Made by a program: the position numbers and the translations under genes. Below are positions 1 through 60,093 of a DNA stretch of 60,093 bases, piece by piece (within the stretch, counting starts at the first letter, position 1; each line of letters begins with the position of its first letter). The stretch is from Arcicella rosea (GTDB taxonomy: Bacteria > Bacteroidota > Bacteroidia > Cytophagales > Spirosomataceae): positions 1 to 60,093 of the forward strand of contig NZ_JACHKT010000033.1 in assembly GCF_014204325.1 (NCBI RefSeq), read 5' to 3'. The notes below the pieces were generated by a model. It had not been told where the DNA came from. It worked only from the letters and a program-made list of their open reading frames with translations, and did no database searches.

Positions 1-82
1 AACTTATGAAAATTTGGAGAATCGAAATCAAACAGTGTATATTGCATCTGTATTTATATTTTTTAGCAGAAACAAAATACAG

Positions 83-130
83 AAAAACCCCGAAATTTGC
101 CAGTATTGACACTTTTTCGGGGTTATTTTA
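83..130 (+). terminator. Rho-independent terminator
   Basis: Inverted repeat AACCCCGAAA / TTTCGGGGTT (stems about 86-95 and 115-124) followed by a T-rich stretch. It probably ends a rightward gene lying mostly outside the window. Two frames are open at the very left edge, but neither gives a recognisable protein end. Confidence 0.6.
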
Positions 131-175
131 TTGGTAATATATTGATTATTAAAAGATTACACTCATAAAGGGAAG

Positions 176-317
176 CCAAGAATTCGTAATCGGAGTGGCG
201 AACCACCTCGCTTCGCTCAAACAGTAGGAATTCGTTGCCCATCAATAATAAAAAAGCGGTCGAAATTAGTTTTTTAACCGCTTTTTTGTGATTTTAAAAT
301 TTGGGATGACTCATGTT
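176..317. repeat. Partial copy of the MITE-like element found at 26007-26260
   Basis: This stretch shares with 26130-26260 the core CTCGCTTCGCTCAAACAGTA, then GGAATTC, an A6/T6 hairpin with AGCGGT / ACCGCT stems, and the end GGGATGACTCATGTTT. The left terminal repeat seen in the other copy is absent. A segment of about 20 bases replaces a shorter one after the first GAATTC. It looks like a decayed or recombined relative. Confidence 0.65.
249..288. terminator. Bidirectional terminator hairpin inside the repeat
   Basis: AAAAAAGCGGT and ACCGCTTTTTT form an 11-bp stem with A-tract and T-tract on either side, so it could work in both directions. It lies downstream of the leftward gene ending at 326. 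The same hairpin, with a few changes, sits inside the element at 26007-26260. Confidence 0.6.
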
Positions 318-325
318 TGTGATAT

Positions 326-1327
326 TTAAAATTCCTCTCTCTTCCCTTTTCGTGATTGTAACAAACCTTGTTTGATGAGTTCGTTATTTTTCCAAGCTTT
401 GATGGCTGTTTTAAATTTAGCTTTATCCTCTTTGGAAACTGTTTCTAAATCTGATAAATCTGGTTTACCAGCATTTATCCAAGCGGTGTACCAAAAATCT
501 GCAACACTTTCGCTTGCTAATATCATTTGATTGTTGACAGTATTTCCTAAACGTTCTCCGTAAGCCTTGGCAAATTCGCCTGTATAATTCTTTCTCATTT
601 GTCCGAAACGCTCAGAACGTTTGAACTTTCTTTCTTCGGTAAAACCAACACTAGCATTAATTTCTTCTTTAAAAACGCCATCTAATAATTTATTGGTTGC
701 TGCTATTTTTTTCCAAATTTCAGCCAATGGGTCTTTAATGTATTTGGCTTTGTGTTTTGTTTGAAGATTATAACTTTCGATGTTCATTTCTGGCACAGCC
801 GTTTCCCAAAGAGAGTGAAGTCCTTTTTGGTTGGTCAATTGTCCATCATAATTATAACTTGTGTGCAAAGGCACATGAGCATCTGAAATATAATGACCTA
901 AATCTGCTGCATAAAACAAAATACTGTCTTTCATTTTGTTACGGAAAGCATTTGTCAATTTCTCTTGCATTTCCACAACTACCCACGGTAATGTTCCGTA
1001 TTCTTTCAAAGTATCGACAGAGTATTTTTTTACGGCCGAATCCCAATCTTGTGGAATGGCACTTAAAGGGTCTTTTCCATAAATCGGTGCATCTAAATCA
1101 ATAAAGTGTTTGGGAGCTTCTGTTTTATCTGTATTTCTACGAACATCTGGACGAACAGAATTATAAACCATGTAGTCTTCATTCTTCATAAAAAAAGTTG
1201 ACAGTTTCTTCGGCAAAGCATAAGCCGTAATTTGGTGGATAGTCTTGTGACCTAAAAATCCCCAAGAGCAGCAGCCAATTAAAATTAAGAGAGCAAGGAT
1301 TACATTAAATTTTGGTAGTTGTTTCAT
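326..1327 (-). CDS. S1/P1 nuclease / zinc-dependent phospholipase C family protein
   Basis: 333 residues. A hydrophobic leader (about residues 9-18) is followed by CCSWGFLGHKTIH. In the S1/P1 nuclease and phospholipase C fold, the mature N-terminal Trp and nearby His bind zinc, so Trp22 is the likely mature N-terminus after signal peptidase cleavage. Further zinc-ligand motifs are visible: HFIDLD near 75 and DLGHYISDAHVPLH near 143-156. An exported, zinc-dependent hydrolase is well supported; whether it attacks nucleic acid or phospholipid cannot be told. A Cys lipobox (LIGC) also overlaps the leader, so a lipoprotein is the alternative. It is transcribed alone. Confidence 0.85.
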   Translation of the reverse strand: MKQLPKFNVILALLILIGCCSWGFLGHKTIHQITAYALPKKLSTFFMKNEDYMVYNSVRPDVRRNTDKTEAPKHFIDLDAPIYGKDPLSAIPQDWDSAVKKYSVDTLKEYGTLPWVVVEMQEKLTNAFRNKMKDSILFYAADLGHYISDAHVPLHTSYNYDGQLTNQKGLHSLWETAVPEMNIESYNLQTKHKAKYIKDPLAEIWKKIAATNKLLDGVFKEEINASVGFTEERKFKRSERFGQMRKNYTGEFAKAYGERLGNTVNNQMILASESVADFWYTAWINAGKPDLSDLETVSKEDKAKFKTAIKAWKNNELIKQGLLQSRKGKREEF

Positions 1328-1504
1328 GAATTTAGTTTTACTGATGAAAAATTAGTGAATTGATTATGGTTAATAAATTGTGAACCTTTTCGATTTAATT
1401 GACAGACATCAATCAAGGTAAAGATAAAACTAAAGAGATTATTTTATGAACTTGATGATTTAAGTAATAGTTAATTCTTACAGATTTTAGCAACAAATTA
1501 CTTT

Positions 1505-1969
1505 TTAAAAGCTTAATTCAAAGTATAATACTTCATCCAAAGGATTGTAAACATAAGCTGAAGTTTCTTTAAACCCAAAAGAGCGATACAAAGCGATAGC
1601 TTCCGTCAGACTGGTTAAAGTATCTAATTTCATGGTTTGATAATTGGCATTTTTTGCGAAGGAAATTAATTCTTCCACCAATTTTCTGCCTACTTTATGT
1701 CCTCTGGCTGTCGGTTTTACATAAAGGCGTTTCATTTCGCAAACGCCATCTGCGATGGGCTTTAGTGCAACGCAACCTACAATTTCATCATTGATTTTGG
1801 CAAGAATAATACAACCGCTTGGAGCAGCATATACTTTTGATAGCGACTGTAATTCTTCTTCAAAATGTTGAAAACAAAGGTCAATCTTCAAGTATTCAGC
1901 ATATTCTATGAAGATTTTTCTTACCTCATCTAATTCCTCGGGAGAGTAATTAACATAATGAAATTGCAT
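1505..1969 (-). CDS. GNAT family N-acetyltransferase
   Basis: 154 residues, the usual size of a single GNAT domain. The acetyl-CoA pyrophosphate loop is visible as RGHKVGRKL after the beta-4 strand CEMKRLYVKP, and the C-terminal ALYRSFGFKE is the standard GNAT motif B. The substrate is unknown; the small single-domain form fits amino-acid or small-molecule acetylation. It is divergent from the gene starting at 2040, with about 70 bases between them that probably hold both promoters. Confidence 0.88.
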   Translation of the reverse strand: MQFHYVNYSPEELDEVRKIFIEYAEYLKIDLCFQHFEEELQSLSKVYAAPSGCIILAKINDEIVGCVALKPIADGVCEMKRLYVKPTARGHKVGRKLVEELISFAKNANYQTMKLDTLTSLTEAIALYRSFGFKETSAYVYNPLDEVLYFELSF

Positions 1970-2039
1970 ATTTTTAATTTTGTGAGTAAATAATTAGCGA
2001 TAAAAAAAATTGAATGAAAATCACTTACTAATTTTGGGT

Positions 2040-2657
2040 ATGAAATTACAAGAAATATTCCGAAACATCATTGCGACCGATTCTCTTCATGCTCGATTCT
2101 TGAACACGCTTTCATTAATGGAGAATACTGGTGCAAGAAAAATATCGGCTTCAGAAGATAAAACTAAGGTTTCTTACATCGTTTTGAAGCACGCAGCCGA
2201 AGAAGCACGCCATGCTTTTTACTTGAAAAAGCAGATTCAAAAAGTTGGAAAAATAGAAGATTTCCCATCTTACGAAAACGCTTATCTCATCGCTCCTTTT
2301 GCTAGTTATACTTATTTACATACTTTGGATATTCAGGTTTGTAGGTATTTGAAAAATAGCTTAAAGCTTTCAGGAAGTGATTTGAAGTATGCAGCTTATT
2401 TATTGGTTACTTATGCCATTGAAGTAAGAGCCGACGAATTGTATCCTGCTTATCAAGAATTACTTGATGAAGTATCGTCTAAAGTAAACATGAAATCAAT
2501 CATTGTTGAAGAAGAAGGGCATTTGGCAGAAATGATTACGCAATTAAAAGAATTTTCACCTGAATGGGAAACACATGCTAAAATCGCTTGTGATATTGAA
2601 AAAACTTTATTCGAACAATGGATTGATTCGATTGGCAAAGAATTAGGGGTTAATTGA
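2040..2657 (+). CDS. Conserved helical protein with an EExRH motif (ferritin-like fold possible)
   Basis: About 205 residues, almost all helical. The stretch HAAEEARHAFYLKKQI resembles the ExxH metal motifs of ferritin-like di-iron proteins, and a second acidic/His stretch, IIVEEEGHLAEMI, lies near the C-terminus. Two EE..H motifs about 100 residues apart are what a four-helix di-iron bundle would show, but I cannot name the family. The frame is open upstream to a TTG at 2010; ATG at 2040 (MKLQEIF) is the more natural start. It converges on the leftward gene at 2734, separated by a word-repeat hairpin. Confidence 0.7.
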   Translation: MKLQEIFRNIIATDSLHARFLNTLSLMENTGARKISASEDKTKVSYIVLKHAAEEARHAFYLKKQIQKVGKIEDFPSYENAYLIAPFASYTYLHTLDIQVCRYLKNSLKLSGSDLKYAAYLLVTYAIEVRADELYPAYQELLDEVSSKVNMKSIIVEEEGHLAEMITQLKEFSPEWETHAKIACDIEKTLFEQWIDSIGKELGVN

Positions 2658-2730
2658 GTTGATGAGCTTATGAGTTTATGAGTTTAAATCTTTTTACTCA
2701 TAGACTCATAAACTTTAAACTCATGAACTC
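2655..2730. repeat. Word-repeat hairpin (TGAGTTTA words) between convergent genes
   Basis: The left arm repeats ATGAGTTTATGAGTTTA and the right arm repeats its complement, ACTCATAAACTTTAAACTC, around a short T-rich loop. The imperfect stem spans over 30 bases and lies exactly between two converging genes, so it may act as a bidirectional terminator. It is one of a class of such hairpins in this window. Confidence 0.6.
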
Positions 2731-2733
2731 CCC

Positions 2734-3588
2734 TTACAAAGAATTTCTCTGAATAAACAAAAACTGATTTCTAATATGTTCTTTTTTACCGCTAAGTATT
2801 AAATCGGCTGCATTTTTCCCTAGTTGAAAATGGTCGGTTGAAACGACGGTAATTCCTCCAGAAAGTATTTCCTTAATCGGTGTTTCGTTATAAGAAACAA
2901 TCCCAATATCTTCTCCTACTTTCATTTTTTTATGTTGGCAACAAACTAATGTTTCTGCCAAATATCTTTCCGAAAGAATCAAGTATGCTTCCTTACTCCT
3001 AATCGTATTTTCTTCTACTTCAGAATAAATATTACATTGTAATTTATTTTCTTTAGCGAACTTCTTTACACCTTCTATTACAAAATAAGCATTGGCATAA
3101 TGTTCTTGAATAATACAATTAATAGTATTGTACTTCATGATAGATTCCTTCGCTTTGAACAAAGCTTCATAAATATCTTGCTCGAAATCTTGGTAAACAC
3201 AAGCGTAATTTCCACGAATAAATTCATTCCTTTTTTCTAAAAGAATCAGTTTCCCAGTAGGAATGCTGTTAATGATTTTAAGAAAATCTTCGTTCGGACA
3301 ATTGGCATGAAGCATAAAAGCAAAGTAATCGTATTGACTGATTTTCTCTTTTATAACCTTCTCAAAATGAAAAGCGTTCTGGGTACTGAACTGATGAATG
3401 TATAAATCTACCGTAGCTTTCCCTTCAATTTCATCCATAAAACCATCGTAGATTTCATGTTTAAAATCGTTCAGCCTACTAAAAACCATCAAGATTTTTA
3501 GCTCATTTTTTTGAAGGCTCTTGTGCGAATTGGCTATTTGTGCTGTCAATGAGAGTGTCTTTTTTGTCTTATTGAGTCCAAGTAACAT
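2734..3588 (-). CDS. Sugar-binding-like regulator paralogue lacking the winged-helix domain
   Basis: 284 residues matching the periplasmic-binding-protein-like effector domain of the divergent GntR-type regulator at 3917. Shared landmarks are GEDIGIVSYN / GKEIGLISLN, KEILSGGITVVS / KEILAGGITIIS, and the end RNSL / RKSL. It begins right where the effector domain begins, so the DNA-binding part is missing. I checked the 205 bases upstream on this strand and found no wHTH remnant in any frame. It could be a truncated pseudogene or an effector-only modulator that dimerises with the neighbour. Confidence 0.7.
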   Translation of the reverse strand: MLLGLNKTKKTLSLTAQIANSHKSLQKNELKILMVFSRLNDFKHEIYDGFMDEIEGKATVDLYIHQFSTQNAFHFEKVIKEKISQYDYFAFMLHANCPNEDFLKIINSIPTGKLILLEKRNEFIRGNYACVYQDFEQDIYEALFKAKESIMKYNTINCIIQEHYANAYFVIEGVKKFAKENKLQCNIYSEVEENTIRSKEAYLILSERYLAETLVCCQHKKMKVGEDIGIVSYNETPIKEILSGGITVVSTDHFQLGKNAADLILSGKKEHIRNQFLFIQRNSL

Positions 3589-3608
3589 ATTTCCGAAGAA
3601 CTAAATAT

Positions 3609-3732
3609 CCTGTTTTGCACCGAGCGTATTAGACAGGTCATATCAGGACACAAAATACTCATTTTCACTGTTTTGCAAAATATATACCAGCATTTGCAAG
3701 AAATGTCCTAACCATCAGAAGCATTTTGCACC
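3609..3732. promoter_or_regulatory. Repeated TTTTGCACC motifs between divergent regulators
   Basis: The intergenic gap holds TTTTGCACC at 3613 and 3724, TTTTGCA at 3671 and TTTGCA at 3693. An inverted AGGACA / TGTCCT pair lies at about 3645 and 3705. These could be operator sites for the GntR-type regulator at 3917 controlling itself and its truncated sibling. This is inference from position only. Confidence 0.35.
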
Positions 3733-3916
3733 TAATTTTACGAAACAATTACTGCACTATTTCAATATTTTATTTGACTAATTAAATCATTCAATGAGTT
3801 TGTTTTACTTTAAGTCAAAAATTACAGATATGTCGAAATGTAATTGTGCTATTGATGGATTTGTGTATTACCTACTATTACCAATAAACAGCAACCCAAT
3901 TTATCCAACCAATAAA

Positions 3917-4945
3917 ATGATAAAGACATTCAGAGAGTTTTCTCAAAACAAGCAAGATTCAAAAACACCAAAGTATCAGCAATTAGTGAATACACTTTTG
4001 ATTGATATTGAAAGCGGAAACTTACAAACTGGTCAACGCCTTCCTTCTATTAACGAAGCTAGTGAAGAGTGCTACTTGTCTCGTGATACTGTTGAACGTG
4101 CTTATTCAGAACTACATCGTTTGGGTGTAATTACTTCTATTTTCAGAAAAGGATATTTTATTTCTGGGAAGTCGGCAAAAACCAAAACGAAAGTGTTTTT
4201 CCTAGTTGGGAAAATTACAGAAAACAACAAAGCTATTTTCAATGCTTTTGTGAATGCTTCTAACAAAGATGTAACTGTTGATATTTTTACTTACAACTAC
4301 AAGAGTGATAACTTCAGAGAAATTATCAACAACCATCTTGGTAATTATCATTACTATGTTATCATGCCTCATTTAATTGAGGAAAGTGAAGAAAATATTA
4401 AATGTTTGAAAAAGATTTCTGGCGAACGCCTTATTTTCCTAGAACAATCTCTGGCATCACTTCATGGATTAAATTCAAGTATTTTGAGTAATTCTGGTGA
4501 TGAGATTGCACAAGTAATGCAACAGAATATTAAACATTTCAAGAAATACAAAACCTTGAATTTGGTATTAACCGAAGATGAGTATTTTGATTCAGAATTG
4601 ATTACTGGTTTTAGAGATTTCTGTGAAACAAATCATTTCGATTTCCAAGTATTGGATGGATTTCAAGATGAAGAAGTAATGCCAGGAAATGCGTACTTAA
4701 CGATGGATGACGTTGATTTAGTAGCAGTAATCAAATCAGCAGAACAACAAAACTTTACATTGGGTAAAGAAATTGGGTTAATTTCCTTAAATGACAATTG
4801 CTACAAAGAAATATTAGCCGGTGGCATCACGATAATTTCCTCTAAGCCTACCGAGATTGGGAAAATGGCCGCCAACATTATCCAAGTCGGTAAACGCCAA
4901 CAAGTACAAGTACCAATGGAAATGGTTTTAAGAAAATCACTTTAA
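3917..4945 (+). CDS. GntR-type winged-helix regulator with LacI-like effector domain
   Basis: 342 residues from ATG 3917 (MIKTFREFSQN). An upstream in-frame ATG at 3794 would add 41 residues with no family support. Residues about 15-80 form the GntR wHTH: KYQQLVNTLLIDIESG, QRLPSINEASEE, LSRDTVERAYSEL, GVITSIFRKGYFI. The remainder is a type-1 periplasmic-binding-like domain for a small ligand, probably a sugar. Bacteroidota regulators of this build usually control carbohydrate genes, but no target lies adjacent. Two hairpin terminators follow. Confidence 0.85.
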   Translation: MIKTFREFSQNKQDSKTPKYQQLVNTLLIDIESGNLQTGQRLPSINEASEECYLSRDTVERAYSELHRLGVITSIFRKGYFISGKSAKTKTKVFFLVGKITENNKAIFNAFVNASNKDVTVDIFTYNYKSDNFREIINNHLGNYHYYVIMPHLIEESEENIKCLKKISGERLIFLEQSLASLHGLNSSILSNSGDEIAQVMQQNIKHFKKYKTLNLVLTEDEYFDSELITGFRDFCETNHFDFQVLDGFQDEEVMPGNAYLTMDDVDLVAVIKSAEQQNFTLGKEIGLISLNDNCYKEILAGGITIISSKPTEIGKMAANIIQVGKRQQVQVPMEMVLRKSL

Positions 4946-4970
4946 GAGAACTTTTTTAATTGAAAAATAG

Positions 4971-5034
4971 GCTAAGATTGAACAAATCTTAGCACTTGTT
5001 TACAGCCTTGACTATCTTTAGTCAAGGTTGTTTT
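4971..5034 (+). terminator. Two tandem terminator hairpins
   Basis: First hairpin GCTAAGATT / AATCTTAGC (4971-4993). Second hairpin CCTTGACT / AGTCAAGG (5006-5027) followed by TTGTTTTGTTTT. They end the regulator transcript and insulate leuS. Confidence 0.7.
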
Positions 5035-5066
5035 GTTTTCATGGCTCTTTTTCTGTTAAAATCCTG

Positions 5067-5074
5067 TAATTTTG
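5067..5074 (+). promoter_or_regulatory. Bacteroidota -7 element for leuS
   Basis: TAATTTTG matches TAnnTTTG, 70 bases before the leuS start and just after the tandem terminators. A T-rich stretch near 5047 lies at the expected -33 distance but is a weak match. Confidence 0.5.
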
Positions 5075-5143
5075 CAACTCTAAAAAAAATATCTTGTAGC
5101 CAATCACACTTATTGTTAATGACTACAACAAAAACCACAAGCA

Positions 5144-7966
5144 ATGGAATACAATTTCAAAGAAACAGAACAGAAATGGAGAAAGTTTTGGGAAGATAAC
5201 CAAACTTATAAAACTGAGATAGACCACGCTAAACCTAAATATTATGTGTTGGATATGTTTCCTTATCCATCAGGAGCAGGTTTACACGTAGGGCATCCAC
5301 TTGGTTATATCGCTTCCGACATTATCGCTCGTTACAAACGTTTGAAAGGTTTTAATGTATTGCATCCAATGGGTTTTGATTCCTTCGGTTTACCTGCTGA
5401 ACAATATGCCATCCAGACGGGTCAACATCCTGCGATTACTACCGAAGAAAATATTACTACTTATATTCGTCAGCTAAAACAAATTGGTTTTAGTTATGAC
5501 TGGTCTCGTGAAGTACGTACTTCTGATGCCAAATATTACAAATGGACGCAGTGGATTTTCATGCAATTGTTCAAGCATTATTATGATAAAGATGCCAACA
5601 AAGCTTTACCAATTGCTTCTTTAGTTGAACGTTTTGCTGTTTCTGGTAACAAAGACATTAATGCCGTTTGTGATGAAGATACGCCAAACTTTACTGCGGA
5701 AGAATGGAATGGCATGAGCGAACAAGAGCAACAAACTTTGTTATTGAAATTCCGTTTGACTTTCCCTGATGATTCTGTGGTAAACTGGTGTCCAGCTTTG
5801 GGAACTGTTTTGGCGAATGATGAAATCAAAGATGGCGTTTCTGAGCGTGGCGGTTATCCTGTTGAACAGAAAAAGATGAAGCAGTGGGCAATGCGTATTA
5901 CTGCTTATGCCGATAGATTAATCGACGGATTGAACGAAGTAGATTGGTCAGATGCTTTGAAAGAACAACAACGCAACTGGATTGGTAGAAGTACAGGAGC
6001 AAGTGTGAAATTTAAAGTTGATGCTTCGACTGTTCAAGAAAATGCTCCAGAATTTATTGAAGTATTTACCACTCGTGTTGATACAATTTATGGCGTTTCA
6101 TTTATGGTAATTGCTCCAGAACATGAGTACGTTCCGTTCTTGACAACAGCAGCACAAAAGTCCACAGTTGATGAATATGTAAAATGGGTAGCTTCAAGAA
6201 CGGAATTAGACCGTATGTCGGAAGTGAAAAAAGTAACGGGGGCATTTACTGGTAGCTACGTAATCAATCCATTCAACGATGAGAAAGTGCCGATTTTCTT
6301 AGCGGATTATGTTTTGGCTGGCTACGGAACAGGTGCTGTAATGGGCGTACCTTCGGGCGACCAACGTGACTGGAATTTTGCAAAATATTTCGATTTACCA
6401 ATTGTGCCAATTTTAGATGCACAAAAAGATATTGAAGAACAAGCCGACAATACCAAAGAAGGAAAATACATCAATTCAGGAATTATCGACGGCATGGGAT
6501 ACAAAGAAGCTACGGCAACTTTGACAAAATGGTTGGAAGAAAGAGGCATTGGTAAAGGTAAAATTCAATATCGTTTGCGTAATGCAGTATTCAGTCGCCA
6601 ACGTTATTGGGGCGAGCCAGTGCCAGCGTACTTCAAAAACGGTTCGGGCGACGTATCGCTACCATATTTGATTGAAGAAAGCGAATTGCCTTTAGAATTA
6701 CCCGTAATCGACAAGTACTTACCAACTGAAACAGGCGAACCACCATTAGGACGTGCAGAAGGCTGGAAATACAAAGGCGAGTACGAATACGAATTATCAA
6801 CGATGCCGGGTTGGGCAGGTTCTTCATGGTATTGGTACCGTTATATGGATGCTCAAAACGAGCAAGAATTTGCTTCTCAAGAAGCTATCAATTACTGGAA
6901 AGCAGTTGATTTATACTTAGGCGGTTCAGAACACGCTACTGGACACTTATTGTACAGTCGTTTCTGGAATAAATTCTTGAAAGATTTAGGATTAGTACCC
7001 GAAGAAGAATTTGCTAAGAAATTGATTAATCAAGGCATGATTCAGGGACGCTCTAATTTTGTGTATCGAGTAAAATCATCAGTAGGAGAAGGCAAAAATC
7101 CAGTTTTTGTTTCATTCGGTTTGAAAGAACAATATGAAACTACGCCAATCCACGTAGATGTAAATATTGTATCGAACGATGTTTTAGATTTGAATGCTTT
7201 CAAAAACTGGCGTTCAGATTTTGAAAATGCAGAGTTCATTTTAGAAGATGGCAAATATATCTGCGGTGTAGAAGTAGAGAAAATGTCGAAATCTAAATAT
7301 AACGTAGTAAATCCAGATGTATTAGTTGATAAAGTGGGTGCAGATACTTTGCGTTTGTACGAAATGTTCTTGGGCCCATTAGAACAAGCCAAACCTTGGA
7401 ATACCAACGGAATCGACGGTTCATTCCGTTTTATCAAAAAAGTATGGCGTTTGTTCTATGACGATTTGGGCAATTTCAAAGTAAAAGACGAAACCCCAAC
7501 GCCAGCAGAATTAAAGGTTTTACATACTTGTATCAAGAAAGTAGAAGAAGATTTAGAGCGTTATTCATTCAATACAGTAGTTTCTACTTTGATGATTTGT
7601 GTGAATGATTTAGGTTCATTGAAATGTGCTAAGAAAGCAATCTTGCAAGAATTAGTCATTTTAATGTCGCCATACACGCCACATATTGCAGAAGAGCTTT
7701 GGGTATTGTTGGGCAATGAAGCAGGAACAATTTCTTATGCTACTTTCCCTAAATTCAATGCTTCGTTATTGGTAGAAGCCAATTTTGATTATCCGATTTC
7801 AATCAACGGAAAAGTAAGAGCCAATATCTCTTTCCCAACCGATGCTATTCCAGCGGATATTGAAGCAGGCGTATTAGCGAATGAAGTAGTACAAAAATGG
7901 TTAGAAGGCAAAGCTCCTAAAAAAGTAATAGTTGTGCCAAAACGTATTGTGAATGTAGTGTTGTAA
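5144..7966 (+). CDS. leuS: Leucyl-tRNA synthetase
   Basis: 940 residues; charges tRNA-Leu in the cytoplasm. The HIGH motif is HVGHPLGY near residue 49 and the KMSKS loop starts at Lys713. The editing (CP1) domain lies between, with the TRVDTIYG and YGTGAVMGVPSGDQRDW landmarks. The insertion around residues 148-195 (DKDANKALPIASLVERF onward) and the one just before KMSKS are typical of Bacteroidota LeuRS. The start MEYNFKETEQKW is the family N-terminus; a longer overlapping frame from 4996 is spurious. Confidence 0.97.
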   Translation: MEYNFKETEQKWRKFWEDNQTYKTEIDHAKPKYYVLDMFPYPSGAGLHVGHPLGYIASDIIARYKRLKGFNVLHPMGFDSFGLPAEQYAIQTGQHPAITTEENITTYIRQLKQIGFSYDWSREVRTSDAKYYKWTQWIFMQLFKHYYDKDANKALPIASLVERFAVSGNKDINAVCDEDTPNFTAEEWNGMSEQEQQTLLLKFRLTFPDDSVVNWCPALGTVLANDEIKDGVSERGGYPVEQKKMKQWAMRITAYADRLIDGLNEVDWSDALKEQQRNWIGRSTGASVKFKVDASTVQENAPEFIEVFTTRVDTIYGVSFMVIAPEHEYVPFLTTAAQKSTVDEYVKWVASRTELDRMSEVKKVTGAFTGSYVINPFNDEKVPIFLADYVLAGYGTGAVMGVPSGDQRDWNFAKYFDLPIVPILDAQKDIEEQADNTKEGKYINSGIIDGMGYKEATATLTKWLEERGIGKGKIQYRLRNAVFSRQRYWGEPVPAYFKNGSGDVSLPYLIEESELPLELPVIDKYLPTETGEPPLGRAEGWKYKGEYEYELSTMPGWAGSSWYWYRYMDAQNEQEFASQEAINYWKAVDLYLGGSEHATGHLLYSRFWNKFLKDLGLVPEEEFAKKLINQGMIQGRSNFVYRVKSSVGEGKNPVFVSFGLKEQYETTPIHVDVNIVSNDVLDLNAFKNWRSDFENAEFILEDGKYICGVEVEKMSKSKYNVVNPDVLVDKVGADTLRLYEMFLGPLEQAKPWNTNGIDGSFRFIKKVWRLFYDDLGNFKVKDETPTPAELKVLHTCIKKVEEDLERYSFNTVVSTLMICVNDLGSLKCAKKAILQELVILMSPYTPHIAEELWVLLGNEAGTISYATFPKFNASLLVEANFDYPISINGKVRANISFPTDAIPADIEAGVLANEVVQKWLEGKAPKKVIVVPKRIVNVVL

Positions 7967-7988
7967 GAGAATTTATTGACGCATATTT

Positions 7989-8027
7989 AATCCTATGAGG
8001 TTTTAAAAACCTCATAGGATTTTTTTG
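7989..8027 (+). terminator. Terminator after leuS
   Basis: ATCCTATGAGGTTTT and AAAACCTCATAGGAT form a near-perfect 15-bp stem followed by seven T residues. Confidence 0.85.
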
Positions 8028-8119
8028 TTTTCCAAAAATAACAATCTCTTCAAGTGCTTTTAGTTTTTTATCCTTAACTTCAAAAACTAAAATATACCTT
8101 TCATCAAATTCTCTTTTTT

Positions 8120-8653
8120 ATGGAATTACAAGCCTTACAATATCCCATTGGAAAATGGGTTCCTCAAGAAACGCATACTTGGGAAGAGATTCAAGAAAAA
8201 ATAGCTTTGTTAAAAACGATTCCTGCAAAATATAAGGAAGTAAGTGCTGAATTAAGCGAGGAGGATTTATTGAAACAATATCGTGAAGGTAGTTGGTCGG
8301 TCAGACAAATCATTCATCATGTTGCCGATATGCACGTTTTGTATTTCGTTCGTTTTAAACATGCCCTCACAGAAGTAAATTCGGAAGCTGTGGTAGGAAA
8401 AGTAGATGCTTGGGCGAATTTAGAGGAAGCAAAATCTGCTCCTATTGATTTCTCTTTGACTCTATTAGCAGGTGTTCATCAGCGTTGGACTTACCTGTTA
8501 GAACAAATGACGGAAGAAGATTTTCAAAAAGGATTTTATCACCCAACACGCAAAATGTACATGACTTTGAAAGATGCCGTTGATATTGGCGTTTGGCATA
8601 GTCAACATCATTTGGCACATATTAAAATTGCACTGGGAATTGCCCAATCATAG
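8120..8653 (+). CDS. YfiT/BstA-like bacillithiol transferase (DinB fold)
   Basis: 177 residues with the DinB four-helix bundle. The three metal-binding His positions are visible in IIHHVADMH (about 66-74) and WHSQHHLAHI (about 159-168). The N-terminal LQYPIGKW and the SWSVRQIIHH motif are characteristic of the YfiT/BstA family, which conjugates bacillithiol to electrophiles or drugs. That cofactor occurs in many Cytophagales. Monocistronic; it converges with the MATE gene. Confidence 0.85.
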   Translation: MELQALQYPIGKWVPQETHTWEEIQEKIALLKTIPAKYKEVSAELSEEDLLKQYREGSWSVRQIIHHVADMHVLYFVRFKHALTEVNSEAVVGKVDAWANLEEAKSAPIDFSLTLLAGVHQRWTYLLEQMTEEDFQKGFYHPTRKMYMTLKDAVDIGVWHSQHHLAHIKIALGIAQS

Positions 8654-8695
8654 GAATTATCTAACACAAAAAGTGTTAAAGTCTTCTATACAAAT

Positions 8696-8784
8696 CTCCC
8701 ACAAAAAGGATAAAAATTTACCCTTTTTGTGGGAGACTTCCTACTAAAAGAAGAAAAGTTTCCTCTTTTAGTAGGAAATTTTCG
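8696..8784. terminator. Two back-to-back hairpins between convergent genes
   Basis: Hairpin one: CTCCCACAAAAAGG / CCTTTTTGTGGGAG (8696-8709, 8722-8735). Hairpin two: TTCCTACTAAAAGA / TCTTTTAGTAGGAA (8738-8751, 8764-8777) followed by ATTTTCGGTTTTT. One for each direction seems likely. Confidence 0.75.
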
Positions 8785-8823
8785 GTTTTTAGCATCTCTA
8801 CTCTTATTCGTCTAATCGCAATT

Positions 8824-10176
8824 TTATAATTTCATTTTACCTACTTTATTATAAAATCGCCAGCTTAATAAACTGGCAGAAGCAAAAAGACTGAGGGTTA
8901 GTCCAATCCAAATACCAATATGTTTTAAATCATAAATAAATCCTAAAACATAACACAAAGGCAAGCCAACACCCCAATAAGCAAAAATGGTAATTAAAGT
9001 AGGAACATTTACATCTTGTACTCCTCTTAAAATGCCTAAACTTACTGCCTGAACACCATCGAATAATTGAAAAATTCCACCCCAAATAATTAATTGGGCT
9101 GCCAATAATATCACGCCTTCGTCTTTCACATAACTCGCAAAAAAGTCATTGAAAGTCAACATTAAAATTCCACAAACACCCATGAAACCTACTCCCATAA
9201 GTAAGGCTGCTGTTCCAGCTCTCAATATCGCCGTTAGGCTTCTTTCTCCCACTCCTGCCCCAACTCTGATGCCCCCTGCTGTGGCAATTCCAGTGGCAGC
9301 CATATAAGTAAGCGACACAAAACCAATCGCTACTTGGTGTGCAGCTTTATGTTCAATACTTATCCAACCCATCATCACAACGGCACCATAGAAAGCAGCA
9401 ATTTCAAAAAAGCCTTGAAAACCACTTGGCACACCTACTTTCAAAATGTTTTTAATCAGTTTATATATTTCATTTTCATGAATTTTTGCTCCTAAATATT
9501 CTTTAAATTTTTCTGAACCAAAAACGTAATAAGTAATGGCAAGAAACATATAAACCCTAGCAATAAAAGTAGCATAACCAGCACCATACAAGCCTAATTC
9601 AGGGAAAATCCAAATACCATTAATTAAAAAATAATTCAGAATTACATTCAATAACAAAGCTGTCCAAGTAATATTCATCGCTACTTTGGTGTACGACAAA
9701 CCATCTGTAAAGCTTTTGAAGGCAGAAAAAAGAAAAGAAAAAACCGTTGATGCAGTAATAATCCACAAGTAGTTTTGAGTAAGCCCTCTGATTTGCTTTG
9801 GCTGATCTAATATTTCCATATTCAAGCCAAAAGCTACTACTAATCCAGCACAAATAATACCCATTAATACCGCTACCCACAAGCTTGCTCTTAGTAATAA
9901 ATTGCATTTGGCTAAATCGTTTTCGGCTTTCGCTTGAGCAACCATTGGCGAAACAATTTGCAAACAGATATAGCCAATGATGGAAATATTAATCGAAATA
10001 CCATTCGCATCAGCAGCGGCCGCCAAAGATTCTACAGCACCTTTATCCATCCGACCCACTTGTATAGTATCTGCCAAACCCATAATCATGATGCCTAATT
10101 GCCCCGCAATAATGGGAAGCGACAAACGATAAGTAGCAATAAGGTCGGATTGGTAATTTTTAAATAAATTTTTCAA
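8824..10176 (-). CDS. MATE family multidrug efflux transporter
   Basis: 450 residues with about 12 membrane helices in two six-helix halves. The N-terminal half has the MATE landmarks PIIAGQLGIMIMGLADTI and GRMDKGAVESLAAA. The second half starts near GVPSGFQGFFE, the usual PS.xQ..xE signature of transmembrane helix 7. It exports cationic drugs or metabolites using an ion gradient. Monocistronic; RC of CAAATTTA near 10236 gives a TAAATTTG -7 element about 60 bases upstream. Confidence 0.92.
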   Translation of the reverse strand: MKNLFKNYQSDLIATYRLSLPIIAGQLGIMIMGLADTIQVGRMDKGAVESLAAAADANGISINISIIGYICLQIVSPMVAQAKAENDLAKCNLLLRASLWVAVLMGIICAGLVVAFGLNMEILDQPKQIRGLTQNYLWIITASTVFSFLFSAFKSFTDGLSYTKVAMNITWTALLLNVILNYFLINGIWIFPELGLYGAGYATFIARVYMFLAITYYVFGSEKFKEYLGAKIHENEIYKLIKNILKVGVPSGFQGFFEIAAFYGAVVMMGWISIEHKAAHQVAIGFVSLTYMAATGIATAGGIRVGAGVGERSLTAILRAGTAALLMGVGFMGVCGILMLTFNDFFASYVKDEGVILLAAQLIIWGGIFQLFDGVQAVSLGILRGVQDVNVPTLITIFAYWGVGLPLCYVLGFIYDLKHIGIWIGLTLSLFASASLLSWRFYNKVGKMKL

Positions 10177-10335
10177 GGATATAATTTTTAAGAGATTGTT
10201 GATAAAATCAAAAAATGATTGAGAAAGCTTTTGTAGATGATGTTACAAATTTAAAGCCTAAATAATTGATATACTTAATTGGATTTTGATTTAAAACATC
10301 AAATGAAATAAATTAACATTAAAGACGAAAAACTG

Positions 10336-10343
10336 TACTTTTG
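10336..10343 (+). promoter_or_regulatory. Bacteroidota -7 element for mgsA
   Basis: TACTTTTG fits TAnnTTTG, about 53 bases upstream of the mgsA ATG. Confidence 0.5.
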
Positions 10344-10395
10344 TTGCTAGAAATCCTAAACACTTAACTTACCTAAAAAACAATCTAACGATACT

Positions 10396-10848
10396 ATGTC
10401 GAATATTAGAATTTTAAAGCCTCGAAAAAAAATTGCCTTAATTGCCCATGATCATAAAAAAGCTGAACTAATTGACTGGGTTTATTACAACAGAGGAGTA
10501 TTATCAAGACATGAATTATTTGGTACTGGTACAACAGGCAGACTCGTGGAAGAAGCAATTGACAGACCTGTAACAAAATTATTAAGTGGTCCTTTGGGTG
10601 GCGACCAACAAATTGGTGCTTTAGTAGCCGAAGGCCTTGTTGACATGATTATTTTCTTTTGGGATCCAATGGCATCACAACCGCACGACCCAGATATTAA
10701 AGCTTTATTGCGTTTGGGCGTAGTTTGGAATATTCCGATGGCTTGTAACCGTGCCACGGCTGATTTTATGCTTACTTCGCCATTAATGAATGATGAATAC
10801 GAATCTCGCCTGACAGATTATTCTGTTTACTTGGCTAGAAAAGTGTAG
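10396..10848 (+). CDS. mgsA: Methylglyoxal synthase
   Basis: 150 residues; converts dihydroxyacetone phosphate to methylglyoxal plus phosphate, a bypass that relieves sugar-phosphate stress. Catalytic residues seen: Asp70 in SGPLGGDQQ (the base), Asp90 in FFWDPM, His97 in QPHDPD, and the N-terminal HDHKK His18/His20. The phosphate loop is GTGTTG at 43-48. Length and motifs are as in characterised enzymes. Monocistronic. Confidence 0.96.
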   Translation: MSNIRILKPRKKIALIAHDHKKAELIDWVYYNRGVLSRHELFGTGTTGRLVEEAIDRPVTKLLSGPLGGDQQIGALVAEGLVDMIIFFWDPMASQPHDPDIKALLRLGVVWNIPMACNRATADFMLTSPLMNDEYESRLTDYSVYLARKV

Positions 10849-10861
10849 CTTTTTATTTGGC

Positions 10862-10960
10862 GATTTGAATTTTGAAGATTTGAAAATAGGGAAAATAAAC
10901 AAGCAAGTTTTATTCATCAATTACATTTTCAAATCTTCAAATCACCAAATTTTCAAATCA
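10862..10960. repeat. Word-repeat hairpin (TTTGAAGATTTGAA words)
   Basis: Left arm GATTTGAATTTTGAAGATTT and right arm repeating AAATCTTCAAATCACC and TTTTCAAATC, separated by about 40 bases, between convergent mgsA and the dehydrogenase. The right arm touches the stop codon of the leftward gene at 10958. Confidence 0.55.
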
Positions 10961-11899
10961 GTCCAAGCCATACATCTTCTTTATTTTCTCAAAAAGTACT
11001 TCATTAATTTTTCGGTAGCTTTCAACCGTCCAACCCGCAATATGTGGCGTTAGTATTACATTTTTCATTTGAAACAATTGCTCATAAACTTCTTCTTGTT
11101 GAGCCGTTAATTGTTTCATTTTCTCATTTTCTAATACATCCAAACAAGCCCCTCTTAATTTACCCGATTGTAAATTTTTCAAAATATCTGTCACTGAAGC
11201 CACTTCTCCACGAGAAGTATTTATTAGAAAAATATTCTTTTTGAATTTCGATAAATAGGCATCATTCACCAACATTTTCGATGATTCATTCAAAGGAATA
11301 TGAAGAGAAAGCACATCCGTTTTTTCAAAGATTTCTTCCATCGTTACTTCTTTTACCAAGTTGGAAGAGTAATCTGTTTTGAAACAATCATAAGCCAATA
11401 CTTCTACGCCAAAGCCCGTTAGTCGCTCAGAAAGGGCTTTCCCCATATTGCCATAACCGATAATTCCGACCGTCATGCCTTTTAATTCTATTCCACGATT
11501 GGCTTCACGTAACCAAATTTTCTGACGTACTTCTGCATCAGCCCAATTGATTTTGTTGAAAAGTGAAAGCAACATTCCTAAAGTATGCTCTGCAACAGCG
11601 TCTGAATTTCCCTCATTTGCTGCAAATAATTGGATATTTAATTGCTCTACGGCTTCAATATCAATCAAATCTAAGCCTGCCCCAGCTCTTCCAATAAATT
11701 CTAATTTTTGTTGATGCTTTAAAAACTCTTTATCAATTTTAGTTTTACTTCTAATCAATAATCCTTCGTAATCTTTTATGATATTTAATAATTCAGGACG
11801 TTGAATATTGGGTTGGTAATCTGGAGAAAAACCTATTTCACTCAGCATCGTCAGGATGCTTGGGTGCATATCATCAGCAATTAAAACTTTCTTCATCAT
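10958..11899 (-). CDS. D-isomer-specific 2-hydroxyacid dehydrogenase (phosphoglycerate dehydrogenase-like)
   Basis: 313 residues. The NAD-binding Rossmann loop is GIIGYGNMG (about 145-153). The catalytic Arg lies in LINTSRGEV, the Glu in CLDVLENEK, and the His in TPHIAGWT. It lacks the C-terminal ACT regulatory domain of SerA. Oxidation of 3-phosphoglycerate or reduction of another 2-keto acid are both possible; the missing serine-sensing domain means the substrate should not be asserted. It has two adjacent ATG codons at the start. Confidence 0.88.
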   Translation of the reverse strand: MMKKVLIADDMHPSILTMLSEIGFSPDYQPNIQRPELLNIIKDYEGLLIRSKTKIDKEFLKHQQKLEFIGRAGAGLDLIDIEAVEQLNIQLFAANEGNSDAVAEHTLGMLLSLFNKINWADAEVRQKIWLREANRGIELKGMTVGIIGYGNMGKALSERLTGFGVEVLAYDCFKTDYSSNLVKEVTMEEIFEKTDVLSLHIPLNESSKMLVNDAYLSKFKKNIFLINTSRGEVASVTDILKNLQSGKLRGACLDVLENEKMKQLTAQQEEVYEQLFQMKNVILTPHIAGWTVESYRKINEVLFEKIKKMYGLD

Positions 11900-11949
11900 A
11901 TTTGTTGTTCGTACCGATTAATTAATTCCGCTTCGGTATGAATAAGTAC

Positions 11950-11979
11950 TAAAAAAACCTGCCACTGAGGTGACAGGTT
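11950..11979 (-). terminator. Terminator of the leftward sugar isomerase gene
   Basis: AACCTGCCAC / GTGACAGGTT stem. On the minus strand it is followed by seven T residues. Confidence 0.75.
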
Positions 11980-12032
11980 CATTTTCTGTTTACAAATTTA
12001 ACAGATAAAATATTTTTCAGAAAAATTAACGA

Positions 12033-12911
12033 CTAAAACTTTAACTTTTTCAAGTTGTTCAAGCCAATTTCGATACCTTCCATTGGAGTACGTTTGTAGT
12101 TTTCTAATTCAACCACAAAGTATTTTGTACCTGCAATTTTAGCTGCATTAAAAATCTCTTGGAAATTAATATCGCCTTCTCCTACTTCTACTGTTACATT
12201 TTTAACTGGATCGTGGTCTTTTACGTGGAAATGCGTAAATCTTCCCGGATGGTTTTTGAACCATTCGATAGGTTGTTCTTTACCCACAACTACCCAGTAT
12301 AAATCCATTTCAAATGTTACTAAATTCTTATCAGTATTATTCAAAAGCGTTGTATAAAGTTGTTCGCCATTGTACTTTTTGAATTCAAAATCATGGTTAT
12401 GATAACCAAATTTCACACCAGAAGCCTTGCAATATTCACCAGCTTTGTTGAAAGTTTCTGCCATTTGCTTACCAATCAGACGGTCTGGATCAGACATGTA
12501 TGGAGCAATCACATATTTTTGACCAACTTTGATAGCATCTTCTACCAATTTCTTAAAATCATCAGAAAGTTGTCCGTTTGCATAGTCTTTTGAAGTAACC
12601 ATCGCATGAGCAGATGGCATTTTCAAACCATTATCAGCCAACGTTTTAGCATAATCGGCAGGCGTTAAACCAAAGAATTTTCCGTCTGAATACCCAAAAC
12701 CTTCTACTTCTTTGTAACCCATTTTAGCAATTTTAGCCAAAGTGCCTTTGGCATCTACTTTGATGGCATCACGCACAGAATATAACTGTACACCAATATG
12801 ACGAGCCTCTTTTTTAGCAGCCCATAAATCATTCGCAAGAAGCGTTGCACCAGCAGTAGCAATTAAGCTATTTTTCAAAAAGTCACGACGTGATTGTTGT
12901 TCGATTGACAT
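12033..12911 (-). CDS. Exported sugar phosphate isomerase/epimerase-type TIM barrel
   Basis: 292 residues. The N-terminus is a twin-arginine signal: SRRDFLKNSLIATAGATLLA, with cleavage expected near WAAKK, so the folded enzyme is exported. The rest is an AP-endonuclease-2-like xylose-isomerase TIM barrel with metal-site motifs GYHNHDFEF, FEMDLYWV, HFHVKDHD and FVVELENY. Bacteroidota carry many such Tat-exported isomerases; the substrate is unknown. The next gene upstream is pdxA, about 80 bases away with a possible promoter between. Confidence 0.88.
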   Translation of the reverse strand: MSIEQQSRRDFLKNSLIATAGATLLANDLWAAKKEARHIGVQLYSVRDAIKVDAKGTLAKIAKMGYKEVEGFGYSDGKFFGLTPADYAKTLADNGLKMPSAHAMVTSKDYANGQLSDDFKKLVEDAIKVGQKYVIAPYMSDPDRLIGKQMAETFNKAGEYCKASGVKFGYHNHDFEFKKYNGEQLYTTLLNNTDKNLVTFEMDLYWVVVGKEQPIEWFKNHPGRFTHFHVKDHDPVKNVTVEVGEGDINFQEIFNAAKIAGTKYFVVELENYKRTPMEGIEIGLNNLKKLKF

Positions 12912-12967
12912 TGTTAATTAAGGTTGAATTTAGATTGAATAATATTTCCAAGAAATATTTTACTGTA

Positions 12968-12975
12968 CAAATTTA
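12968..12975 (-). promoter_or_regulatory. Minus-strand -7 element for the sugar isomerase gene
   Basis: CAAATTTA on the plus strand reads TAAATTTG on the minus strand, 57 bases before the start codon at 12911. It lies between pdxA and this gene, suggesting separate transcription. Confidence 0.4.
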
Positions 12976-12993
12976 AGCTTTTTTGAATTTCCC

Positions 12994-14013
12994 TTATACT
13001 GGACTAACTATTTCTTTTCTATTTCTTACTACATCAATGGCTGTAAAAATAGCTTCAAGCATGGATGTTTCTTTGGCTACATTTTTTCCAGCAATATCAT
13101 AAGCCGTTCCGTGGTCTGGCGAAGTACGCACTATCGAAAGTCCTGCGGTAAAATTGACTCCATTTTCAAAAGAAATGTATTTGAACGGAATCAATCCTTG
13201 GTCGTGATACATTGCTAAAACAGCGTCATAATGTTTAAATTGAGCATTTCCGAAAAATCCATCCGCAGGAAAAGGTCCAAAAACAAGATTCCCTTTCTTT
13301 CTGAATTGTTCCAAAACTGGTGAGATTACTTCTTTTTCTTCGTTGCCTAATAAGCCATCTTCTCCAGCGTGTGGATTCAATCCTAACACAGCAATTTTTG
13401 GTTTTTGAATGCCAAAATCTTCTGTTAGAGAAGTAAACATCAAATTCAGTTTTTGGGTAATTTTCTCCTGAGTAATCGCTCCACGAACTCTCCCCAAAGG
13501 AATATGTCCCGTTACTACGCCAACTCTCAACACATCAGAAACCAAGAACATCAAAGATTCTTTGGAATCAAACGCTTCAGTAAAGTATTCAGTATGCCCA
13601 GGGAACTTGAATTCTTCAGATTGGATATTATTTTTATTGATAGGAGCCGTTACGATAGCATGAATATGCCCAGCTTTTAAATCTTCCGTTGCTTTTTGTA
13701 AACAAGCCAAAGCCGCAACACCCGCTTCTGGTGTTATTTTTCCCGGTGTTACTTCGGTTTGTTTATCATCCCAACAAGTAATAACGTTGGTAAATTTTGG
13801 ATTGATTTGGTCGATACTCTGAATACTGTGCAAGGTCCAATCTTTTAATTCAAGTGCTTTTCTATAATAAGTAAATACTCTTTGTGAACCATAGATAACT
13901 GGAGTACAAAGTTTTAAGATTCGATTACTTGTTAATGCCTTTAAAATTACTTCTGGTCCAATACCATTATAATCGCCTAAAGTTATTCCTATGATTGGTT
14001 TTTGTTGTTCCAT
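12994..14013 (-). CDS. pdxA: 4-hydroxythreonine-4-phosphate dehydrogenase
   Basis: 339 residues; NAD-dependent oxidation in the DXP-dependent pyridoxal phosphate pathway. Family landmarks: GITLGDYNGIGPEV at the N-terminus, ITAPINK (TAPINKNNI), the metal-binding His in FPGHTEYF, GLNPHAGEDG, and YHDQGLIPFK. All zinc-ligand His residues are in place. No other pdx gene is adjacent. The start MEQQKPIIGITLGD is the natural one. Confidence 0.95.
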   Translation of the reverse strand: MEQQKPIIGITLGDYNGIGPEVILKALTSNRILKLCTPVIYGSQRVFTYYRKALELKDWTLHSIQSIDQINPKFTNVITCWDDKQTEVTPGKITPEAGVAALACLQKATEDLKAGHIHAIVTAPINKNNIQSEEFKFPGHTEYFTEAFDSKESLMFLVSDVLRVGVVTGHIPLGRVRGAITQEKITQKLNLMFTSLTEDFGIQKPKIAVLGLNPHAGEDGLLGNEEKEVISPVLEQFRKKGNLVFGPFPADGFFGNAQFKHYDAVLAMYHDQGLIPFKYISFENGVNFTAGLSIVRTSPDHGTAYDIAGKNVAKETSMLEAIFTAIDVVRNRKEIVSPV

Positions 14014-14171
14014 TGTTTTTGTAATGAGGGAATGGCTGATTCCTTGAAAATAACAGAGTTTTCACCATTCTATAAATTTGAGTTGCAAGTTATCTTAAAA
14101 GTAGGGGAAATAAAAAAGGTTCAACGAATTGCTTCGCCGAACCCAATATTGAATTTCAATAAAATCTCTTT

Positions 14172-14200
14172 TATCACAAGATGAATATTATCTTGTGATA
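14172..14200 (-). terminator. Hairpin overlapping the DUF418 stop codon
   Basis: TATCACAAGAT / ATCTTGTGATA, an 11-bp stem including the TTA stop complement at 14188. The minus-strand continuation is only moderately T-rich. Confidence 0.45.
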
Positions 14201-15408
14201 GTCTGCCATTTCAAATAAGTTGCTGAACGCCAAAGCCATTCTATAGGGCCATAATAAAATTTACTTAGCCACCATTTACTAAAAATGACTTGAAAAATAA
14301 AAATTCCGATACCAATTACATAACACCAAGCAGGACTAATATCACCAGCGAACCCCAAACCAATTCCATAAAACAACAATACACCAAAAGCACTTTGCAT
14401 TAAATAGTTTGTCATTGCCATTTTGCCAATTGTAGCGAAAGTCTTATTCACAAATACCATTTGCTTTAAGTTACTTAAATAAAATAATCCAGTGATGTAA
14501 GTCAACGTAATGAAAAGAGATTTCAATAAAATTAAAAAATTATGAAAAATGATTATTGGACTATTTCCTTCATGACTATTTAACCCAAAATCTACTTTTT
14601 TCAGTAAAATGACACATGAAGAAGTAACTATTATCAGTAACAGTAATATTTTGCTCAAATAAGGTCTGGTAAGTTCTAAATTCTCTAAAACCTTTCCCCT
14701 TCCAATAAAAAGTCCGAACAACATAAAGCCAAAGGTTACAAAAATTCTACTGGTATTAAACTGATAGTCAACTTTAGTTTTAAGTCCCTTCAAATTTTGA
14801 GAAATAATTTCTTGATAATTACCTTCCTTCAAAGTATAAAAACTTTGTATGTAGCTTTTTTCCTGATGTACATTTCCCATTTCTACACCTTTACGGGTTT
14901 GGGCTTTGGGAATTGAACCATAAAATTGGATTTGATTTCTTAAAAAACTTGGTAAAATAAGAATAAAAAATAATGCAAAACTTAATAAGGTTTTACTTCC
15001 AATATTCCTTAATAAAATTAAAAAAATACCTAGAAAGGCATATACTCCTAACACATCTCCATTCCAAAGCACATGGTGGATAAAGCCAATGATAAAAAGA
15101 ACAAGTAACCTCCAAATAAATCTTGGAATAAACTTTTTATCTGAAGTTTTCCTCTGTGCTAATTGAATGCCAAAGCTAATCCCGAACAACAAAGAAAAAA
15201 TGGTGTAAAATTTACCTACGATAAAAAAATTATTAAATTGATTCACAACAACACTTGCTAAATCATTTTGATACTTAATATTGATTATGCTAGGAATGAT
15301 ACTTAGGACAAACCAAGCTCTGATATGTGTTAAAACCATTCCTAGTAAAGCAAAACCCCTAAGGGAATCAACAAACAAAATTCTGTTTTTGGAGGTGTTT
15401 AGGTTCAT
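14188..15408 (-). CDS. DUF418 family membrane protein
   Basis: 406 residues with about 9-10 membrane helices. It starts RILFVDSLRGFALLGMVLTH, the typical opening of DUF418 and acyltransferase-3-like membrane proteins. The C-terminal third, with TNYLMQS and WWLSKFYYGPIEWLWRS, matches the DUF418 signature. DUF418 proteins are thought to transport or modify small molecules, but no reaction is established. Monocistronic, in a divergent arrangement with pyruvate carboxylase. Confidence 0.88.
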   Translation of the reverse strand: MNLNTSKNRILFVDSLRGFALLGMVLTHIRAWFVLSIIPSIINIKYQNDLASVVVNQFNNFFIVGKFYTIFSLLFGISFGIQLAQRKTSDKKFIPRFIWRLLVLFIIGFIHHVLWNGDVLGVYAFLGIFLILLRNIGSKTLLSFALFFILILPSFLRNQIQFYGSIPKAQTRKGVEMGNVHQEKSYIQSFYTLKEGNYQEIISQNLKGLKTKVDYQFNTSRIFVTFGFMLFGLFIGRGKVLENLELTRPYLSKILLLLIIVTSSCVILLKKVDFGLNSHEGNSPIIIFHNFLILLKSLFITLTYITGLFYLSNLKQMVFVNKTFATIGKMAMTNYLMQSAFGVLLFYGIGLGFAGDISPAWCYVIGIGIFIFQVIFSKWWLSKFYYGPIEWLWRSATYLKWQTITR

Positions 15409-15810
15409 CGTGATTAAAATTATTAGGATTTCTTAATGCAATTTATAATTTTATCCAATCTTTTCAAGTGATAGTATAAATTCAAGTAAAAGTATTCGCT
15501 ACTTATAAATTTAATAAATGATTAGCTCAGGATAACAAATGATTTTTGTCATTTATTCCATTGAAACATCAAGCACATTTACAAAAATAGCATCTAACCA
15601 AAACTAAATTGCATCTTTCTAATATCTGCCAAATTTTCTTGTGTATAAGTAACCAAATACCCAATTTATTTTTGATTTTTGTATGATTTAATATGTTTTT
15701 GTTTTGTAGATTATAATTTCTTAATAGTTTTCCTAAACAAGAGATTGTTCAAAAAACAAGACCCTTTCAAATAAAGCATTTACCAATAATCGACAACCAA
15801 TTTCTGAAAT
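15409..15810. other. 400-base AT-rich divergent intergenic region
   Basis: Lies between the divergent DUF418 and pyruvate carboxylase genes. I see no RNA gene, repeat family or strong palindrome. TATTTTTG at 15667 fits the -7 form, but AT-richness makes chance likely. Confidence 0.4.
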
Positions 15811-18800
15811 ATGGCTCAGCCTTACGTCCAAAAAATCAACAGTCTCTTGGTAGCCAATCGTGGTGAGATTGCTATCCGAATCATGCGTGCTGCCTCTGAA
15901 CTAGGTATTCGCACCGTTGCCGTTTATACGTTTGAAGACCGTTATTCTCTTCACCGATACAAAGCCGATGAAGCCTATCAAATCGGGAAAGATGATGAGC
16001 CTTTAAAACCTTATTTGGATATTGAAGGGATTATTAAACTCTGTAAAGAGAAGAAAATTGATGCGATTCATCCAGGTTATGGCTTCCTTTCTGAGAACGT
16101 TACACTTGCTCGCCGTTGTCGTGAAGAAGGTATCAAATTCATTGGGCCATCTCCAGAAGCAATGGATGCTTTGGGTGATAAAGTAGCTGCCAAAGTAGCT
16201 GCTAGAACCGCACAAGTACCAATGATTGAAGACTCTAAAGAAGATTTAATCAATTATGATATTGCTCTTTCGGAAGCACGTAAAATCGGCTTCCCAGTAA
16301 TGGTAAAAGCTGCTGCGGGTGGTGGTGGAAGAGGAATGCGTGTAGTGCGTGAAGAAGAATCTTTAGAAAAAGCATTCAGCGAAGCCAAAAACGAAGCTAA
16401 AAATGCTTTTGGTGACGATACTATTTTCATTGAAAAATTTATCGATCAACCAAAACATATTGAAGTACAATTATTAGGTGACCAACACGGAAATTTAGTT
16501 CACCTTTATGAACGTGACTGTTCAGTACAAAGACGTTTCCAAAAAGTAGTTGAAGTTGCACCTTCTTTTGGTTTGAAAGAAGAAACTCGTCAGAAATTGT
16601 ATCAATACGCTTTATCAATTGGTAAAGCAGTAAATTATTATAATGCTGGTACGGTAGAATTCTTGGTGGATAAAGACGAAAATATTTTCTTTATCGAAGT
16701 AAACCCACGTATTCAAGTAGAGCATACCATTACGGAAGAAGTAACAGGAATTGACATCGTTAGAACGCAAATTCTAATTGCTCAAAACTATAAACTTTCA
16801 GACAGTAATATCTTCATTTTAAAACAAGAAGATATTCCTTTGAATGGTTATGCAATTCAATGCCGTATCACAACTGAAGACCCCGCTAATGGCTTCAAGC
16901 CAGATTTCGGAACGATTATCGCTTACCGAAATGCAGCAGGTTTTGGCATTCGTTTAGATGAAGGTTCATCATATCCGGGTGTAAAAATTTCACCTTACTT
17001 TGACTCGATGTTGGTGAAAGTATCGGCTCGTGGTAGAACTTTAAAAGGAGCTTCACAACGTCTTTCTCGTGCTTTGACTGAGTTCCGTATTCGTGGTGTA
17101 AAAACGAATATTCCATTCTTGAAAAATGTAATTACGCACCCTGTTTTCCAACAAGGAAAATGCGTAGTTCAATTCATTGATTCACATCCAGAATTATTTG
17201 ATTTCAAAACATCAAGAGACCGCTCTACGAAAGTACTTCGTTATTTGGGAGATGTTGTAGTAAATGGGAATCCTGATGTGAAAGTTAAAAACGAACGTAC
17301 TTTCCGTACGCCAATTGTTCCTGCATTCGACCCTTTTGCAGCATATCCAGCAGGTAATAAACAATTATTAGAGTCGATGGGTGCTGACAAATTCACTCAG
17401 TACATCAAAGAACAAAAGCAAATTCTTTATACAGATACTACTTTCAGAGATGGTCACCAATCTTTATTAGCAACCCGTGTGCGTACCAAAGACATGGTAG
17501 CTGTAGCAGAAAGCTATGCTAAAAACTTCCCACAATTGTTCTCTATGGAAGTTTGGGGCGGAGCTACTTTCGACGTTGCGATGCGTTTCTTGAACGAATC
17601 TCCTTGGAAACGTTTGGAAGAATTCCGTGAAGCAATGCCGAATATGCTTTTGCAAATGCTATTCCGTGGTTCAAATGCGGTAGGTTATTCAGCATATCCA
17701 GATAATTTAATTGAGAAATTCGTAGAAAAATCTGCCGAAACAGGTATTGATGTCTTCCGTATTTTCGACTCGCTAAACTGGGTTGATGCGATGAAAGTAT
17801 CTATCAAAGCCGTTCGTGAGCGTACAAACGCTATCGCAGAAGCTTCTATTTGTTATACAGGAGATATATTTACCAATGAAAAATATTCATTGCAGTATTA
17901 CTTAGATATGGCTCGTCAGTTGGAAGACGAAGGAGCACACATCTTAGTAATAAAAGACATGGCGGGTTTACTTAGACCTTACCAAGCACAATTATTAGTA
18001 ACAGAATTGAAGAAAGCTCTTTCAATTCCTCTACACTTACACACACATGATACGGCTTCGATTCAGGCGGCTACTTATTTAAAAGCTATTGAAGCGGGTG
18101 TTGATATTATAGATTGTTCTTTGGGTTCAATGTCTGGCTTGACGGCTCAACCAAACTTCAATTCAATAGTGGCAATGATGCAAGGAAACGAACGTGAATG
18201 TGAGATGAACTTGCCTTTATTGAACCAGTACTCAAACTATTGGGAAGATGTTCGTCAGATGTATTATCCATTTGAATCTGAATTGAAAGCAGGAACTGCC
18301 GAAGTGTATGATAATGAAATTCCGGGTGGACAATATACTAACCTACGTGGACAAGCCATTGCTTTGGGTGTAGGCGATAAGTTTGAGTTGATGAAGAGCA
18401 ATTACGTTGAAGCCAACAAATTATTTGGCGATATTGTAAAAGTAACGCCTTCTTCAAAAGTAGTTGGCGATATGGCTATCTTTATGACAGCGAACTCTTT
18501 AACTGCTGAGGACGTATATGCAAAAGGGGCAACGCTTTCTTTCCCAGAGTCTGTAAAAGATTTCTTCAAAGGTGGTTTAGGGCAGCCTTATGGTGGTTTC
18601 CCGAAACAATTACAAGAAATTATCTTGAAAGGCGAAACGGCATTGACTACTCGTCCGAACGATACAATTCCTCCAATTGATTTCGGACAAGATTTTGAAG
18701 ATTTCAAAGCGAAATTCCCAGAAAACGAGCAAGGAGAATTGGATTATCTTTCATACAAAATGTATCCGAAAGTATATGAAGATTACTACAAAGCACAACA

Positions 18801-19668
18801 AATCTATGGGGAAGTATCGTTGATTCCGACGCCAGCATTCTTGTATGGTTTGAAATCTGACGAAGAAATCTTGATTACAATTGACGAAGGAAAAACGATT
18901 ATTGTAAAATATTTATACAAATCTGAGCCTGATGAATCTGGACTTCGTACTATTACTTTTGAATTGAACGGACAAGCTCGTAGAATTAAAGTATTAGACA
19001 AAAATATCAAAGTAGAGAGAGCTCAACACGCTAAAGCTTCATCAAAAGGCGATATTGGTGCACCTTTGCAAGGTCGTTTAAGTAGAATTTTGGTAAAACC
19101 GGGCGATGAAGTAAAGAAAAATGCTCCATTGTATATCATTGAAGCCATGAAAATGGAATCAATCGTTTCTTCTCCATTTGAAGGTATTGTTTCAAGAGTT
19201 GTATTGAATGAAGGAACAGTTGTTGAACAAGAAGACTTAGTATTGGCAGTTGAAGAAGCTACTTTACCAGAACCAGATAAAGAAGAATTTTTATTCGTTT
19301 ACGGAACGCTTAGAAAAGACTTCGGCAACGAATTACATAAATTGATTACTCGTAATTCTGAATTTATCGGAATGGCTACTTATCAAGGGAAAATGTATAA
19401 TATCGGTGAATATCCCGGCATTGTAGCTTCTGATGATACTGATAGCAAAGTAATTGGAGAATTATATAAACTTTCAAATTCATTAAGATTAATTAGAATC
19501 TTGGATGAATATGAAGAATTCTATCCAGAAAATATTGCTGAAAGTATTTTTGTAAGAAATGCCGTTTCTGTAAATATCGAAGGAACAACTTATGAAGCAT
19601 ACTCATATCTGTACAATCGTCCAACAGACGGTTTACCAGAAATAACAAGCGGTGATTTTTTAGCCTAA
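15811..19668 (+). CDS. pyc: Pyruvate carboxylase with a C-terminal gamma-glutamylcyclotransferase-like domain
   Basis: 1285 residues in one unbroken frame, about 135 more than usual pyruvate carboxylases. Biotin carboxylase domain about 10-460 (AAAGGGGRGMR ATP loop; VEVNPRIQVEHT region). Carboxyltransferase from about 535 (DTTFRDGHQSLLATR), then the PYC C-terminal domain. The biotinyl domain has EAMKMES with biotin Lys1114. After a roughly ten-residue linker comes FVYGTLRKDFGNELH (Tyr1164-Gly-Thr-Leu-Arg1168), then YQGKMYNIGEYPGIV, VIGELYKL and LDEYEEFYPEN, the classic GGCT/AIG2-like layout. Glu1235 matches the catalytic Glu. It replenishes oxaloacetate from pyruvate; what the added domain does is unknown. 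A hairpin follows. Confidence 0.95.
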   Translation: MAQPYVQKINSLLVANRGEIAIRIMRAASELGIRTVAVYTFEDRYSLHRYKADEAYQIGKDDEPLKPYLDIEGIIKLCKEKKIDAIHPGYGFLSENVTLARRCREEGIKFIGPSPEAMDALGDKVAAKVAARTAQVPMIEDSKEDLINYDIALSEARKIGFPVMVKAAAGGGGRGMRVVREEESLEKAFSEAKNEAKNAFGDDTIFIEKFIDQPKHIEVQLLGDQHGNLVHLYERDCSVQRRFQKVVEVAPSFGLKEETRQKLYQYALSIGKAVNYYNAGTVEFLVDKDENIFFIEVNPRIQVEHTITEEVTGIDIVRTQILIAQNYKLSDSNIFILKQEDIPLNGYAIQCRITTEDPANGFKPDFGTIIAYRNAAGFGIRLDEGSSYPGVKISPYFDSMLVKVSARGRTLKGASQRLSRALTEFRIRGVKTNIPFLKNVITHPVFQQGKCVVQFIDSHPELFDFKTSRDRSTKVLRYLGDVVVNGNPDVKVKNERTFRTPIVPAFDPFAAYPAGNKQLLESMGADKFTQYIKEQKQILYTDTTFRDGHQSLLATRVRTKDMVAVAESYAKNFPQLFSMEVWGGATFDVAMRFLNESPWKRLEEFREAMPNMLLQMLFRGSNAVGYSAYPDNLIEKFVEKSAETGIDVFRIFDSLNWVDAMKVSIKAVRERTNAIAEASICYTGDIFTNEKYSLQYYLDMARQLEDEGAHILVIKDMAGLLRPYQAQLLVTELKKALSIPLHLHTHDTASIQAATYLKAIEAGVDIIDCSLGSMSGLTAQPNFNSIVAMMQGNERECEMNLPLLNQYSNYWEDVRQMYYPFESELKAGTAEVYDNEIPGGQYTNLRGQAIALGVGDKFELMKSNYVEANKLFGDIVKVTPSSKVVGDMAIFMTANSLTAEDVYAKGATLSFPESVKDFFKGGLGQPYGGFPKQLQEIILKGETALTTRPNDTIPPIDFGQDFEDFKAKFPENEQGELDYLSYKMYPKVYEDYYKAQQIYGEVSLIPTPAFLYGLKSDEEILITIDEGKTIIVKYLYKSEPDESGLRTITFELNGQARRIKVLDKNIKVERAQHAKASSKGDIGAPLQGRLSRILVKPGDEVKKNAPLYIIEAMKMESIVSSPFEGIVSRVVLNEGTVVEQEDLVLAVEEATLPEPDKEEFLFVYGTLRKDFGNELHKLITRNSEFIGMATYQGKMYNIGEYPGIVASDDTDSKVIGELYKLSNSLRLIRILDEYEEFYPENIAESIFVRNAVSVNIEGTTYEAYSYLYNRPTDGLPEITSGDFLA

Positions 19669-19692
19669 ATAATCATTGACTTGAAAATTCAT

Positions 19693-19722
19693 GAAGAGCC
19701 TTGGAGAAATTCAAGGCTCTTC
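19693..19722 (+). terminator. Hairpin after pyruvate carboxylase
   Basis: GAAGAGCCTTG / CAAGGCTCTTC, 11-bp stem, weak T-tract. Confidence 0.55.
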
Positions 19723-19777
19723 TGGTTTATTACTTTCAAAAAAATGGGTTTTCAAAAGGTAAAGTAAATCACTTGGC

Positions 19778-19785
19778 TATCTTTG
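19778..19785 (+). promoter_or_regulatory. Bacteroidota -7 element for threonine aldolase
   Basis: TATCTTTG, 34 bases before ATG 19819. The TTG inside it (19783) is in frame with the gene, but being part of the promoter it cannot be the translation start. This settles the start at 19819. Confidence 0.6.
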
Positions 19786-19818
19786 CAGGAATCTATTTCA
19801 TCAAAAACTATCAACAAC

Positions 19819-20829
19819 ATGACCATTGAATTAAGAAGCGATACTTTTACAAAACCTACACCTGCGATGTTAGAAGCAATGTTTTCGGCGGAAGTAGGAG
19901 ACGATGTTTTTGAAGACGACCCAACCGTTATTGCCCTTGAACAAAAAACAGCAAAGATGTTTGGCTACGAAGCAGGCTTATTCTGTACTTCTGGCACTAT
20001 GACCAACCAAATTGCTATCAACGTCCACGTTAAACAAGGCGATGAAGTAATTTGTGATGCACTCTCTCATATTTATTTGTATGAAGGCGGAGGTATTTCA
20101 GCTAATTCTATGGCTTCTGTTAATTTATTGCAAGGTAACAGAGGAAGACTAACGGCTTCACAAATCAAAGAAGTAATTCAGCCTGACAATATCCATCATC
20201 CTATTTCAGCTTTAATTTCTTTGGAAAATACCGTCAACAAAGGTGGTGGTGCTTATTATCAATTAACTGATATTCAAGAAATCAAAAAGCTTTGTCTCGA
20301 AAACAACATTCCTTTGCATTTGGACGGAGCAAGAATTTTCAATGCTTTGGTAGAAACACAGGAAAGTCCTTTGGAGTATGGCAAATTATTTGATTCCATT
20401 TCTGTTTGTCTTTCAAAAGGTTTAGGAACGCCCATTGGTTCTGTTTTATTAGGCACAAAAGACTTCATCAAAAAAGCCAGAAGAGTAAGAAAACGTTTGG
20501 GTGGAGGTTGGCGACAAGCAGGATATTTAGCGGCAGCAGGTATTTATGCTCTTGATAATAATATTGAAAGACTAAAAGAAGACCACACTCGTGCTAGAAT
20601 TATTGGTGAAACAATGGCAAAACTCCCAGCAGTAGAAGAAATTTTACCAGTAGATACCAACATCGTCATTTTTAGATTAAATGATAAAATACTTTCTTCC
20701 GATTATGTTCAGCAATTGAATGAAAAAGGAATTAGAGCAGCTACTTTTGGCAAACACTTAGTAAGGTTTGTAACGCATTTAGATTTTACGGATGAACATT
20801 TAGAAGCGTTTCAGAAAAGAGTTTTATAA
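19819..20829 (+). CDS. ltaE: Low-specificity L-threonine aldolase
   Basis: 336 residues; PLP enzyme splitting L-threonine or allo-threonine into glycine and acetaldehyde. The start MTIELRSDTFTKPTPAM is the family opening. Landmarks: GDDVFEDDPTV, ALISLENT, LHLDGARIFNA, and the PLP lysine in SVCLSKGLGTPIGSVL, followed by GGGWRQAGYLAAAG. Length matches the family. It stands alone, bounded by hairpins on both sides. Confidence 0.93.
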   Translation: MTIELRSDTFTKPTPAMLEAMFSAEVGDDVFEDDPTVIALEQKTAKMFGYEAGLFCTSGTMTNQIAINVHVKQGDEVICDALSHIYLYEGGGISANSMASVNLLQGNRGRLTASQIKEVIQPDNIHHPISALISLENTVNKGGGAYYQLTDIQEIKKLCLENNIPLHLDGARIFNALVETQESPLEYGKLFDSISVCLSKGLGTPIGSVLLGTKDFIKKARRVRKRLGGGWRQAGYLAAAGIYALDNNIERLKEDHTRARIIGETMAKLPAVEEILPVDTNIVIFRLNDKILSSDYVQQLNEKGIRAATFGKHLVRFVTHLDFTDEHLEAFQKRVL

Positions 20830-20838
20830 ATAACATTG

Positions 20839-20868
20839 GGCATAGTATTTATTTACTGTGCCTTTTTT
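20839..20868 (+). terminator. Terminator after threonine aldolase
   Basis: GGCATAGT / ACTGTGCC stem followed by six T residues. Confidence 0.75.
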
Positions 20869-20918
20869 AATGTCATCAGTATTCTGTAAATTTATCATAA
20901 CGCTAAACAGATTTATTG

Positions 20919-21374
20919 ATGCAAAGTAATGCCCAAACTCCCGACCAATACATTGAAGAATTGCCCGAAGACAGAAAAATCGCTATCAGCAATTTACGAA
21001 AAGTAATTTTGGAAAACTTACCTGAAGGTTTTCAAGAAACCATGAGCTATGGTATGATTGGCTATGTAGTACCACATTCACTTTACCCAAGTGGGTATCA
21101 TTGTACTCCGAATCTTCCTCTACCCTTTTTGAGTATTGCTTCTCAAAAAAACTTTATTGCGGTTTATAACATGCTTGTTTACTCTGACCCAACCATTAAT
21201 GAATGGTTTGTAAATGAATACACTAAGTATTCTAAAGCAAAACTGGACATGGGTAAAAGCTGTATTAGATTCAAGAAATTAGACCAAATTCCGTTTGATT
21301 TAATTGGAGAATTAGCCTCTAAAGTAACTGTTGATGAATGGATTAATATTTATGAAGCACAATTGAAGCGGTAA
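20919..21374 (+). CDS. DUF1801 domain protein
   Basis: 151 residues from ATG 20919. It matches the DUF1801 (YdhG-like) fold: an N-terminal helix TPDQYIEELPEDRKIAISNLRKVI, then FQETMSYGMIGYVVP and LPFLSIASQKNFIAVYNM, ending with LGELASKVTVDEWINIYE-type helices. No enzymatic role is established for the family. The spacing of about 75 bases to the next gene, a TonB receptor, leaves co-transcription open. Confidence 0.82.
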   Translation: MQSNAQTPDQYIEELPEDRKIAISNLRKVILENLPEGFQETMSYGMIGYVVPHSLYPSGYHCTPNLPLPFLSIASQKNFIAVYNMLVYSDPTINEWFVNEYTKYSKAKLDMGKSCIRFKKLDQIPFDLIGELASKVTVDEWINIYEAQLKR

Positions 21375-21448
21375 AAGAGTTAACTCACTTCAAATAAATC
21401 CATCTAAATCATTCCACTTTTTGAATTATCTTTCAGAAAAATTCAACA

Positions 21449-23482
21449 ATGAAAATACTTTTATCCTTACTCTGCTTTATAAATTCCTTTGCTTTAGTGG
21501 CTCAAACAGACTCCATTTTGAAAGTCACTGAGCTTCAACCTGTTATTATTAGCTCTTCTCGTTTTGTTGGAAAGGATATTCAAACGCCTTTGGCTGTTAC
21601 GGTTATCGACCAAGCTCGTTTACAAACTGGACAATCCAAGCTTTCTTTGTTTGATGCTTTGGGAGCTGTACCGGGTGTTTTTGCGATGAATTCTGAAAAC
21701 TTTGCACAAGATTTACGCATTTCTATTCGTGGTTTTGGAGCAAGAGCGTCATTCGGAATTCGTGGATTAAAAGTTGTAATGGACGGCATTCCAGAATCTA
21801 TTCCAGATGGTACCGCAAAAGTTGGCAATTTAGATATGGGTTTAATGGAACGCATGGAGGTAATTAAAGGACCAACTGCTGGTTTGTATGGCAATGCTTC
21901 TGGTGGCGTAATCAGTCTTTTTTCAGAAACACCTAAAACTTTTTTTGCCGAGGCACAAGCTACTTTTGGCTCTTTTGGCTTTCAAAGATTACAATTTAAA
22001 ACTGGTCAAGAAATAGGGAAAGTCACTTATTTTTTCAACGCTTCTCGCTTGACAAGTACTGGTTATCGTAATCACAGTGCTTTAGAACGTAATTTTTTCA
22101 ATGGAAAAGTGATTTATAAGTTTTCGGATAAAATTAATCTGAGTGTTTTGATGAGTTATGTAGATAGTCCAAAAGCAGAAGACCCAGGTGGATTGACGCA
22201 AGCAGATATTGACAAAGACAGACGACAAGCCCGACAAGTAAATATAGATTACAATGCTTATGAGACTTTCAAACAAAGTAAATTAGCCTTGATTTACGAC
22301 CAAAAAATTGGCGAAAAGCATCAAATCAACGCTCGTGCTTTTTACTTAAATCGTGATTTTAATAGTCAACAAGCTACCAAAGATAAAGGACAAATTGCTT
22401 TCAAAAGAGATTTTTCTGGTGGTGGTTTTAATTATCAATTTACTGAAAAGAAATATAGGCTAAAAGCTGGATTAGACATTGAAAATCAACAGGATAATCG
22501 CCAAAGATATGATAATTTATTGGGTGAAAGAGGGATTTTAAGTATCGACCAAATTGAATCTTTCAGAAATATTGGTGCATTTATCTTACAAGAATATACT
22601 TTCAATCAAAAATTTAGACTTTCACTAAATACTCGTTTTGACGATATTCAATTAAAGATTTCGGATAAATTCTTGACTGGTGGCGACGAATCTTCATCAC
22701 AATCTTTTCAGCGTTTTAGTCCGATGTTAGGATTTTCGTTTGCTCCAACAGCCAATCAATCCATTTACACTAATATTTCTAGCAGTTTTGAAACGCCTTC
22801 TTTAAATGAATTATCCAATAATCCGTTAAAAACTGGCGGTTTTAACCCCAATTTAAGTCCACAGCAATCAAGAAATTTTGAATTAGGTTATAAAGGTATT
22901 CTCAGTAAAAAATTCAGATTAGACCTAGCCTTGTTTACTATTGAAGTACAAGATGAGATTGTTCCATACCAAATTGCAGGACAAGGTGTAACTACCTATT
23001 TTAGAAATGCTGGTTTGTCTAACAGAAAAGGAATTGAAACGGGAATTACCTATAAAGTTTTCAATGGTTTAACAGCCTACCTAAACTATACTTTTTCAGA
23101 TTTCAAATACAAGGAATACCAAACTACTGCTGGAAAATTTGATGGAAATACTTTGCCTGGCATTCCAAAACATAATATTTATTCGGAGTTTAGATATTTT
23201 GATAAATCTGGTTTCTTTGGCATTGTTCAGTTAAGAAGTATCAGCAAAATTTATGCGGATGATGCAAATACTGTAACCAATAATGGTTATTTCACGGCAA
23301 ATGTAAGGGTTGGTTATCGTAAGCAAATTGGAGCTTTAACACTAGAACCTTTTATAGGCATTAACAACTTAACGAATACCGTTTATAATGCCAATGTTCA
23401 AATCAATGCTACGGCAAATCGTTATTTTGAACCTGCCTCTGGAAGCTTTTTGTTTGGAGGAATTAGTGTGAGAGCGTTTTAG
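21449..23482 (+). CDS. TonB-dependent outer membrane receptor (FecA/iron-type)
   Basis: 677 residues. Signal peptide MKILLSLLCFINSFALVAQ. Plug domain about 35-150 with the TonB-box-like LQPVIISSSR, SIRGFGARASFGIRGLKVVMDGIP and EVIKGPTAGLYGNASGGVI, then a 22-strand barrel ending in the aromatic RAF. The size and absence of a carboxypeptidase-regulatory domain point to siderophore or metal-chelate uptake rather than SusC polysaccharide import; the ligand is not readable from sequence. Confidence 0.92.
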   Translation: MKILLSLLCFINSFALVAQTDSILKVTELQPVIISSSRFVGKDIQTPLAVTVIDQARLQTGQSKLSLFDALGAVPGVFAMNSENFAQDLRISIRGFGARASFGIRGLKVVMDGIPESIPDGTAKVGNLDMGLMERMEVIKGPTAGLYGNASGGVISLFSETPKTFFAEAQATFGSFGFQRLQFKTGQEIGKVTYFFNASRLTSTGYRNHSALERNFFNGKVIYKFSDKINLSVLMSYVDSPKAEDPGGLTQADIDKDRRQARQVNIDYNAYETFKQSKLALIYDQKIGEKHQINARAFYLNRDFNSQQATKDKGQIAFKRDFSGGGFNYQFTEKKYRLKAGLDIENQQDNRQRYDNLLGERGILSIDQIESFRNIGAFILQEYTFNQKFRLSLNTRFDDIQLKISDKFLTGGDESSSQSFQRFSPMLGFSFAPTANQSIYTNISSSFETPSLNELSNNPLKTGGFNPNLSPQQSRNFELGYKGILSKKFRLDLALFTIEVQDEIVPYQIAGQGVTTYFRNAGLSNRKGIETGITYKVFNGLTAYLNYTFSDFKYKEYQTTAGKFDGNTLPGIPKHNIYSEFRYFDKSGFFGIVQLRSISKIYADDANTVTNNGYFTANVRVGYRKQIGALTLEPFIGINNLTNTVYNANVQINATANRYFEPASGSFLFGGISVRAF

Positions 23483-23582
23483 ATATGGGATTTCTGTTTT
23501 TTGGATATTTTTCGCCCTTAAGAAAACACTGATAAAAGCAAAAAAAGCACGTATTGATAAAGTAATTTTAATACAACAAATC

Positions 23583-23620
23583 GTACAGTAAAATTGTACA
23601 AGTTACCCAATTTTGGTAAC
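23583..23620. promoter_or_regulatory. Palindromes upstream of parD (probable operator)
   Basis: GTACA / TGTAC at 23583-23599 and GTTACC / GGTAAC at 23602-23620 lie just before the parD ATG at 23642. Autoregulation by the ParD-ParE complex at such sites is the rule in this family. Confidence 0.45.
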
Positions 23621-23641
23621 TTCAATAAAAAACTGAAAGTT

Positions 23642-23893
23642 ATGGGACGTAACACATCTGTATCATTAGGGACCTACTTTGAAGATTTTGTTGAAAACAA
23701 AATTACAGAAGGTCGCTTTAAAAATGCCAGTGAAGTAATCCGTGCTGGACTTCGACTACTTGAAGAAGAAGAAAATAAAATTCAAATTTTGAAAAGGGAA
23801 ATTCAAGAAGGAATTGATAGTGGATTAGCAAAAAACTTTGATGCAAAAAAGCATTTAGAAACGTTAAAAGCCAATAAAAGAAAAAATGGCTAA
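23642..23893 (+). CDS. parD: ParD-like antitoxin (ribbon-helix-helix)
   Basis: 83 residues from ATG 23642 (MGRNTSVSLGTYFEDF); an upstream TTG at 23594 lies within the palindromes and is not the start. The N-terminal ribbon NTSVSLG and the helices ENKITEGRFKNASEVIRAGLRLLEEEE are the CopG/ParD DNA-binding fold. The charged tail wraps the toxin. The stop overlaps the ParE start by eight bases (ATGGCTAA), so the two are translationally coupled. Confidence 0.9.
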   Translation: MGRNTSVSLGTYFEDFVENKITEGRFKNASEVIRAGLRLLEEEENKIQILKREIQEGIDSGLAKNFDAKKHLETLKANKRKNG

Positions 23894-24185
23894 ATATATT
23901 CTAACTAACAAAGCTGTTGAAGACATTTCCAAAATTTGGGATTACACATACGAAGTTTGGTCAGAAAACCAAGCTGACAAATACTACAAACTATTAATTG
24001 AAGCTTGTAAGCAAATCGCAGACCAACCAACAATTGGGGAAAATTATAAAAAGATTTCTAACGAAATTTATGGTTTTAGCGTTGGAAAGCATATAGTTTT
24101 CTATCGAAGCTTAATCGCTAAAGATGTTGAAATTCTAAGAATTCTGCATGAACGTATGGACTTGAAAAACAAAATAGATGAATGA
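23886..24185 (+). CDS. parE: ParE-like toxin
   Basis: 99 residues of the RelE/ParE fold: YILTNKAVEDISKIWDYT, then QADKYYKLLIEACKQIADQP, the G-x-x-Y-K-x-I segment, YGFSVGKHIVFYR, and VEILRILHERMDL. ParE toxins act on DNA gyrase, unlike ribonuclease RelE. The C-terminal RILHERMD is the usual ParE ending. Paired and overlapping with the antitoxin. Confidence 0.9.
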   Translation: MAKYILTNKAVEDISKIWDYTYEVWSENQADKYYKLLIEACKQIADQPTIGENYKKISNEIYGFSVGKHIVFYRSLIAKDVEILRILHERMDLKNKIDE

Positions 24186-24276
24186 GAAAAACTCAAACAA
24201 AAATATACAAGTGATTTTTCTGAATTAGAAAAACAATAAACTCGTGAAACTTTATTCCTAACTCTTATACTTATCT

Positions 24277-24858
24277 ATGAAAAATCATGAAAAAATTAAA
24301 AATACATTGGTAAATGCAGAGGAGGAAAAAGCGTTCAAGTTATTAAAGAGTATTGAAATGGATATAGCAATGTATTCTTCTTCTTTAATTGATTCATTTG
24401 TAGTATTAAAACCTTCTCAGGTAAAAAATGATATTGCTCTTTTACTTTCTGATATTAGTAATGAAGACTTTGTACCAATTGTTATCAATGATGTAAAAAA
24501 ATATCTCAATGGTGAAGACATTGGGACATTAATTTATTCCCTGCTTGATAAAAATATAGGAGATTATATTGTTGACATCATTGGTATTTTATGTAATCTT
24601 AATCCTAAAAAGGACAATTTTGAAGCCTTTGAGATGATTCATTTAATCTTGAGGGAGTATGAAGGAAAAGTTTTAAAAAAAGATATAAATACATCTATTC
24701 TCTTAATTAACAATACCCTAAAATCAACAGCCCAAAATGAACAGCGATATAACTATGTAAGCTGGTGTTTGAATTGGCTACTGCAAAAAAGAACCATTCT
24801 TGAGTTTATCGATAAAATGGAACAAAATCCTGAAATTTCACTGGGTGATTCACACTGA
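24277..24858 (+). CDS. Hypothetical helical protein
   Basis: 193 residues, not recognised. Helix-rich and acidic, with no signal peptide or membrane segment. The HEAT-like rhythm (DIALLLSDISNEDFVPIVI, GTLIYSLLDKN, VDIIGILCNLNP) suggests an alpha-solenoid. It is AT-rich like the toxin-antitoxin pair just upstream, and lies immediately before tmRNA in a small accessory patch. Being an orphan gene beside a TA system, it could be an immunity or regulatory protein, but nothing in the sequence proves it. Confidence 0.6.
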   Translation: MKNHEKIKNTLVNAEEEKAFKLLKSIEMDIAMYSSSLIDSFVVLKPSQVKNDIALLLSDISNEDFVPIVINDVKKYLNGEDIGTLIYSLLDKNIGDYIVDIIGILCNLNPKKDNFEAFEMIHLILREYEGKVLKKDINTSILLINNTLKSTAQNEQRYNYVSWCLNWLLQKRTILEFIDKMEQNPEISLGDSH

Positions 24859-25012
24859 TTCTTTACCTGCATTTCTCTAAGAGAATCTACGATTATTTTC
24901 TCTGAAAATCTGCGGGTAAAAATATTTTTACCAAAATCTTCAAAAATTATATTATCTTCGCCATCCCAAAGAATGAAACAATTCATTTCATTTGAGGTTC
25001 TTTTAATCATTT

Positions 25013-25407
25013 GGGGGCGACCGGTATTGACAGCTTGTGCAGGTCGGTGGTAAGCACGTCGGGAGTTGGTCTAATCTCCTGTTAAAAATTAGTCCGAACA
25101 ACAATCGGCAATACTCAGTATGCCATGGCAGCTTAATCCTTAAGGGATTTCGTTTTGGATAGTTATCAACGGAGTTGGAGCTATTCGCCACACCCCACTC
25201 GGCTAAACTCTGCCGCTGGGATACGGGGTGTCGAAACGCAGAGTCGAATGTTGTGATTTCTCTAAGCAAACATTTAGTACAAAGAGGATAAGGATAGTTT
25301 AAGGTCCGGCTTGAACCCTGCCTATCTCGAAAAAATAATCAAGACTAAACGTGAAGAAAGCTATCGAGTTCCTTGTCTGGACGAGAGTTCGAATCTCTCC
25401 GTCTCCA
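25013..25407 (+). ncRNA. ssrA: tmRNA (transfer-messenger RNA)
   Basis: The 5' end GGGGGCG (25013-25019) pairs with CGTCTCC (25400-25406), giving a 7-bp acceptor stem with two G-U pairs, discriminator A at 25407. The T-arm is GAGAG-TTCGAAT-CTCTC just before it. The tag frame at 25107-25136 reads GNTQYAMAA followed by TAA. Pseudoknot-forming stretches fill the middle. CCA is not encoded. tmRNA rescues ribosomes stalled on broken mRNA and marks the peptide for proteolysis. A terminator follows directly. Confidence 0.95.
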
Positions 25408-25413
25408 CTCCTT

Positions 25414-25447
25414 AAACCGCTTATACAATGTGTATGAGCGGTTTTTG
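25414..25447 (+). terminator. Terminator after tmRNA
   Basis: AAACCGCTTATACA pairs with TGTATGAGCGGTTT (one mismatch), followed by a T-tract. Confidence 0.85.
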
Positions 25448-25564
25448 TTTTATGTCCCTTTCCCTATTCTTCCTAAAATATTCTATTTATTATACTCATT
25501 GTTGCAATTGTCTTCCTGAGAATTTTTCTAAAAAGAACGCTTATGTTTCTAGTTTACTCGGAAC

Positions 25565-25922
25565 ATTTTCTGGTAAGCAACGAAGTTTTTCTTATCTACT
25601 TTACTATTTTTCTTATAGGAAAAAATCTTTCGCTTATACACTTTATAATTTTTCCTATAAGAAAATGGCTTCGACTATACATTTTATAGTTTTCCTTATA
25701 CGAAAAAATATTTCGCTTATACACTTTATAGTTTTTCCTACAAGAAAAAATCCTTTAACGATTTACTTTATAGTTTTTCCTACAAGAAAAAGTCTTTCGC
25801 TTATACTCTTTACATTTTTTCCAATAAGAAAAAGTCTTTCGACTATACATTTTACAATTTATCCTACAAGAAAAAATCTTTTGCTTATACACTTTACAAT
25901 TTTTCCTGTAAGAAAAATTTGG
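25565..25922. repeat. 42-bp tandem repeat array, about 8 degenerate copies
   Basis: The unit reads roughly TATACACTTTATAGTTTTTC then CTATAAGAAAAAATCTTTCGCT. Each copy contains a small hairpin, TTTTTC-N6-GAAAAA. Copies differ by point changes and rare indels. A 186-codon frame passes through only because 42 is divisible by three; its translation (RKN..IHFIVFP repeats) does not look like a protein. It sits just downstream of the tmRNA terminator. Confidence 0.8.
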
Positions 25923-26006
25923 ATAATTATAAAGAATAAAACAAAGAAAAATAGACTAGGCTTATTGCAAATAAAGCCTCTACTTTAATAAATTGTTGAC
26001 AGCTTT

Positions 26007-26260
26007 AAACATGAGTCATCCCGAATTTTTTCTTTGAATAATGAGGTTTAGGACAATTTGAACGGTTTTTATATTTATTATTGTATAGTCCTTACTTTTC
26101 TTGTCTTGAAACAAGAAAAGTAACAAAAGAAATTCAAGAATTCCTAAACTCGCTTCGCTCAAACAGTAGGAATTCATTACCCATCAATCATAAAAAAGCG
26201 GTCAAAACTATTTTTTTGACCGCTTTTTTATGATTTTAAAATTCGGGATGACTCATGTTT
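26007..26260. mobile_element. MITE-like element with 23-bp perfect terminal inverted repeats
   Basis: The left end starts AAACATGAGTCATCCCGAAT (26007-26029) and the right end is its exact complement (26238-26260). The 254-bp interior has no ORF. It carries a perfect ACTTTTCTTGT / ACAAGAAAAGT hairpin (26094-26121) and an AGCGGTC / GACCGCT hairpin with A and T tracts. A partial relative lies at 176-317. Non-coding DNA with terminal inverted repeats and a second copy fits a miniature inverted-repeat element moved by a transposase elsewhere. No clear target duplication is visible. Confidence 0.65.
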
Positions 26261-26279
26261 TATCAATTATCTTAAAGAT

Positions 26280-27959
26280 TTACTTTTTAAAATACATTTC
26301 AATTTCTTGAAGATTCAAGGCATTGAATGTCATTTCCTTAGTTAAACCTCCTTTACGAGCTACGGCAACACCATAGTGCATATCAAAATATCCATCTTTT
26401 TCGTGTGCGTCTGGATTGATAGACAACTTTACGCCTTTTTCTAAAGCATATTGAATCCATCGCCAATCTAAATCTAAACGATAGGGACTGGCATTGATTT
26501 CAATGATTACATTATTGGCAGCACAAGCATCTATCATCTTTTTATAATCGACGGGATAACCTGCTCTTGATAATAATAATCTTCCAGTCGGATGTCCGAG
26601 TATCGTTGTATAAGGATTTTCTATCGCTCCAATGATTCTTGACATGGCTTTTTCTTCTGTCATTTTCAGATTTTGATGAATGGAAGCCACGATATAATCA
26701 AAACTTTTCAAGACATCTTCTGGATAATCTAAAGAACCGTCGCCTAAAATATCAGATTCTATTCCTTTTAGTATTTTAAAAGGTCTGTCTGTCATCAACG
26801 AATAAGCTTGATTTAATTTATCAATTTCTGCATGTTGCTCATAAACTCTTTCTTCCGAAAGTCCTTTGGCATAAGAAGCAGTTTTTGAATGGTCGGCAAT
26901 TCCCAAATATTCAAAGCCTAATTCTCTGCAATAATCCGCCATTTCTTTTAAAGAATGTTTACCATCTGAATAAGTAGAGTGATTATGCAAAATACCTTTG
27001 AGTCCATCCCAAGTAATTAATTCCTCATTTTGATGTTTTTGTACCCAATCAAATTCAAAATTACCTTCTCTCATTTCTGGAATGATATAAGGAATATTTA
27101 CGCTTGCATAAATGGCTTCTTCCGAATCAAAAACTTGTTTCTGAACAGTCCTTAAAATATTTTGACTTGCCAAATGCTTGGGCGAAGCAGAGTAAATAAA
27201 TACTTGGTTGATAAACTGAGCAGGCGAACAAATCAATACTTCAATTTCTATGGCTTTTCCTTCAAAATGTCCACGCCAAGCAAAAGGAGAGGAGGCTTTT
27301 TCGTCTTGTTGTAAGGTCGGTAATGAATTGATAAGCTTTTGAACTTCCCAAGGTTTATCATGCCCAACTACTAATTGAATCTTTTCTACAATTTCATTTT
27401 TGCGTCTGACATCACCAACGATAGATACTTGTTCAAAAGATTTTTCTAATTCATCAAATAAAATTTCTGCCAATTCTTCGCCTTTTTCCATGCGAAGTTT
27501 CCCAGCGTTTGATTGTGCGTACAAAATAGATTCTTTGATGGTATTTTGAATTTTATCTCCAAAACCTTTCAATTTGGCTACTTCGCCATTTTCACAAGCC
27601 AAAAGCAATTCACGAGTATCAGTAATATTGAGTTCCTGCCAAATTGTGCGTACTTTTTTTGGGCCAATGCCTTTGATATTGAGCATATCCAATACTCCTT
27701 CGGGCGTGCGAGCAAGTAATTCTGTTAATTCTTGCGTAGTACCCGTTTGTCGGATTTCATCAATTTTTCCAGCAATACTTTTCCCAACACTTGGCAAAGT
27801 AGCCAACTGAGCTACCGACATATTCAATAAATCTTCGGTAGTTTTATCCAAAGCACGCACTGCAAAACCAAGATTTTTGATTTTGAATTCGTTTTCGTCG
27901 TGTAATTCAAGCAGCTTTACCGATAGTTCAAGTAAGGCGACAATTTCTTCGTTATTCAT
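26280..27959 (-). CDS. polX: PolX-family protein: helix-hairpin-helix, degenerate polymerase and PHP phosphoesterase domains
   Basis: 559 residues. Helix-hairpin-helix repeats at about 50-135 (LPSVGKSIAGKI, IKGIGPKKV, LKGFGDKI). In the nucleotidyltransferase domain, GDVRRKNEIVEKIQ (182-195) replaces the usual GSxRRxxxxxGDID: Lys193 and Gln195 stand where the two metal-binding Asp should be, and the third Asp region reads IEIEVLI. The C-terminal PHP domain is intact: HNHSTYSDG (His325, His327), IADHSK, GIESDIL, ASIHQ, GHPTG and NPDAH. The nuclease is likely active while the polymerase is doubtful. Ends 12 bases from the DUF4494 gene, so probably one operon. Confidence 0.9.
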   Translation of the reverse strand: MNNEEIVALLELSVKLLELHDENEFKIKNLGFAVRALDKTTEDLLNMSVAQLATLPSVGKSIAGKIDEIRQTGTTQELTELLARTPEGVLDMLNIKGIGPKKVRTIWQELNITDTRELLLACENGEVAKLKGFGDKIQNTIKESILYAQSNAGKLRMEKGEELAEILFDELEKSFEQVSIVGDVRRKNEIVEKIQLVVGHDKPWEVQKLINSLPTLQQDEKASSPFAWRGHFEGKAIEIEVLICSPAQFINQVFIYSASPKHLASQNILRTVQKQVFDSEEAIYASVNIPYIIPEMREGNFEFDWVQKHQNEELITWDGLKGILHNHSTYSDGKHSLKEMADYCRELGFEYLGIADHSKTASYAKGLSEERVYEQHAEIDKLNQAYSLMTDRPFKILKGIESDILGDGSLDYPEDVLKSFDYIVASIHQNLKMTEEKAMSRIIGAIENPYTTILGHPTGRLLLSRAGYPVDYKKMIDACAANNVIIEINASPYRLDLDWRWIQYALEKGVKLSINPDAHEKDGYFDMHYGVAVARKGGLTKEMTFNALNLQEIEMYFKK

Positions 27960-27971
27960 TGCTGATTCAAT

Positions 27972-28487
27972 TTATTGATTCGCTTCTTCTGATAATTTGG
28001 TTTCTTGTTCAGCCAAAACCTCCGCTACTGGTCTAAAATTTCCTTTTTTTAGTAGTTCATTTTCAGGAACATAAGGACATACTTCTAAAATTGTTGTGAT
28101 ATTAATGTCCGTAATCAAGTAATCGCCCAAACTACCTAAGTTTTTCACCAAAGCATCATACACTTCTTTAGGATTCTCAGCATTAATCAACATCATGTGT
28201 GGTACTTTCTTTTCTTTCTGTGTTTTTTCGTCGAAAGTAATGTATTGTACTTTTGCTTTATACCAAATTTCCGAGCCGTTTTCTTCAAAGAAAACTTCGC
28301 TGAGTTTCATTTTAGCTAAATTAATCAACTGAAAATCAGGTGTATTACTTGCTACTACTTCAAACATTCTTGCTTCTGCTTCTGTATAAGAAACTGCATC
28401 AACTAAGTATGCTTCATTAATTGTTTTTAAAGAACCCGCTTCGTCTTCACGTTGGTAACGTATTTTACCTAAATACCAAGTTGCCAT
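27972..28487 (-). CDS. DUF4494 domain protein
   Basis: 171 residues from ATG 28487 (MATWYLGKIRYQRED), the usual start; the longer frame runs into the C-rich inverted repeat upstream. It has the DUF4494 pattern: VDAVSYTEAEARM, YKAKVQYITFDEKTQKEKKV, MLINAENPKEVYDAL. A Bacteroidota family of unknown role. The Glu-rich C-terminus is disordered. It is upstream of and close to the PolX gene. Confidence 0.82.
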   Translation of the reverse strand: MATWYLGKIRYQREDEAGSLKTINEAYLVDAVSYTEAEARMFEVVASNTPDFQLINLAKMKLSEVFFEENGSEIWYKAKVQYITFDEKTQKEKKVPHMMLINAENPKEVYDALVKNLGSLGDYLITDINITTILEVCPYVPENELLKKGNFRPVAEVLAEQETKLSEEANQ

Positions 28488-28509
28488 GTTTTGTTGTTTT
28501 ATTATGAAC

Positions 28510-28602
28510 AACCTCACCCCCCTGCCCCCCTCTCCTGTTGAGAGGAGGATTTTGGATGTCAAAGCTCCCCTCTCAACAGGAGAGGGGCTGGGGGGGTGAG
28601 GT
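28510..28602. repeat. C-rich/G-rich long inverted repeat
   Basis: The arms, about 35 bases each, start AACCTCACCCCCCTGCCCCC and end with GGGGGGGTGAGGTT, with an inner CCTCTCCTGTTGAGAGG palindrome. GC content is far above the surroundings, as in REP-type intergenic repeats. It lies in the divergent gap between DUF4494 and fumC. Confidence 0.7.
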
Positions 28603-28701
28603 TTATTTCTATTTGATACTTTCTCCTGTAAATTTTACAATTCCACAAAACTATCAAGACTTATGCAGGAATACAATTGCAAAGAGATAAGTTCTTGCAA
28701 T

Positions 28702-28870
28702 AATTGTTTTTGGGCTTTCGGTCTTCGGTATTCGACTTTCGGATTTGGGGTTTTGGATTTCAGATGTCAGCTTTCGGCTATCGGATTACGATCATCAGTA
28801 AAGTAAAAAGCTTAAAATCTAAAACCTGAAGACTGACAACCGAAATCCGACGACCGAAATCCGAAAGCCA
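28702..28870. repeat. Word-repeat hairpin (TTCGGATTT / CCGAAATCCGA words)
   Basis: The left half is built of TTTCGG, ATTCGG and GGATTT words; the right half of CCGAAATCCGA and GACCGAAATCCGAAAGCC words. They are imperfectly complementary around a roughly 60-base middle, directly upstream of the fumC promoter. Confidence 0.6.
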
Positions 28871-28944
28871 ACATCACAAAAACTGACCTTCATCATTTTA
28901 CCACAAAAAAATCAAAAAAACATCCTACGTTTCCTTTTCATTTC

Positions 28945-28952
28945 TACCTTTG
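28945..28952 (+). promoter_or_regulatory. Bacteroidota -7 element for fumC
   Basis: TACCTTTG fits TAnnTTTG, 81 bases before the fumC start. Confidence 0.5.
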
Positions 28953-29032
28953 CAGTCAAGTTTAAACGGCGAATAAACTTGTGAAGTCTAAGCAAGTTTA
29001 TTTACTCATTTTCATATTTTCAAAAGGTAGAA

Positions 29033-30436
29033 ATGGAATACAGAATAGAAAAAGACACGATGGGCAAGGTACAAGTGCCTGCCAATGTTTACTGGGGAGC
29101 TCAAACGCAACGTTCAATTATGAACTTTCCGATTGCTCAAGACATCAACAAGATGCCAAAAGAAATTATCCGTGCGTTTGCCTATTTGAAAAAAGCGGCA
29201 GCTATCACTAATTTTGAAGCAGGTGTTTTGGCAGAAGATAAGAAAAACCTTATCGGACAAGTATGTGATGAAATCTTGGAAGGAAAGTTAGACGACCAAT
29301 TCCCATTGGTAGTTTGGCAAACTGGTTCGGGAACGCAATCAAACATGAACTGTAATGAAGTCGTGGCTTACAGAGCGCACGTAATTAACGGTGGGAACTT
29401 GTTAGATGAAACAAAATACGTTCACCCGAATGATGATGTAAACAAATCGCAGTCGTCTAACGATACTTTCCCAACTGCCATGCACATTGCGGCATATAAA
29501 ATCTTGGTAGAAGTAACGATTCCGGGAATCACCAAATTACGTAATACTTTAGACGCAAAAGCAAAAGAATTTAAGAATGTTGTAAAGATTGGTCGTACTC
29601 ACTTTATGGATGCTACGCCTTTAACTTTAGGACAAGAATTCTCTGGTTATGTTTCTCAACTTGACCACGGTTTGCGTGCTATCAACAATACTTTAGCTCA
29701 CCTTTCAGAATTAGCTTTGGGTGGTACAGCAGTAGGAACAGGTATCAATACGCCAAAAGGATATTCTGAAAATGTAGCAAAACACATTGCAGCTTTGACA
29801 GGCTTACCTTTTGTAACGGCAGAAAATAAATTTGAAGCATTAGCGGCACACGATGCTATCGTAGAAGCACACGGAGCTTTGAAAACAGTTGCGGTTAGCT
29901 TAATGAAAATCGGTAACGACGTGCGTATGCTTTCTTCTGGCCCACGTTCGGGTATTGGTGAAATTTATATTCCAGATAACGAGCCGGGTTCGTCAATTAT
30001 GCCGGGAAAAGTAAACCCTACACAATGCGAAGCCATGACAATGGTGTCGGCACAAGTAATGGGTAACGATGTAACGATTGGTATCGGTGGTTCGATGGGA
30101 CACTTTGAATTAAACGTGTTTAAACCAGTAATGATTTTCAACTTCTTACATTCAGCTCGTTTGATTGGCGATGTTTGTGTGGCGTTTAATGATAAATGTG
30201 CAGAAGGTATTCAGCCATTACACGAAAATATCAAGAAACACGTAAACAATTCATTGATGTTGGTAACGGCATTGAATACAAAGATTGGTTACTATAAATC
30301 AGCAGAAATTGCACAGACTGCCCATAAAAATGGCTCAACGTTAAAAGAAACTGCTATCGCTTTAGGTTACTTAACAGCGGAGGAATTCGATGCTTGGGTA
30401 AAACCAGAAGATATGGTTGGCGATATTAATGTGTAG
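29033..30436 (+). CDS. fumC: Class II fumarate hydratase
   Basis: 467 residues; reversible hydration of fumarate to malate in the TCA cycle, iron-free and homotetrameric. Landmarks: [11 protein letters not shown] (about 97-107), [45 protein letters not shown], and the family signature [16 protein letters not shown] holding the catalytic Ser loop. Start [11 protein letters not shown] is the standard N-terminus. The pyruvate carboxylase upstream in the window feeds the same cycle but is not linked. Confidence 0.97.
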
Positions 30437-30478
30437 TAGCTGTTAGCTATGAGCTTTGAGGTACTGTCTTAAAATCCT

Positions 30479-30525
30479 ATTGCCATTGCTCGTGTCTCTA
30501 TTGCCGTTGCTCGTGTCTCCACGAG
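30479..30525. repeat. 21-bp direct duplication plus GCTCGTG/CACGAGC hairpin
   Basis: ATTGCCATTGCTCGTGTCTC is repeated with two changes at 30479-30499 and 30500-30520, and the second copy extends into a GCTCGTG-tctc-CACGAGC hairpin. It lies between fumC and its terminator. Confidence 0.6.
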
Positions 30526-30554
30526 CGATATTGCGGAGTAATTCCAAATTATAA

Positions 30555-30589
30555 AAAATCCCCTTTACAGCGATGTAAAGGGGATTTTT
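30555..30589 (+). terminator. Terminator after fumC
   Basis: AAAATCCCCTTTACA / TGTAAAGGGGATTTT, a perfect 15-bp stem with T-tract. Confidence 0.88.
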
Positions 30590-30607
30590 GTTTTATGAAA
30601 TTACAAT

Positions 30608-31028
30608 TAAGAAACGACTATTTACAGTCAAGAAAATGCTACTGACAATGGAGAAACGACTGTTTGCAGTTAAGAAAAGGTTACTTACAATTGAGAAACG
30701 ATTACTTACATTAAAGAAAAGGCTATTTACAATTGAGAAATGACTATTTACATTGAAAAAAGGGCTATTTACAATTAAGAAATGACTACTTATATTTAAG
30801 AAACAACCATCTACATTGAAGAAATGACTGCTAATAATTAAGAAACAACCATCTACATTAAAGAAATGACTGCTAATAATTAAGAAACAACCATCTACAT
30901 TAAAGAAATGACTGCTAATAATTAAGAAATGACTATCTACATTGGAGAAATGAATAATTATAGTTGAGAAACAGCCATCTACATAAAAGAGAAAAACATC
31001 TACATTGAAGAAAAAGAGCATTACAAAC
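30608..31028. repeat. 21-bp tandem repeat array, about 20 copies
   Basis: The unit is roughly AAGAAATGACTATTTACAAT plus T, each with an AAGAAA tract. In the middle (about 30826-30951) copies pair into a 42-bp higher unit repeated three times almost exactly. A 145-codon minus-strand frame exists only because the period is a multiple of three. It begins right after the fumC terminator. Confidence 0.82.
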
Positions 31029-31056
31029 ACGAAAAGACAAGATTCTTTTATGTTTT

Positions 31057-31089
31057 AGTTTTGACAAATTTTGAAAATTTGTCAAAACT
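31057..31089. repeat. 33-base perfect palindrome
   Basis: AGTTTTGACAAATTTT, one G, then the exact complement. It lies between the 21-bp array and the helicase operon, with no T-tract after it. It could be an operator, a recombination or boundary site, or a cruciform. The remaining 250 bases up to 31340 are AT-rich with nothing else recognised. Confidence 0.6.
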
Positions 31090-31340
31090 TGTTATGTCAA
31101 TAATCACCACAAAATTAACCTTTAACGACATTATTCTGAGACAAAATACCGTTTAATAAGTTTTTAGGAAATAAATTAAGGCTAATTTTCTGTATTGTGA
31201 TAGGAAATTCTAAATAGTATAGAAATTTAAATTATAATTTTCTATAACTTGTCCCCTTTATAACAATACTAAATACTAATATTTAATAATCTAAAACGAT
31301 GCAACCAAACTTATCTATAAATATATAATATAAACTAAAA

Positions 31341-33343
31341 ATGGAAAAGAATATATTGTACTTTCAGGTTGAAGAAAGTGAATTAAATAGTAATATCACA
31401 AAGGAAATAAAAACCTATTCTGTAAATAATCCTAATGAACAACTTTATATAATTAATGCACCGCTTGGAGAAAAAAATATACTTACTCATATCAAAAAAA
31501 TGCCATTGTTATTCTATCACCTAAGCACAAAATTATATTCATAGATCTGCAAGGTGACACATCAAAATTTGAAGAATTTTACGATGATTTTATTGAAGAC
31601 TTAAATTCAATTTCAGATAAATTCAATTATAAAAATCATATTGGAAGACCTCGAGATTGGAAAAGAAATAACACTATTAAGATATACAATACCAACTTAA
31701 TATCAATTCAGGAATTATTAAATGATAACCGCTTAGAATCTTTACAGTCTCAAAGAATAAGTGAATTATTAATTTCCTTACTGATAGGAAGTATAAATGA
31801 TATTGATAAAGTTGGGGCTGAAGTTCCTGAAACTATTTTAGAAAAAGTAAAGAAAAATATAATTCTTTTTGATGGAGAACAAACTAGGTTTATATATAAA
31901 GAATTTAATAAAAAAACTGTAGCCATTCAAGGTTTATCTGGAACAGGAAAAACAGAACTGCTATTACATAAATTAAAAGAACTATATACTCTTGATGATT
32001 CAAGTAAAATATATTTTACTTGCCACAATATAGCATTAGCCAATAATCTAAGAGAAAGAGTCCCTTCTTTTTTTAACTTTATGAAAGTCGAAAAGCAAAT
32101 TGAATGGCATAAACGTTTATGGATATCACATGCTTGGGGTTCTGGCAATAATCCTAATTCTGGTTTTTATAGTTTTTTATGTAGCTTCTACAATATACCA
32201 TTTCTTAGATATAGTATAATTAATGATTATAAAAAAATATTTAGTGTCGCACTAAACCATATTAATTCAATAAAAGAAGAGAATTTTAAATTTGCATTCG
32301 ACTATATTTTAATTGATGAAAGGCAAGACTTTCCATCTGTATTTTTTGAACTTTGTGAAAAAATCGCAAAAAATAAAGTTTATATTGCAGGGGACATTTT
32401 TCAAGATATTTTTGAAAATACAAAAGATACTGAATTAGAAGTAGATATTGTTCTAAATAGATGTTACAGAACTGACCCTAGAACTTTGATGTTTGCACAT
32501 GGAATAAGTCTTGGACTATTTGAGAAAAAGAAATTAAACTGGTTTACGGATAATTATTGGAATGCTATTGGATACAATATAAAAAGGCTAGCAAAAAGAG
32601 AGATTCATTTATTTAGAGAACCTATAAGAAGGTTTGAAAATCTAAAAACTGAAGAATTTGAAAGTGTTATCATCGACCCTTCCGTAACTCCTAACAACGT
32701 AATTAAAATAATTAAGGAACTAAAGCAAAAGCATAAAGACTTAAAACCAGATGATATAGCAATAATTATTTTAGAAGATGGCAAAAATGTATTTGATTAT
32801 ATTGATAGTTTAAGTTCTTCAATTGAAGCAATCCTAAAATGTAATGTAAACAGAGCACATGAAAATAAAAATAAAATCCCTAATTCAATATACATATCAA
32901 ATCCTAACAATATAAAAGGATTAGAATTTCCATTTGTAATCTGTATAACAGCTTCAATTAAAAACAATTACAGATATAGAAACATACTCTATACAATGCT
33001 AACAAGGTCTTTCATTCAGTCTTATTTACTTGTGAAAAATTTAGAAGGAATAAGTGATAATAAGAATGGGTTGAAAATAATTAATGAAAGAAATTATATA
33101 CAAACGATAGAGCCAGATGAAGATGAAAAGAAAGAAATTGAAAATAAGTTAACAACTTTTATCCAAAATAATACAAATATTTCTTACGAGGATTTCGTAG
33201 ACAATATACTTAATGAACTTAAAATTGAAAAAAAATATTGGAAAAAATTTAGAGAGGCCTTATTCCATACAGATTTTGACAAATTTGACAAACAAAAAAC
33301 AATAAAATTCATAAATGCAAACAAAGAGTTTTACGGAGCATGA
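31341..33343 (+). CDS. UvrD/DUF2075-like superfamily 1 helicase, frame broken at an A7 run
   Basis: Frame one covers 31341-31544 (67 codons). A shift at the A7 tract 31494-31500 opens a second frame that runs to 33343. With one extra A the product is about 667 residues. After the join it continues NAIVILSPKHKIIFIDLQGD. Helicase motifs: Walker A GLSGTGKTELL at about 31931, Walker B/DEAQ-like ILIDERQDF, GDIFQD, the NxCYRTDPR motif, KGLEFPFVIC and YTMLTRS. The second frame has no start codon before 32081, which lies beyond Walker A, so an unshifted product would be dead. Very AT-rich. It overlaps the next gene by four bases. A defence-type helicase is plausible. Confidence 0.75.
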
Positions 33344-33999
33344 AAACAGCCTTCCAAATTGAAATCAATATTGTTTCAAGAGCAATTTTTTTTCCCAAGG
33401 AAAGAATAAAAACAAAACTTCAAGTAGTTGAAATACTACTTGAAGCATGTAGATACATTTTATACAATGAAAAAAAAGAAAATGTTAAATCAGATAATAA
33501 AATTATTGTCCAAAAAAATAAGATGAATCGCTTATTTTTTGTCGGTGATTCAAAAATGTATTCTATCTACTTTCCTTTTAACCTACACTATGAAGACGGT
33601 ATAGAAATTAAAATAAACTATAAAAATTTAATAGATATTGATTCCTATACGATTTCTAATCTACTTAGCATTATCAAAAATCCAGCTATTTTAAGTGAAA
33701 ACTGTCTTGATTTTTTAGATCCAATACTAGATTTTGAAAATCAAGACAATTATTGGAGCATACTTAGAGATTTACTTTTTTCAGAAGATGGCTATATAAG
33801 ATATGACAAAGATGAGCAAGGTTATAAAAAAGCAAAAAATAGCAATCAAGAACATCACCATCCTCTACATCATTTAGACATATTTTATACAAATCATGTA
33901 ACATTCAAATTAGGTCTTGAAAAAGAAATCTTTGAGATTGAATTGATTGATACTCTTGACAGAAACACAAATTGTAAATATCTCAAAGCTTTTCATTAA
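33340..33999 (+). CDS. Unknown partner protein of the helicase
   Basis: 219 residues, not confidently recognised. Its ATG overlaps the helicase stop (ATGA), so the two are translationally coupled. The N-terminal two-thirds is mixed alpha/beta with DSKMYSIYFPFNLHYEDG; the C-terminus has EHHHPLHHLDIFYTNHVTFKLGLEKE, then an acidic helix. The HPxxHLxI-like pattern near the C-terminus recalls DUF2290-type proteins, which end in a similar way, but that is only a guess. It has the same AT-rich base use as the helicase and no signal or membrane segment. Confidence 0.7.
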   Translation: MKTAFQIEINIVSRAIFFPKERIKTKLQVVEILLEACRYILYNEKKENVKSDNKIIVQKNKMNRLFFVGDSKMYSIYFPFNLHYEDGIEIKINYKNLIDIDSYTISNLLSIIKNPAILSENCLDFLDPILDFENQDNYWSILRDLLFSEDGYIRYDKDEQGYKKAKNSNQEHHHPLHHLDIFYTNHVTFKLGLEKEIFEIELIDTLDRNTNCKYLKAFH

Positions 34000-34033
34000 T
34001 ATTTAGTCTTCTCATATATTATTTTCCCAAGCT

Positions 34034-34093
34034 CTTCCAAGCTTATAAACTTGGAAGTTCCCATAAAAATCTGTCTCAGACTGATTTTTATGG
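34034..34093. terminator. Two hairpins between convergent genes
   Basis: CTTCCAAG / CTTGGAAG (34034-34057) and CCATAAAAATC / GATTTTTATGG (34061-34093), between the helicase operon and the LytTR regulator. Confidence 0.65.
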
Positions 34094-34132
34094 TTATTAC
34101 GATTCTTAGACTACGTAAAGCGTGGAAAAAGT

Positions 34133-34175
34133 AAATCCGAAATCCGATAACCCAAATCCCGAAATCCCTAAATCT
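34133..34175. repeat. CCGAAATCC word repeat overlapping a stop codon
   Basis: Words AATCCGA, AATCCGATAACCC, AAATCCCGAAATCCC run into the last codons of the LytTR gene (stop at 34168-34170). The same word set appears near 28840, 52740, 57200 and 58100. Confidence 0.55.
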
Positions 34176-34929
34176 CCATCAATCGCTTTAAATTATCGTG
34201 GAAAGAAACGCCTGTTTCTAATTTGCTTCGTTTTTGGTCTTGCATTACTACCAAGTATTTGCCGTTGAAATGTCTTTCTAATTCTTTTATTCTGGTAGCA
34301 TTGACAATACACGAGCGACTGATTCTGATAAAGCTGTCGGGTAGTTTTTCGCTAAGGTTGGCAATGGTATAATTGGTAATATGTTGTTTTCCATCGACAG
34401 TATTTAAAAATACATACTTATCATCTGCCTGAAAAAAGGCGATTTCGTGGAAAGCAATGATTAAAATTTTATCGCCATTCTTTACAGAAATAGAATGAAT
34501 TTCTTTTTTAGGTTTTAGCAATTCCGAAATAGATTGAATACTCTCGGAAGAAAGTTTTAACGATTGGTTTTCTGTAAATTTCAGCAGTTTTTGTACCGTT
34601 TTATCCAACCTTGATTTTTCGATAGGCTTCAATAAATAATCAATAGAATTTTCTTCAAAAGCCTTCATCGCAAATTGGTCGAAGGCAGTGACAAAAATTA
34701 CAATCGGCATATAAGTAAGCTTTGCCAACATTTCAAAACCCGAAAGAATGGGCATTTCGATGTCTAAGAAAATTAAATCAGGCTTTAAATCTTCGATGAT
34801 TTCCAAGCCCTCTTGTCCGTTCAAAGCCTCGCCAATGATGTCGAAAGTATCGTCATAATCTTTCAAAAGTCTTCGCATTCGACTAATTGAAATCGGTTCG
34901 TCGTCTATGAGTATGGTTTTGTATTGCAT
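34168..34929 (-). CDS. LytTR-type response regulator
   Basis: 253 residues. Receiver domain 1-120 with the acidic pocket DDE at 8-10, the phospho-acceptor Asp in LIFLDIEMP and the Lys in LLKPIEK. The C-terminal LytTR DNA-binding domain has ISVKNGDKILII, IAFFQADDKYVFL, SFIRISRSCIVN and ELERHFNGKYLV. It works with the LytS-type kinase just upstream at 35155. The 225-base gap between them holds hairpins, so the two genes may be unequally expressed. Confidence 0.95.
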   Translation of the reverse strand: MQYKTILIDDEPISISRMRRLLKDYDDTFDIIGEALNGQEGLEIIEDLKPDLIFLDIEMPILSGFEMLAKLTYMPIVIFVTAFDQFAMKAFEENSIDYLLKPIEKSRLDKTVQKLLKFTENQSLKLSSESIQSISELLKPKKEIHSISVKNGDKILIIAFHEIAFFQADDKYVFLNTVDGKQHITNYTIANLSEKLPDSFIRISRSCIVNATRIKELERHFNGKYLVVMQDQKRSKLETGVSFHDNLKRLMEI

Positions 34930-34931
34930 TT

Positions 34932-35160
34932 CTAAGTGATTGGTGATTAGTAATTGGTGATTAGATTTTTTAAATTGAGAGTTAATAAATTATTTGTGTT
35001 AATTTTTTCAATAGTGGACTTAAGTCCACTCCTATTGAAAAAATAAGATGATTTTCGCCAATGTATGTATCTTCAAGAGTAATTAGTTTTATTAAAATTA
35101 ATTTGGTTAAGTGTTAATGTAAATAAAAACTAATCACTAATTACCAATCACTAATCACTT
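34932..35160. repeat. Word-repeat arms (GTGATTAGT words) bracketing a strong hairpin
   Basis: Left arm AAGTGATTGGTGATTAGTAA (34932 onward) and right arm ACTAATCACTAATTACCAAT (from about 35128) are complementary. Both lie in the gap between kinase and regulator genes, and the right arm reaches the kinase stop. Inside lies TTTTTTCAATAG / CTATTGAAAAAA around a palindrome TGGACTTAAGTCCA (35003-35045). Confidence 0.6.
35003..35045 (-). terminator. Strong internal hairpin between kinase and regulator genes
   Basis: TTTTTTCAATAG pairs with CTATTGAAAAAA, and the inner TGGACTT / AAGTCCA completes a long stem. T-tracts on both sides make it bidirectional; it would reduce read-through from kinase into regulator. 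Confidence 0.6.
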
Positions 35161-37344
35161 CATAATCAAAATCATCACCACCTTCTCTGGCTGATTTTTA
35201 ATATCAATGGTTGCTTTATCGCCGTAAACAATTTTTAGTTTTTCTTTAATACTTCGTAAACCAAAGCCTCCGCCAAAGGATTCGCCAAAATCTGGGCCGT
35301 TATCGTGGATTTTTATTAAAATATTTTGTTCTTCTTCGGTAATCTTAACAGAAATAATTCCTGCACTGGCAATTTTTGAAATACCATGTTTGATAGCGTT
35401 TTCTACCAGAGGTTGTAACAAAAATCGAGGAATTTTTTCTTCCAAAATACTTTCTTCACAATCAATGGAATAGGTTAAACGATGTCCAAAACGTACTTCT
35501 TCAATGGTTAAGTAAGCTTTAATGATTTCTAACTCATCTGCCAAAGTATGAAAATTCTCTTCGGTGCGTCCTGTTGTGTAGCGAAACAATTTTGATAATT
35601 GAATCGTCATTTCTTCGGCTTTATCAGGTTTATCATGAATCAATCCTGCAATGCTATTCAAAGAATTATACAAAAAATGCGGATTGATTCGAGCTTCTAA
35701 AGCATCTAATTGTGCTTTAGATTTTAGTTTTTCTAAATTCAATAATTGATACTCCTGTTCTGAAATTTTGCGAGTAATACTTCGTGTTTTGAGCCAATAA
35801 AAAAGATAAGCCCAACTAATCAATACAGGAAGAATAAAGTAAAAATAAAAAGCTGCCGTTTTGTTAAGCTCCCACAAATTATTGCCTATATCTTGCCAAA
35901 TAAGCGTTGAATGAAAAAGATTACCAAAAAGTAAAGAACAGCCCATTAAAGGGAAAATCTTCACCCAATCAATAGGAATTCTATTTTCTATAAAGTTTAA
36001 AAAAACATAAATCGCTGCACAGGAAGCTAAAGCACTCATTAAAGTTAGGTAGAAAATATTTTGATAAATATTGGTAAAATCAATGGGTAGATGACTGATT
36101 TTTAAGGTAAAAAAAATAACACAAGTAAAAGCGTAACCCACCAACAAACAAAAAACAACACTAAAATAAATATCATACGAAGGCTTTAACACAAATTCGT
36201 GTTCATTTTTATCAAAAGGTTTATTGGCGACTGGTGGTTTTATTTTGGAAAAATTAGGGCTTTTTTTTTCCTCGTTTTGCTGAAATACTTCTTTCGGAGT
36301 ATTTGGCTTATTGGGTTGATAAGTATTACTAAAAATACTGTTTGTAATATCAATTTTGCCTGCTAAGGTTTTAATAGTTACGTTTGCTCCACCGCCATTC
36401 AATTTTCCTCTGATACTTTGCTTGGTTTGATAACCCGAAAAATCAGTAAACATGGGCGTATAAACTCGACTGGCGGAGGCTTCTAAATCCATTGGTTGTT
36501 CGAGCGGAAGAGCAATTTTAATATTTCCACCTGCGGTATCAAACCATGCGTACTGATTGATTTCATTTACTTCTGCTTTGATATTTCCGCCTTTGGTGCT
36601 TGCTCCGATATTTCCATTTACATTTTTCAAGTAAATGTTTCCTCCAGCAGTATTACACTCTAAAAAGCCATTCACATTAAAAGCTTCGATATTTCCGCCC
36701 CAACTTGAACAATGAATTTCGCCTTCGTGGTTTTGGATATACATATTTCCGCCTTTGGTATCAATGTTAATATCTGCTTTATTGGCAGCCACAAAGATGT
36801 TTCCACCCATTGTTGAAGCGTTGATTTTACCTTCGCATTCTAACAAATGGATTTTTCCACCCATTGTTTTGCCTTCAACATTTCCTTTGGTTTGTTCGGC
36901 AGAAATATCTCCGCCCCAAGTAGAAAAAGCATGATTACCTTCCAGTTTTTTCAAAGCAACTTTTCCGCCATACGTTTTTGAATAACTATTTACCGTAGCA
37001 GGCAAGTAAATTCTGAAAGAAGTAGTCTGGAAATTAAACCAATTATAGACGTTAAAATAATCGGGTTTTGAAGAAATCATCAGCGTATCGTCCACAACGT
37101 TCATCAATAAATTGTGTGTGTCGAAATCAAATTCCAACAAAGGATCTTTGATGATAAAAAAAGTAAACACACTTCTCACAGTAGCAAATACTTCTACTTT
37201 GATGCTGTTTTCTTCATGTCCAATCAATTCGATATTGCCAGAGAAATTTTTGAGATGAAGATTCTTTATGCCTTCAACTTCATACGTCTTTGTGATGACA
37301 GGTTTGATATAGTCCATAGTTATTATCGGAAAAAGCACAAGCAC
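35155..37344 (-). CDS. LytS-type sensor histidine kinase with an N-terminal DUF4097-like beta-solenoid
   Basis: 729 residues. Residues about 120-335 form a beta-strand repeat with Gly-Gly pairs at 126, 144, 162, 180, 198, 216, 234, 252 and 272, an 18-residue period (each GG followed by N/K/D-I). Four membrane helices lie near 391-413, 427-452, 462-484 and 498-520. The His_kinase domain has phospho-acceptor His556 in RINPHFLYNSLN, the N-box LVENAIKHGI and ATP-lid GGGFGLRSIKEKL. No signal peptide is evident, so the solenoid is predicted cytoplasmic. An alternative start at 37317 removes MLVLFPIIT. Partner: the LytTR regulator. Confidence 0.9.
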   Translation of the reverse strand: MLVLFPIITMDYIKPVITKTYEVEGIKNLHLKNFSGNIELIGHEENSIKVEVFATVRSVFTFFIIKDPLLEFDFDTHNLLMNVVDDTLMISSKPDYFNVYNWFNFQTTSFRIYLPATVNSYSKTYGGKVALKKLEGNHAFSTWGGDISAEQTKGNVEGKTMGGKIHLLECEGKINASTMGGNIFVAANKADINIDTKGGNMYIQNHEGEIHCSSWGGNIEAFNVNGFLECNTAGGNIYLKNVNGNIGASTKGGNIKAEVNEINQYAWFDTAGGNIKIALPLEQPMDLEASASRVYTPMFTDFSGYQTKQSIRGKLNGGGANVTIKTLAGKIDITNSIFSNTYQPNKPNTPKEVFQQNEEKKSPNFSKIKPPVANKPFDKNEHEFVLKPSYDIYFSVVFCLLVGYAFTCVIFFTLKISHLPIDFTNIYQNIFYLTLMSALASCAAIYVFLNFIENRIPIDWVKIFPLMGCSLLFGNLFHSTLIWQDIGNNLWELNKTAAFYFYFILPVLISWAYLFYWLKTRSITRKISEQEYQLLNLEKLKSKAQLDALEARINPHFLYNSLNSIAGLIHDKPDKAEEMTIQLSKLFRYTTGRTEENFHTLADELEIIKAYLTIEEVRFGHRLTYSIDCEESILEEKIPRFLLQPLVENAIKHGISKIASAGIISVKITEEEQNILIKIHDNGPDFGESFGGGFGLRSIKEKLKIVYGDKATIDIKNQPEKVVMILIMK

Positions 37345-37386
37345 AATTTTCAGTATTTACAAAGAGTACTTGATGCTAGTTTAAAT

Positions 37387-37575
37387 TTAATGAATCGTTA
37401 TTTTAAAACCATCACTTTTGAAATTTGAGCTAATCAATTCAAAATTCTTTGTTGTGATTTCTGATTCAAAACAATCAAAGATTACTTCATTTTGAAAAGT
37501 AATTCCGACAAATCCAGTTTTAGTCAGGATGAAATTTGTTTTTTGAAGGATAAAGAATTTTATAACATCATTCAT
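37387..37575 (-). CDS. Possible small protein upstream of the kinase
   Basis: 62 codons (MNDVIKFFILQKTNF...), 42 bases upstream of the kinase on the same strand. No recognised domain. Its composition is coding-like rather than low-complexity, but it is short, so it may be spurious. The remainder of the 400-base gap to the beta-galactosidase gene shows no other feature. Confidence 0.25.
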   Translation of the reverse strand: MNDVIKFFILQKTNFILTKTGFVGITFQNEVIFDCFESEITTKNFELISSNFKSDGFKITIH

Positions 37576-37742
37576 TTAAACTGCTTCAATGAACAAGAAA
37601 ATATTAGAATAATAATATTTATCGAAAAAATGGAGTATAAAAGCATACTTCCTTGCATCTAATAAATATAAGCACTTTGGCTAAACCTTTTTTAGGAAAT
37701 GAAATCATAAATAATAATAAATAAAATAACTAGACAAAATAA

Positions 37743-40855
<3,113 letters not shown>

Positions 40856-40856
<1 letters not shown>

Positions 40857-40904
40857 ACTTTAGGACTTTAGGACTTTAGGACTTTAGGACTTTAGGACTT
40901 TAGG
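40856..40904. repeat. 8-bp tandem repeat (GACTTTAG), six copies
   Basis: Exact GACTTTAG units start inside the beta-galactosidase stop codon and run to the terminator. Being an exact 8-bp repeat, it should mutate by slippage. Confidence 0.85.
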
Positions 40905-40909
40905 AACAA

Positions 40910-40949
40910 AAAAAATCCCGAAAGTGAATGGTTCACTTTCGGGATTTTT
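40910..40949. terminator. Terminator after beta-galactosidase
   Basis: AAAAATCCCGAAAGTGAA / TTCACTTTCGGGATTTTT, an 18-bp perfect stem with A and T flanks; serves both convergent genes. Confidence 0.9.
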
Positions 40950-40986
40950 ATGTTTGAGTATTTTATGAAGCTGAAAATCTAATTGC

Positions 40987-41253
40987 TCAAATCTCATTGC
41001 TTTTAGCCGCATTAAGCTTTTCAGCTTTAGCAATGTCTCTTAAACTTTTCATGTAAAGTAATTCTACTTTCGTTCTTGCCCAAGGTGTTTTTCTGAGAAA
41101 AGACAAACTTGATTTTACGTTTGGGTCATAATTAAAACAACGAATATTGATTAATTCTCCTAATTTTTCCCAACCGTAATAAGCCACCAAATGGTTCACG
41201 ATATTTTCTAAGGTTACTCCATGTAATGGATTATTTTTTTGTTTGGTTTCCAT
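40987..41253 (-). CDS. VF530-family DNA-binding protein (DUF2132)
   Basis: 88 residues with the full family pattern [56 protein letters not shown]530-type proteins are small helical proteins with a proposed double-stranded-DNA-binding role. A short Lys/Ala-rich tail follows. Single gene with a word-repeat hairpin upstream. Confidence 0.9.
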
Positions 41254-41265
41254 ATTCTTATTTTT

Positions 41266-41353
41266 GGTCTGCTATCGGCTATCAGTCGTCGGGTTTCAGT
41301 AATTGTAAAAACAACCGAAAGCTTATAGCCGAAAGCCGACGACTGAAAGCCAT
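41266..41353. repeat. Word-repeat hairpin (TCGGCTATCAGTCGTCGG words)
   Basis: The left arm TATCGGCTATCAGTCGTCGG pairs with the right arm CCGACGACTGAAAGCC, plus further AGCCGAAAGCC words. It lies in the 115-base gap between VF530 and DUF4249 genes. Confidence 0.6.
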
Positions 41354-41367
41354 ATTAAGCTACAAAT

Positions 41368-42294
41368 CTAATCATTAAATTCTTTCACTGCTTTATTTTT
41401 ATCTATCGTTACTTCAAATGAAGTAACGGCAGAAGTTCCAAACCAACCCGCAGCTTTCTTTTTTGAGCTTGAATTAACATTAATCACATTACAAGGAATT
41501 CTAGCCGCAGGTGTAGCAAACAAGCCTGAATTATTTAATTCTGTTCGCAACTGTGTCCAAAAATCAAAATGGGCTTCTGTAATAGAACTTAGTTCTACCT
41601 TCAATTTATCATTTTCAGCATATAATTCTGGAGAAATAGCACGACGAAGTGGTAAAATAAACATCAGTCCATCGCCAACACTACTTTTATTCAAAAGTGC
41701 ATCATAAGCAATAACAATATTTTCTGCTCCGCTGAACAACTTTCCATTTTTATATACTTTTACACGATAGCAGTCCCCTACTCCCACAAAGTCTTTAGCA
41801 TAAAAATTAGCATCGTAGCCTTCCTTGGGTTTGTCATCACCTGTTTGATTTAAGTTAGGACTATCTTCATACTTATAAACGATAGAATCAATTTTAGGAA
41901 CTCTTTTCAATTCTGATACTGCTTGAAAGGTCTCTCCTTCTGCTTCTATTTTTAGAGTATAAGTTTTACCGATAGTACCCATTTTTTCTGTAGTACTCGC
42001 AGGAGACCAAACATACTTTCCTTCGTTTTTTAAGTCTTTAAACTCATAAACTTTTCCCGTATTATCGGTTACTTTGACTACAGCGTTTGTAATAGCTCTT
42101 GGCGTTGTGCTACTACTCAATAAAGCTTGAGATTCACTCAATTTAATAACTTGTTCGCCAGCAGCATCTGTTATTGTTCCTTCTATTACCAAATACTTTT
42201 CAGTTTCAGGAACATTTAAGTTTATGACATCCTCACAACTCATCAGTGACATGCCAATAAATAAGGAAAATATAGTTTTAATAATTGATTTCAT
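41368..42294 (-). CDS. DUF4249 outer-membrane-associated lipoprotein
   Basis: 308 residues. Lipoprotein signal with lipobox SLMSC (Cys20), then EDVINLNVPETEKYLVIEGTITD, the standard DUF4249 opening. Beta-rich, with the family landmarks VKVTDNTGKVYEF, YTLKIEAEGETFQAVSELK and the FDFWTQLRTELNNSGLF end. DUF4249 proteins are encoded next to TonB receptors in Bacteroidota. Here the receptor gene lies 26 bases upstream in the same operon, so a surface substrate-capture role is likely. Confidence 0.9.
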   Translation of the reverse strand: MKSIIKTIFSLFIGMSLMSCEDVINLNVPETEKYLVIEGTITDAAGEQVIKLSESQALLSSSTTPRAITNAVVKVTDNTGKVYEFKDLKNEGKYVWSPASTTEKMGTIGKTYTLKIEAEGETFQAVSELKRVPKIDSIVYKYEDSPNLNQTGDDKPKEGYDANFYAKDFVGVGDCYRVKVYKNGKLFSGAENIVIAYDALLNKSSVGDGLMFILPLRRAISPELYAENDKLKVELSSITEAHFDFWTQLRTELNNSGLFATPAARIPCNVINVNSSSKKKAAGWFGTSAVTSFEVTIDKNKAVKEFND

Positions 42295-42320
42295 GATTGA
42301 TACTTTTAAAATTTCGTTAT

Positions 42321-44717
42321 TTAGAATTTAAAATTGTACGTTACTGATGGAATAAATGAACCAATAATTGATAAACGTACAGCTTCATTCTGAACGACAC
42401 CCACTTGCGACTGTGCCGATTCTTCTTTTGGTCTTGTATAAATTGAGAATGGATTTCTGCGATTATATAAATTGTACACAGAAAAAACCCATTCTGATTC
42501 GCCTTTTCCGAATAGTGCTTTTTTATTCTTTTTAGTCGCTGATATATCCAAACGATGATAAGATGGCACTCTCACGTTTCCTCTTACGCCATTATCAGTT
42601 ATCCCAATCGGCAAGCCTTCATAGTAGCCTTGTGCTTTTCCTAAAGAATACGGAACACCTGAAATATAAGCAAAGTTGGCACCGAAACTCCATTTTTTAT
42701 TGACTTCGTATTGAGCCACAACATTCAAAGTATGAGTACGGTCATAACGATTCGGATACCAATCACTATTATTCAATCCTTCTACCAAACGCTCTGTTCT
42801 TGCCAAAGTATAACTTACCCAACCTGTCAATTTACCTTTGTTTTTCTTCCCGTATAATTCTAAACCGTAAGCACGACCTTTTCCAAACATCAAATCTTTT
42901 TCAAATTCAGGATTCAAAAACAAATCTGAACGGTCGGCATAATCAATCTGGTTCTGTAAATCTTTGTAATATACTTCTACTGAAGTTTCATATTCATTCT
43001 CTCCGAGGTTTTTGAAAAAGCCCAAAGCAACTTGATCAATTAATTGAGGCTTGATATTATTAGTACTTGATGTCCAAACATCTAATGGCGTTGATGCCGC
43101 AGTATTTGACATTAAGTGAATATATTGAGCCATTCGGTTATAGCTTGCTTTAATAGAACTGCTCTCGCTAGTTTCCAATTTCATGCTAAATCTTGGCTCA
43201 AAGTTCTGATAACTTTGTAATACTTTATTCGGGTCGTTTGGTTTGGTGTTGATGTCATAACCAGAAGGAAATTCATCAGAAATTCCAACTTTTACTCTTT
43301 CATAATATACATCTTCTTTGCTGGTATAATCATATCTTGAAAAACGAATACCATATTGTAAAGATAATTTTGAAGAAACTTTCATTTCATTTCCTACATA
43401 AGCAGAATACTCTACCGCATTTTTAGGAGCAGAACCAAAAGTACGCTTATCTCCGTTTGAACTTGCTGTTGCCGAACCTGGCGTAAAATCATAATTCAAT
43501 ACTTGTCCACCAAAAGTCAAAGTATTTTCAGGATTGATATAATAAGTAAAATCAGGTTTGAAACTTAGATTTTCGATATTAGAAGTCCATCTGAAAGCAT
43601 TATTAGGGCGTTTGTTAGCTAAATCAGAATCCAGTAAGTAATCGTAATTACTGTAAAAAGCCGTGGCATTCAAGAATAACTTCGAGCTAAATACATGGTT
43701 CCAACGAGCAGAAAGTGTACTGTTACCCCAGTTAAAGCCAAAGTCATTTCCAAAAACATCTCTACCAAAATAACCAGAAAGGAAAACTGTATTATTTTGA
43801 TTGATGTTATAATTTACTTTGGCTGTTAAATCATAAAAACTGAATTTTGAATCGGCATTATCTCCCGTTAAAAATGGCTTTGCCAAAACATCAATATAAG
43901 AACGACGAGCCGCTACAATAAACGAAGCTTTGTCTTTTACAATAGGTGCTTCAATTGAAAGTCGGCTGAATATTGCTCCAATACCTCCATTAATTTCAAG
44001 CTTTTTGGCATTCCCTTCTTTCATTTTTACATCTAGAATTGATGCCCCACGTCCACCATATTGAGCAGGGATTCCACCTTTGATGAGCTTCACATCCTTC
44101 ACAGCATCTGGATTAAAAATAGAAAAGAAACCGAAAAGGTGCGAAGAATTATACACTGGAGCATCATCCAAAAGAATCAAGTTTTGGTCAACTCCACCTC
44201 CACGCACGTTGAAACCACTTGCACCTTCGCCAACGGTAGAAACACCCGGCAATAACTGAATAGCACGCACCAAATCTACCTCGCCTAACAAAGCAGGGAT
44301 TTTCTTGATGGTCTTCATGTCTATTTTATTGACAGACATTTCTATCGCCTGAACGTTGTCGTCTTCACGTTTAGCATTCACAACAACTTCTGCTAATTCC
44401 TGACCATCTTCTTGCACCTCTACGTTCAAAGTAACATTTTGGTCGATTAATTTGATGTCTTTAATCGATTTACGATAGCCAACTGAGCTAATTATTAACG
44501 AGTAATTGCCTTTAGGAAGTGTTAAAGAATAAAAACCGTAGGTATTTGTGGTAGTACCTGTCATTAATTCCTTTACAAAAATGGATGCGCCAATCAAGCC
44601 TTCGCCATTTTTATTATCTTTTATGTAGCCACTGACAGTTAATTTATCAGACTGGGCAAACATTTCAAACGGTAAAATTAAGAGTATCAGTAAGGATTTT
44701 CGAATAAGGTTTATCAT
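42321..44717 (-). CDS. TonB-dependent receptor with carboxypeptidase-regulatory-like domain
   Basis: 798 residues. Signal peptide MINLIRKSLLILLILPFEMFAQ. CarboxypepD_reg-like domain about 25-115 (VSGYIKDNKNGEGLIGASIFV, LPKGNYSLIISSVGYR). Plug about 120-220 with LLGEVDLVRAIQLLPGV and GFNVRGGGVDQNLILLDDAPV. Barrel ends VTYNFKF with an aromatic last residue. The pairing with DUF4249 and the short barrel differ from SusC/SusD; it imports an unknown ligand with its lipoprotein partner. First gene of a two-gene leftward operon. Confidence 0.95.
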   Translation of the reverse strand: MINLIRKSLLILLILPFEMFAQSDKLTVSGYIKDNKNGEGLIGASIFVKELMTGTTTNTYGFYSLTLPKGNYSLIISSVGYRKSIKDIKLIDQNVTLNVEVQEDGQELAEVVVNAKREDDNVQAIEMSVNKIDMKTIKKIPALLGEVDLVRAIQLLPGVSTVGEGASGFNVRGGGVDQNLILLDDAPVYNSSHLFGFFSIFNPDAVKDVKLIKGGIPAQYGGRGASILDVKMKEGNAKKLEINGGIGAIFSRLSIEAPIVKDKASFIVAARRSYIDVLAKPFLTGDNADSKFSFYDLTAKVNYNINQNNTVFLSGYFGRDVFGNDFGFNWGNSTLSARWNHVFSSKLFLNATAFYSNYDYLLDSDLANKRPNNAFRWTSNIENLSFKPDFTYYINPENTLTFGGQVLNYDFTPGSATASSNGDKRTFGSAPKNAVEYSAYVGNEMKVSSKLSLQYGIRFSRYDYTSKEDVYYERVKVGISDEFPSGYDINTKPNDPNKVLQSYQNFEPRFSMKLETSESSSIKASYNRMAQYIHLMSNTAASTPLDVWTSSTNNIKPQLIDQVALGFFKNLGENEYETSVEVYYKDLQNQIDYADRSDLFLNPEFEKDLMFGKGRAYGLELYGKKNKGKLTGWVSYTLARTERLVEGLNNSDWYPNRYDRTHTLNVVAQYEVNKKWSFGANFAYISGVPYSLGKAQGYYEGLPIGITDNGVRGNVRVPSYHRLDISATKKNKKALFGKGESEWVFSVYNLYNRRNPFSIYTRPKEESAQSQVGVVQNEAVRLSIIGSFIPSVTYNFKF

Positions 44718-45265
44718 AGACTGAAATTGGAAATGTGAAATTTAATATTTGGATATATGTTAGTACTTTTGAAACGCAAGAAATCAATTTTAGTTTTTAG
44801 TTTTGAAAGTATTAAAATTTAGTCTTCTTTTTAGAATTTCAAGGAAATACTAAAACACAAATTTCTGATTTACTTCTCATTATAAAAAAACATTCAACTA
44901 TTCTCTAGAAATTATCAATTTTATCGTAAAGAAACGCTGCATAAATTCTCTTTAATTTATTTTAGAAACGCTTACAAACTCATAAAAATATCGCTTTTCA
45001 AAAAGGTTTTATAAAAGAATAGCTAAACCAATTCATTTGAATAATACAAAATTACTTCTCTTTATGAAGAAAGAAGCAGAAGTATATGATGAGTGGCAAT
45101 TTATTTATTCTGACAGCCAAAAGAAGCTCTACCCCTACACATAATGATAAATTAACAAAAGCAATTAATTAATTTAACATATCGGAAACATATTGCCGAA
45201 CAATACTTTTAATTTCAAATAATAATTGTATCTTTGCAAAAATATCAGTAAAATAATTCTGAAAT
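44718..45265. other. 550-base AT-rich divergent intergenic region
   Basis: It holds the promoters of the leftward receptor operon and of the rightward HTH gene (TATCTTTG at 45239). No RNA gene or repeat family seen; short frames on the minus strand are not protein-like. Confidence 0.45.
45239..45246 (+). promoter_or_regulatory. Bacteroidota -7 element for the HTH gene
   Basis: TATCTTTG, 20 bases upstream of the ATG at 45266, implying a very short leader. Confidence 0.5.
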
Positions 45266-45472
45266 ATGAATCTCGAACAATTAGGCAGTGTTATCCGTGA
45301 GAGAAGAAATACTCTTTCTCTTAGCCAAGAAAACCTTAGTGAAAAAAGTGATGTTGCTATCAAAACCATTCACTCAATCGAATTAGGTAAGGCTAACCCA
45401 TCAATAAAAACACTTAATAAAATCTTGGATAATCTAGGGTTAGAGGTAATTGTAGTTAGTAGAAAGGAATAA
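45266..45472 (+). CDS. Small XRE-family helix-turn-helix regulator (HipB-like)
   Basis: 68 residues, entirely one HTH_3 domain: LGSVIRERRNTLSLSQENLS, then VAIKTIHSIELGKANPSIKTLNKI and LDNLGLEVIVVSRKE. The form matches antitoxin-like HipB/y4mF regulators, but no toxin gene follows; the next gene is nagB-type. It may be a solo regulator or the survivor of a TA pair. Confidence 0.85.
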   Translation: MNLEQLGSVIRERRNTLSLSQENLSEKSDVAIKTIHSIELGKANPSIKTLNKILDNLGLEVIVVSRKE

Positions 45473-45556
45473 AATTATTATCATTATTAGTGTTTTTAAC
45501 ACGAAACAAGCCATAAAATATCATACAAATCTTTCTAATTTTCAAATTGATTTAAC

Positions 45557-47458
45557 ATGGAACAAGCCATTAGTTACGAACGTATTCCAACTATTATTTA
45601 TGCTGATTCTGATGCTGCATCTCGGGCAATTGCTCATGAAATTGCTGGCATTATTCGTCAAAAAAGTATTGAAGGCAAACCCGCAGTTTTAGGTTTAGCT
45701 ACGGGTTCTTCTCCTAAAAAAGTTTATGCGGAGCTTATCAGAATGCACCGTGAAGAAGGTCTAAGTTTCCAGAATGTAGTTACTTACAACCTTGATGAGT
45801 ACTATCCGATGCAACCAGATTCTGTACAGAGTTATGTACGTTTCATGCGTGAACAACTTTTTGACCATGTTGATATTCCTTCAGGTAACTGGCATTTACC
45901 AGACGGAACTTTGCCGCTCGAAAAATTAGCAGAGTTCTGTAAAGATTATGAAGCACAAATTGAAAGATACGGAGGTCTAGATTTTCAATTACTGGGTATC
46001 GGTAGAAACGGACATATCGGTTTTAATGAACCGGGTTCGTTGATTAACTCAAGAACTCGTTTGATGACACTTGATTTAACTACCCAAATTGATGCCGCTG
46101 GCGATTTTGGTGGTTTAGCAAAAGTTTCAAAGAAAGCTATCACAATGGGTGTCCAAAAAATCATGGAAGCCAAACGTGTAGTTTTATTAGCTTGGGGTGA
46201 ACACAAAGCAACCAACGTTGCTCGTGCTGTTGAAGGCTCTGTAAGTTCAGATGTTCCAGCATCATATTTACAATTGCATGAAAATGCTAGTTTCGTTATT
46301 GATACTTCGGCTGCTTCGCAATTGACAAGATTGAGAACGCCTTGGATGGTGGACGCTGTGAATTGGGACAGACCAATGATTAAAAAAGCCGTTATTCATT
46401 TAGCATTGACAGTTAATAAACCTGTTTTAAAATTGACCAATTCAGATTATAACGAAAATGGTCTTTCAGATTTATTGGCTTTATACGGACAAGCTTACGA
46501 TATCAACATTGAAGTTTTCAATTATTTACAACATAGTATTACTGGCTGGCCAGGAGGAAAACCAAATGCGGATGACTCTAACCGACCAGAACGTGCTTAT
46601 CCAGCTAGAAAGAAAGTAATTATTTTCAGTCCACATCCAGACGACGATATTATTTCAATGGGTGGTACTTTCCAACGTTTGCATGACCAAGGTCATGATG
46701 TACATATAGCCTACCAGACTTCTGGAAATATTGCCGTTGCCGATGATGAAGCATTGCGTTTTGCTGAATTTGTGGTTGATTTCAATGAAAGATTTGAAGC
46801 AAATAATGCAAAAGCTAACCGTATTTATCGTGAAGCAGCTAAATTCTTAAAAGCGAAAAAAGACTCTGAAATTGATACACCAGAAGTACGTTATATCAAA
46901 GGTTTGATTCGTAGAGGTGAAGCCAAAAATACTTGCCGCTACGTAGGCATCAAAAAAGAAAATATTCACTTTTTGGATATGCCTTTTTATGAAACGGGCA
47001 CTGTTCAGAAAAATCCAATTGGCGAAGCAGACGTAGAAATTGTATTGAATTTGATTGAAGAAATTCAACCACATCAAATCTATGCCGCTGGCGATTTAGC
47101 CGACCCACATGGCACACACAAAGTATGTTTGGACGCTATCATTCAGGCAGCACAGAAATTGAAACACCGTGAGTACATGAACAATTGTTGGATTTGGTTG
47201 TATAAAGGTGCTTGGCAAGAATGGGATATCGACCAAATCGAAATGGCTGTACCGATGTCACCCGACCAAGTATTGAAGAAACGTTATGGTATTTTCAAAC
47301 ACCAATCACAAAAAGATGGTGTTCCTTTCCAAGGTTCTGACGACCGTGAATTCTGGCAACGTGCTGAAGATAGAAACAGTAACACTGCCAAACTTTATAA
47401 CAAACTAGGTTTAGCAGAATACGAAGCAATGGAAGCTTTCGTAAGATGGAAGTTTTAA
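45557..47458 (+). CDS. Glucosamine-6-phosphate deaminase-like / PIG-L (LmbE) deacetylase fusion
   Basis: 633 residues. N-terminal NagB domain 15-280 with GLATGSSPKKVY, VVTYNLDEYYPM, and GIGRNGHIGFNEPGS; E. coli NagB has Asp-Gly-His at RNGH, here Asn. The C-terminal PIG-L/LmbE domain starts near 350 with KVIIFSPHPDDDIISMGGTF (zinc-binding HPDD) and has AGDLADPHGTHK. Bacteroidota have this two-domain form. A substrate that is deacetylated, then deaminated (GlcNAc-type), fits, though the order and substrate are inferred. A terminator follows. Confidence 0.92.
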   Translation: MEQAISYERIPTIIYADSDAASRAIAHEIAGIIRQKSIEGKPAVLGLATGSSPKKVYAELIRMHREEGLSFQNVVTYNLDEYYPMQPDSVQSYVRFMREQLFDHVDIPSGNWHLPDGTLPLEKLAEFCKDYEAQIERYGGLDFQLLGIGRNGHIGFNEPGSLINSRTRLMTLDLTTQIDAAGDFGGLAKVSKKAITMGVQKIMEAKRVVLLAWGEHKATNVARAVEGSVSSDVPASYLQLHENASFVIDTSAASQLTRLRTPWMVDAVNWDRPMIKKAVIHLALTVNKPVLKLTNSDYNENGLSDLLALYGQAYDINIEVFNYLQHSITGWPGGKPNADDSNRPERAYPARKKVIIFSPHPDDDIISMGGTFQRLHDQGHDVHIAYQTSGNIAVADDEALRFAEFVVDFNERFEANNAKANRIYREAAKFLKAKKDSEIDTPEVRYIKGLIRRGEAKNTCRYVGIKKENIHFLDMPFYETGTVQKNPIGEADVEIVLNLIEEIQPHQIYAAGDLADPHGTHKVCLDAIIQAAQKLKHREYMNNCWIWLYKGAWQEWDIDQIEMAVPMSPDQVLKKRYGIFKHQSQKDGVPFQGSDDREFWQRAEDRNSNTAKLYNKLGLAEYEAMEAFVRWKF

Positions 47459-47476
47459 TATTAAAATTCATCAGTA

Positions 47477-47512
47477 AAAGGTTGGCAAATTCATTTTGTC
47501 AACCTTTTTATT
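47477..47512 (+). terminator. Terminator after the NagB-LmbE gene
   Basis: AAAAGGTTG / CAACCTTTT stem with T-tract. Confidence 0.75.
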
Positions 47513-47566
47513 TTTATATCGAAGCCTCGATAAATTTTATTAATTTGAAAATCTAAAAACTAAACT

Positions 47567-48406
47567 ATGATACTAACAAAGCCAATTTTCACGGTTGACC
47601 TTTTACCGAAACTTGACGAAAAGTTGATCGAAGTACTTCAATCTCTTTCTCCACAAGACTGGGAAAAACAAAGTATCGCTCCACTTTGGAACGTAAAAGA
47701 TATTGCTTTGCATTTGTTAGATGGAAATATCAGGGCATTATCAATGCTGAGAGACCAATATTTTGGCGTGATTCCTGAAAGTATTAATTCATATCAAGAT
47801 TTACTTGATTACCTCAATAAATTAAATCATGATTGGGTAACGGCAATGAAAAGAGTAAGCCCAAAAATCATTATTGAATTACTCACTTCAACTGGAAAGG
47901 AATACTGCGAATACCTAAAAACACTCGACCCTTTCGAGCCAGCAACATTTTCAGTTGCTTGGGCTGGCGAGGAGCAATCGTCAAATTGGTTTCATATCGC
48001 AAGAGAATACACAGAAAAATGGCATCATCAACAACAAATTAGGTTTGCAGTTGGGCAAACGGCTGAACTTTTAACTCAAGAATTTTACTTCCCCTATTTA
48101 GAAACATCCATGCGAGCTTTGCCACATCATTATAGAAATGTAGAAGCATCTAAAGGAGCATTAATAAAATTCAGCATCAGCGGTGATGGTGGCGGAGATT
48201 GGTTCATTGAATTTGATGGAAAACAATGGTATTTAACACTAAATCCTTCTCAAAAACCTGTTACCGAAGTAACAATAGAAGGAGAAATTGCTTGGAGAAT
48301 TTTTACAAAAGGAATCAATAAACAAAGAGCTGCCAAACAGATAAGTATTAAAGGAAACCAATTATTCGGTGAAAAAATACTTAATATGTTGGCAGTAATG
48401 GCTTAA
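47567..48406 (+). CDS. Maleylpyruvate isomerase/DinB-like thiol-dependent enzyme
   Basis: 279 residues. The N-terminal DinB-like bundle (about 15-160) has WNVKDIALHLLDGN and REYTEKWHHQQQIRFAVG, matching the mycothiol-dependent maleylpyruvate isomerase (TIGR03083-like) family metal sites. The C-terminal half has an SCP2-like fold (SISGDGGGDWFIEFDGKQW). Since this phylum uses bacillithiol rather than mycothiol, the thiol cofactor is probably bacillithiol (inference). It stands alone. Confidence 0.8.
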   Translation: MILTKPIFTVDLLPKLDEKLIEVLQSLSPQDWEKQSIAPLWNVKDIALHLLDGNIRALSMLRDQYFGVIPESINSYQDLLDYLNKLNHDWVTAMKRVSPKIIIELLTSTGKEYCEYLKTLDPFEPATFSVAWAGEEQSSNWFHIAREYTEKWHHQQQIRFAVGQTAELLTQEFYFPYLETSMRALPHHYRNVEASKGALIKFSISGDGGGDWFIEFDGKQWYLTLNPSQKPVTEVTIEGEIAWRIFTKGINKQRAAKQISIKGNQLFGEKILNMLAVMA

Positions 48407-48448
48407 AAGGCGACCCATACATAGAATTACTAAAGGTGAAAGTATAAA

Positions 48449-48491
48449 AAATAGTCTGATATATCTTCCCAAAAAGACAATCAGACTATTT
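48449..48491. terminator. Terminator between convergent genes
   Basis: AAATAGTCTGAT / ATCAGACTATTT, 12-bp stem with a 19-base loop. Confidence 0.65.
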
Positions 48492-48506
48492 AGCATCTAT
48501 CAATTT

Positions 48507-49907
48507 TTATGGATTTTGATAGACAGAAATACCACTGGCGGGTGGTGTTGCAGTTAAGGTATTAGCAAAAATTGTCTTATTAAACCTTGTGGGGTTTGTT
48601 AAATAATATTTTATTACTTCCGAAGTCACATAAGGTGCTGCAAAAGATGAACCACTTTGTGCTAAACTGTTAGGAACATTATGTTTACAATTTTCATCCG
48701 CTTTTACTGTAAAATTGATGTTCTTTCCTGATTTCGATTGATTCTGACAAATTGTACCGCTTTTACTAGTTACTGAAATCACATTGGTTCCTAAAGTATC
48801 ATTACCCGCATAGCAAGCAGGCCAGAATTTCTCATCATCAATATCCAGATTATCATTTCCTGCTGAACAAATTAAAACCATACCAGCATTTTGTAAATCT
48901 TTCAATACAGCAGAAAAAACTGCATCTGATTGTTTCAAATAAGTACCCCAACTCGCATTGACGATGTTAATATTATTTTTATGGGCATAAATTAAAGCAC
49001 AAACATTGTGATATAAATCTCCAGCATAATTTTCGTCAAAAGTCTTTAAACCGACTAATTGAATTTGGTCTTTTTTAGGAGCATTTTGGATAATAATTCT
49101 CGACACTTTAGTGCCATGAATGTCTGCGTTGTTATCTTGAATTTGATTGGTATTGTTCAAGAAATTATAATCCAAACCAGTAGTAAAATATCCATCATTA
49201 AAACTCTCTGCATTAAAACCAGTATCAATAATTCCAACCAAGACTTTCCCCTTCGCTCCATTTGGAACAATCGTTTGATTCGCTCCTTTAGCATTCACTA
49301 AAAACGAAACAGAATCAAGTGGAATACTTTCAGTACTTGGAATTGGCACAATATCATGTGGCGGTGGTCCACTACCAATTACTCCTCCATCTGGATTAGG
49401 AATTGTATTAATCAAGTGTAAATCTTTTCCAGAAAGAAGAATAAAGTTTTTATCACACTTACAATTATTAACAGTATCAATTTCAACTTTGATTAAATCT
49501 GTAACATCGAAAAGTTGCCCAACTCTGTCTGTAATTCCGGGAGTCTCTTGTGACGAAGCAACTGCACTTGAATCTGCCACAAGACTTTTATTGCCGAATA
49601 AAATTTCCCATTTCCAATAAGCTTCTAACTCTTTTTGAAATTCTGCAATTACTTCTTGTCTCCTAGCTTCGGTAGTATCTGATTTACCAAAATATACTAC
49701 TTGCTTATCTTTTAAAACATAACCTGTTCCTTCCACATAAGAGTAGGGAAAGACATCTGGTTTGGCTTGAATCAGCGAATCAATTTTAGTTTTAATTGGT
49801 GCAACTATTTCTTTCCTAGCACTACTAGGTTTTAAACCCATAAAGTAAAAAAATAGGACTACCAGTAAAACGATGGAGAGTAGAAGTAATAATAGTGATC
49901 TTCTCAT
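48507..49907 (-). CDS. Membrane-anchored subtilisin-like serine protease (S8)
   Basis: 466 residues. An N-terminal hydrophobic segment (4-24) works as signal anchor or signal peptide. Residues 30-200 form a prodomain-like region with a Cys pair (CKC at 149-151). Catalytic triad: Asp228 in GIIDTG, His264 in DIHGTKVS, Ser421 in SGSSFAAPYV, with oxyanion Asn351 in CSAGND. All intact, so probably active. It is the last gene of a leftward three-gene operon with a sigma factor and a membrane TPR protein. Confidence 0.9.
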   Translation of the reverse strand: MRRSLLLLLLSIVLLVVLFFYFMGLKPSSARKEIVAPIKTKIDSLIQAKPDVFPYSYVEGTGYVLKDKQVVYFGKSDTTEARRQEVIAEFQKELEAYWKWEILFGNKSLVADSSAVASSQETPGITDRVGQLFDVTDLIKVEIDTVNNCKCDKNFILLSGKDLHLINTIPNPDGGVIGSGPPPHDIVPIPSTESIPLDSVSFLVNAKGANQTIVPNGAKGKVLVGIIDTGFNAESFNDGYFTTGLDYNFLNNTNQIQDNNADIHGTKVSRIIIQNAPKKDQIQLVGLKTFDENYAGDLYHNVCALIYAHKNNINIVNASWGTYLKQSDAVFSAVLKDLQNAGMVLICSAGNDNLDIDDEKFWPACYAGNDTLGTNVISVTSKSGTICQNQSKSGKNINFTVKADENCKHNVPNSLAQSGSSFAAPYVTSEVIKYYLTNPTRFNKTIFANTLTATPPASGISVYQNP

Positions 49908-49939
49908 AGCAATTGAATATTAAGTTAAAATTGAGGCAG

Positions 49940-50653
49940 TTATAATTGTTTAAGTATTTCAATGGCAGTCTGTTTTCCTTCTAAATCATTATTAATTACT
50001 TCATTGAGTAATTCCTCTATAGCTTTTTTGTTCAAAGGTTTAATTTTCATCAATGCTAGAGCTTCATAGAATTTCCCTGGATTGGCAAATAGGTTTTCCT
50101 GTTCACCTAATTCATGAAAACGAATTACTGCTTTTTGATAATCGCCTAATTTCAATGCTGTAATGCCAGATACTTTTAAAACTTCTGCACTGTCAGGTTT
50201 TCTTTCTAACATTTCCTCAAAAACAGATTGAGCATTATTAAATGCTTTTTGATTGAAAAATCTCAAACCCATTTGTAAACTATCTGTGCTACCATCCATT
50301 TTCACAGGCAAATTCTCAAAATGCTCTTGGATATACACATCAGCAATTTCGTCAGCGTTTACACCATTCTTTTGAACAAAAACCCATGTAATAAATGCGA
50401 TAAGAACCGAAGCGGCGATACCCGTAATCCATCCGTTCAGACGAATTTTATTATTTTTCGCTAGCTTTTTTCTAAGCTCTTCAAACTCCTGTTTCCTCTT
50501 TTCTTTGGCATTTTCACGGGCGGCAATTTTAGTGTTTAAATAAAATGCTACTTCGTTTGCCAAAGTTGTATCATTCGCCAATTGTGTTTCAAACAATTGA
50601 CGCTCTTCATTACTTAAAGTATTATTAAAATATGATTCAATTCTTTCTAACAT
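49940..50653 (-). CDS. Membrane TPR protein, putative anti-sigma partner
   Basis: 237 residues. An N-terminal cytoplasmic helical part about 1-70 (ESYFNNTLSNEERQLFETQL, charged coil), one membrane helix about 75-93 (WITGIAASVLIAFITWVFV), then TPR-like repeats outside (MGLRFFNQKAFNNAQSVFEEM, ALKLGDYQKAVIRFHELGE). This layout is that of anti-sigma factors with an outer sensor domain; no canonical zinc motif is seen. It sits between the sigma-factor and protease genes. Confidence 0.8.
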   Translation of the reverse strand: MLERIESYFNNTLSNEERQLFETQLANDTTLANEVAFYLNTKIAARENAKEKRKQEFEELRKKLAKNNKIRLNGWITGIAASVLIAFITWVFVQKNGVNADEIADVYIQEHFENLPVKMDGSTDSLQMGLRFFNQKAFNNAQSVFEEMLERKPDSAEVLKVSGITALKLGDYQKAVIRFHELGEQENLFANPGKFYEALALMKIKPLNKKAIEELLNEVINNDLEGKQTAIEILKQL

Positions 50654-50732
50654 CTTCTTACAATTTTAATTGATTAATAGAAACAGAACGTATTCTTTAG
50701 ATTCGGAAAAAGGTATCAAAAAAATTACAAGT

Positions 50733-51323
50733 TCAAATTTGTTTGTACAAGGCTTTTAATTTTTCTAAACATCTCAAACGACTCGTTTTCACTACTCCAG
50801 CAGACTGATAACCCATTTCAAAAGCTATTTTTTCATCTGCTAAACCTTCGCTCCAAGCCATCATCATTTGTTGACACTTCTCTCCTATTTGTTTAATCTT
50901 GGTTCTTAGAATATTTACTTCGTTTTCAGACACCATTTTTTGTAAAATACTCTTGGTTTCATCTGGCACAGCGACTAATAAATCATCTATTGATTCAGTT
51001 TTATAGACGCTCATCTTGTTAGTCGAAGCTTTTCGTAAGAAGTCAACACATTTATTAGAAAAAATTTGAAAAAGATATGTTTTTAAGGAAGATTTGCCTT
51101 CAAAGCGTTTATTTAAGATATTTTCGATAACAGCAAGAATGGTATCAGAGTATAAACTTGCTGCCTCATCCTCAGAAAGTTGATGTTTAAACGTAGCATC
51201 TTTCATCAAATAAGCGAATTGTTCGTACAGCTTATTTTCAGTAGCTCTTTTTAGTACTGAGTCACCTAAAATTCCTGACAAAATCTCATCATCCGATACT
51301 ATTCCACGAGCAAAAAAAATCAT
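50733..51323 (-). CDS. Sigma-70 family RNA polymerase sigma factor
   Basis: 196 residues. Region 2 is ILAVIENILNKRFEGKSSLKTYLFQIFSNKCVDFLRKAS; region 4 has the C-terminal helix-turn-helix GLADEKIAFEMGYQSAGVVKTSRLRCLEKLK. The size and two-domain form are ECF-like. Region 2 is less conserved than typical ECF factors. It heads the operon with the TPR protein and the S8 protease, a conserved Bacteroidota arrangement in my recollection. Confidence 0.88.
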   Translation of the reverse strand: MIFFARGIVSDDEILSGILGDSVLKRATENKLYEQFAYLMKDATFKHQLSEDEAASLYSDTILAVIENILNKRFEGKSSLKTYLFQIFSNKCVDFLRKASTNKMSVYKTESIDDLLVAVPDETKSILQKMVSENEVNILRTKIKQIGEKCQQMMMAWSEGLADEKIAFEMGYQSAGVVKTSRLRCLEKLKALYKQI

Positions 51324-51553
51324 TTCGATAAAGGTTAGTTAAACAATTTTAGTAGTTTTTGTTTGGAGGAGGTGCTAAGAAGCATTATCAATAAATTAAT
51401 ATTTTTAAACTTCTTTTTGGAAGATGTATTTTCATACAAAAAGGCAAAAACAGACATTTGAATCCGTTTTTTCACAAAAATAGAAAAAGTTTTCAATTGG
51501 CTAAATAAAACATTTAATAGCCAATTGAAAACCAAGAATTAAAAATTAATATT

Positions 51554-52609
51554 TTATTTAAAAAACGTCCCTGTAGTTGTCGTTAAAAAATCATTAAAGT
51601 CAATATCTTCTTGTTTAATAAATCCTTTTTGTGGTAATTTCTTGTCCGCTACCATTTCAATAACACTCACGATTGAAGCAGCTGTTGTCCATGAAATTGC
51701 TCGCCAATGTTTTCCATCAATCAAAATGGGCGAATAAGCCTTATAAAATTCTTCTCTTTCTATAACGCCATTTTTCCAACCTTCCACTACAGCATATACG
51801 TAAACAACATCTTCTTGCACAGGCGGTTTGGCTTCTGTAATAATTTCTTCTAATAATTCTCTGCGATTTTTTAAGATTAATTCATAGAGTAAAAACTTCA
51901 TTAACTTTCCATGACCGGGATAGCGAATCGTTTTATAATTCAGTGTATCAACTTTTCCTTCAAAAGTTTCACACATAGTACCTAAGCCTCCAGAAGTACT
52001 AAAAGCTTCGAATTCATTTCCTTCAATATTGATGGTTTCTAAACCATCCAAAGCTGATACTAATTTCAATTTCCCATTATGAATTACTTCGCAATCGTTG
52101 ATATACTCATTAATCACGCCCGCTGGCGACCACGTAAAAGAGTATCCCAGCAGTCCATTGGGGTATTTTGGCAATGCACCAACTCTTAATTCAATATCTC
52201 GAAGCTTGGTAAAACGTTTGGCTAAATCTGCACCAACAATACCTATCAAGCCCGGAGCCAAGCCACATTGTGGTGCTAAAACTGCTGTACTTCCCTCCTC
52301 TGCCATTTTTCGGATAGCACTTGTAGTTGGTACATCTTCTGTTAAATCAAAATAATGTTTCCCGTTTTTATGAGCCGTTTGAGCAATCTTTAAATTCAAA
52401 TTATAGGGCATACAAGAAACGATAGCATCAAATGTTGGAATTAAATTTTCCAAAAAAGTTAAGTCTGTAACATCACCTTTGATTACTTCAAAAGGAATTG
52501 CTGATGAAGGAGAATTCTTATCTAAACCCTTTACTTCAAATCGTTTGGACAATAGAATCCCCACCAATGAGCCGACTTTGCCCATCCCAATTACTAATAT
52601 ATTTTTCAT
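51554..52609 (-). CDS. Saccharopine dehydrogenase family protein
   Basis: 351 residues. N-terminal NAD(P)-binding loop GMGKVGSLVG, then the saccharopine dehydrogenase landmarks [20 protein letters not shown] and VLAPQCGLAPGLIGIVGADL. The C-terminal SDH domain has RVGALPKYPNGLLGYSFTWSP. It is shorter than yeast or plant saccharopine dehydrogenase. Context: immediately downstream of a 2-oxoadipate dioxygenase and an ALDH7-type enzyme, which supports oxidation of saccharopine to 2-aminoadipate semialdehyde and glutamate. Confidence 0.88.
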   Translation of the reverse strand: MKNILVIGMGKVGSLVGILLSKRFEVKGLDKNSPSSAIPFEVIKGDVTDLTFLENLIPTFDAIVSCMPYNLNLKIAQTAHKNGKHYFDLTEDVPTTSAIRKMAEEGSTAVLAPQCGLAPGLIGIVGADLAKRFTKLRDIELRVGALPKYPNGLLGYSFTWSPAGVINEYINDCEVIHNGKLKLVSALDGLETINIEGNEFEAFSTSGGLGTMCETFEGKVDTLNYKTIRYPGHGKLMKFLLYELILKNRRELLEEIITEAKPPVQEDVVYVYAVVEGWKNGVIEREEFYKAYSPILIDGKHWRAISWTTAASIVSVIEMVADKKLPQKGFIKQEDIDFNDFLTTTTGTFFK

Positions 52610-52626
52610 GATTTTATTCGATTAGC

Positions 52627-52775
52627 TGTCAGCTTTTAGGCAAGTCTAAAAACTGACAGTTTTTGAGAAATGAAGTTTACTTGTTGTGAAGTGTCGAGTT
52701 TTGATTGCATAACAAGCTTACTAAACTCGTTTGAAAATGCCGAAATCCGATTACTGAAATCCGAAAACCAAACTC
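52627..52775. repeat. Word repeats and hairpin between two leftward genes
   Basis: CTGTCAGCTTTTAG / CTAAAAACTGACAG hairpin (52627-52660), then CCGAAATCCGATTACTGAAA words up to the DUF1338 stop. Confidence 0.6.
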
Positions 52776-53696
52776 CTAATTTCTTTTTGTCATTTCAAAA
52801 AGATTGGTTGCTTGTTCGCCTAAGAAACCATCAAACCAAACTTTTTTACCATCCGTTTCAAGGTATCCTCTTTCGGCTAATTCGTAATAAGCATACGACC
52901 AACTAAGTGTTCCTAAACTTCCATCCACTTCAATCACTGGACAATCTTCATCAATGGCTTGGGTTGAACTTTGGCGGAGTTTACTTCCTTTTTCACCTTC
53001 AATCGCAGGTTTTATCGGTACACCTATACCTTCCAAGGCTGCCATTGTGCCTTCAATTCCATCCCATTCTGGTACATTTTGATAATTAATATAAGCCGTA
53101 AAATGGTTGACTGAATTACCATGCAAGAGCGTCCAAGCAGCAAATTGAGATTCTTGATTAACCGCTAGAATTGTTTCCTTTTTAACTGGAGACCAAGTAC
53201 GAGCAAAATATTTCACTAATGCTTCCACTAAACGGTCGGCTTCGGCAGAAATCAATTCTTTATTATGTTTTAAAGAAGCTAATAATTGACGAGCTTCACC
53301 AGCTAACAAATCAGGAGCATCTTTCACAGCTTCATTAATCAGATCTTGTGTTGCTTCTGAAAGTTCAGTTACTTCTAATTGTGTTACAAAAAATTTCGGA
53401 AAATTAATATTGGTAGGGTGTTGATAATGAAATGAATTCAAATGTTTTGAAGGAAAAGAATAGGGTGATATTTTTTCATAACCCATGGCTTCAAGTATTT
53501 CTGAAATCGCTGAAATACCCGCTGGTTGCTTACCTGTTAATGTGTTGAAAGTACGGAAAGCACAATGGTCATTCACTATATTTCCACCTTTTGATAACAC
53601 CAAGTCTGCATATTGTTTTGCATATTTTACTCTTTGGCAATAGCCCTCCCAGAGCTTTTCCATGAGAGATTTAGTGATTGTTTCTTGCGTTTTCAT
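52776..53696 (-). CDS. DUF1338 protein, 2-oxoadipate dioxygenase/decarboxylase-like
   Basis: 306 residues. DUF1338 (HglS/YdcJ) enzymes are Fe(II) oxygenases that turn 2-oxoadipate into D-2-hydroxyglutarate in lysine breakdown. Visible family motifs: VNDHCAFRTFNT (metal His in NDHCAFRTF), WTLLHGNSVNHFTAYIN (second His) and CPVIEVDGSLGTLSWSYAYYELAERGY (metal Glu region). It shows full-length agreement and lies between the lysine-linked ALDH and saccharopine dehydrogenase genes. Assignment to the oxoadipate reaction rests on family plus context. Confidence 0.88.
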   Translation of the reverse strand: MKTQETITKSLMEKLWEGYCQRVKYAKQYADLVLSKGGNIVNDHCAFRTFNTLTGKQPAGISAISEILEAMGYEKISPYSFPSKHLNSFHYQHPTNINFPKFFVTQLEVTELSEATQDLINEAVKDAPDLLAGEARQLLASLKHNKELISAEADRLVEALVKYFARTWSPVKKETILAVNQESQFAAWTLLHGNSVNHFTAYINYQNVPEWDGIEGTMAALEGIGVPIKPAIEGEKGSKLRQSSTQAIDEDCPVIEVDGSLGTLSWSYAYYELAERGYLETDGKKVWFDGFLGEQATNLFEMTKRN

Positions 53697-53710
53697 AATT
53701 ATATAATTAG

Positions 53711-53830
53711 TTGTGAATGAGTGATTTAGTGAATGAGTGATTGAATGAGTTGTGAATTAATGAACGATTTGAAAGGTAAATAATAGAATTACAAAAAATC
53801 ACTCATTCACAACTCACTCAATCACTAACT
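53711..53830. repeat. Word-repeat hairpin (GAATGAGTGA words)
   Basis: Left arm words GTGAATGAGTGATT, GAATGAGTGATTGAATGAGT and right arm AATCACTCATTCACAACTCA, CTCAATCACTAACT are complementary around about 45 bases. The right arm runs into the ALDH stop at 53829. Confidence 0.6.
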
Positions 53831-55355
53831 ATAAATTAAATTTTATTCCTTGTGCCAAAGGCAATTGTTTGCCGTAATTGATGGTATTGGTTTGTCGCCT
53901 CATATAAGCTTTCCAAGCGTCAGAGCCAGATTCTCTTCCGCCACCTGTTTCTTTTTCTCCACCAAAAGCTCCGCCGATTTCTGCACCAGAAGTACCAATA
54001 TTTACATTAGCAATGCCACAATCTGAGCCATTTACTGATAAAAACATTTCTGCTTCTCGCATATTCAAAGTAAAGATTGAAGACGACAAGCCTTGTGGTA
54101 CATCATTCTGAATATCAATTGCTTCTTCAATGGTTGAATACGACATAAGGTACAAAATTGGAGCGAAAGTTTCATGCTTTACAATCCTGAAATCGGGCTT
54201 TACTTCAGCAATACAAGGCTTCACATAACAACCAGATTCGTAGCCATCACCTAAAAGTACTTCTGCATCAACCAACATTTTTCCACCTTCTTGATGTACC
54301 GCTTCAACAGCGGCATTATATGCTTCAACAGCTTTGCTATCAATTAATGGGCCGACATGATTATTTTCATCTAAAGGATTCCCAATCCGTAATTGTTGAT
54401 ATGCTTTTATTAAACGTTCTTTTACTGATTCGTAAATTGACTCATGAATAATTAATCTTCTGGTAGAAGTACAACGCTGACCAGCCGTACCCACTGCTCC
54501 AAACACTACGGCAGGAATGGCTATGTTTAAATCTGCATTCTCGGTAATGATAATGGCATTATTTCCGCCCAATTCTAATAAACTTTTGCCCATTCTTGCG
54601 GCAACCGTTGCTCCAACAATTTTTCCCATTCGGGTTGAACCTGTGGCTGAAATCAAAGGCACTCTGGTATCTGAACTAAGCCATTCTCCTACTTGATAAT
54701 CGCCAGTAATAATATTAGAAACACCTTCGGGAATATTATTTTCTTTTAATACTGAAGTAATAATATGCTGACAAGCAATAGCTGTCAATGGTGTTTTTTC
54801 AGAAGGTTTCCAGATACAAACATCGCCACAAACCCAAGCAATCATGGCATTCCAAGACCAAACGGCAACAGGAAAATTAAACGCAGAAATAATGCCAACG
54901 ATTCCTAAAGGATGATATTGTTCGTACATTCTGTGTTCTGGACGTTCGGAGTGCATCGTTAATCCATACAATTGGCGAGATAAACCTACAGCAAAATCAC
55001 AGATGTCGATGATTTCTTGTACTTCGCCTAAGCCTTCTTGTAAACTTTTCCCCATTTCATACGAAACTAATTTCCCAAGTTCAGCCTTGTATTCACGGAA
55101 AGCCATTCCCATTTGTCTAACAATTTCGCCACGGCGAGGTGCAGGAATATTTCCCCAAGTTTTAAAAGCATCATTAGCCTTTTCAACAACTTGTTGATAA
55201 TCTTGAAAAGTAGTTTTTGTGACCTGAGCAATCAATTGATTATCTACAGGCGAAAAGGAATCGAGTAATTCTTCACCAGACGACCAAGCCTGTAAACCAG
55301 TACTTGTTCCGAAATTGACGGATTTAATGTTTAATTTTTCTAAAATAGTTTGCAT
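53829..55355 (-). CDS. ALDH7-type aldehyde dehydrogenase, probable 2-aminoadipate semialdehyde dehydrogenase
   Basis: 508 residues from ATG 55355 (a TTG at 55370 is in frame but less likely). ALDH fold with FNFPVAVWSWN, the NAD site ISATGSTRMGKIV, catalytic Glu in LELGGNNAI and catalytic Cys in TAGQRCTSTRRL. The antiquitin (ALDH7) family features are IANVNIGTSGAEIGGAFGGEKETGGGRESGSDAW near the C-terminus, read in pieces. In this operon it likely oxidises 2-aminoadipate semialdehyde to 2-aminoadipate. Confidence 0.92.
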   Translation of the reverse strand: MQTILEKLNIKSVNFGTSTGLQAWSSGEELLDSFSPVDNQLIAQVTKTTFQDYQQVVEKANDAFKTWGNIPAPRRGEIVRQMGMAFREYKAELGKLVSYEMGKSLQEGLGEVQEIIDICDFAVGLSRQLYGLTMHSERPEHRMYEQYHPLGIVGIISAFNFPVAVWSWNAMIAWVCGDVCIWKPSEKTPLTAIACQHIITSVLKENNIPEGVSNIITGDYQVGEWLSSDTRVPLISATGSTRMGKIVGATVAARMGKSLLELGGNNAIIITENADLNIAIPAVVFGAVGTAGQRCTSTRRLIIHESIYESVKERLIKAYQQLRIGNPLDENNHVGPLIDSKAVEAYNAAVEAVHQEGGKMLVDAEVLLGDGYESGCYVKPCIAEVKPDFRIVKHETFAPILYLMSYSTIEEAIDIQNDVPQGLSSSIFTLNMREAEMFLSVNGSDCGIANVNIGTSGAEIGGAFGGEKETGGGRESGSDAWKAYMRRQTNTINYGKQLPLAQGIKFNL

Positions 55356-55824
55356 GACGAGAAAGCTCAACTTTTAGAGTTGATTTATTTAATTTTTCCA
55401 AGAACTAATCTCCCAGAACAAAATATTAGTAAATATTGATTTTTCCGAAATCTATGCTCAATTATTCTAATTTGCAAGCACTTCAACCATACACAATATA
55501 CGTAACAACCCTTCAAAAATATTAATATTCTAAGTCTAAAAAATTTTAGGCTATGCTAAAATTAGAGATTGTAGTATTTTTATGAGAAAAAAAATTACAA
55601 ATATTTTTCAAAAAAAATATTTCTCTTGCAACGTTTTATACTTTTCTGACATCTTATAGACAAACCTAATTCCATTCATCCTTTTTCTTAACCACTTGTA
55701 CAGATTTTAACAAAATTATGGTATTATGTATTGCATAGTACCTAACAAAACACTTAACTTTGTATTGTAATTAAAGAACCACTCCTGCGACACATATATA
55801 GAACATTTAAAACGAATCATAACG
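55356..55824. other. AT-rich gap upstream of the ALDH and small-secreted-protein genes
   Basis: About 470 bases with the promoter of the rightward gene (TTG at 55733 and TAACTTTG at 55755, 19-base spacing) and otherwise no recognised RNA, repeat or ORF. Confidence 0.4.
55733..55762 (+). promoter_or_regulatory. Bacteroidota -33/-7 promoter
   Basis: TTG at 55733-55735 and TAACTTTG at 55755-55762, 19 bases apart, 63 bases before ATG 55825. This is the clearest -33/-7 pair in the window. Confidence 0.6.
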
Positions 55825-56058
55825 ATGAAATCTTTTACAATTGCTCTTACATTATTTGCGGTTATCACTTTATCTAATAACACATTAGCCATCGGATTTC
55901 CACATAATTTGCTGTCAGGAAAGAAGGTTGAAAGAAAAGACATAAAGTCAAAAAATATTATTCCTGATATTCAGAAAAAAACAATATTGAATAAGGAAAG
56001 TCGTTTATTAAGTATTGGAAGCAGAATTTTACTTCAAGCTTTTAAGCGTGAAGAATAA
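55825..56058 (+). CDS. Small secreted hypothetical protein
   Basis: 77 residues. Clear signal peptide (MKSFTIALTLFAVITLSNNT, cleavage near LAIG), then about 53 mature residues, basic (lysine/arginine-rich) with no cysteine and no recognised domain. It has a good promoter and a terminator (CGACCTTAGGTCG and GCC-N6-GGC before T5), so it is very probably expressed. Confidence 0.65.
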   Translation: MKSFTIALTLFAVITLSNNTLAIGFPHNLLSGKKVERKDIKSKNIIPDIQKKTILNKESRLLSIGSRILLQAFKREE

Positions 56059-56071
56059 CAATAATCTTACT

Positions 56072-56107
56072 CGACCTTAGGTCGAATTTGCCTTAATTGG
56101 CATTTTT
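56072..56107 (+). terminator. Terminator after the small secreted protein
   Basis: CGACC/GGTCG stem (56072-56084) and a TGCC / GGCA stem followed by TTTTT. Confidence 0.55.
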
Positions 56108-56146
56108 AGAACACATTATCTATTTAGTTTTGGTTTAAGGATGATT

Positions 56147-56175
56147 TGTAGCGAAGCCTTTTAGGTTTCGCTACA
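56147..56175. terminator. Hairpin at the miaA end
   Basis: TGTAGCGAAGCC / GGTTTCGCTACA, 12 bp with one mismatch; covers the miaA stop at 56171-56173. Confidence 0.5.
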
Positions 56176-57091
56176 TTTGTTTTAGCTCGTTTGTAATAAA
56201 TTCGGTGATTTCCGCTACATTTTTAGCATCAAACCAATGAAATTCATCCTGATTTTTAAACCAAGTCATTTGGCGTTTGGCATATCGTCTTGAATTTCTT
56301 TTCAATAATCTTATCATTTCTTCACGGTCGTAGTCACCGTCCAAATGTTCGTAAATTTCTCTATAGCCTACAGTTTTCAAAGCATAATGTTCTCGGTAAT
56401 CTATTACAGCTTTGGCTTCTTCTTCCAAACCTGCGGCTAACATAATATCCATTCGAGTATCAATTCTGGCATAAAGTTCTTCTCGTGGACGTTCCAAGGC
56501 AATTTTTAACATTTTGAAAGGTCGCTGAACTTTTTGATTTTTTCTAAAACTTGAAAAAGGTTTGCCCGTCGATAAACAAACTTCCAATGCACGCAATACT
56601 CTTTGTGTATTTTGTTCATCTACTTGTTCAAAATAGACTGGGTCGAGTACTCGTAATTCTTCTTGCAATTGTACTAAACCTTCTTTTTCAAAACGTTCAG
56701 CCAATTTTTGTCTCAATTCCAAATCAGCTTCGGGCATTTCGTCAATGCCATCAGTAATCATTTTGACAAACATTCCTGAACCACCTGTTAGAATTGCTAC
56801 GTCTTTTCTACTAAATATTTCCTCTAAGACCTTCAAACAATCACGTTCAAAATCACCAACCGAATAATAGTCGTGAATGGAATGTGAATTAATAAAATGA
56901 TGCACTACACCATCCATTTCTGCTTCGGTCGGTTTGGCTGTACCAATGGCTAATTCACGATAAAACTGGCGAGAATCTGCCGAAACAACTTCTGTATCAA
57001 GTAATTTGGCAAGTTTTACACACAAATCAGTTTTCCCAACAGCCGTTGGCCCGACGATGATGATGAGCGTTTTATTTAGGATTTCGGACAT
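56171..57091 (-). CDS. miaA: tRNA dimethylallyltransferase
   Basis: 306 residues; adds a dimethylallyl group to A37 of tRNAs reading UNN codons. P-loop IIVGPTAVGKTDL (10-22), the catalytic DSRQFYRELAIGTAKPT region, LTGGSGMF, TQRVLRALEVCLSTGKPFS, and the C-terminal RNSRRYAKRQMTWFKN tRNA-binding end. Full length. A word-repeat patch lies upstream. Confidence 0.96.
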   Translation of the reverse strand: MSEILNKTLIIIVGPTAVGKTDLCVKLAKLLDTEVVSADSRQFYRELAIGTAKPTEAEMDGVVHHFINSHSIHDYYSVGDFERDCLKVLEEIFSRKDVAILTGGSGMFVKMITDGIDEMPEADLELRQKLAERFEKEGLVQLQEELRVLDPVYFEQVDEQNTQRVLRALEVCLSTGKPFSSFRKNQKVQRPFKMLKIALERPREELYARIDTRMDIMLAAGLEEEAKAVIDYREHYALKTVGYREIYEHLDGDYDREEMIRLLKRNSRRYAKRQMTWFKNQDEFHWFDAKNVAEITEFITNELKQM

Positions 57092-57101
57092 AATATTTTT
57101 T

Positions 57102-57310
57102 TAGCTGTGAGCCATGAGCTTTGAGCCTTGAGTTTTTTAAGGTATGTTTTGTTTATGAAGAATGAATATTTTAGGATTAAAAATATACTATTTTACTGAA
57201 ATCCGACATCCGAAGTCCGATAACTGAAAGCTCATCGCTCACAGCTTTACTAATTGCCGAAATCTGACATCCGAAGTCCGAAAGCTCACAGCTCATAGCT
57301 GAAAGCTTCT
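57102..57310. repeat. Word repeats (AGCTGTGAGCCATGAGC and CCGACATCCGAAGTCCGA) between miaA and mobA
   Basis: Blocks of GAGC/AGCT words at 57102-57132 and CCGA-words at 57195-57310, with AGCTCATCGCTCACAGCT stretches. They run through the mobA stop codon into its last codons. Confidence 0.6.
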
Positions 57311-57904
57311 AAACTCCTCCACAGTATTAATATTCTTCAACATTTTAGCATCTGGAACTTGAAGTAATGCGATGTCTAAACTTTGTAGCAATCGCATTGT
57401 CGATTTTTTTTCTTGCTGAATAAATACTTGTAAAGGCTCGAAAAATTTAGCTTCAAAAATCGTTAGCAAAGGTTCTGGGAAATGCTCTTCTGGGTTTTCA
57501 AAAGCCGTAGCGTACTTTTCAGGATTTCTATTATTGATTAAAAATTCAATCGTTTCCTCACTCACCAAAGGCATATCGCAAGCAAGAACCAACCAAGCTG
57601 TATCAGGAAATTGTTGAAAAGCAGAGTAAATTCCGACAATCGGACTTTTTACCGAAAGCTCAAGGTCTTGAATATAAGGCAATTCCGTTTTTTGATTAGC
57701 ATTGATTGATACAAATACTTCATTACAAAAAGGTTTTAGTAAATCATACAAGTACTGTTCCTGAGTTTTGCCATGATAATTCAGCAAACGCTTTTCTGTT
57801 CCCATGCGAGTACTTTTTCCGCCTGAAAGAATTAAAGCGTTTAGCTTGTAGCTGTGAGCTCTGAGCTCTGAGCTTTCGGATTTGGGATTTTGGATTTGGG
57901 TCAT
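57293..57904 (-). CDS. mobA: Molybdenum cofactor guanylyltransferase (MobA-like)
   Basis: 203 residues. Nucleotide-binding signature LILSGGKSTRMGTEKRLL (about 24-41). Later landmarks are ELSVKSPIVGIYSAF and WLVLACDMPLVSEETIEFL, the metal-binding DMP. It attaches GMP to molybdopterin. The only possible start, ATG 57904, makes the first 20 residues (MTQIQNPKSESSELRAHSYK) out of word-repeat DNA, since no other start codon exists before the conserved LNALILSGG. Near moaC and moeA. Confidence 0.88.
   Translation of the reverse strand: MTQIQNPKSESSELRAHSYKLNALILSGGKSTRMGTEKRLLNYHGKTQEQYLYDLLKPFCNEVFVSINANQKTELPYIQDLELSVKSPIVGIYSAFQQFPDTAWLVLACDMPLVSEETIEFLINNRNPEKYATAFENPEEHFPEPLLTIFEAKFFEPLQVFIQQEKKSTMRLLQSLDIALLQVPDAKMLKNINTVEEFRSFQL
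57845..57900. repeat. Word-repeat block coding the mobA N-terminus
   Basis: Words AGCTTGTAGCTGTGAGCTCT, GAGCTCTGAGCTTTCGG and ATTTGGGATTTTGGATTTGG fill codons 2-20 of mobA. Confidence 0.6.
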
Positions 57905-57930
57905 CGGTTTTCTTTAACTTAATTTTTATT

Positions 57931-58025
57931 ACACAGAGTTTATCAGAGTTTTACTGAGTTTCACAGAGCTTTTTATCTTAATGTTTCTCTGTGAAACTCT
58001 TTGTATTCTCTGTTTCCCTCTGTGT
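57931..58025. repeat. Word-repeat hairpin (ACAGAGTTT words)
   Basis: Left arm ACACAGAGTTTATCAGAG with GAGTTTCACAGAG; right arm CTCTGTGAAACTC with CCCTCTGTGT. They form a long imperfect stem upstream of mobA, about 90 bases. Confidence 0.65.
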
Positions 58026-58095
58026 CATTTAATTATTAAGCTTGTCAAGTAAACTATTTATTTCTAATTCTACTCAAATAAAACCTAAAGCCAAA

Positions 58096-58138
58096 GTCTG
58101 AAATCCGATGACCGATGACCGAAAGCTCACAGCTTATA
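58096..58138. repeat. CCGATGACCGA words running into the moaC stop
   Basis: GTCTGAAATCCGATGACCGA, then TGACCGAAAGCTCACAGC, ending at the moaC stop complement. Confidence 0.5.
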
Positions 58139-58597
58139 ATCGCTTTTCCCTCCAGTTTTAGCAATCAATTTTGTTTCTTTAATCGTAATATCGTGCGAGA
58201 AAGCTTTACACATATCATAAATCGTCAGAGCTGCAATACTTACACCTGTCAAGGCTTCCATTTCTACCCCAGTTTTTGCCGTAAGCGAGCAAGTACAAGT
58301 AATAATCACTTCATTCCCGACAATTTCAGTTGAAAACTTACAAGAATCCAAACCCAAAGGATGACAAAGCGGAATCAACTCTGAAGTCTTTTTTGCTCCC
58401 ATTGTTCCCGCAATAACAGCCGTTTGAATCACAGAACCCTTCTTGGTTTTAAGGTCACCATCCTGAAAATTCGCCATAATTTCGTCCGTCAGTACCACAA
58501 TACTTTGGGCAATTGCCGTGCGTTTAGTAATGGCTTTTTCAGAAACATCTACCATCGAAGGCTGATTATCGGAATCTAAATGCGTAAAAGTTTTCAT
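58127..58597 (-). CDS. moaC: Cyclic pyranopterin monophosphate synthase
   Basis: 156 residues; converts the MoaA product to cyclic pyranopterin monophosphate. Family motifs TSELIPLCHPLGLDSC, TAKTGVEMEALTGVSIAALTIYDMCKA, and the C-terminal KETKLIAKTGGKSDYKL. Start MKTFTHLDSDNQPSMVDVSEK is standard. It is divergent from moeA with facing promoters (see finding). The 3' end overlaps word-repeat DNA. Confidence 0.96.
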   Translation of the reverse strand: MKTFTHLDSDNQPSMVDVSEKAITKRTAIAQSIVVLTDEIMANFQDGDLKTKKGSVIQTAVIAGTMGAKKTSELIPLCHPLGLDSCKFSTEIVGNEVIITCTCSLTAKTGVEMEALTGVSIAALTIYDMCKAFSHDITIKETKLIAKTGGKSDYKL

Positions 58598-58665
58598 ATT
58601 GTATCGGTCAAAAAATCCCTTTGAACAAAATCAAAAGAATCAACGATTCCCAAAGGAATCCTGTT

Positions 58666-58683
58666 TAATTTTGCACAAAGGTA
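58666..58683. promoter_or_regulatory. Overlapping divergent -7 elements of moaC and moeA
   Basis: TAATTTTG (58666-58673) faces right toward moeA. CAAAGGTA (58676-58683) reads TACCTTTG on the minus strand toward moaC. The two elements are two bases apart, so opposing polymerases would collide or be jointly controlled. Confidence 0.5.
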
Positions 58684-58749
58684 AATATCTAATCTTGATT
58701 CCCTACGTTTAACCGAAATTGACTTTCAGCTAAGTTTCCAAAAATACTT

Positions 58750-59940
58750 ATGATTTCAGTAGAAGAAGCCCTAAAAATTGTACAAGCCAATCCGCACACC
58801 ACTGCGGTTGTAGAATTGCCTTTGATGGCATCCGTTGGAAAGATTTTAGCAGAAAATATCCTTGCCGACCGAGATTTTCCCCCATTCAACAGAGTAGCGA
58901 TGGACGGTTTGGCTTTTTGTTTTGAAAAGATAGACTTTCAAAAAATTGTCATTGAAAATATTCAATTTGCAGGCGAAGCTCAGAAGACTTTGCAAGATGC
59001 CAGCAAAGGCATTGAAGTAATGACGGGGGCAATTTTACCTTTGGGTTGCGATACGGTGGTACGTTATGAAGACATCAATATTCAGCAGGATGGCGAAGCG
59101 AAATGGACATCACTTAGCATTCCCAAAGAAGAAATTGTAAAAGGACAAAACGTTCATGTTCAAGGTTCAGACCGACACGCAGGAGAAGTTTTATTGCAAA
59201 AAGGAATTAAGATTAGTCCTGCCGAAATAGCCGTAATGGCTTCTGTGGGAAAAAGTAAAGTACAAGTACATAGTACGCCCAAAATTGCCATTATTTCAAC
59301 GGGCGATGAGTTGGTTGAGATTGATAAAACACCTTTGGCGTATCAAATTCGTACTTCAAATGCTTATATGTTGTCGGCGGCTTTGCGGCAAATTGGCATA
59401 GAAGCCAGTACTTTTCATTTGATTGATGAAGAAAAAACACTCTACCAAAAGTTGAAAGAAATTATTGCTGCTTATAATATTTTACTCTTGAGCGGTGGCG
59501 TTTCGGCAGGAAAAAAAGATTTTGTACCTGCTATTTTGGCTGATTTAGGTTTAGAAAAACTCTTTCATAAAGTAGCCCAAAAACCGGGGAAACCAATGTG
59601 GTTTGGAAAAACGCCAACTGGAAAAATCATCTTTGCATTACCGGGAAATCCAGTTTCTACTTTTTTATGTTTCTGCAAATATGTGTTACCAACTTTAAAA
59701 TCAGAGAGCAAACATGAAGAAGTAATATTAGACAAAGACATTATTTTCAAGCCAGATTTAACTTACTTCGTACCTGTAAAAACGTATTTTGAAGCTGGAA
59801 AAATGATGGCAAAACCCTTTTTAGGAAGCGGTTCAGCCGACTTTGCTAATCTGACAGATTGTGATGGTTTTGTTGAATTACCTGCCTCAACACAAATTTT
59901 TAAAGCAGGAGAAGTATTTGGATTTGTAAGATTTAGATAG
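58750..59940 (+). CDS. moeA: Molybdopterin molybdenumtransferase
   Basis: 396 residues; inserts molybdate into adenylylated molybdopterin. MoeA landmarks: ISVEEALKIV at the start, FPPFNRVAMDGLAF, GIEVMTGAILPLGCDTVVRYED, VQGSDRHAGEVLLQKG, STGDELVEI, LSGGVSAGKKDF, and FALPGNPVSTFLCF. Full length. With mobA and moaC this gives three molybdenum-cofactor genes in 2.6 kb. Confidence 0.96.
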   Translation: MISVEEALKIVQANPHTTAVVELPLMASVGKILAENILADRDFPPFNRVAMDGLAFCFEKIDFQKIVIENIQFAGEAQKTLQDASKGIEVMTGAILPLGCDTVVRYEDINIQQDGEAKWTSLSIPKEEIVKGQNVHVQGSDRHAGEVLLQKGIKISPAEIAVMASVGKSKVQVHSTPKIAIISTGDELVEIDKTPLAYQIRTSNAYMLSAALRQIGIEASTFHLIDEEKTLYQKLKEIIAAYNILLLSGGVSAGKKDFVPAILADLGLEKLFHKVAQKPGKPMWFGKTPTGKIIFALPGNPVSTFLCFCKYVLPTLKSESKHEEVILDKDIIFKPDLTYFVPVKTYFEAGKMMAKPFLGSGSADFANLTDCDGFVELPASTQIFKAGEVFGFVRFR

Positions 59941-60003
59941 CTTTTAGCTTTCAGCCATGAGCGATGAGCTTTTCTAAAATTAAATCTCGAAGCTCGTCGC
60001 TCA
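59941..60003. repeat. Word-repeat hairpin after moeA
   Basis: GAGCGATGAGCTT / AAGCTCGTCGCTC arms around a 20-base loop, preceded by AGCTTTTAGCTTTCAGC words; probable terminator of moeA. Confidence 0.6.
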
Positions 60004-60093
60004 TATCTTGCAAAAGATTTTTATTTGCTTAAAAAAGTACAATTTTGTATTTACTTCAAAATGGGATAAAAAAGTAATCTGTCATATCGCTAA

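Follow-up and report, generated by a model that had tools for sequence, protein, structure and literature searches.

The fusion gene

The window, a stretch of 60,093 nucleotides from Arcicella rosea, carries an open reading frame on its forward strand (15811..19668, +) that begins with ATG and encodes 1285 amino acids (calculated mass 144.6 kDa). As a sequence-only reading of this DNA had claimed, the frame encodes a complete pyruvate carboxylase (PYC) that continues in frame into a GGACT/AIG2-like gamma-glutamyl cyclotransferase domain; PYC equivalogs match residues 7-1148 and the Pfam family PF06094 matches residues 1161-1284, confirming the pyc-ggact fusion.

The pyruvate carboxylase part spans residues 1-1149 (15811..19257, +) and consists of the BC, CT, PYC_OADA and BCCP domains. 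Both NF009554 (1696.4 bits against a cut-off of 965) and TIGR01235 (1626.5 bits against 1114.45) match it at full length, as they match single-chain pyruvate carboxylases. The lysine of the EAMKM motif is likewise shared. It is Lys1114 (codon 19150..19152, +), presumably the biotin acceptor given its role in the family, and it is kept in all 45 full-length fused genes, i.e., the window gene and 44 of the 52 fused loci, the other eight being cut, frameshifted or partial. Unlike single-chain pyruvate carboxylases, the fusion has about 135 extra residues; unfused PYCs of relatives are 1144-1168 amino acids long (n=12).

The two parts are joined by a linker at about residues 1150-1159 (ATLPEPDKEE; 19258..19287, +), in line with the roughly ten residues first proposed. 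The alignment of the 45 genes shows zero indels in the linker and a constant LPEP motif. If this fixed length reflects a need to position the tail, it would favour a real coupling of the two parts. An internal start yielding a free GGACT was rejected, as none of the 45 genes has a Met in the interval from the biotin site to the domain; the window gene has two TTG codons there. A candidate terminator hairpin with a 13-pair stem lies 24 bases 3' of the stop codon (19693..19722, +); since the region has three terminator-like sites against 2.4 in shuffles (sd 1.8), which is not above chance, the hairpin is suggestive only.

The GGACT domain

The tail domain occupies residues 1160-1285 (19288..19665, +) and is supported by PF06094, AlphaFold and Foldseek. 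PF06094 matches with an E value of 6e-20 in the full protein (72.4 bits against a gathering score of 22.8) and 1e-21 in the tail alone. PF13772 (AIG2_2), the second family proposed for checking the tail, gave no match among the Pfam hits with E up to 1, nor did PF04752, which we take to be ChaC. The sequence-only reading drew its comparison with human GGCT; the family matched is that of GGACT (A2LD1).

The residues named in the sequence-only reading are at the positions it gave. The YGTLR substrate loop is at residues 1164-1168 (19300..19314, +) and the catalytic glutamate, which follows LDEY, is Glu1235 (codon 19513..19515, +). Both are invariant in the 45 full-length fused genes, and YGTL and the glutamate are also present in 29/29 standalone proteins. 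In profile alignments YGTL aligns with Tyr7-Leu10 of mouse GGACT (PDB 1vkb) and Glu1235 with the glutamate of its LDDFED motif, which becomes Glu82 once the 12-residue offset of the chain, applied to both motifs, is taken into account. A published list of site residues places Glu82 in the catalytic site and also names Tyr88, Ile50, Tyr115 and Tyr143 (PMC2954230).

Two positions at or near the site differ. The residue aligned with mouse Tyr88 (of SMYQR) is F1247, a phenylalanine in 17/17 fused tails, against 20 Tyr and 9 Phe among the 29 standalone proteins. The fused tail thus lacks the tyrosine expected here of GGACT sensu stricto (A2LD1). Because nine standalone proteins also have Phe, the position is variable and is no bar to PF06094. 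The tail is classed under PF06094, apart from the mammalian enzyme. Residue Y1264 is Tyr in 16/17 fused tails and Trp in 26/29 standalone proteins. F1247 and Y1264 are thus unlike most standalone proteins, and specificity or activity may have shifted. Y1266 is invariant in the 45 fused genes; the alignments to the mouse chain end before Tyr115, and that Y1266 is its counterpart is a guess.

AlphaFold block means for the domain are 87-98 pLDDT. With a first model, the top Foldseek match was mouse GGACT 1vkb (E 7.7e-6, TM 0.64 by target length), the GGCT-type fold foreseen from the sequence; with a better model, the 50 matches listed were all biotin-dependent carboxylases and had no bearing on the tail. 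The whole model has a pTM of 0.56 and does not fix the placing of BCCP relative to GGACT. Together, the predicted structure and the alignments support a GGACT-type fold with the key catalytic positions.

Thus the tail has in common with the gamma-glutamylamine cyclotransferase GGACT/A2LD1 the fold, the YGTL loop and the catalytic Glu, but it is covalently attached to PYC and has Phe in place of mouse Tyr88. Among solved structures its best sequence matches are the bacterial YtfP and YkqA (1xhs, 2qik), chains of 121 and 285 residues without a carboxylase. The YtfP alignment lacks a Glu at the LDEYE position, whereas the fused tail keeps it.

The tail is under purifying selection. Its median dN/dS in fused genes is 0.067 (54 of 990 pairs passing a filter for unsaturated pairs with tail dN above 0), similar to the 0.088 of standalone GGACT (12 of 78 pairs). 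The tail evolves faster than the PYC part, whose median is 0.017.

Distribution and origin of the fusion

In the window's family, 55 of 222 genomes have the fusion and 74 have PYC without the tail, as tallied from per-genome rows. The remaining 93, some of them incomplete, have no PYC match, and 88 of these have a PF06094 match. A separate scan, covering the best 80 of 156 loci, found the fusion in each of the five NCBI Flectobacillaceae genera; the named strains that carry it include Aquirufa, Flectobacillus and Arcicella. These are freshwater bacteria. Samples of the order, class and phylum gave no fusion beyond the family itself. An open frame of at least 1280 amino acids in 48 of the 55 fused genomes speaks against chance; in the other seven, six genes reach a contig end and one frame (G001) is broken. 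A sequencing or assembly artefact in which a stop codon was lost has a negligible probability and was rejected, as the fusion recurs in 55 genomes, including one assembled as a single contig (G069), and in the named strains of five genera. The search across relatives suggested by the sequence-only reading recovered the same architecture, and each of the three outcomes that it had set against itself was contradicted: PF06094 matched, the predicted fold is GGCT-type, and error is excluded by the 55 genomes.

Each of the 55 fused genomes has exactly one PF06094 match, so the fused tail is the sole match found there. The unfused relatives examined have a separate GGACT gene, away from PYC.

In the PYC tree the fused copies form one side of a branch with an SH-aLRT of 100, against 12 unfused copies. 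In the tree of GGACT tails (86 rows) the corresponding branch has an SH-aLRT of 94; this tree is built on 128 columns, has long branches, and its outside rows were picked by similarity. It included 13 of the 16 standalone loci of the family, two of which were placed among the outside rows. The fused GGACT may have been inherited vertically or acquired. Both trees fit a single fusion event. Independent origins were rejected, since one change suffices in each tree. For PYC, the rows closest to the window come from its own genus and kin, but its tail is 73-75% like Pseudarcicella/Flectobacillus-type tails and 54-58% like the tails found within its genus. The Arcicella-type tails sit on a long branch (0.48), which can explain this mismatch without exchange.

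Simple loss of a stop between neighbouring genes, as present-day relatives would show it, was rejected. No PYC lies within 1.5 kb of the 16 standalone GGACT loci (some with less flank), nor in eight longer standalone-GGACT stretches, in one of which (L166) the ORF filter missed the GGACT gene itself. Conversely, no GGACT adjoins the unfused PYC at 12 genes with flanks of about 0.2-2.3 kb. An ancestral PYC-GGACT neighbourhood may still have existed.

The sequence-only reading knew of no described example of this pairing, and searches of open-licence PMC papers turned up none: the matches listed, in two cases 20 of 65 and 20 of 61, all looked unrelated to a PYC joined to GGCT, GGACT or AIG2. A term search of a text on carboxylase evolution (PMC3199775) found neither cyclotransferase nor AIG2. 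For a Paulinella lead (9i09), no paper was found.

Function of the fused domain

The probable explanation is a bifunctional protein whose GGACT tail is still an active enzyme. A single in-frame fusion in an ancestor of the Flectobacillaceae would have attached a GGACT gene, through a short linker, to the natural C-terminal end of PYC, and the former free gene, absent from the PF06094 matches of fused genomes, would then have been lost. The PYC part would keep its usual activity, the carboxylation of pyruvate to oxaloacetate, and the tail, carried on the biotin carrier domain, would cyclise a gamma-glutamyl compound to 5-oxoproline with release of the amine. The gain would probably lie in a constant, matched output and in the display of the small enzyme on a large tetramer, and not in substrate channelling. 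This reading draws on the single PF06094 match per fused genome, the site residues kept in fused and standalone proteins, a tail dN/dS close to the standalone value, the common branch in both trees, the Foldseek match to 1vkb, and the retention of GGACT by relatives with or without a PYC match. Counted against it are the faster evolution of the tail relative to PYC, F1247, Y1264 and the constant linker length.

The same linker, free of indels, and the seat of the tail on the biotin carrier domain would fit a regulatory or functional coupling, in which GGACT, by binding or processing a metabolite derived from glutamate, alters PYC activity, for example through restraint of the swinging biotin carrier. 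The residues typical of fused tails at or near the site, and the absence of a second free GGACT from every fused genome in the PF06094 search, point the same way. Such coupling is nevertheless unlikely: the site residues look catalytic, beyond binding alone, relatives hold GGACT without a PYC match, and the model leaves the domain placement unfixed. We know of no case of PYC regulation by a GGACT domain.

Somewhat less likely again is an accidental fusion made irreversible by loss of the free gene, with a tail that acts like free GGACT wherever it is attached. Unfused PYC and GGACT genes do lie at different places, and GGACT becomes joined to unrelated partners elsewhere in Bacteroidota. In Jejuia sp. 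UBA6058 (L124), known from one record, it is fused to a pseudouridine synthase, with GGACT N-terminal; in Algibacter the GGACT and pseudouridine synthase genes adjoin. The invariant linker length and LPEP motif hint, however, at some constraint on the join.

The sequence-only reading had suggested a coupling to glutamate synthesis, in which 5-oxoproline made by the tail would be recycled to glutamate beside the oxaloacetate supply. Among ten fused genomes tested, nine have the gamma-glutamyl transpeptidase family and six have Hydantoinase_B, which we take as a marker of OPLAH-type 5-oxoprolinase. PF03746, presumably the marker of the PxpA type, is found in none, so that four of the ten lack both, and Hydantoinase_B is equally common in the unfused set (11/15). 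Relatives, moreover, hold GGACT apart from PYC. With PF06094 in 88 of the 93 genomes without a PYC match, PYC without the tail in 74, and the four fused genomes lacking both markers, this coupling is unsupported as a general explanation and is improbable. On the scaffold role or repair step that the sequence-only reading also suggested, the evidence speaks neither for nor against. We give an equally low probability as to the glutamate coupling to a GGACT acting in cis, which would control or repair the biotin carrier by sensing gamma-glutamyl groups or removing them, even from the lysine that accepts biotin or from a neighbour; if true, the pyruvate carboxylase would be specific to this clade and either self-maintaining or gated by a metabolite.

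Significance

The fusion gives a central anaplerotic enzyme a new domain architecture that is stable. It is present in every NCBI Flectobacillaceae genus, judged from the best 80 of 156 loci, and holds the sole GGACT found in its carriers. Since the enzyme families of the two parts are known and the fusion occurs in named strains, it offers a direct handle on the function of bacterial GGACT. A further possible use is as a genomic marker for the Flectobacillaceae.

Architecture of the fused gene

The fused gene (15811-19668, forward strand) is an open frame of 1285 residues with an ATG start. Two curated equivalog models showed that its pyruvate carboxylase (PYC) part is complete, spanning residues 7-1148. 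PF06094 (GGACT) matched residues 1161-1284 over nearly the whole profile length (E 6e-20), and neither ChaC nor AIG2_2 was among the Pfam hits to the frame at E up to 1. The GGCT-type domain proposed in the sequence-only reading was thus found by profile search as PF06094, and the motifs and residue numbers in that reading agree with the translated frame. The join lies at the natural end of PYC, twelve unfused proteins being 1144-1168 residues long. The linker of about ten residues is constant in length and always contains LPEP in the fused genes (45 of 45, full-length genes only).

Fold and predicted active site

In sequence, the solved structures closest to the tail are YtfP and YkqA, followed by the mouse GGACT protein; a profile that included standalone relatives also reached the AIG2-like chains 3jub and 3jud. 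AlphaFold, given a 26-row alignment, produced a model of the tail with block means of 72-94 pLDDT and left the biotin domain unmodelled. Foldseek ranked mouse GGACT, 1vkb, first for this model (E 7.7e-6, TM 0.64 by target length), as expected for the GGCT-type fold proposed earlier. Also among its matches was PDB 9i09, a chromatophore transit-peptide part from Paulinella, for which no paper was found; if that match is to the tail, the GGACT fold may be reused outside enzymes. Enlarging the alignment to 58 rows with unfused PYC C-termini and standalone GGACT proteins gave block means of 87-98 pLDDT for the biotin and GGACT domains and 74 for the linker (pTM 0.56). The 50 Foldseek matches listed for this model were all biotin-dependent carboxylases, and it therefore provides no further fold evidence for the tail.

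PMC2954230 names Tyr7, Gly8, Thr9, Leu10, Ile50, Glu82, Tyr88, Tyr115 and Tyr143 in the mouse GGACT site. In profile alignments (chain offset 12), YGTL of the tail falls on mouse residues 7-10 and E1235 on Glu82. Of these site residues, YGTL and the Glu82 equivalent are kept in the tail, and Phe (F1247) stands where the mouse protein has Tyr88. Y1164, G1165, T1166, L1167, R1168, E1235 and Y1266 are invariant in all 45 full-length fused genes, and, R1168 apart, they are also invariant in the 29 standalone proteins. Fused and standalone proteins mostly differ at two positions. Phe at 1247 is found in 17 of 17 fused and 9 of 29 standalone proteins; Tyr at 1264 occurs in 16 of 17 fused proteins and in none of the 29 standalone ones, 26 of which have W.

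Distribution

The fusion is present in 55 of the 222 genomes of the family, where the last 286 residues align in a single match. It occurs in all eight genomes of g1, the window's own genus, in 37 of 38 of g13, in all five of g2, and once each in the genera g6, g10, g11, g29 and g56. Two of the 55 matches touch a contig edge, beginning at it in genome G085 and ending at it in G006. A sequencing or assembly artefact is ruled out by the recurrence of the fusion in 55 family genomes, 48 of them with an open frame of at least 1280 residues, and in named strains of five genera in a separate scan; in six others the frame leaves the contig end, and in G001 it is broken by a frameshift. Of the remaining family genomes, 74 have a PYC lacking the tail and 93, some of them incomplete, have no PYC match (g52, g28, g23 and g55 are example genera).

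The search across Cytophagales suggested earlier found the fusion in 12 of 390 order genomes, all from the window's family. In the class sample (295 genomes, 76 with a match) and, at a stricter cut-off, the phylum sample (395 genomes, 17 with a match), the sole fused genome was the window's own. These samples overlap, are non-exhaustive and reach as far as the phylum; the fusion may occur elsewhere.

The tail alignment was also scanned against 84,980 species, each represented by one genome. Among the best 80 of 156 loci, 52 were fused and 28 were not fused to PYC; 51 were called fused by an open frame of more than 250 residues with a biotin-type motif, the 52nd (L102) being cut by its contig. 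The fused loci include Flectobacillus, Arcicella, Pseudarcicella, Aquirufa and Sandaracinomonas, which are exactly the genera in NCBI's list of Flectobacillaceae. Emticicia (family Leadbetterellaceae) has a standalone GGACT gene. By label the fusion is not strictly limited to that family, since some fused records bear the names Cellulophaga sp. BC115SP, Spirosoma fluviale (MAGs), Cytophagaceae or Cytophagales; they fall among Flectobacillaceae rows in both the PYC and GGACT trees, and their labels are therefore taken as wrong or coarse. The Cellulophaga record (L071) has a tail identical to that of Flectobacillus longus and a PYC adjoining that species in the tree, so its name is probably wrong.

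Nothing recognisable as a PYC-GGACT pairing was among the matches listed in open-licence PMC literature, and the terms cyclotransferase and AIG2 are absent from the text of PMC3199775, a paper on how these carboxylases evolved. The architecture may already stand in automatic domain databases. We regard it as a new combination of two known families and as a mark of a single clade.

Gene surroundings and other loci

The PLP synthesis gene pdxA (12994-14013, reverse strand) lies upstream of the fused gene, with a DUF418 gene between. Of the 52 fused loci from the best 80 of 156, 42 have a pdxA match upstream in the opposite orientation, and none has a match to the window's three downstream genes. 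A 13-pair hairpin 24 bases past the stop is at most a hint of transcription apart from the next gene.

In Arcicella aurantiaca DSM 22214 (L106:6187-7260), a second copy of the 3' end of the fused gene (237 bases, 94.5% identical) lies about 0.6 kb downstream, with a DUF6934 gene and a 45-residue frame between the copies; the arrangement resembles insertion of a cassette at the end of the gene. Another GGACT fusion was seen in Jejuia sp. UBA6058 (L124:5992-8073), a single 693-residue frame in which GGACT is N-terminal (residues 6-129) and the partner is a pseudouridine synthase (499-646). In Algibacter (L127) the counterparts of these two parts are adjacent, in different frames.

Origin of the fusion

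The fusion appears to have arisen in one event, with the free GGACT gene gone from the fused genomes. PF06094 is present in 213 of 222 family genomes, mostly singly and doubly in 12. All 55 fused genomes show a single match; as the tail is itself a PF06094 domain, that match is the tail. A single-protein search gave one extra match, a fragment, in genome G007. The fused PYC domains form one side of a branch against 12 unfused ones (SH-aLRT 100), as do the fused tails among 86 rows (SH-aLRT 94; few columns, long branches). No PYC was found within 1.5 kb of standalone GGACT at 16 loci or in eight longer standalone-GGACT stretches, and no GGACT beside 12 unfused PYC genes. The branch under the Arcicella-type tails (L106, L113, L115-L118) is long (0.48), and these tails carry an insertion of two residues ahead of YPAF and appear to have changed faster; the window's tail differs from them despite close PYC parts.

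Proposed function

PYC forms tetramers, and its biotin carrier domain swings. The tail is attached to the end of this domain, and each tetramer should thus bear four GGACT domains. Because the site is conserved, the tail is predicted to be a working cyclotransferase, converting a gamma-glutamyl compound to 5-oxoproline. The tail has a median dN/dS of 0.067 and PYC one of 0.017 (54 of 990 pairs); the value for standalone GGACT proteins is 0.088 (12 of 78 pairs); by this measure the tail is constrained about as tightly as free GGACT, with no decay. The main rival is that the tail regulates PYC.

As for the predicted cyclotransferase, of the 93 family genomes that show no PYC match, 88 keep PF06094, so the purpose of GGACT need not involve PYC. 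Nine of the 10 fused genomes tested and all 15 unfused ones have gamma-glutamyl transpeptidase. PF03746, which we take to be the PxpA type of 5-oxoproline recycling, was found in none of the 10 fused and 4 of the 15 unfused; Hydantoinase_B, presumably the OPLAH type, in 6 and 11. Four of the ten fused genomes (two g13, one g56, one g10) have neither, and by these markers recycling is not general among fused genomes. Metabolic coupling, proposed in the sequence-only reading, is not supported as a general reading, given these four genomes and the retention of PF06094 in relatives that show no PYC match. Because GGACT is kept where no PYC match was found and 5-oxoproline recycling is not general, we favour, over metabolic channelling, a fusion by which an ordinary GGACT would be produced in matched amounts and placed on PYC.
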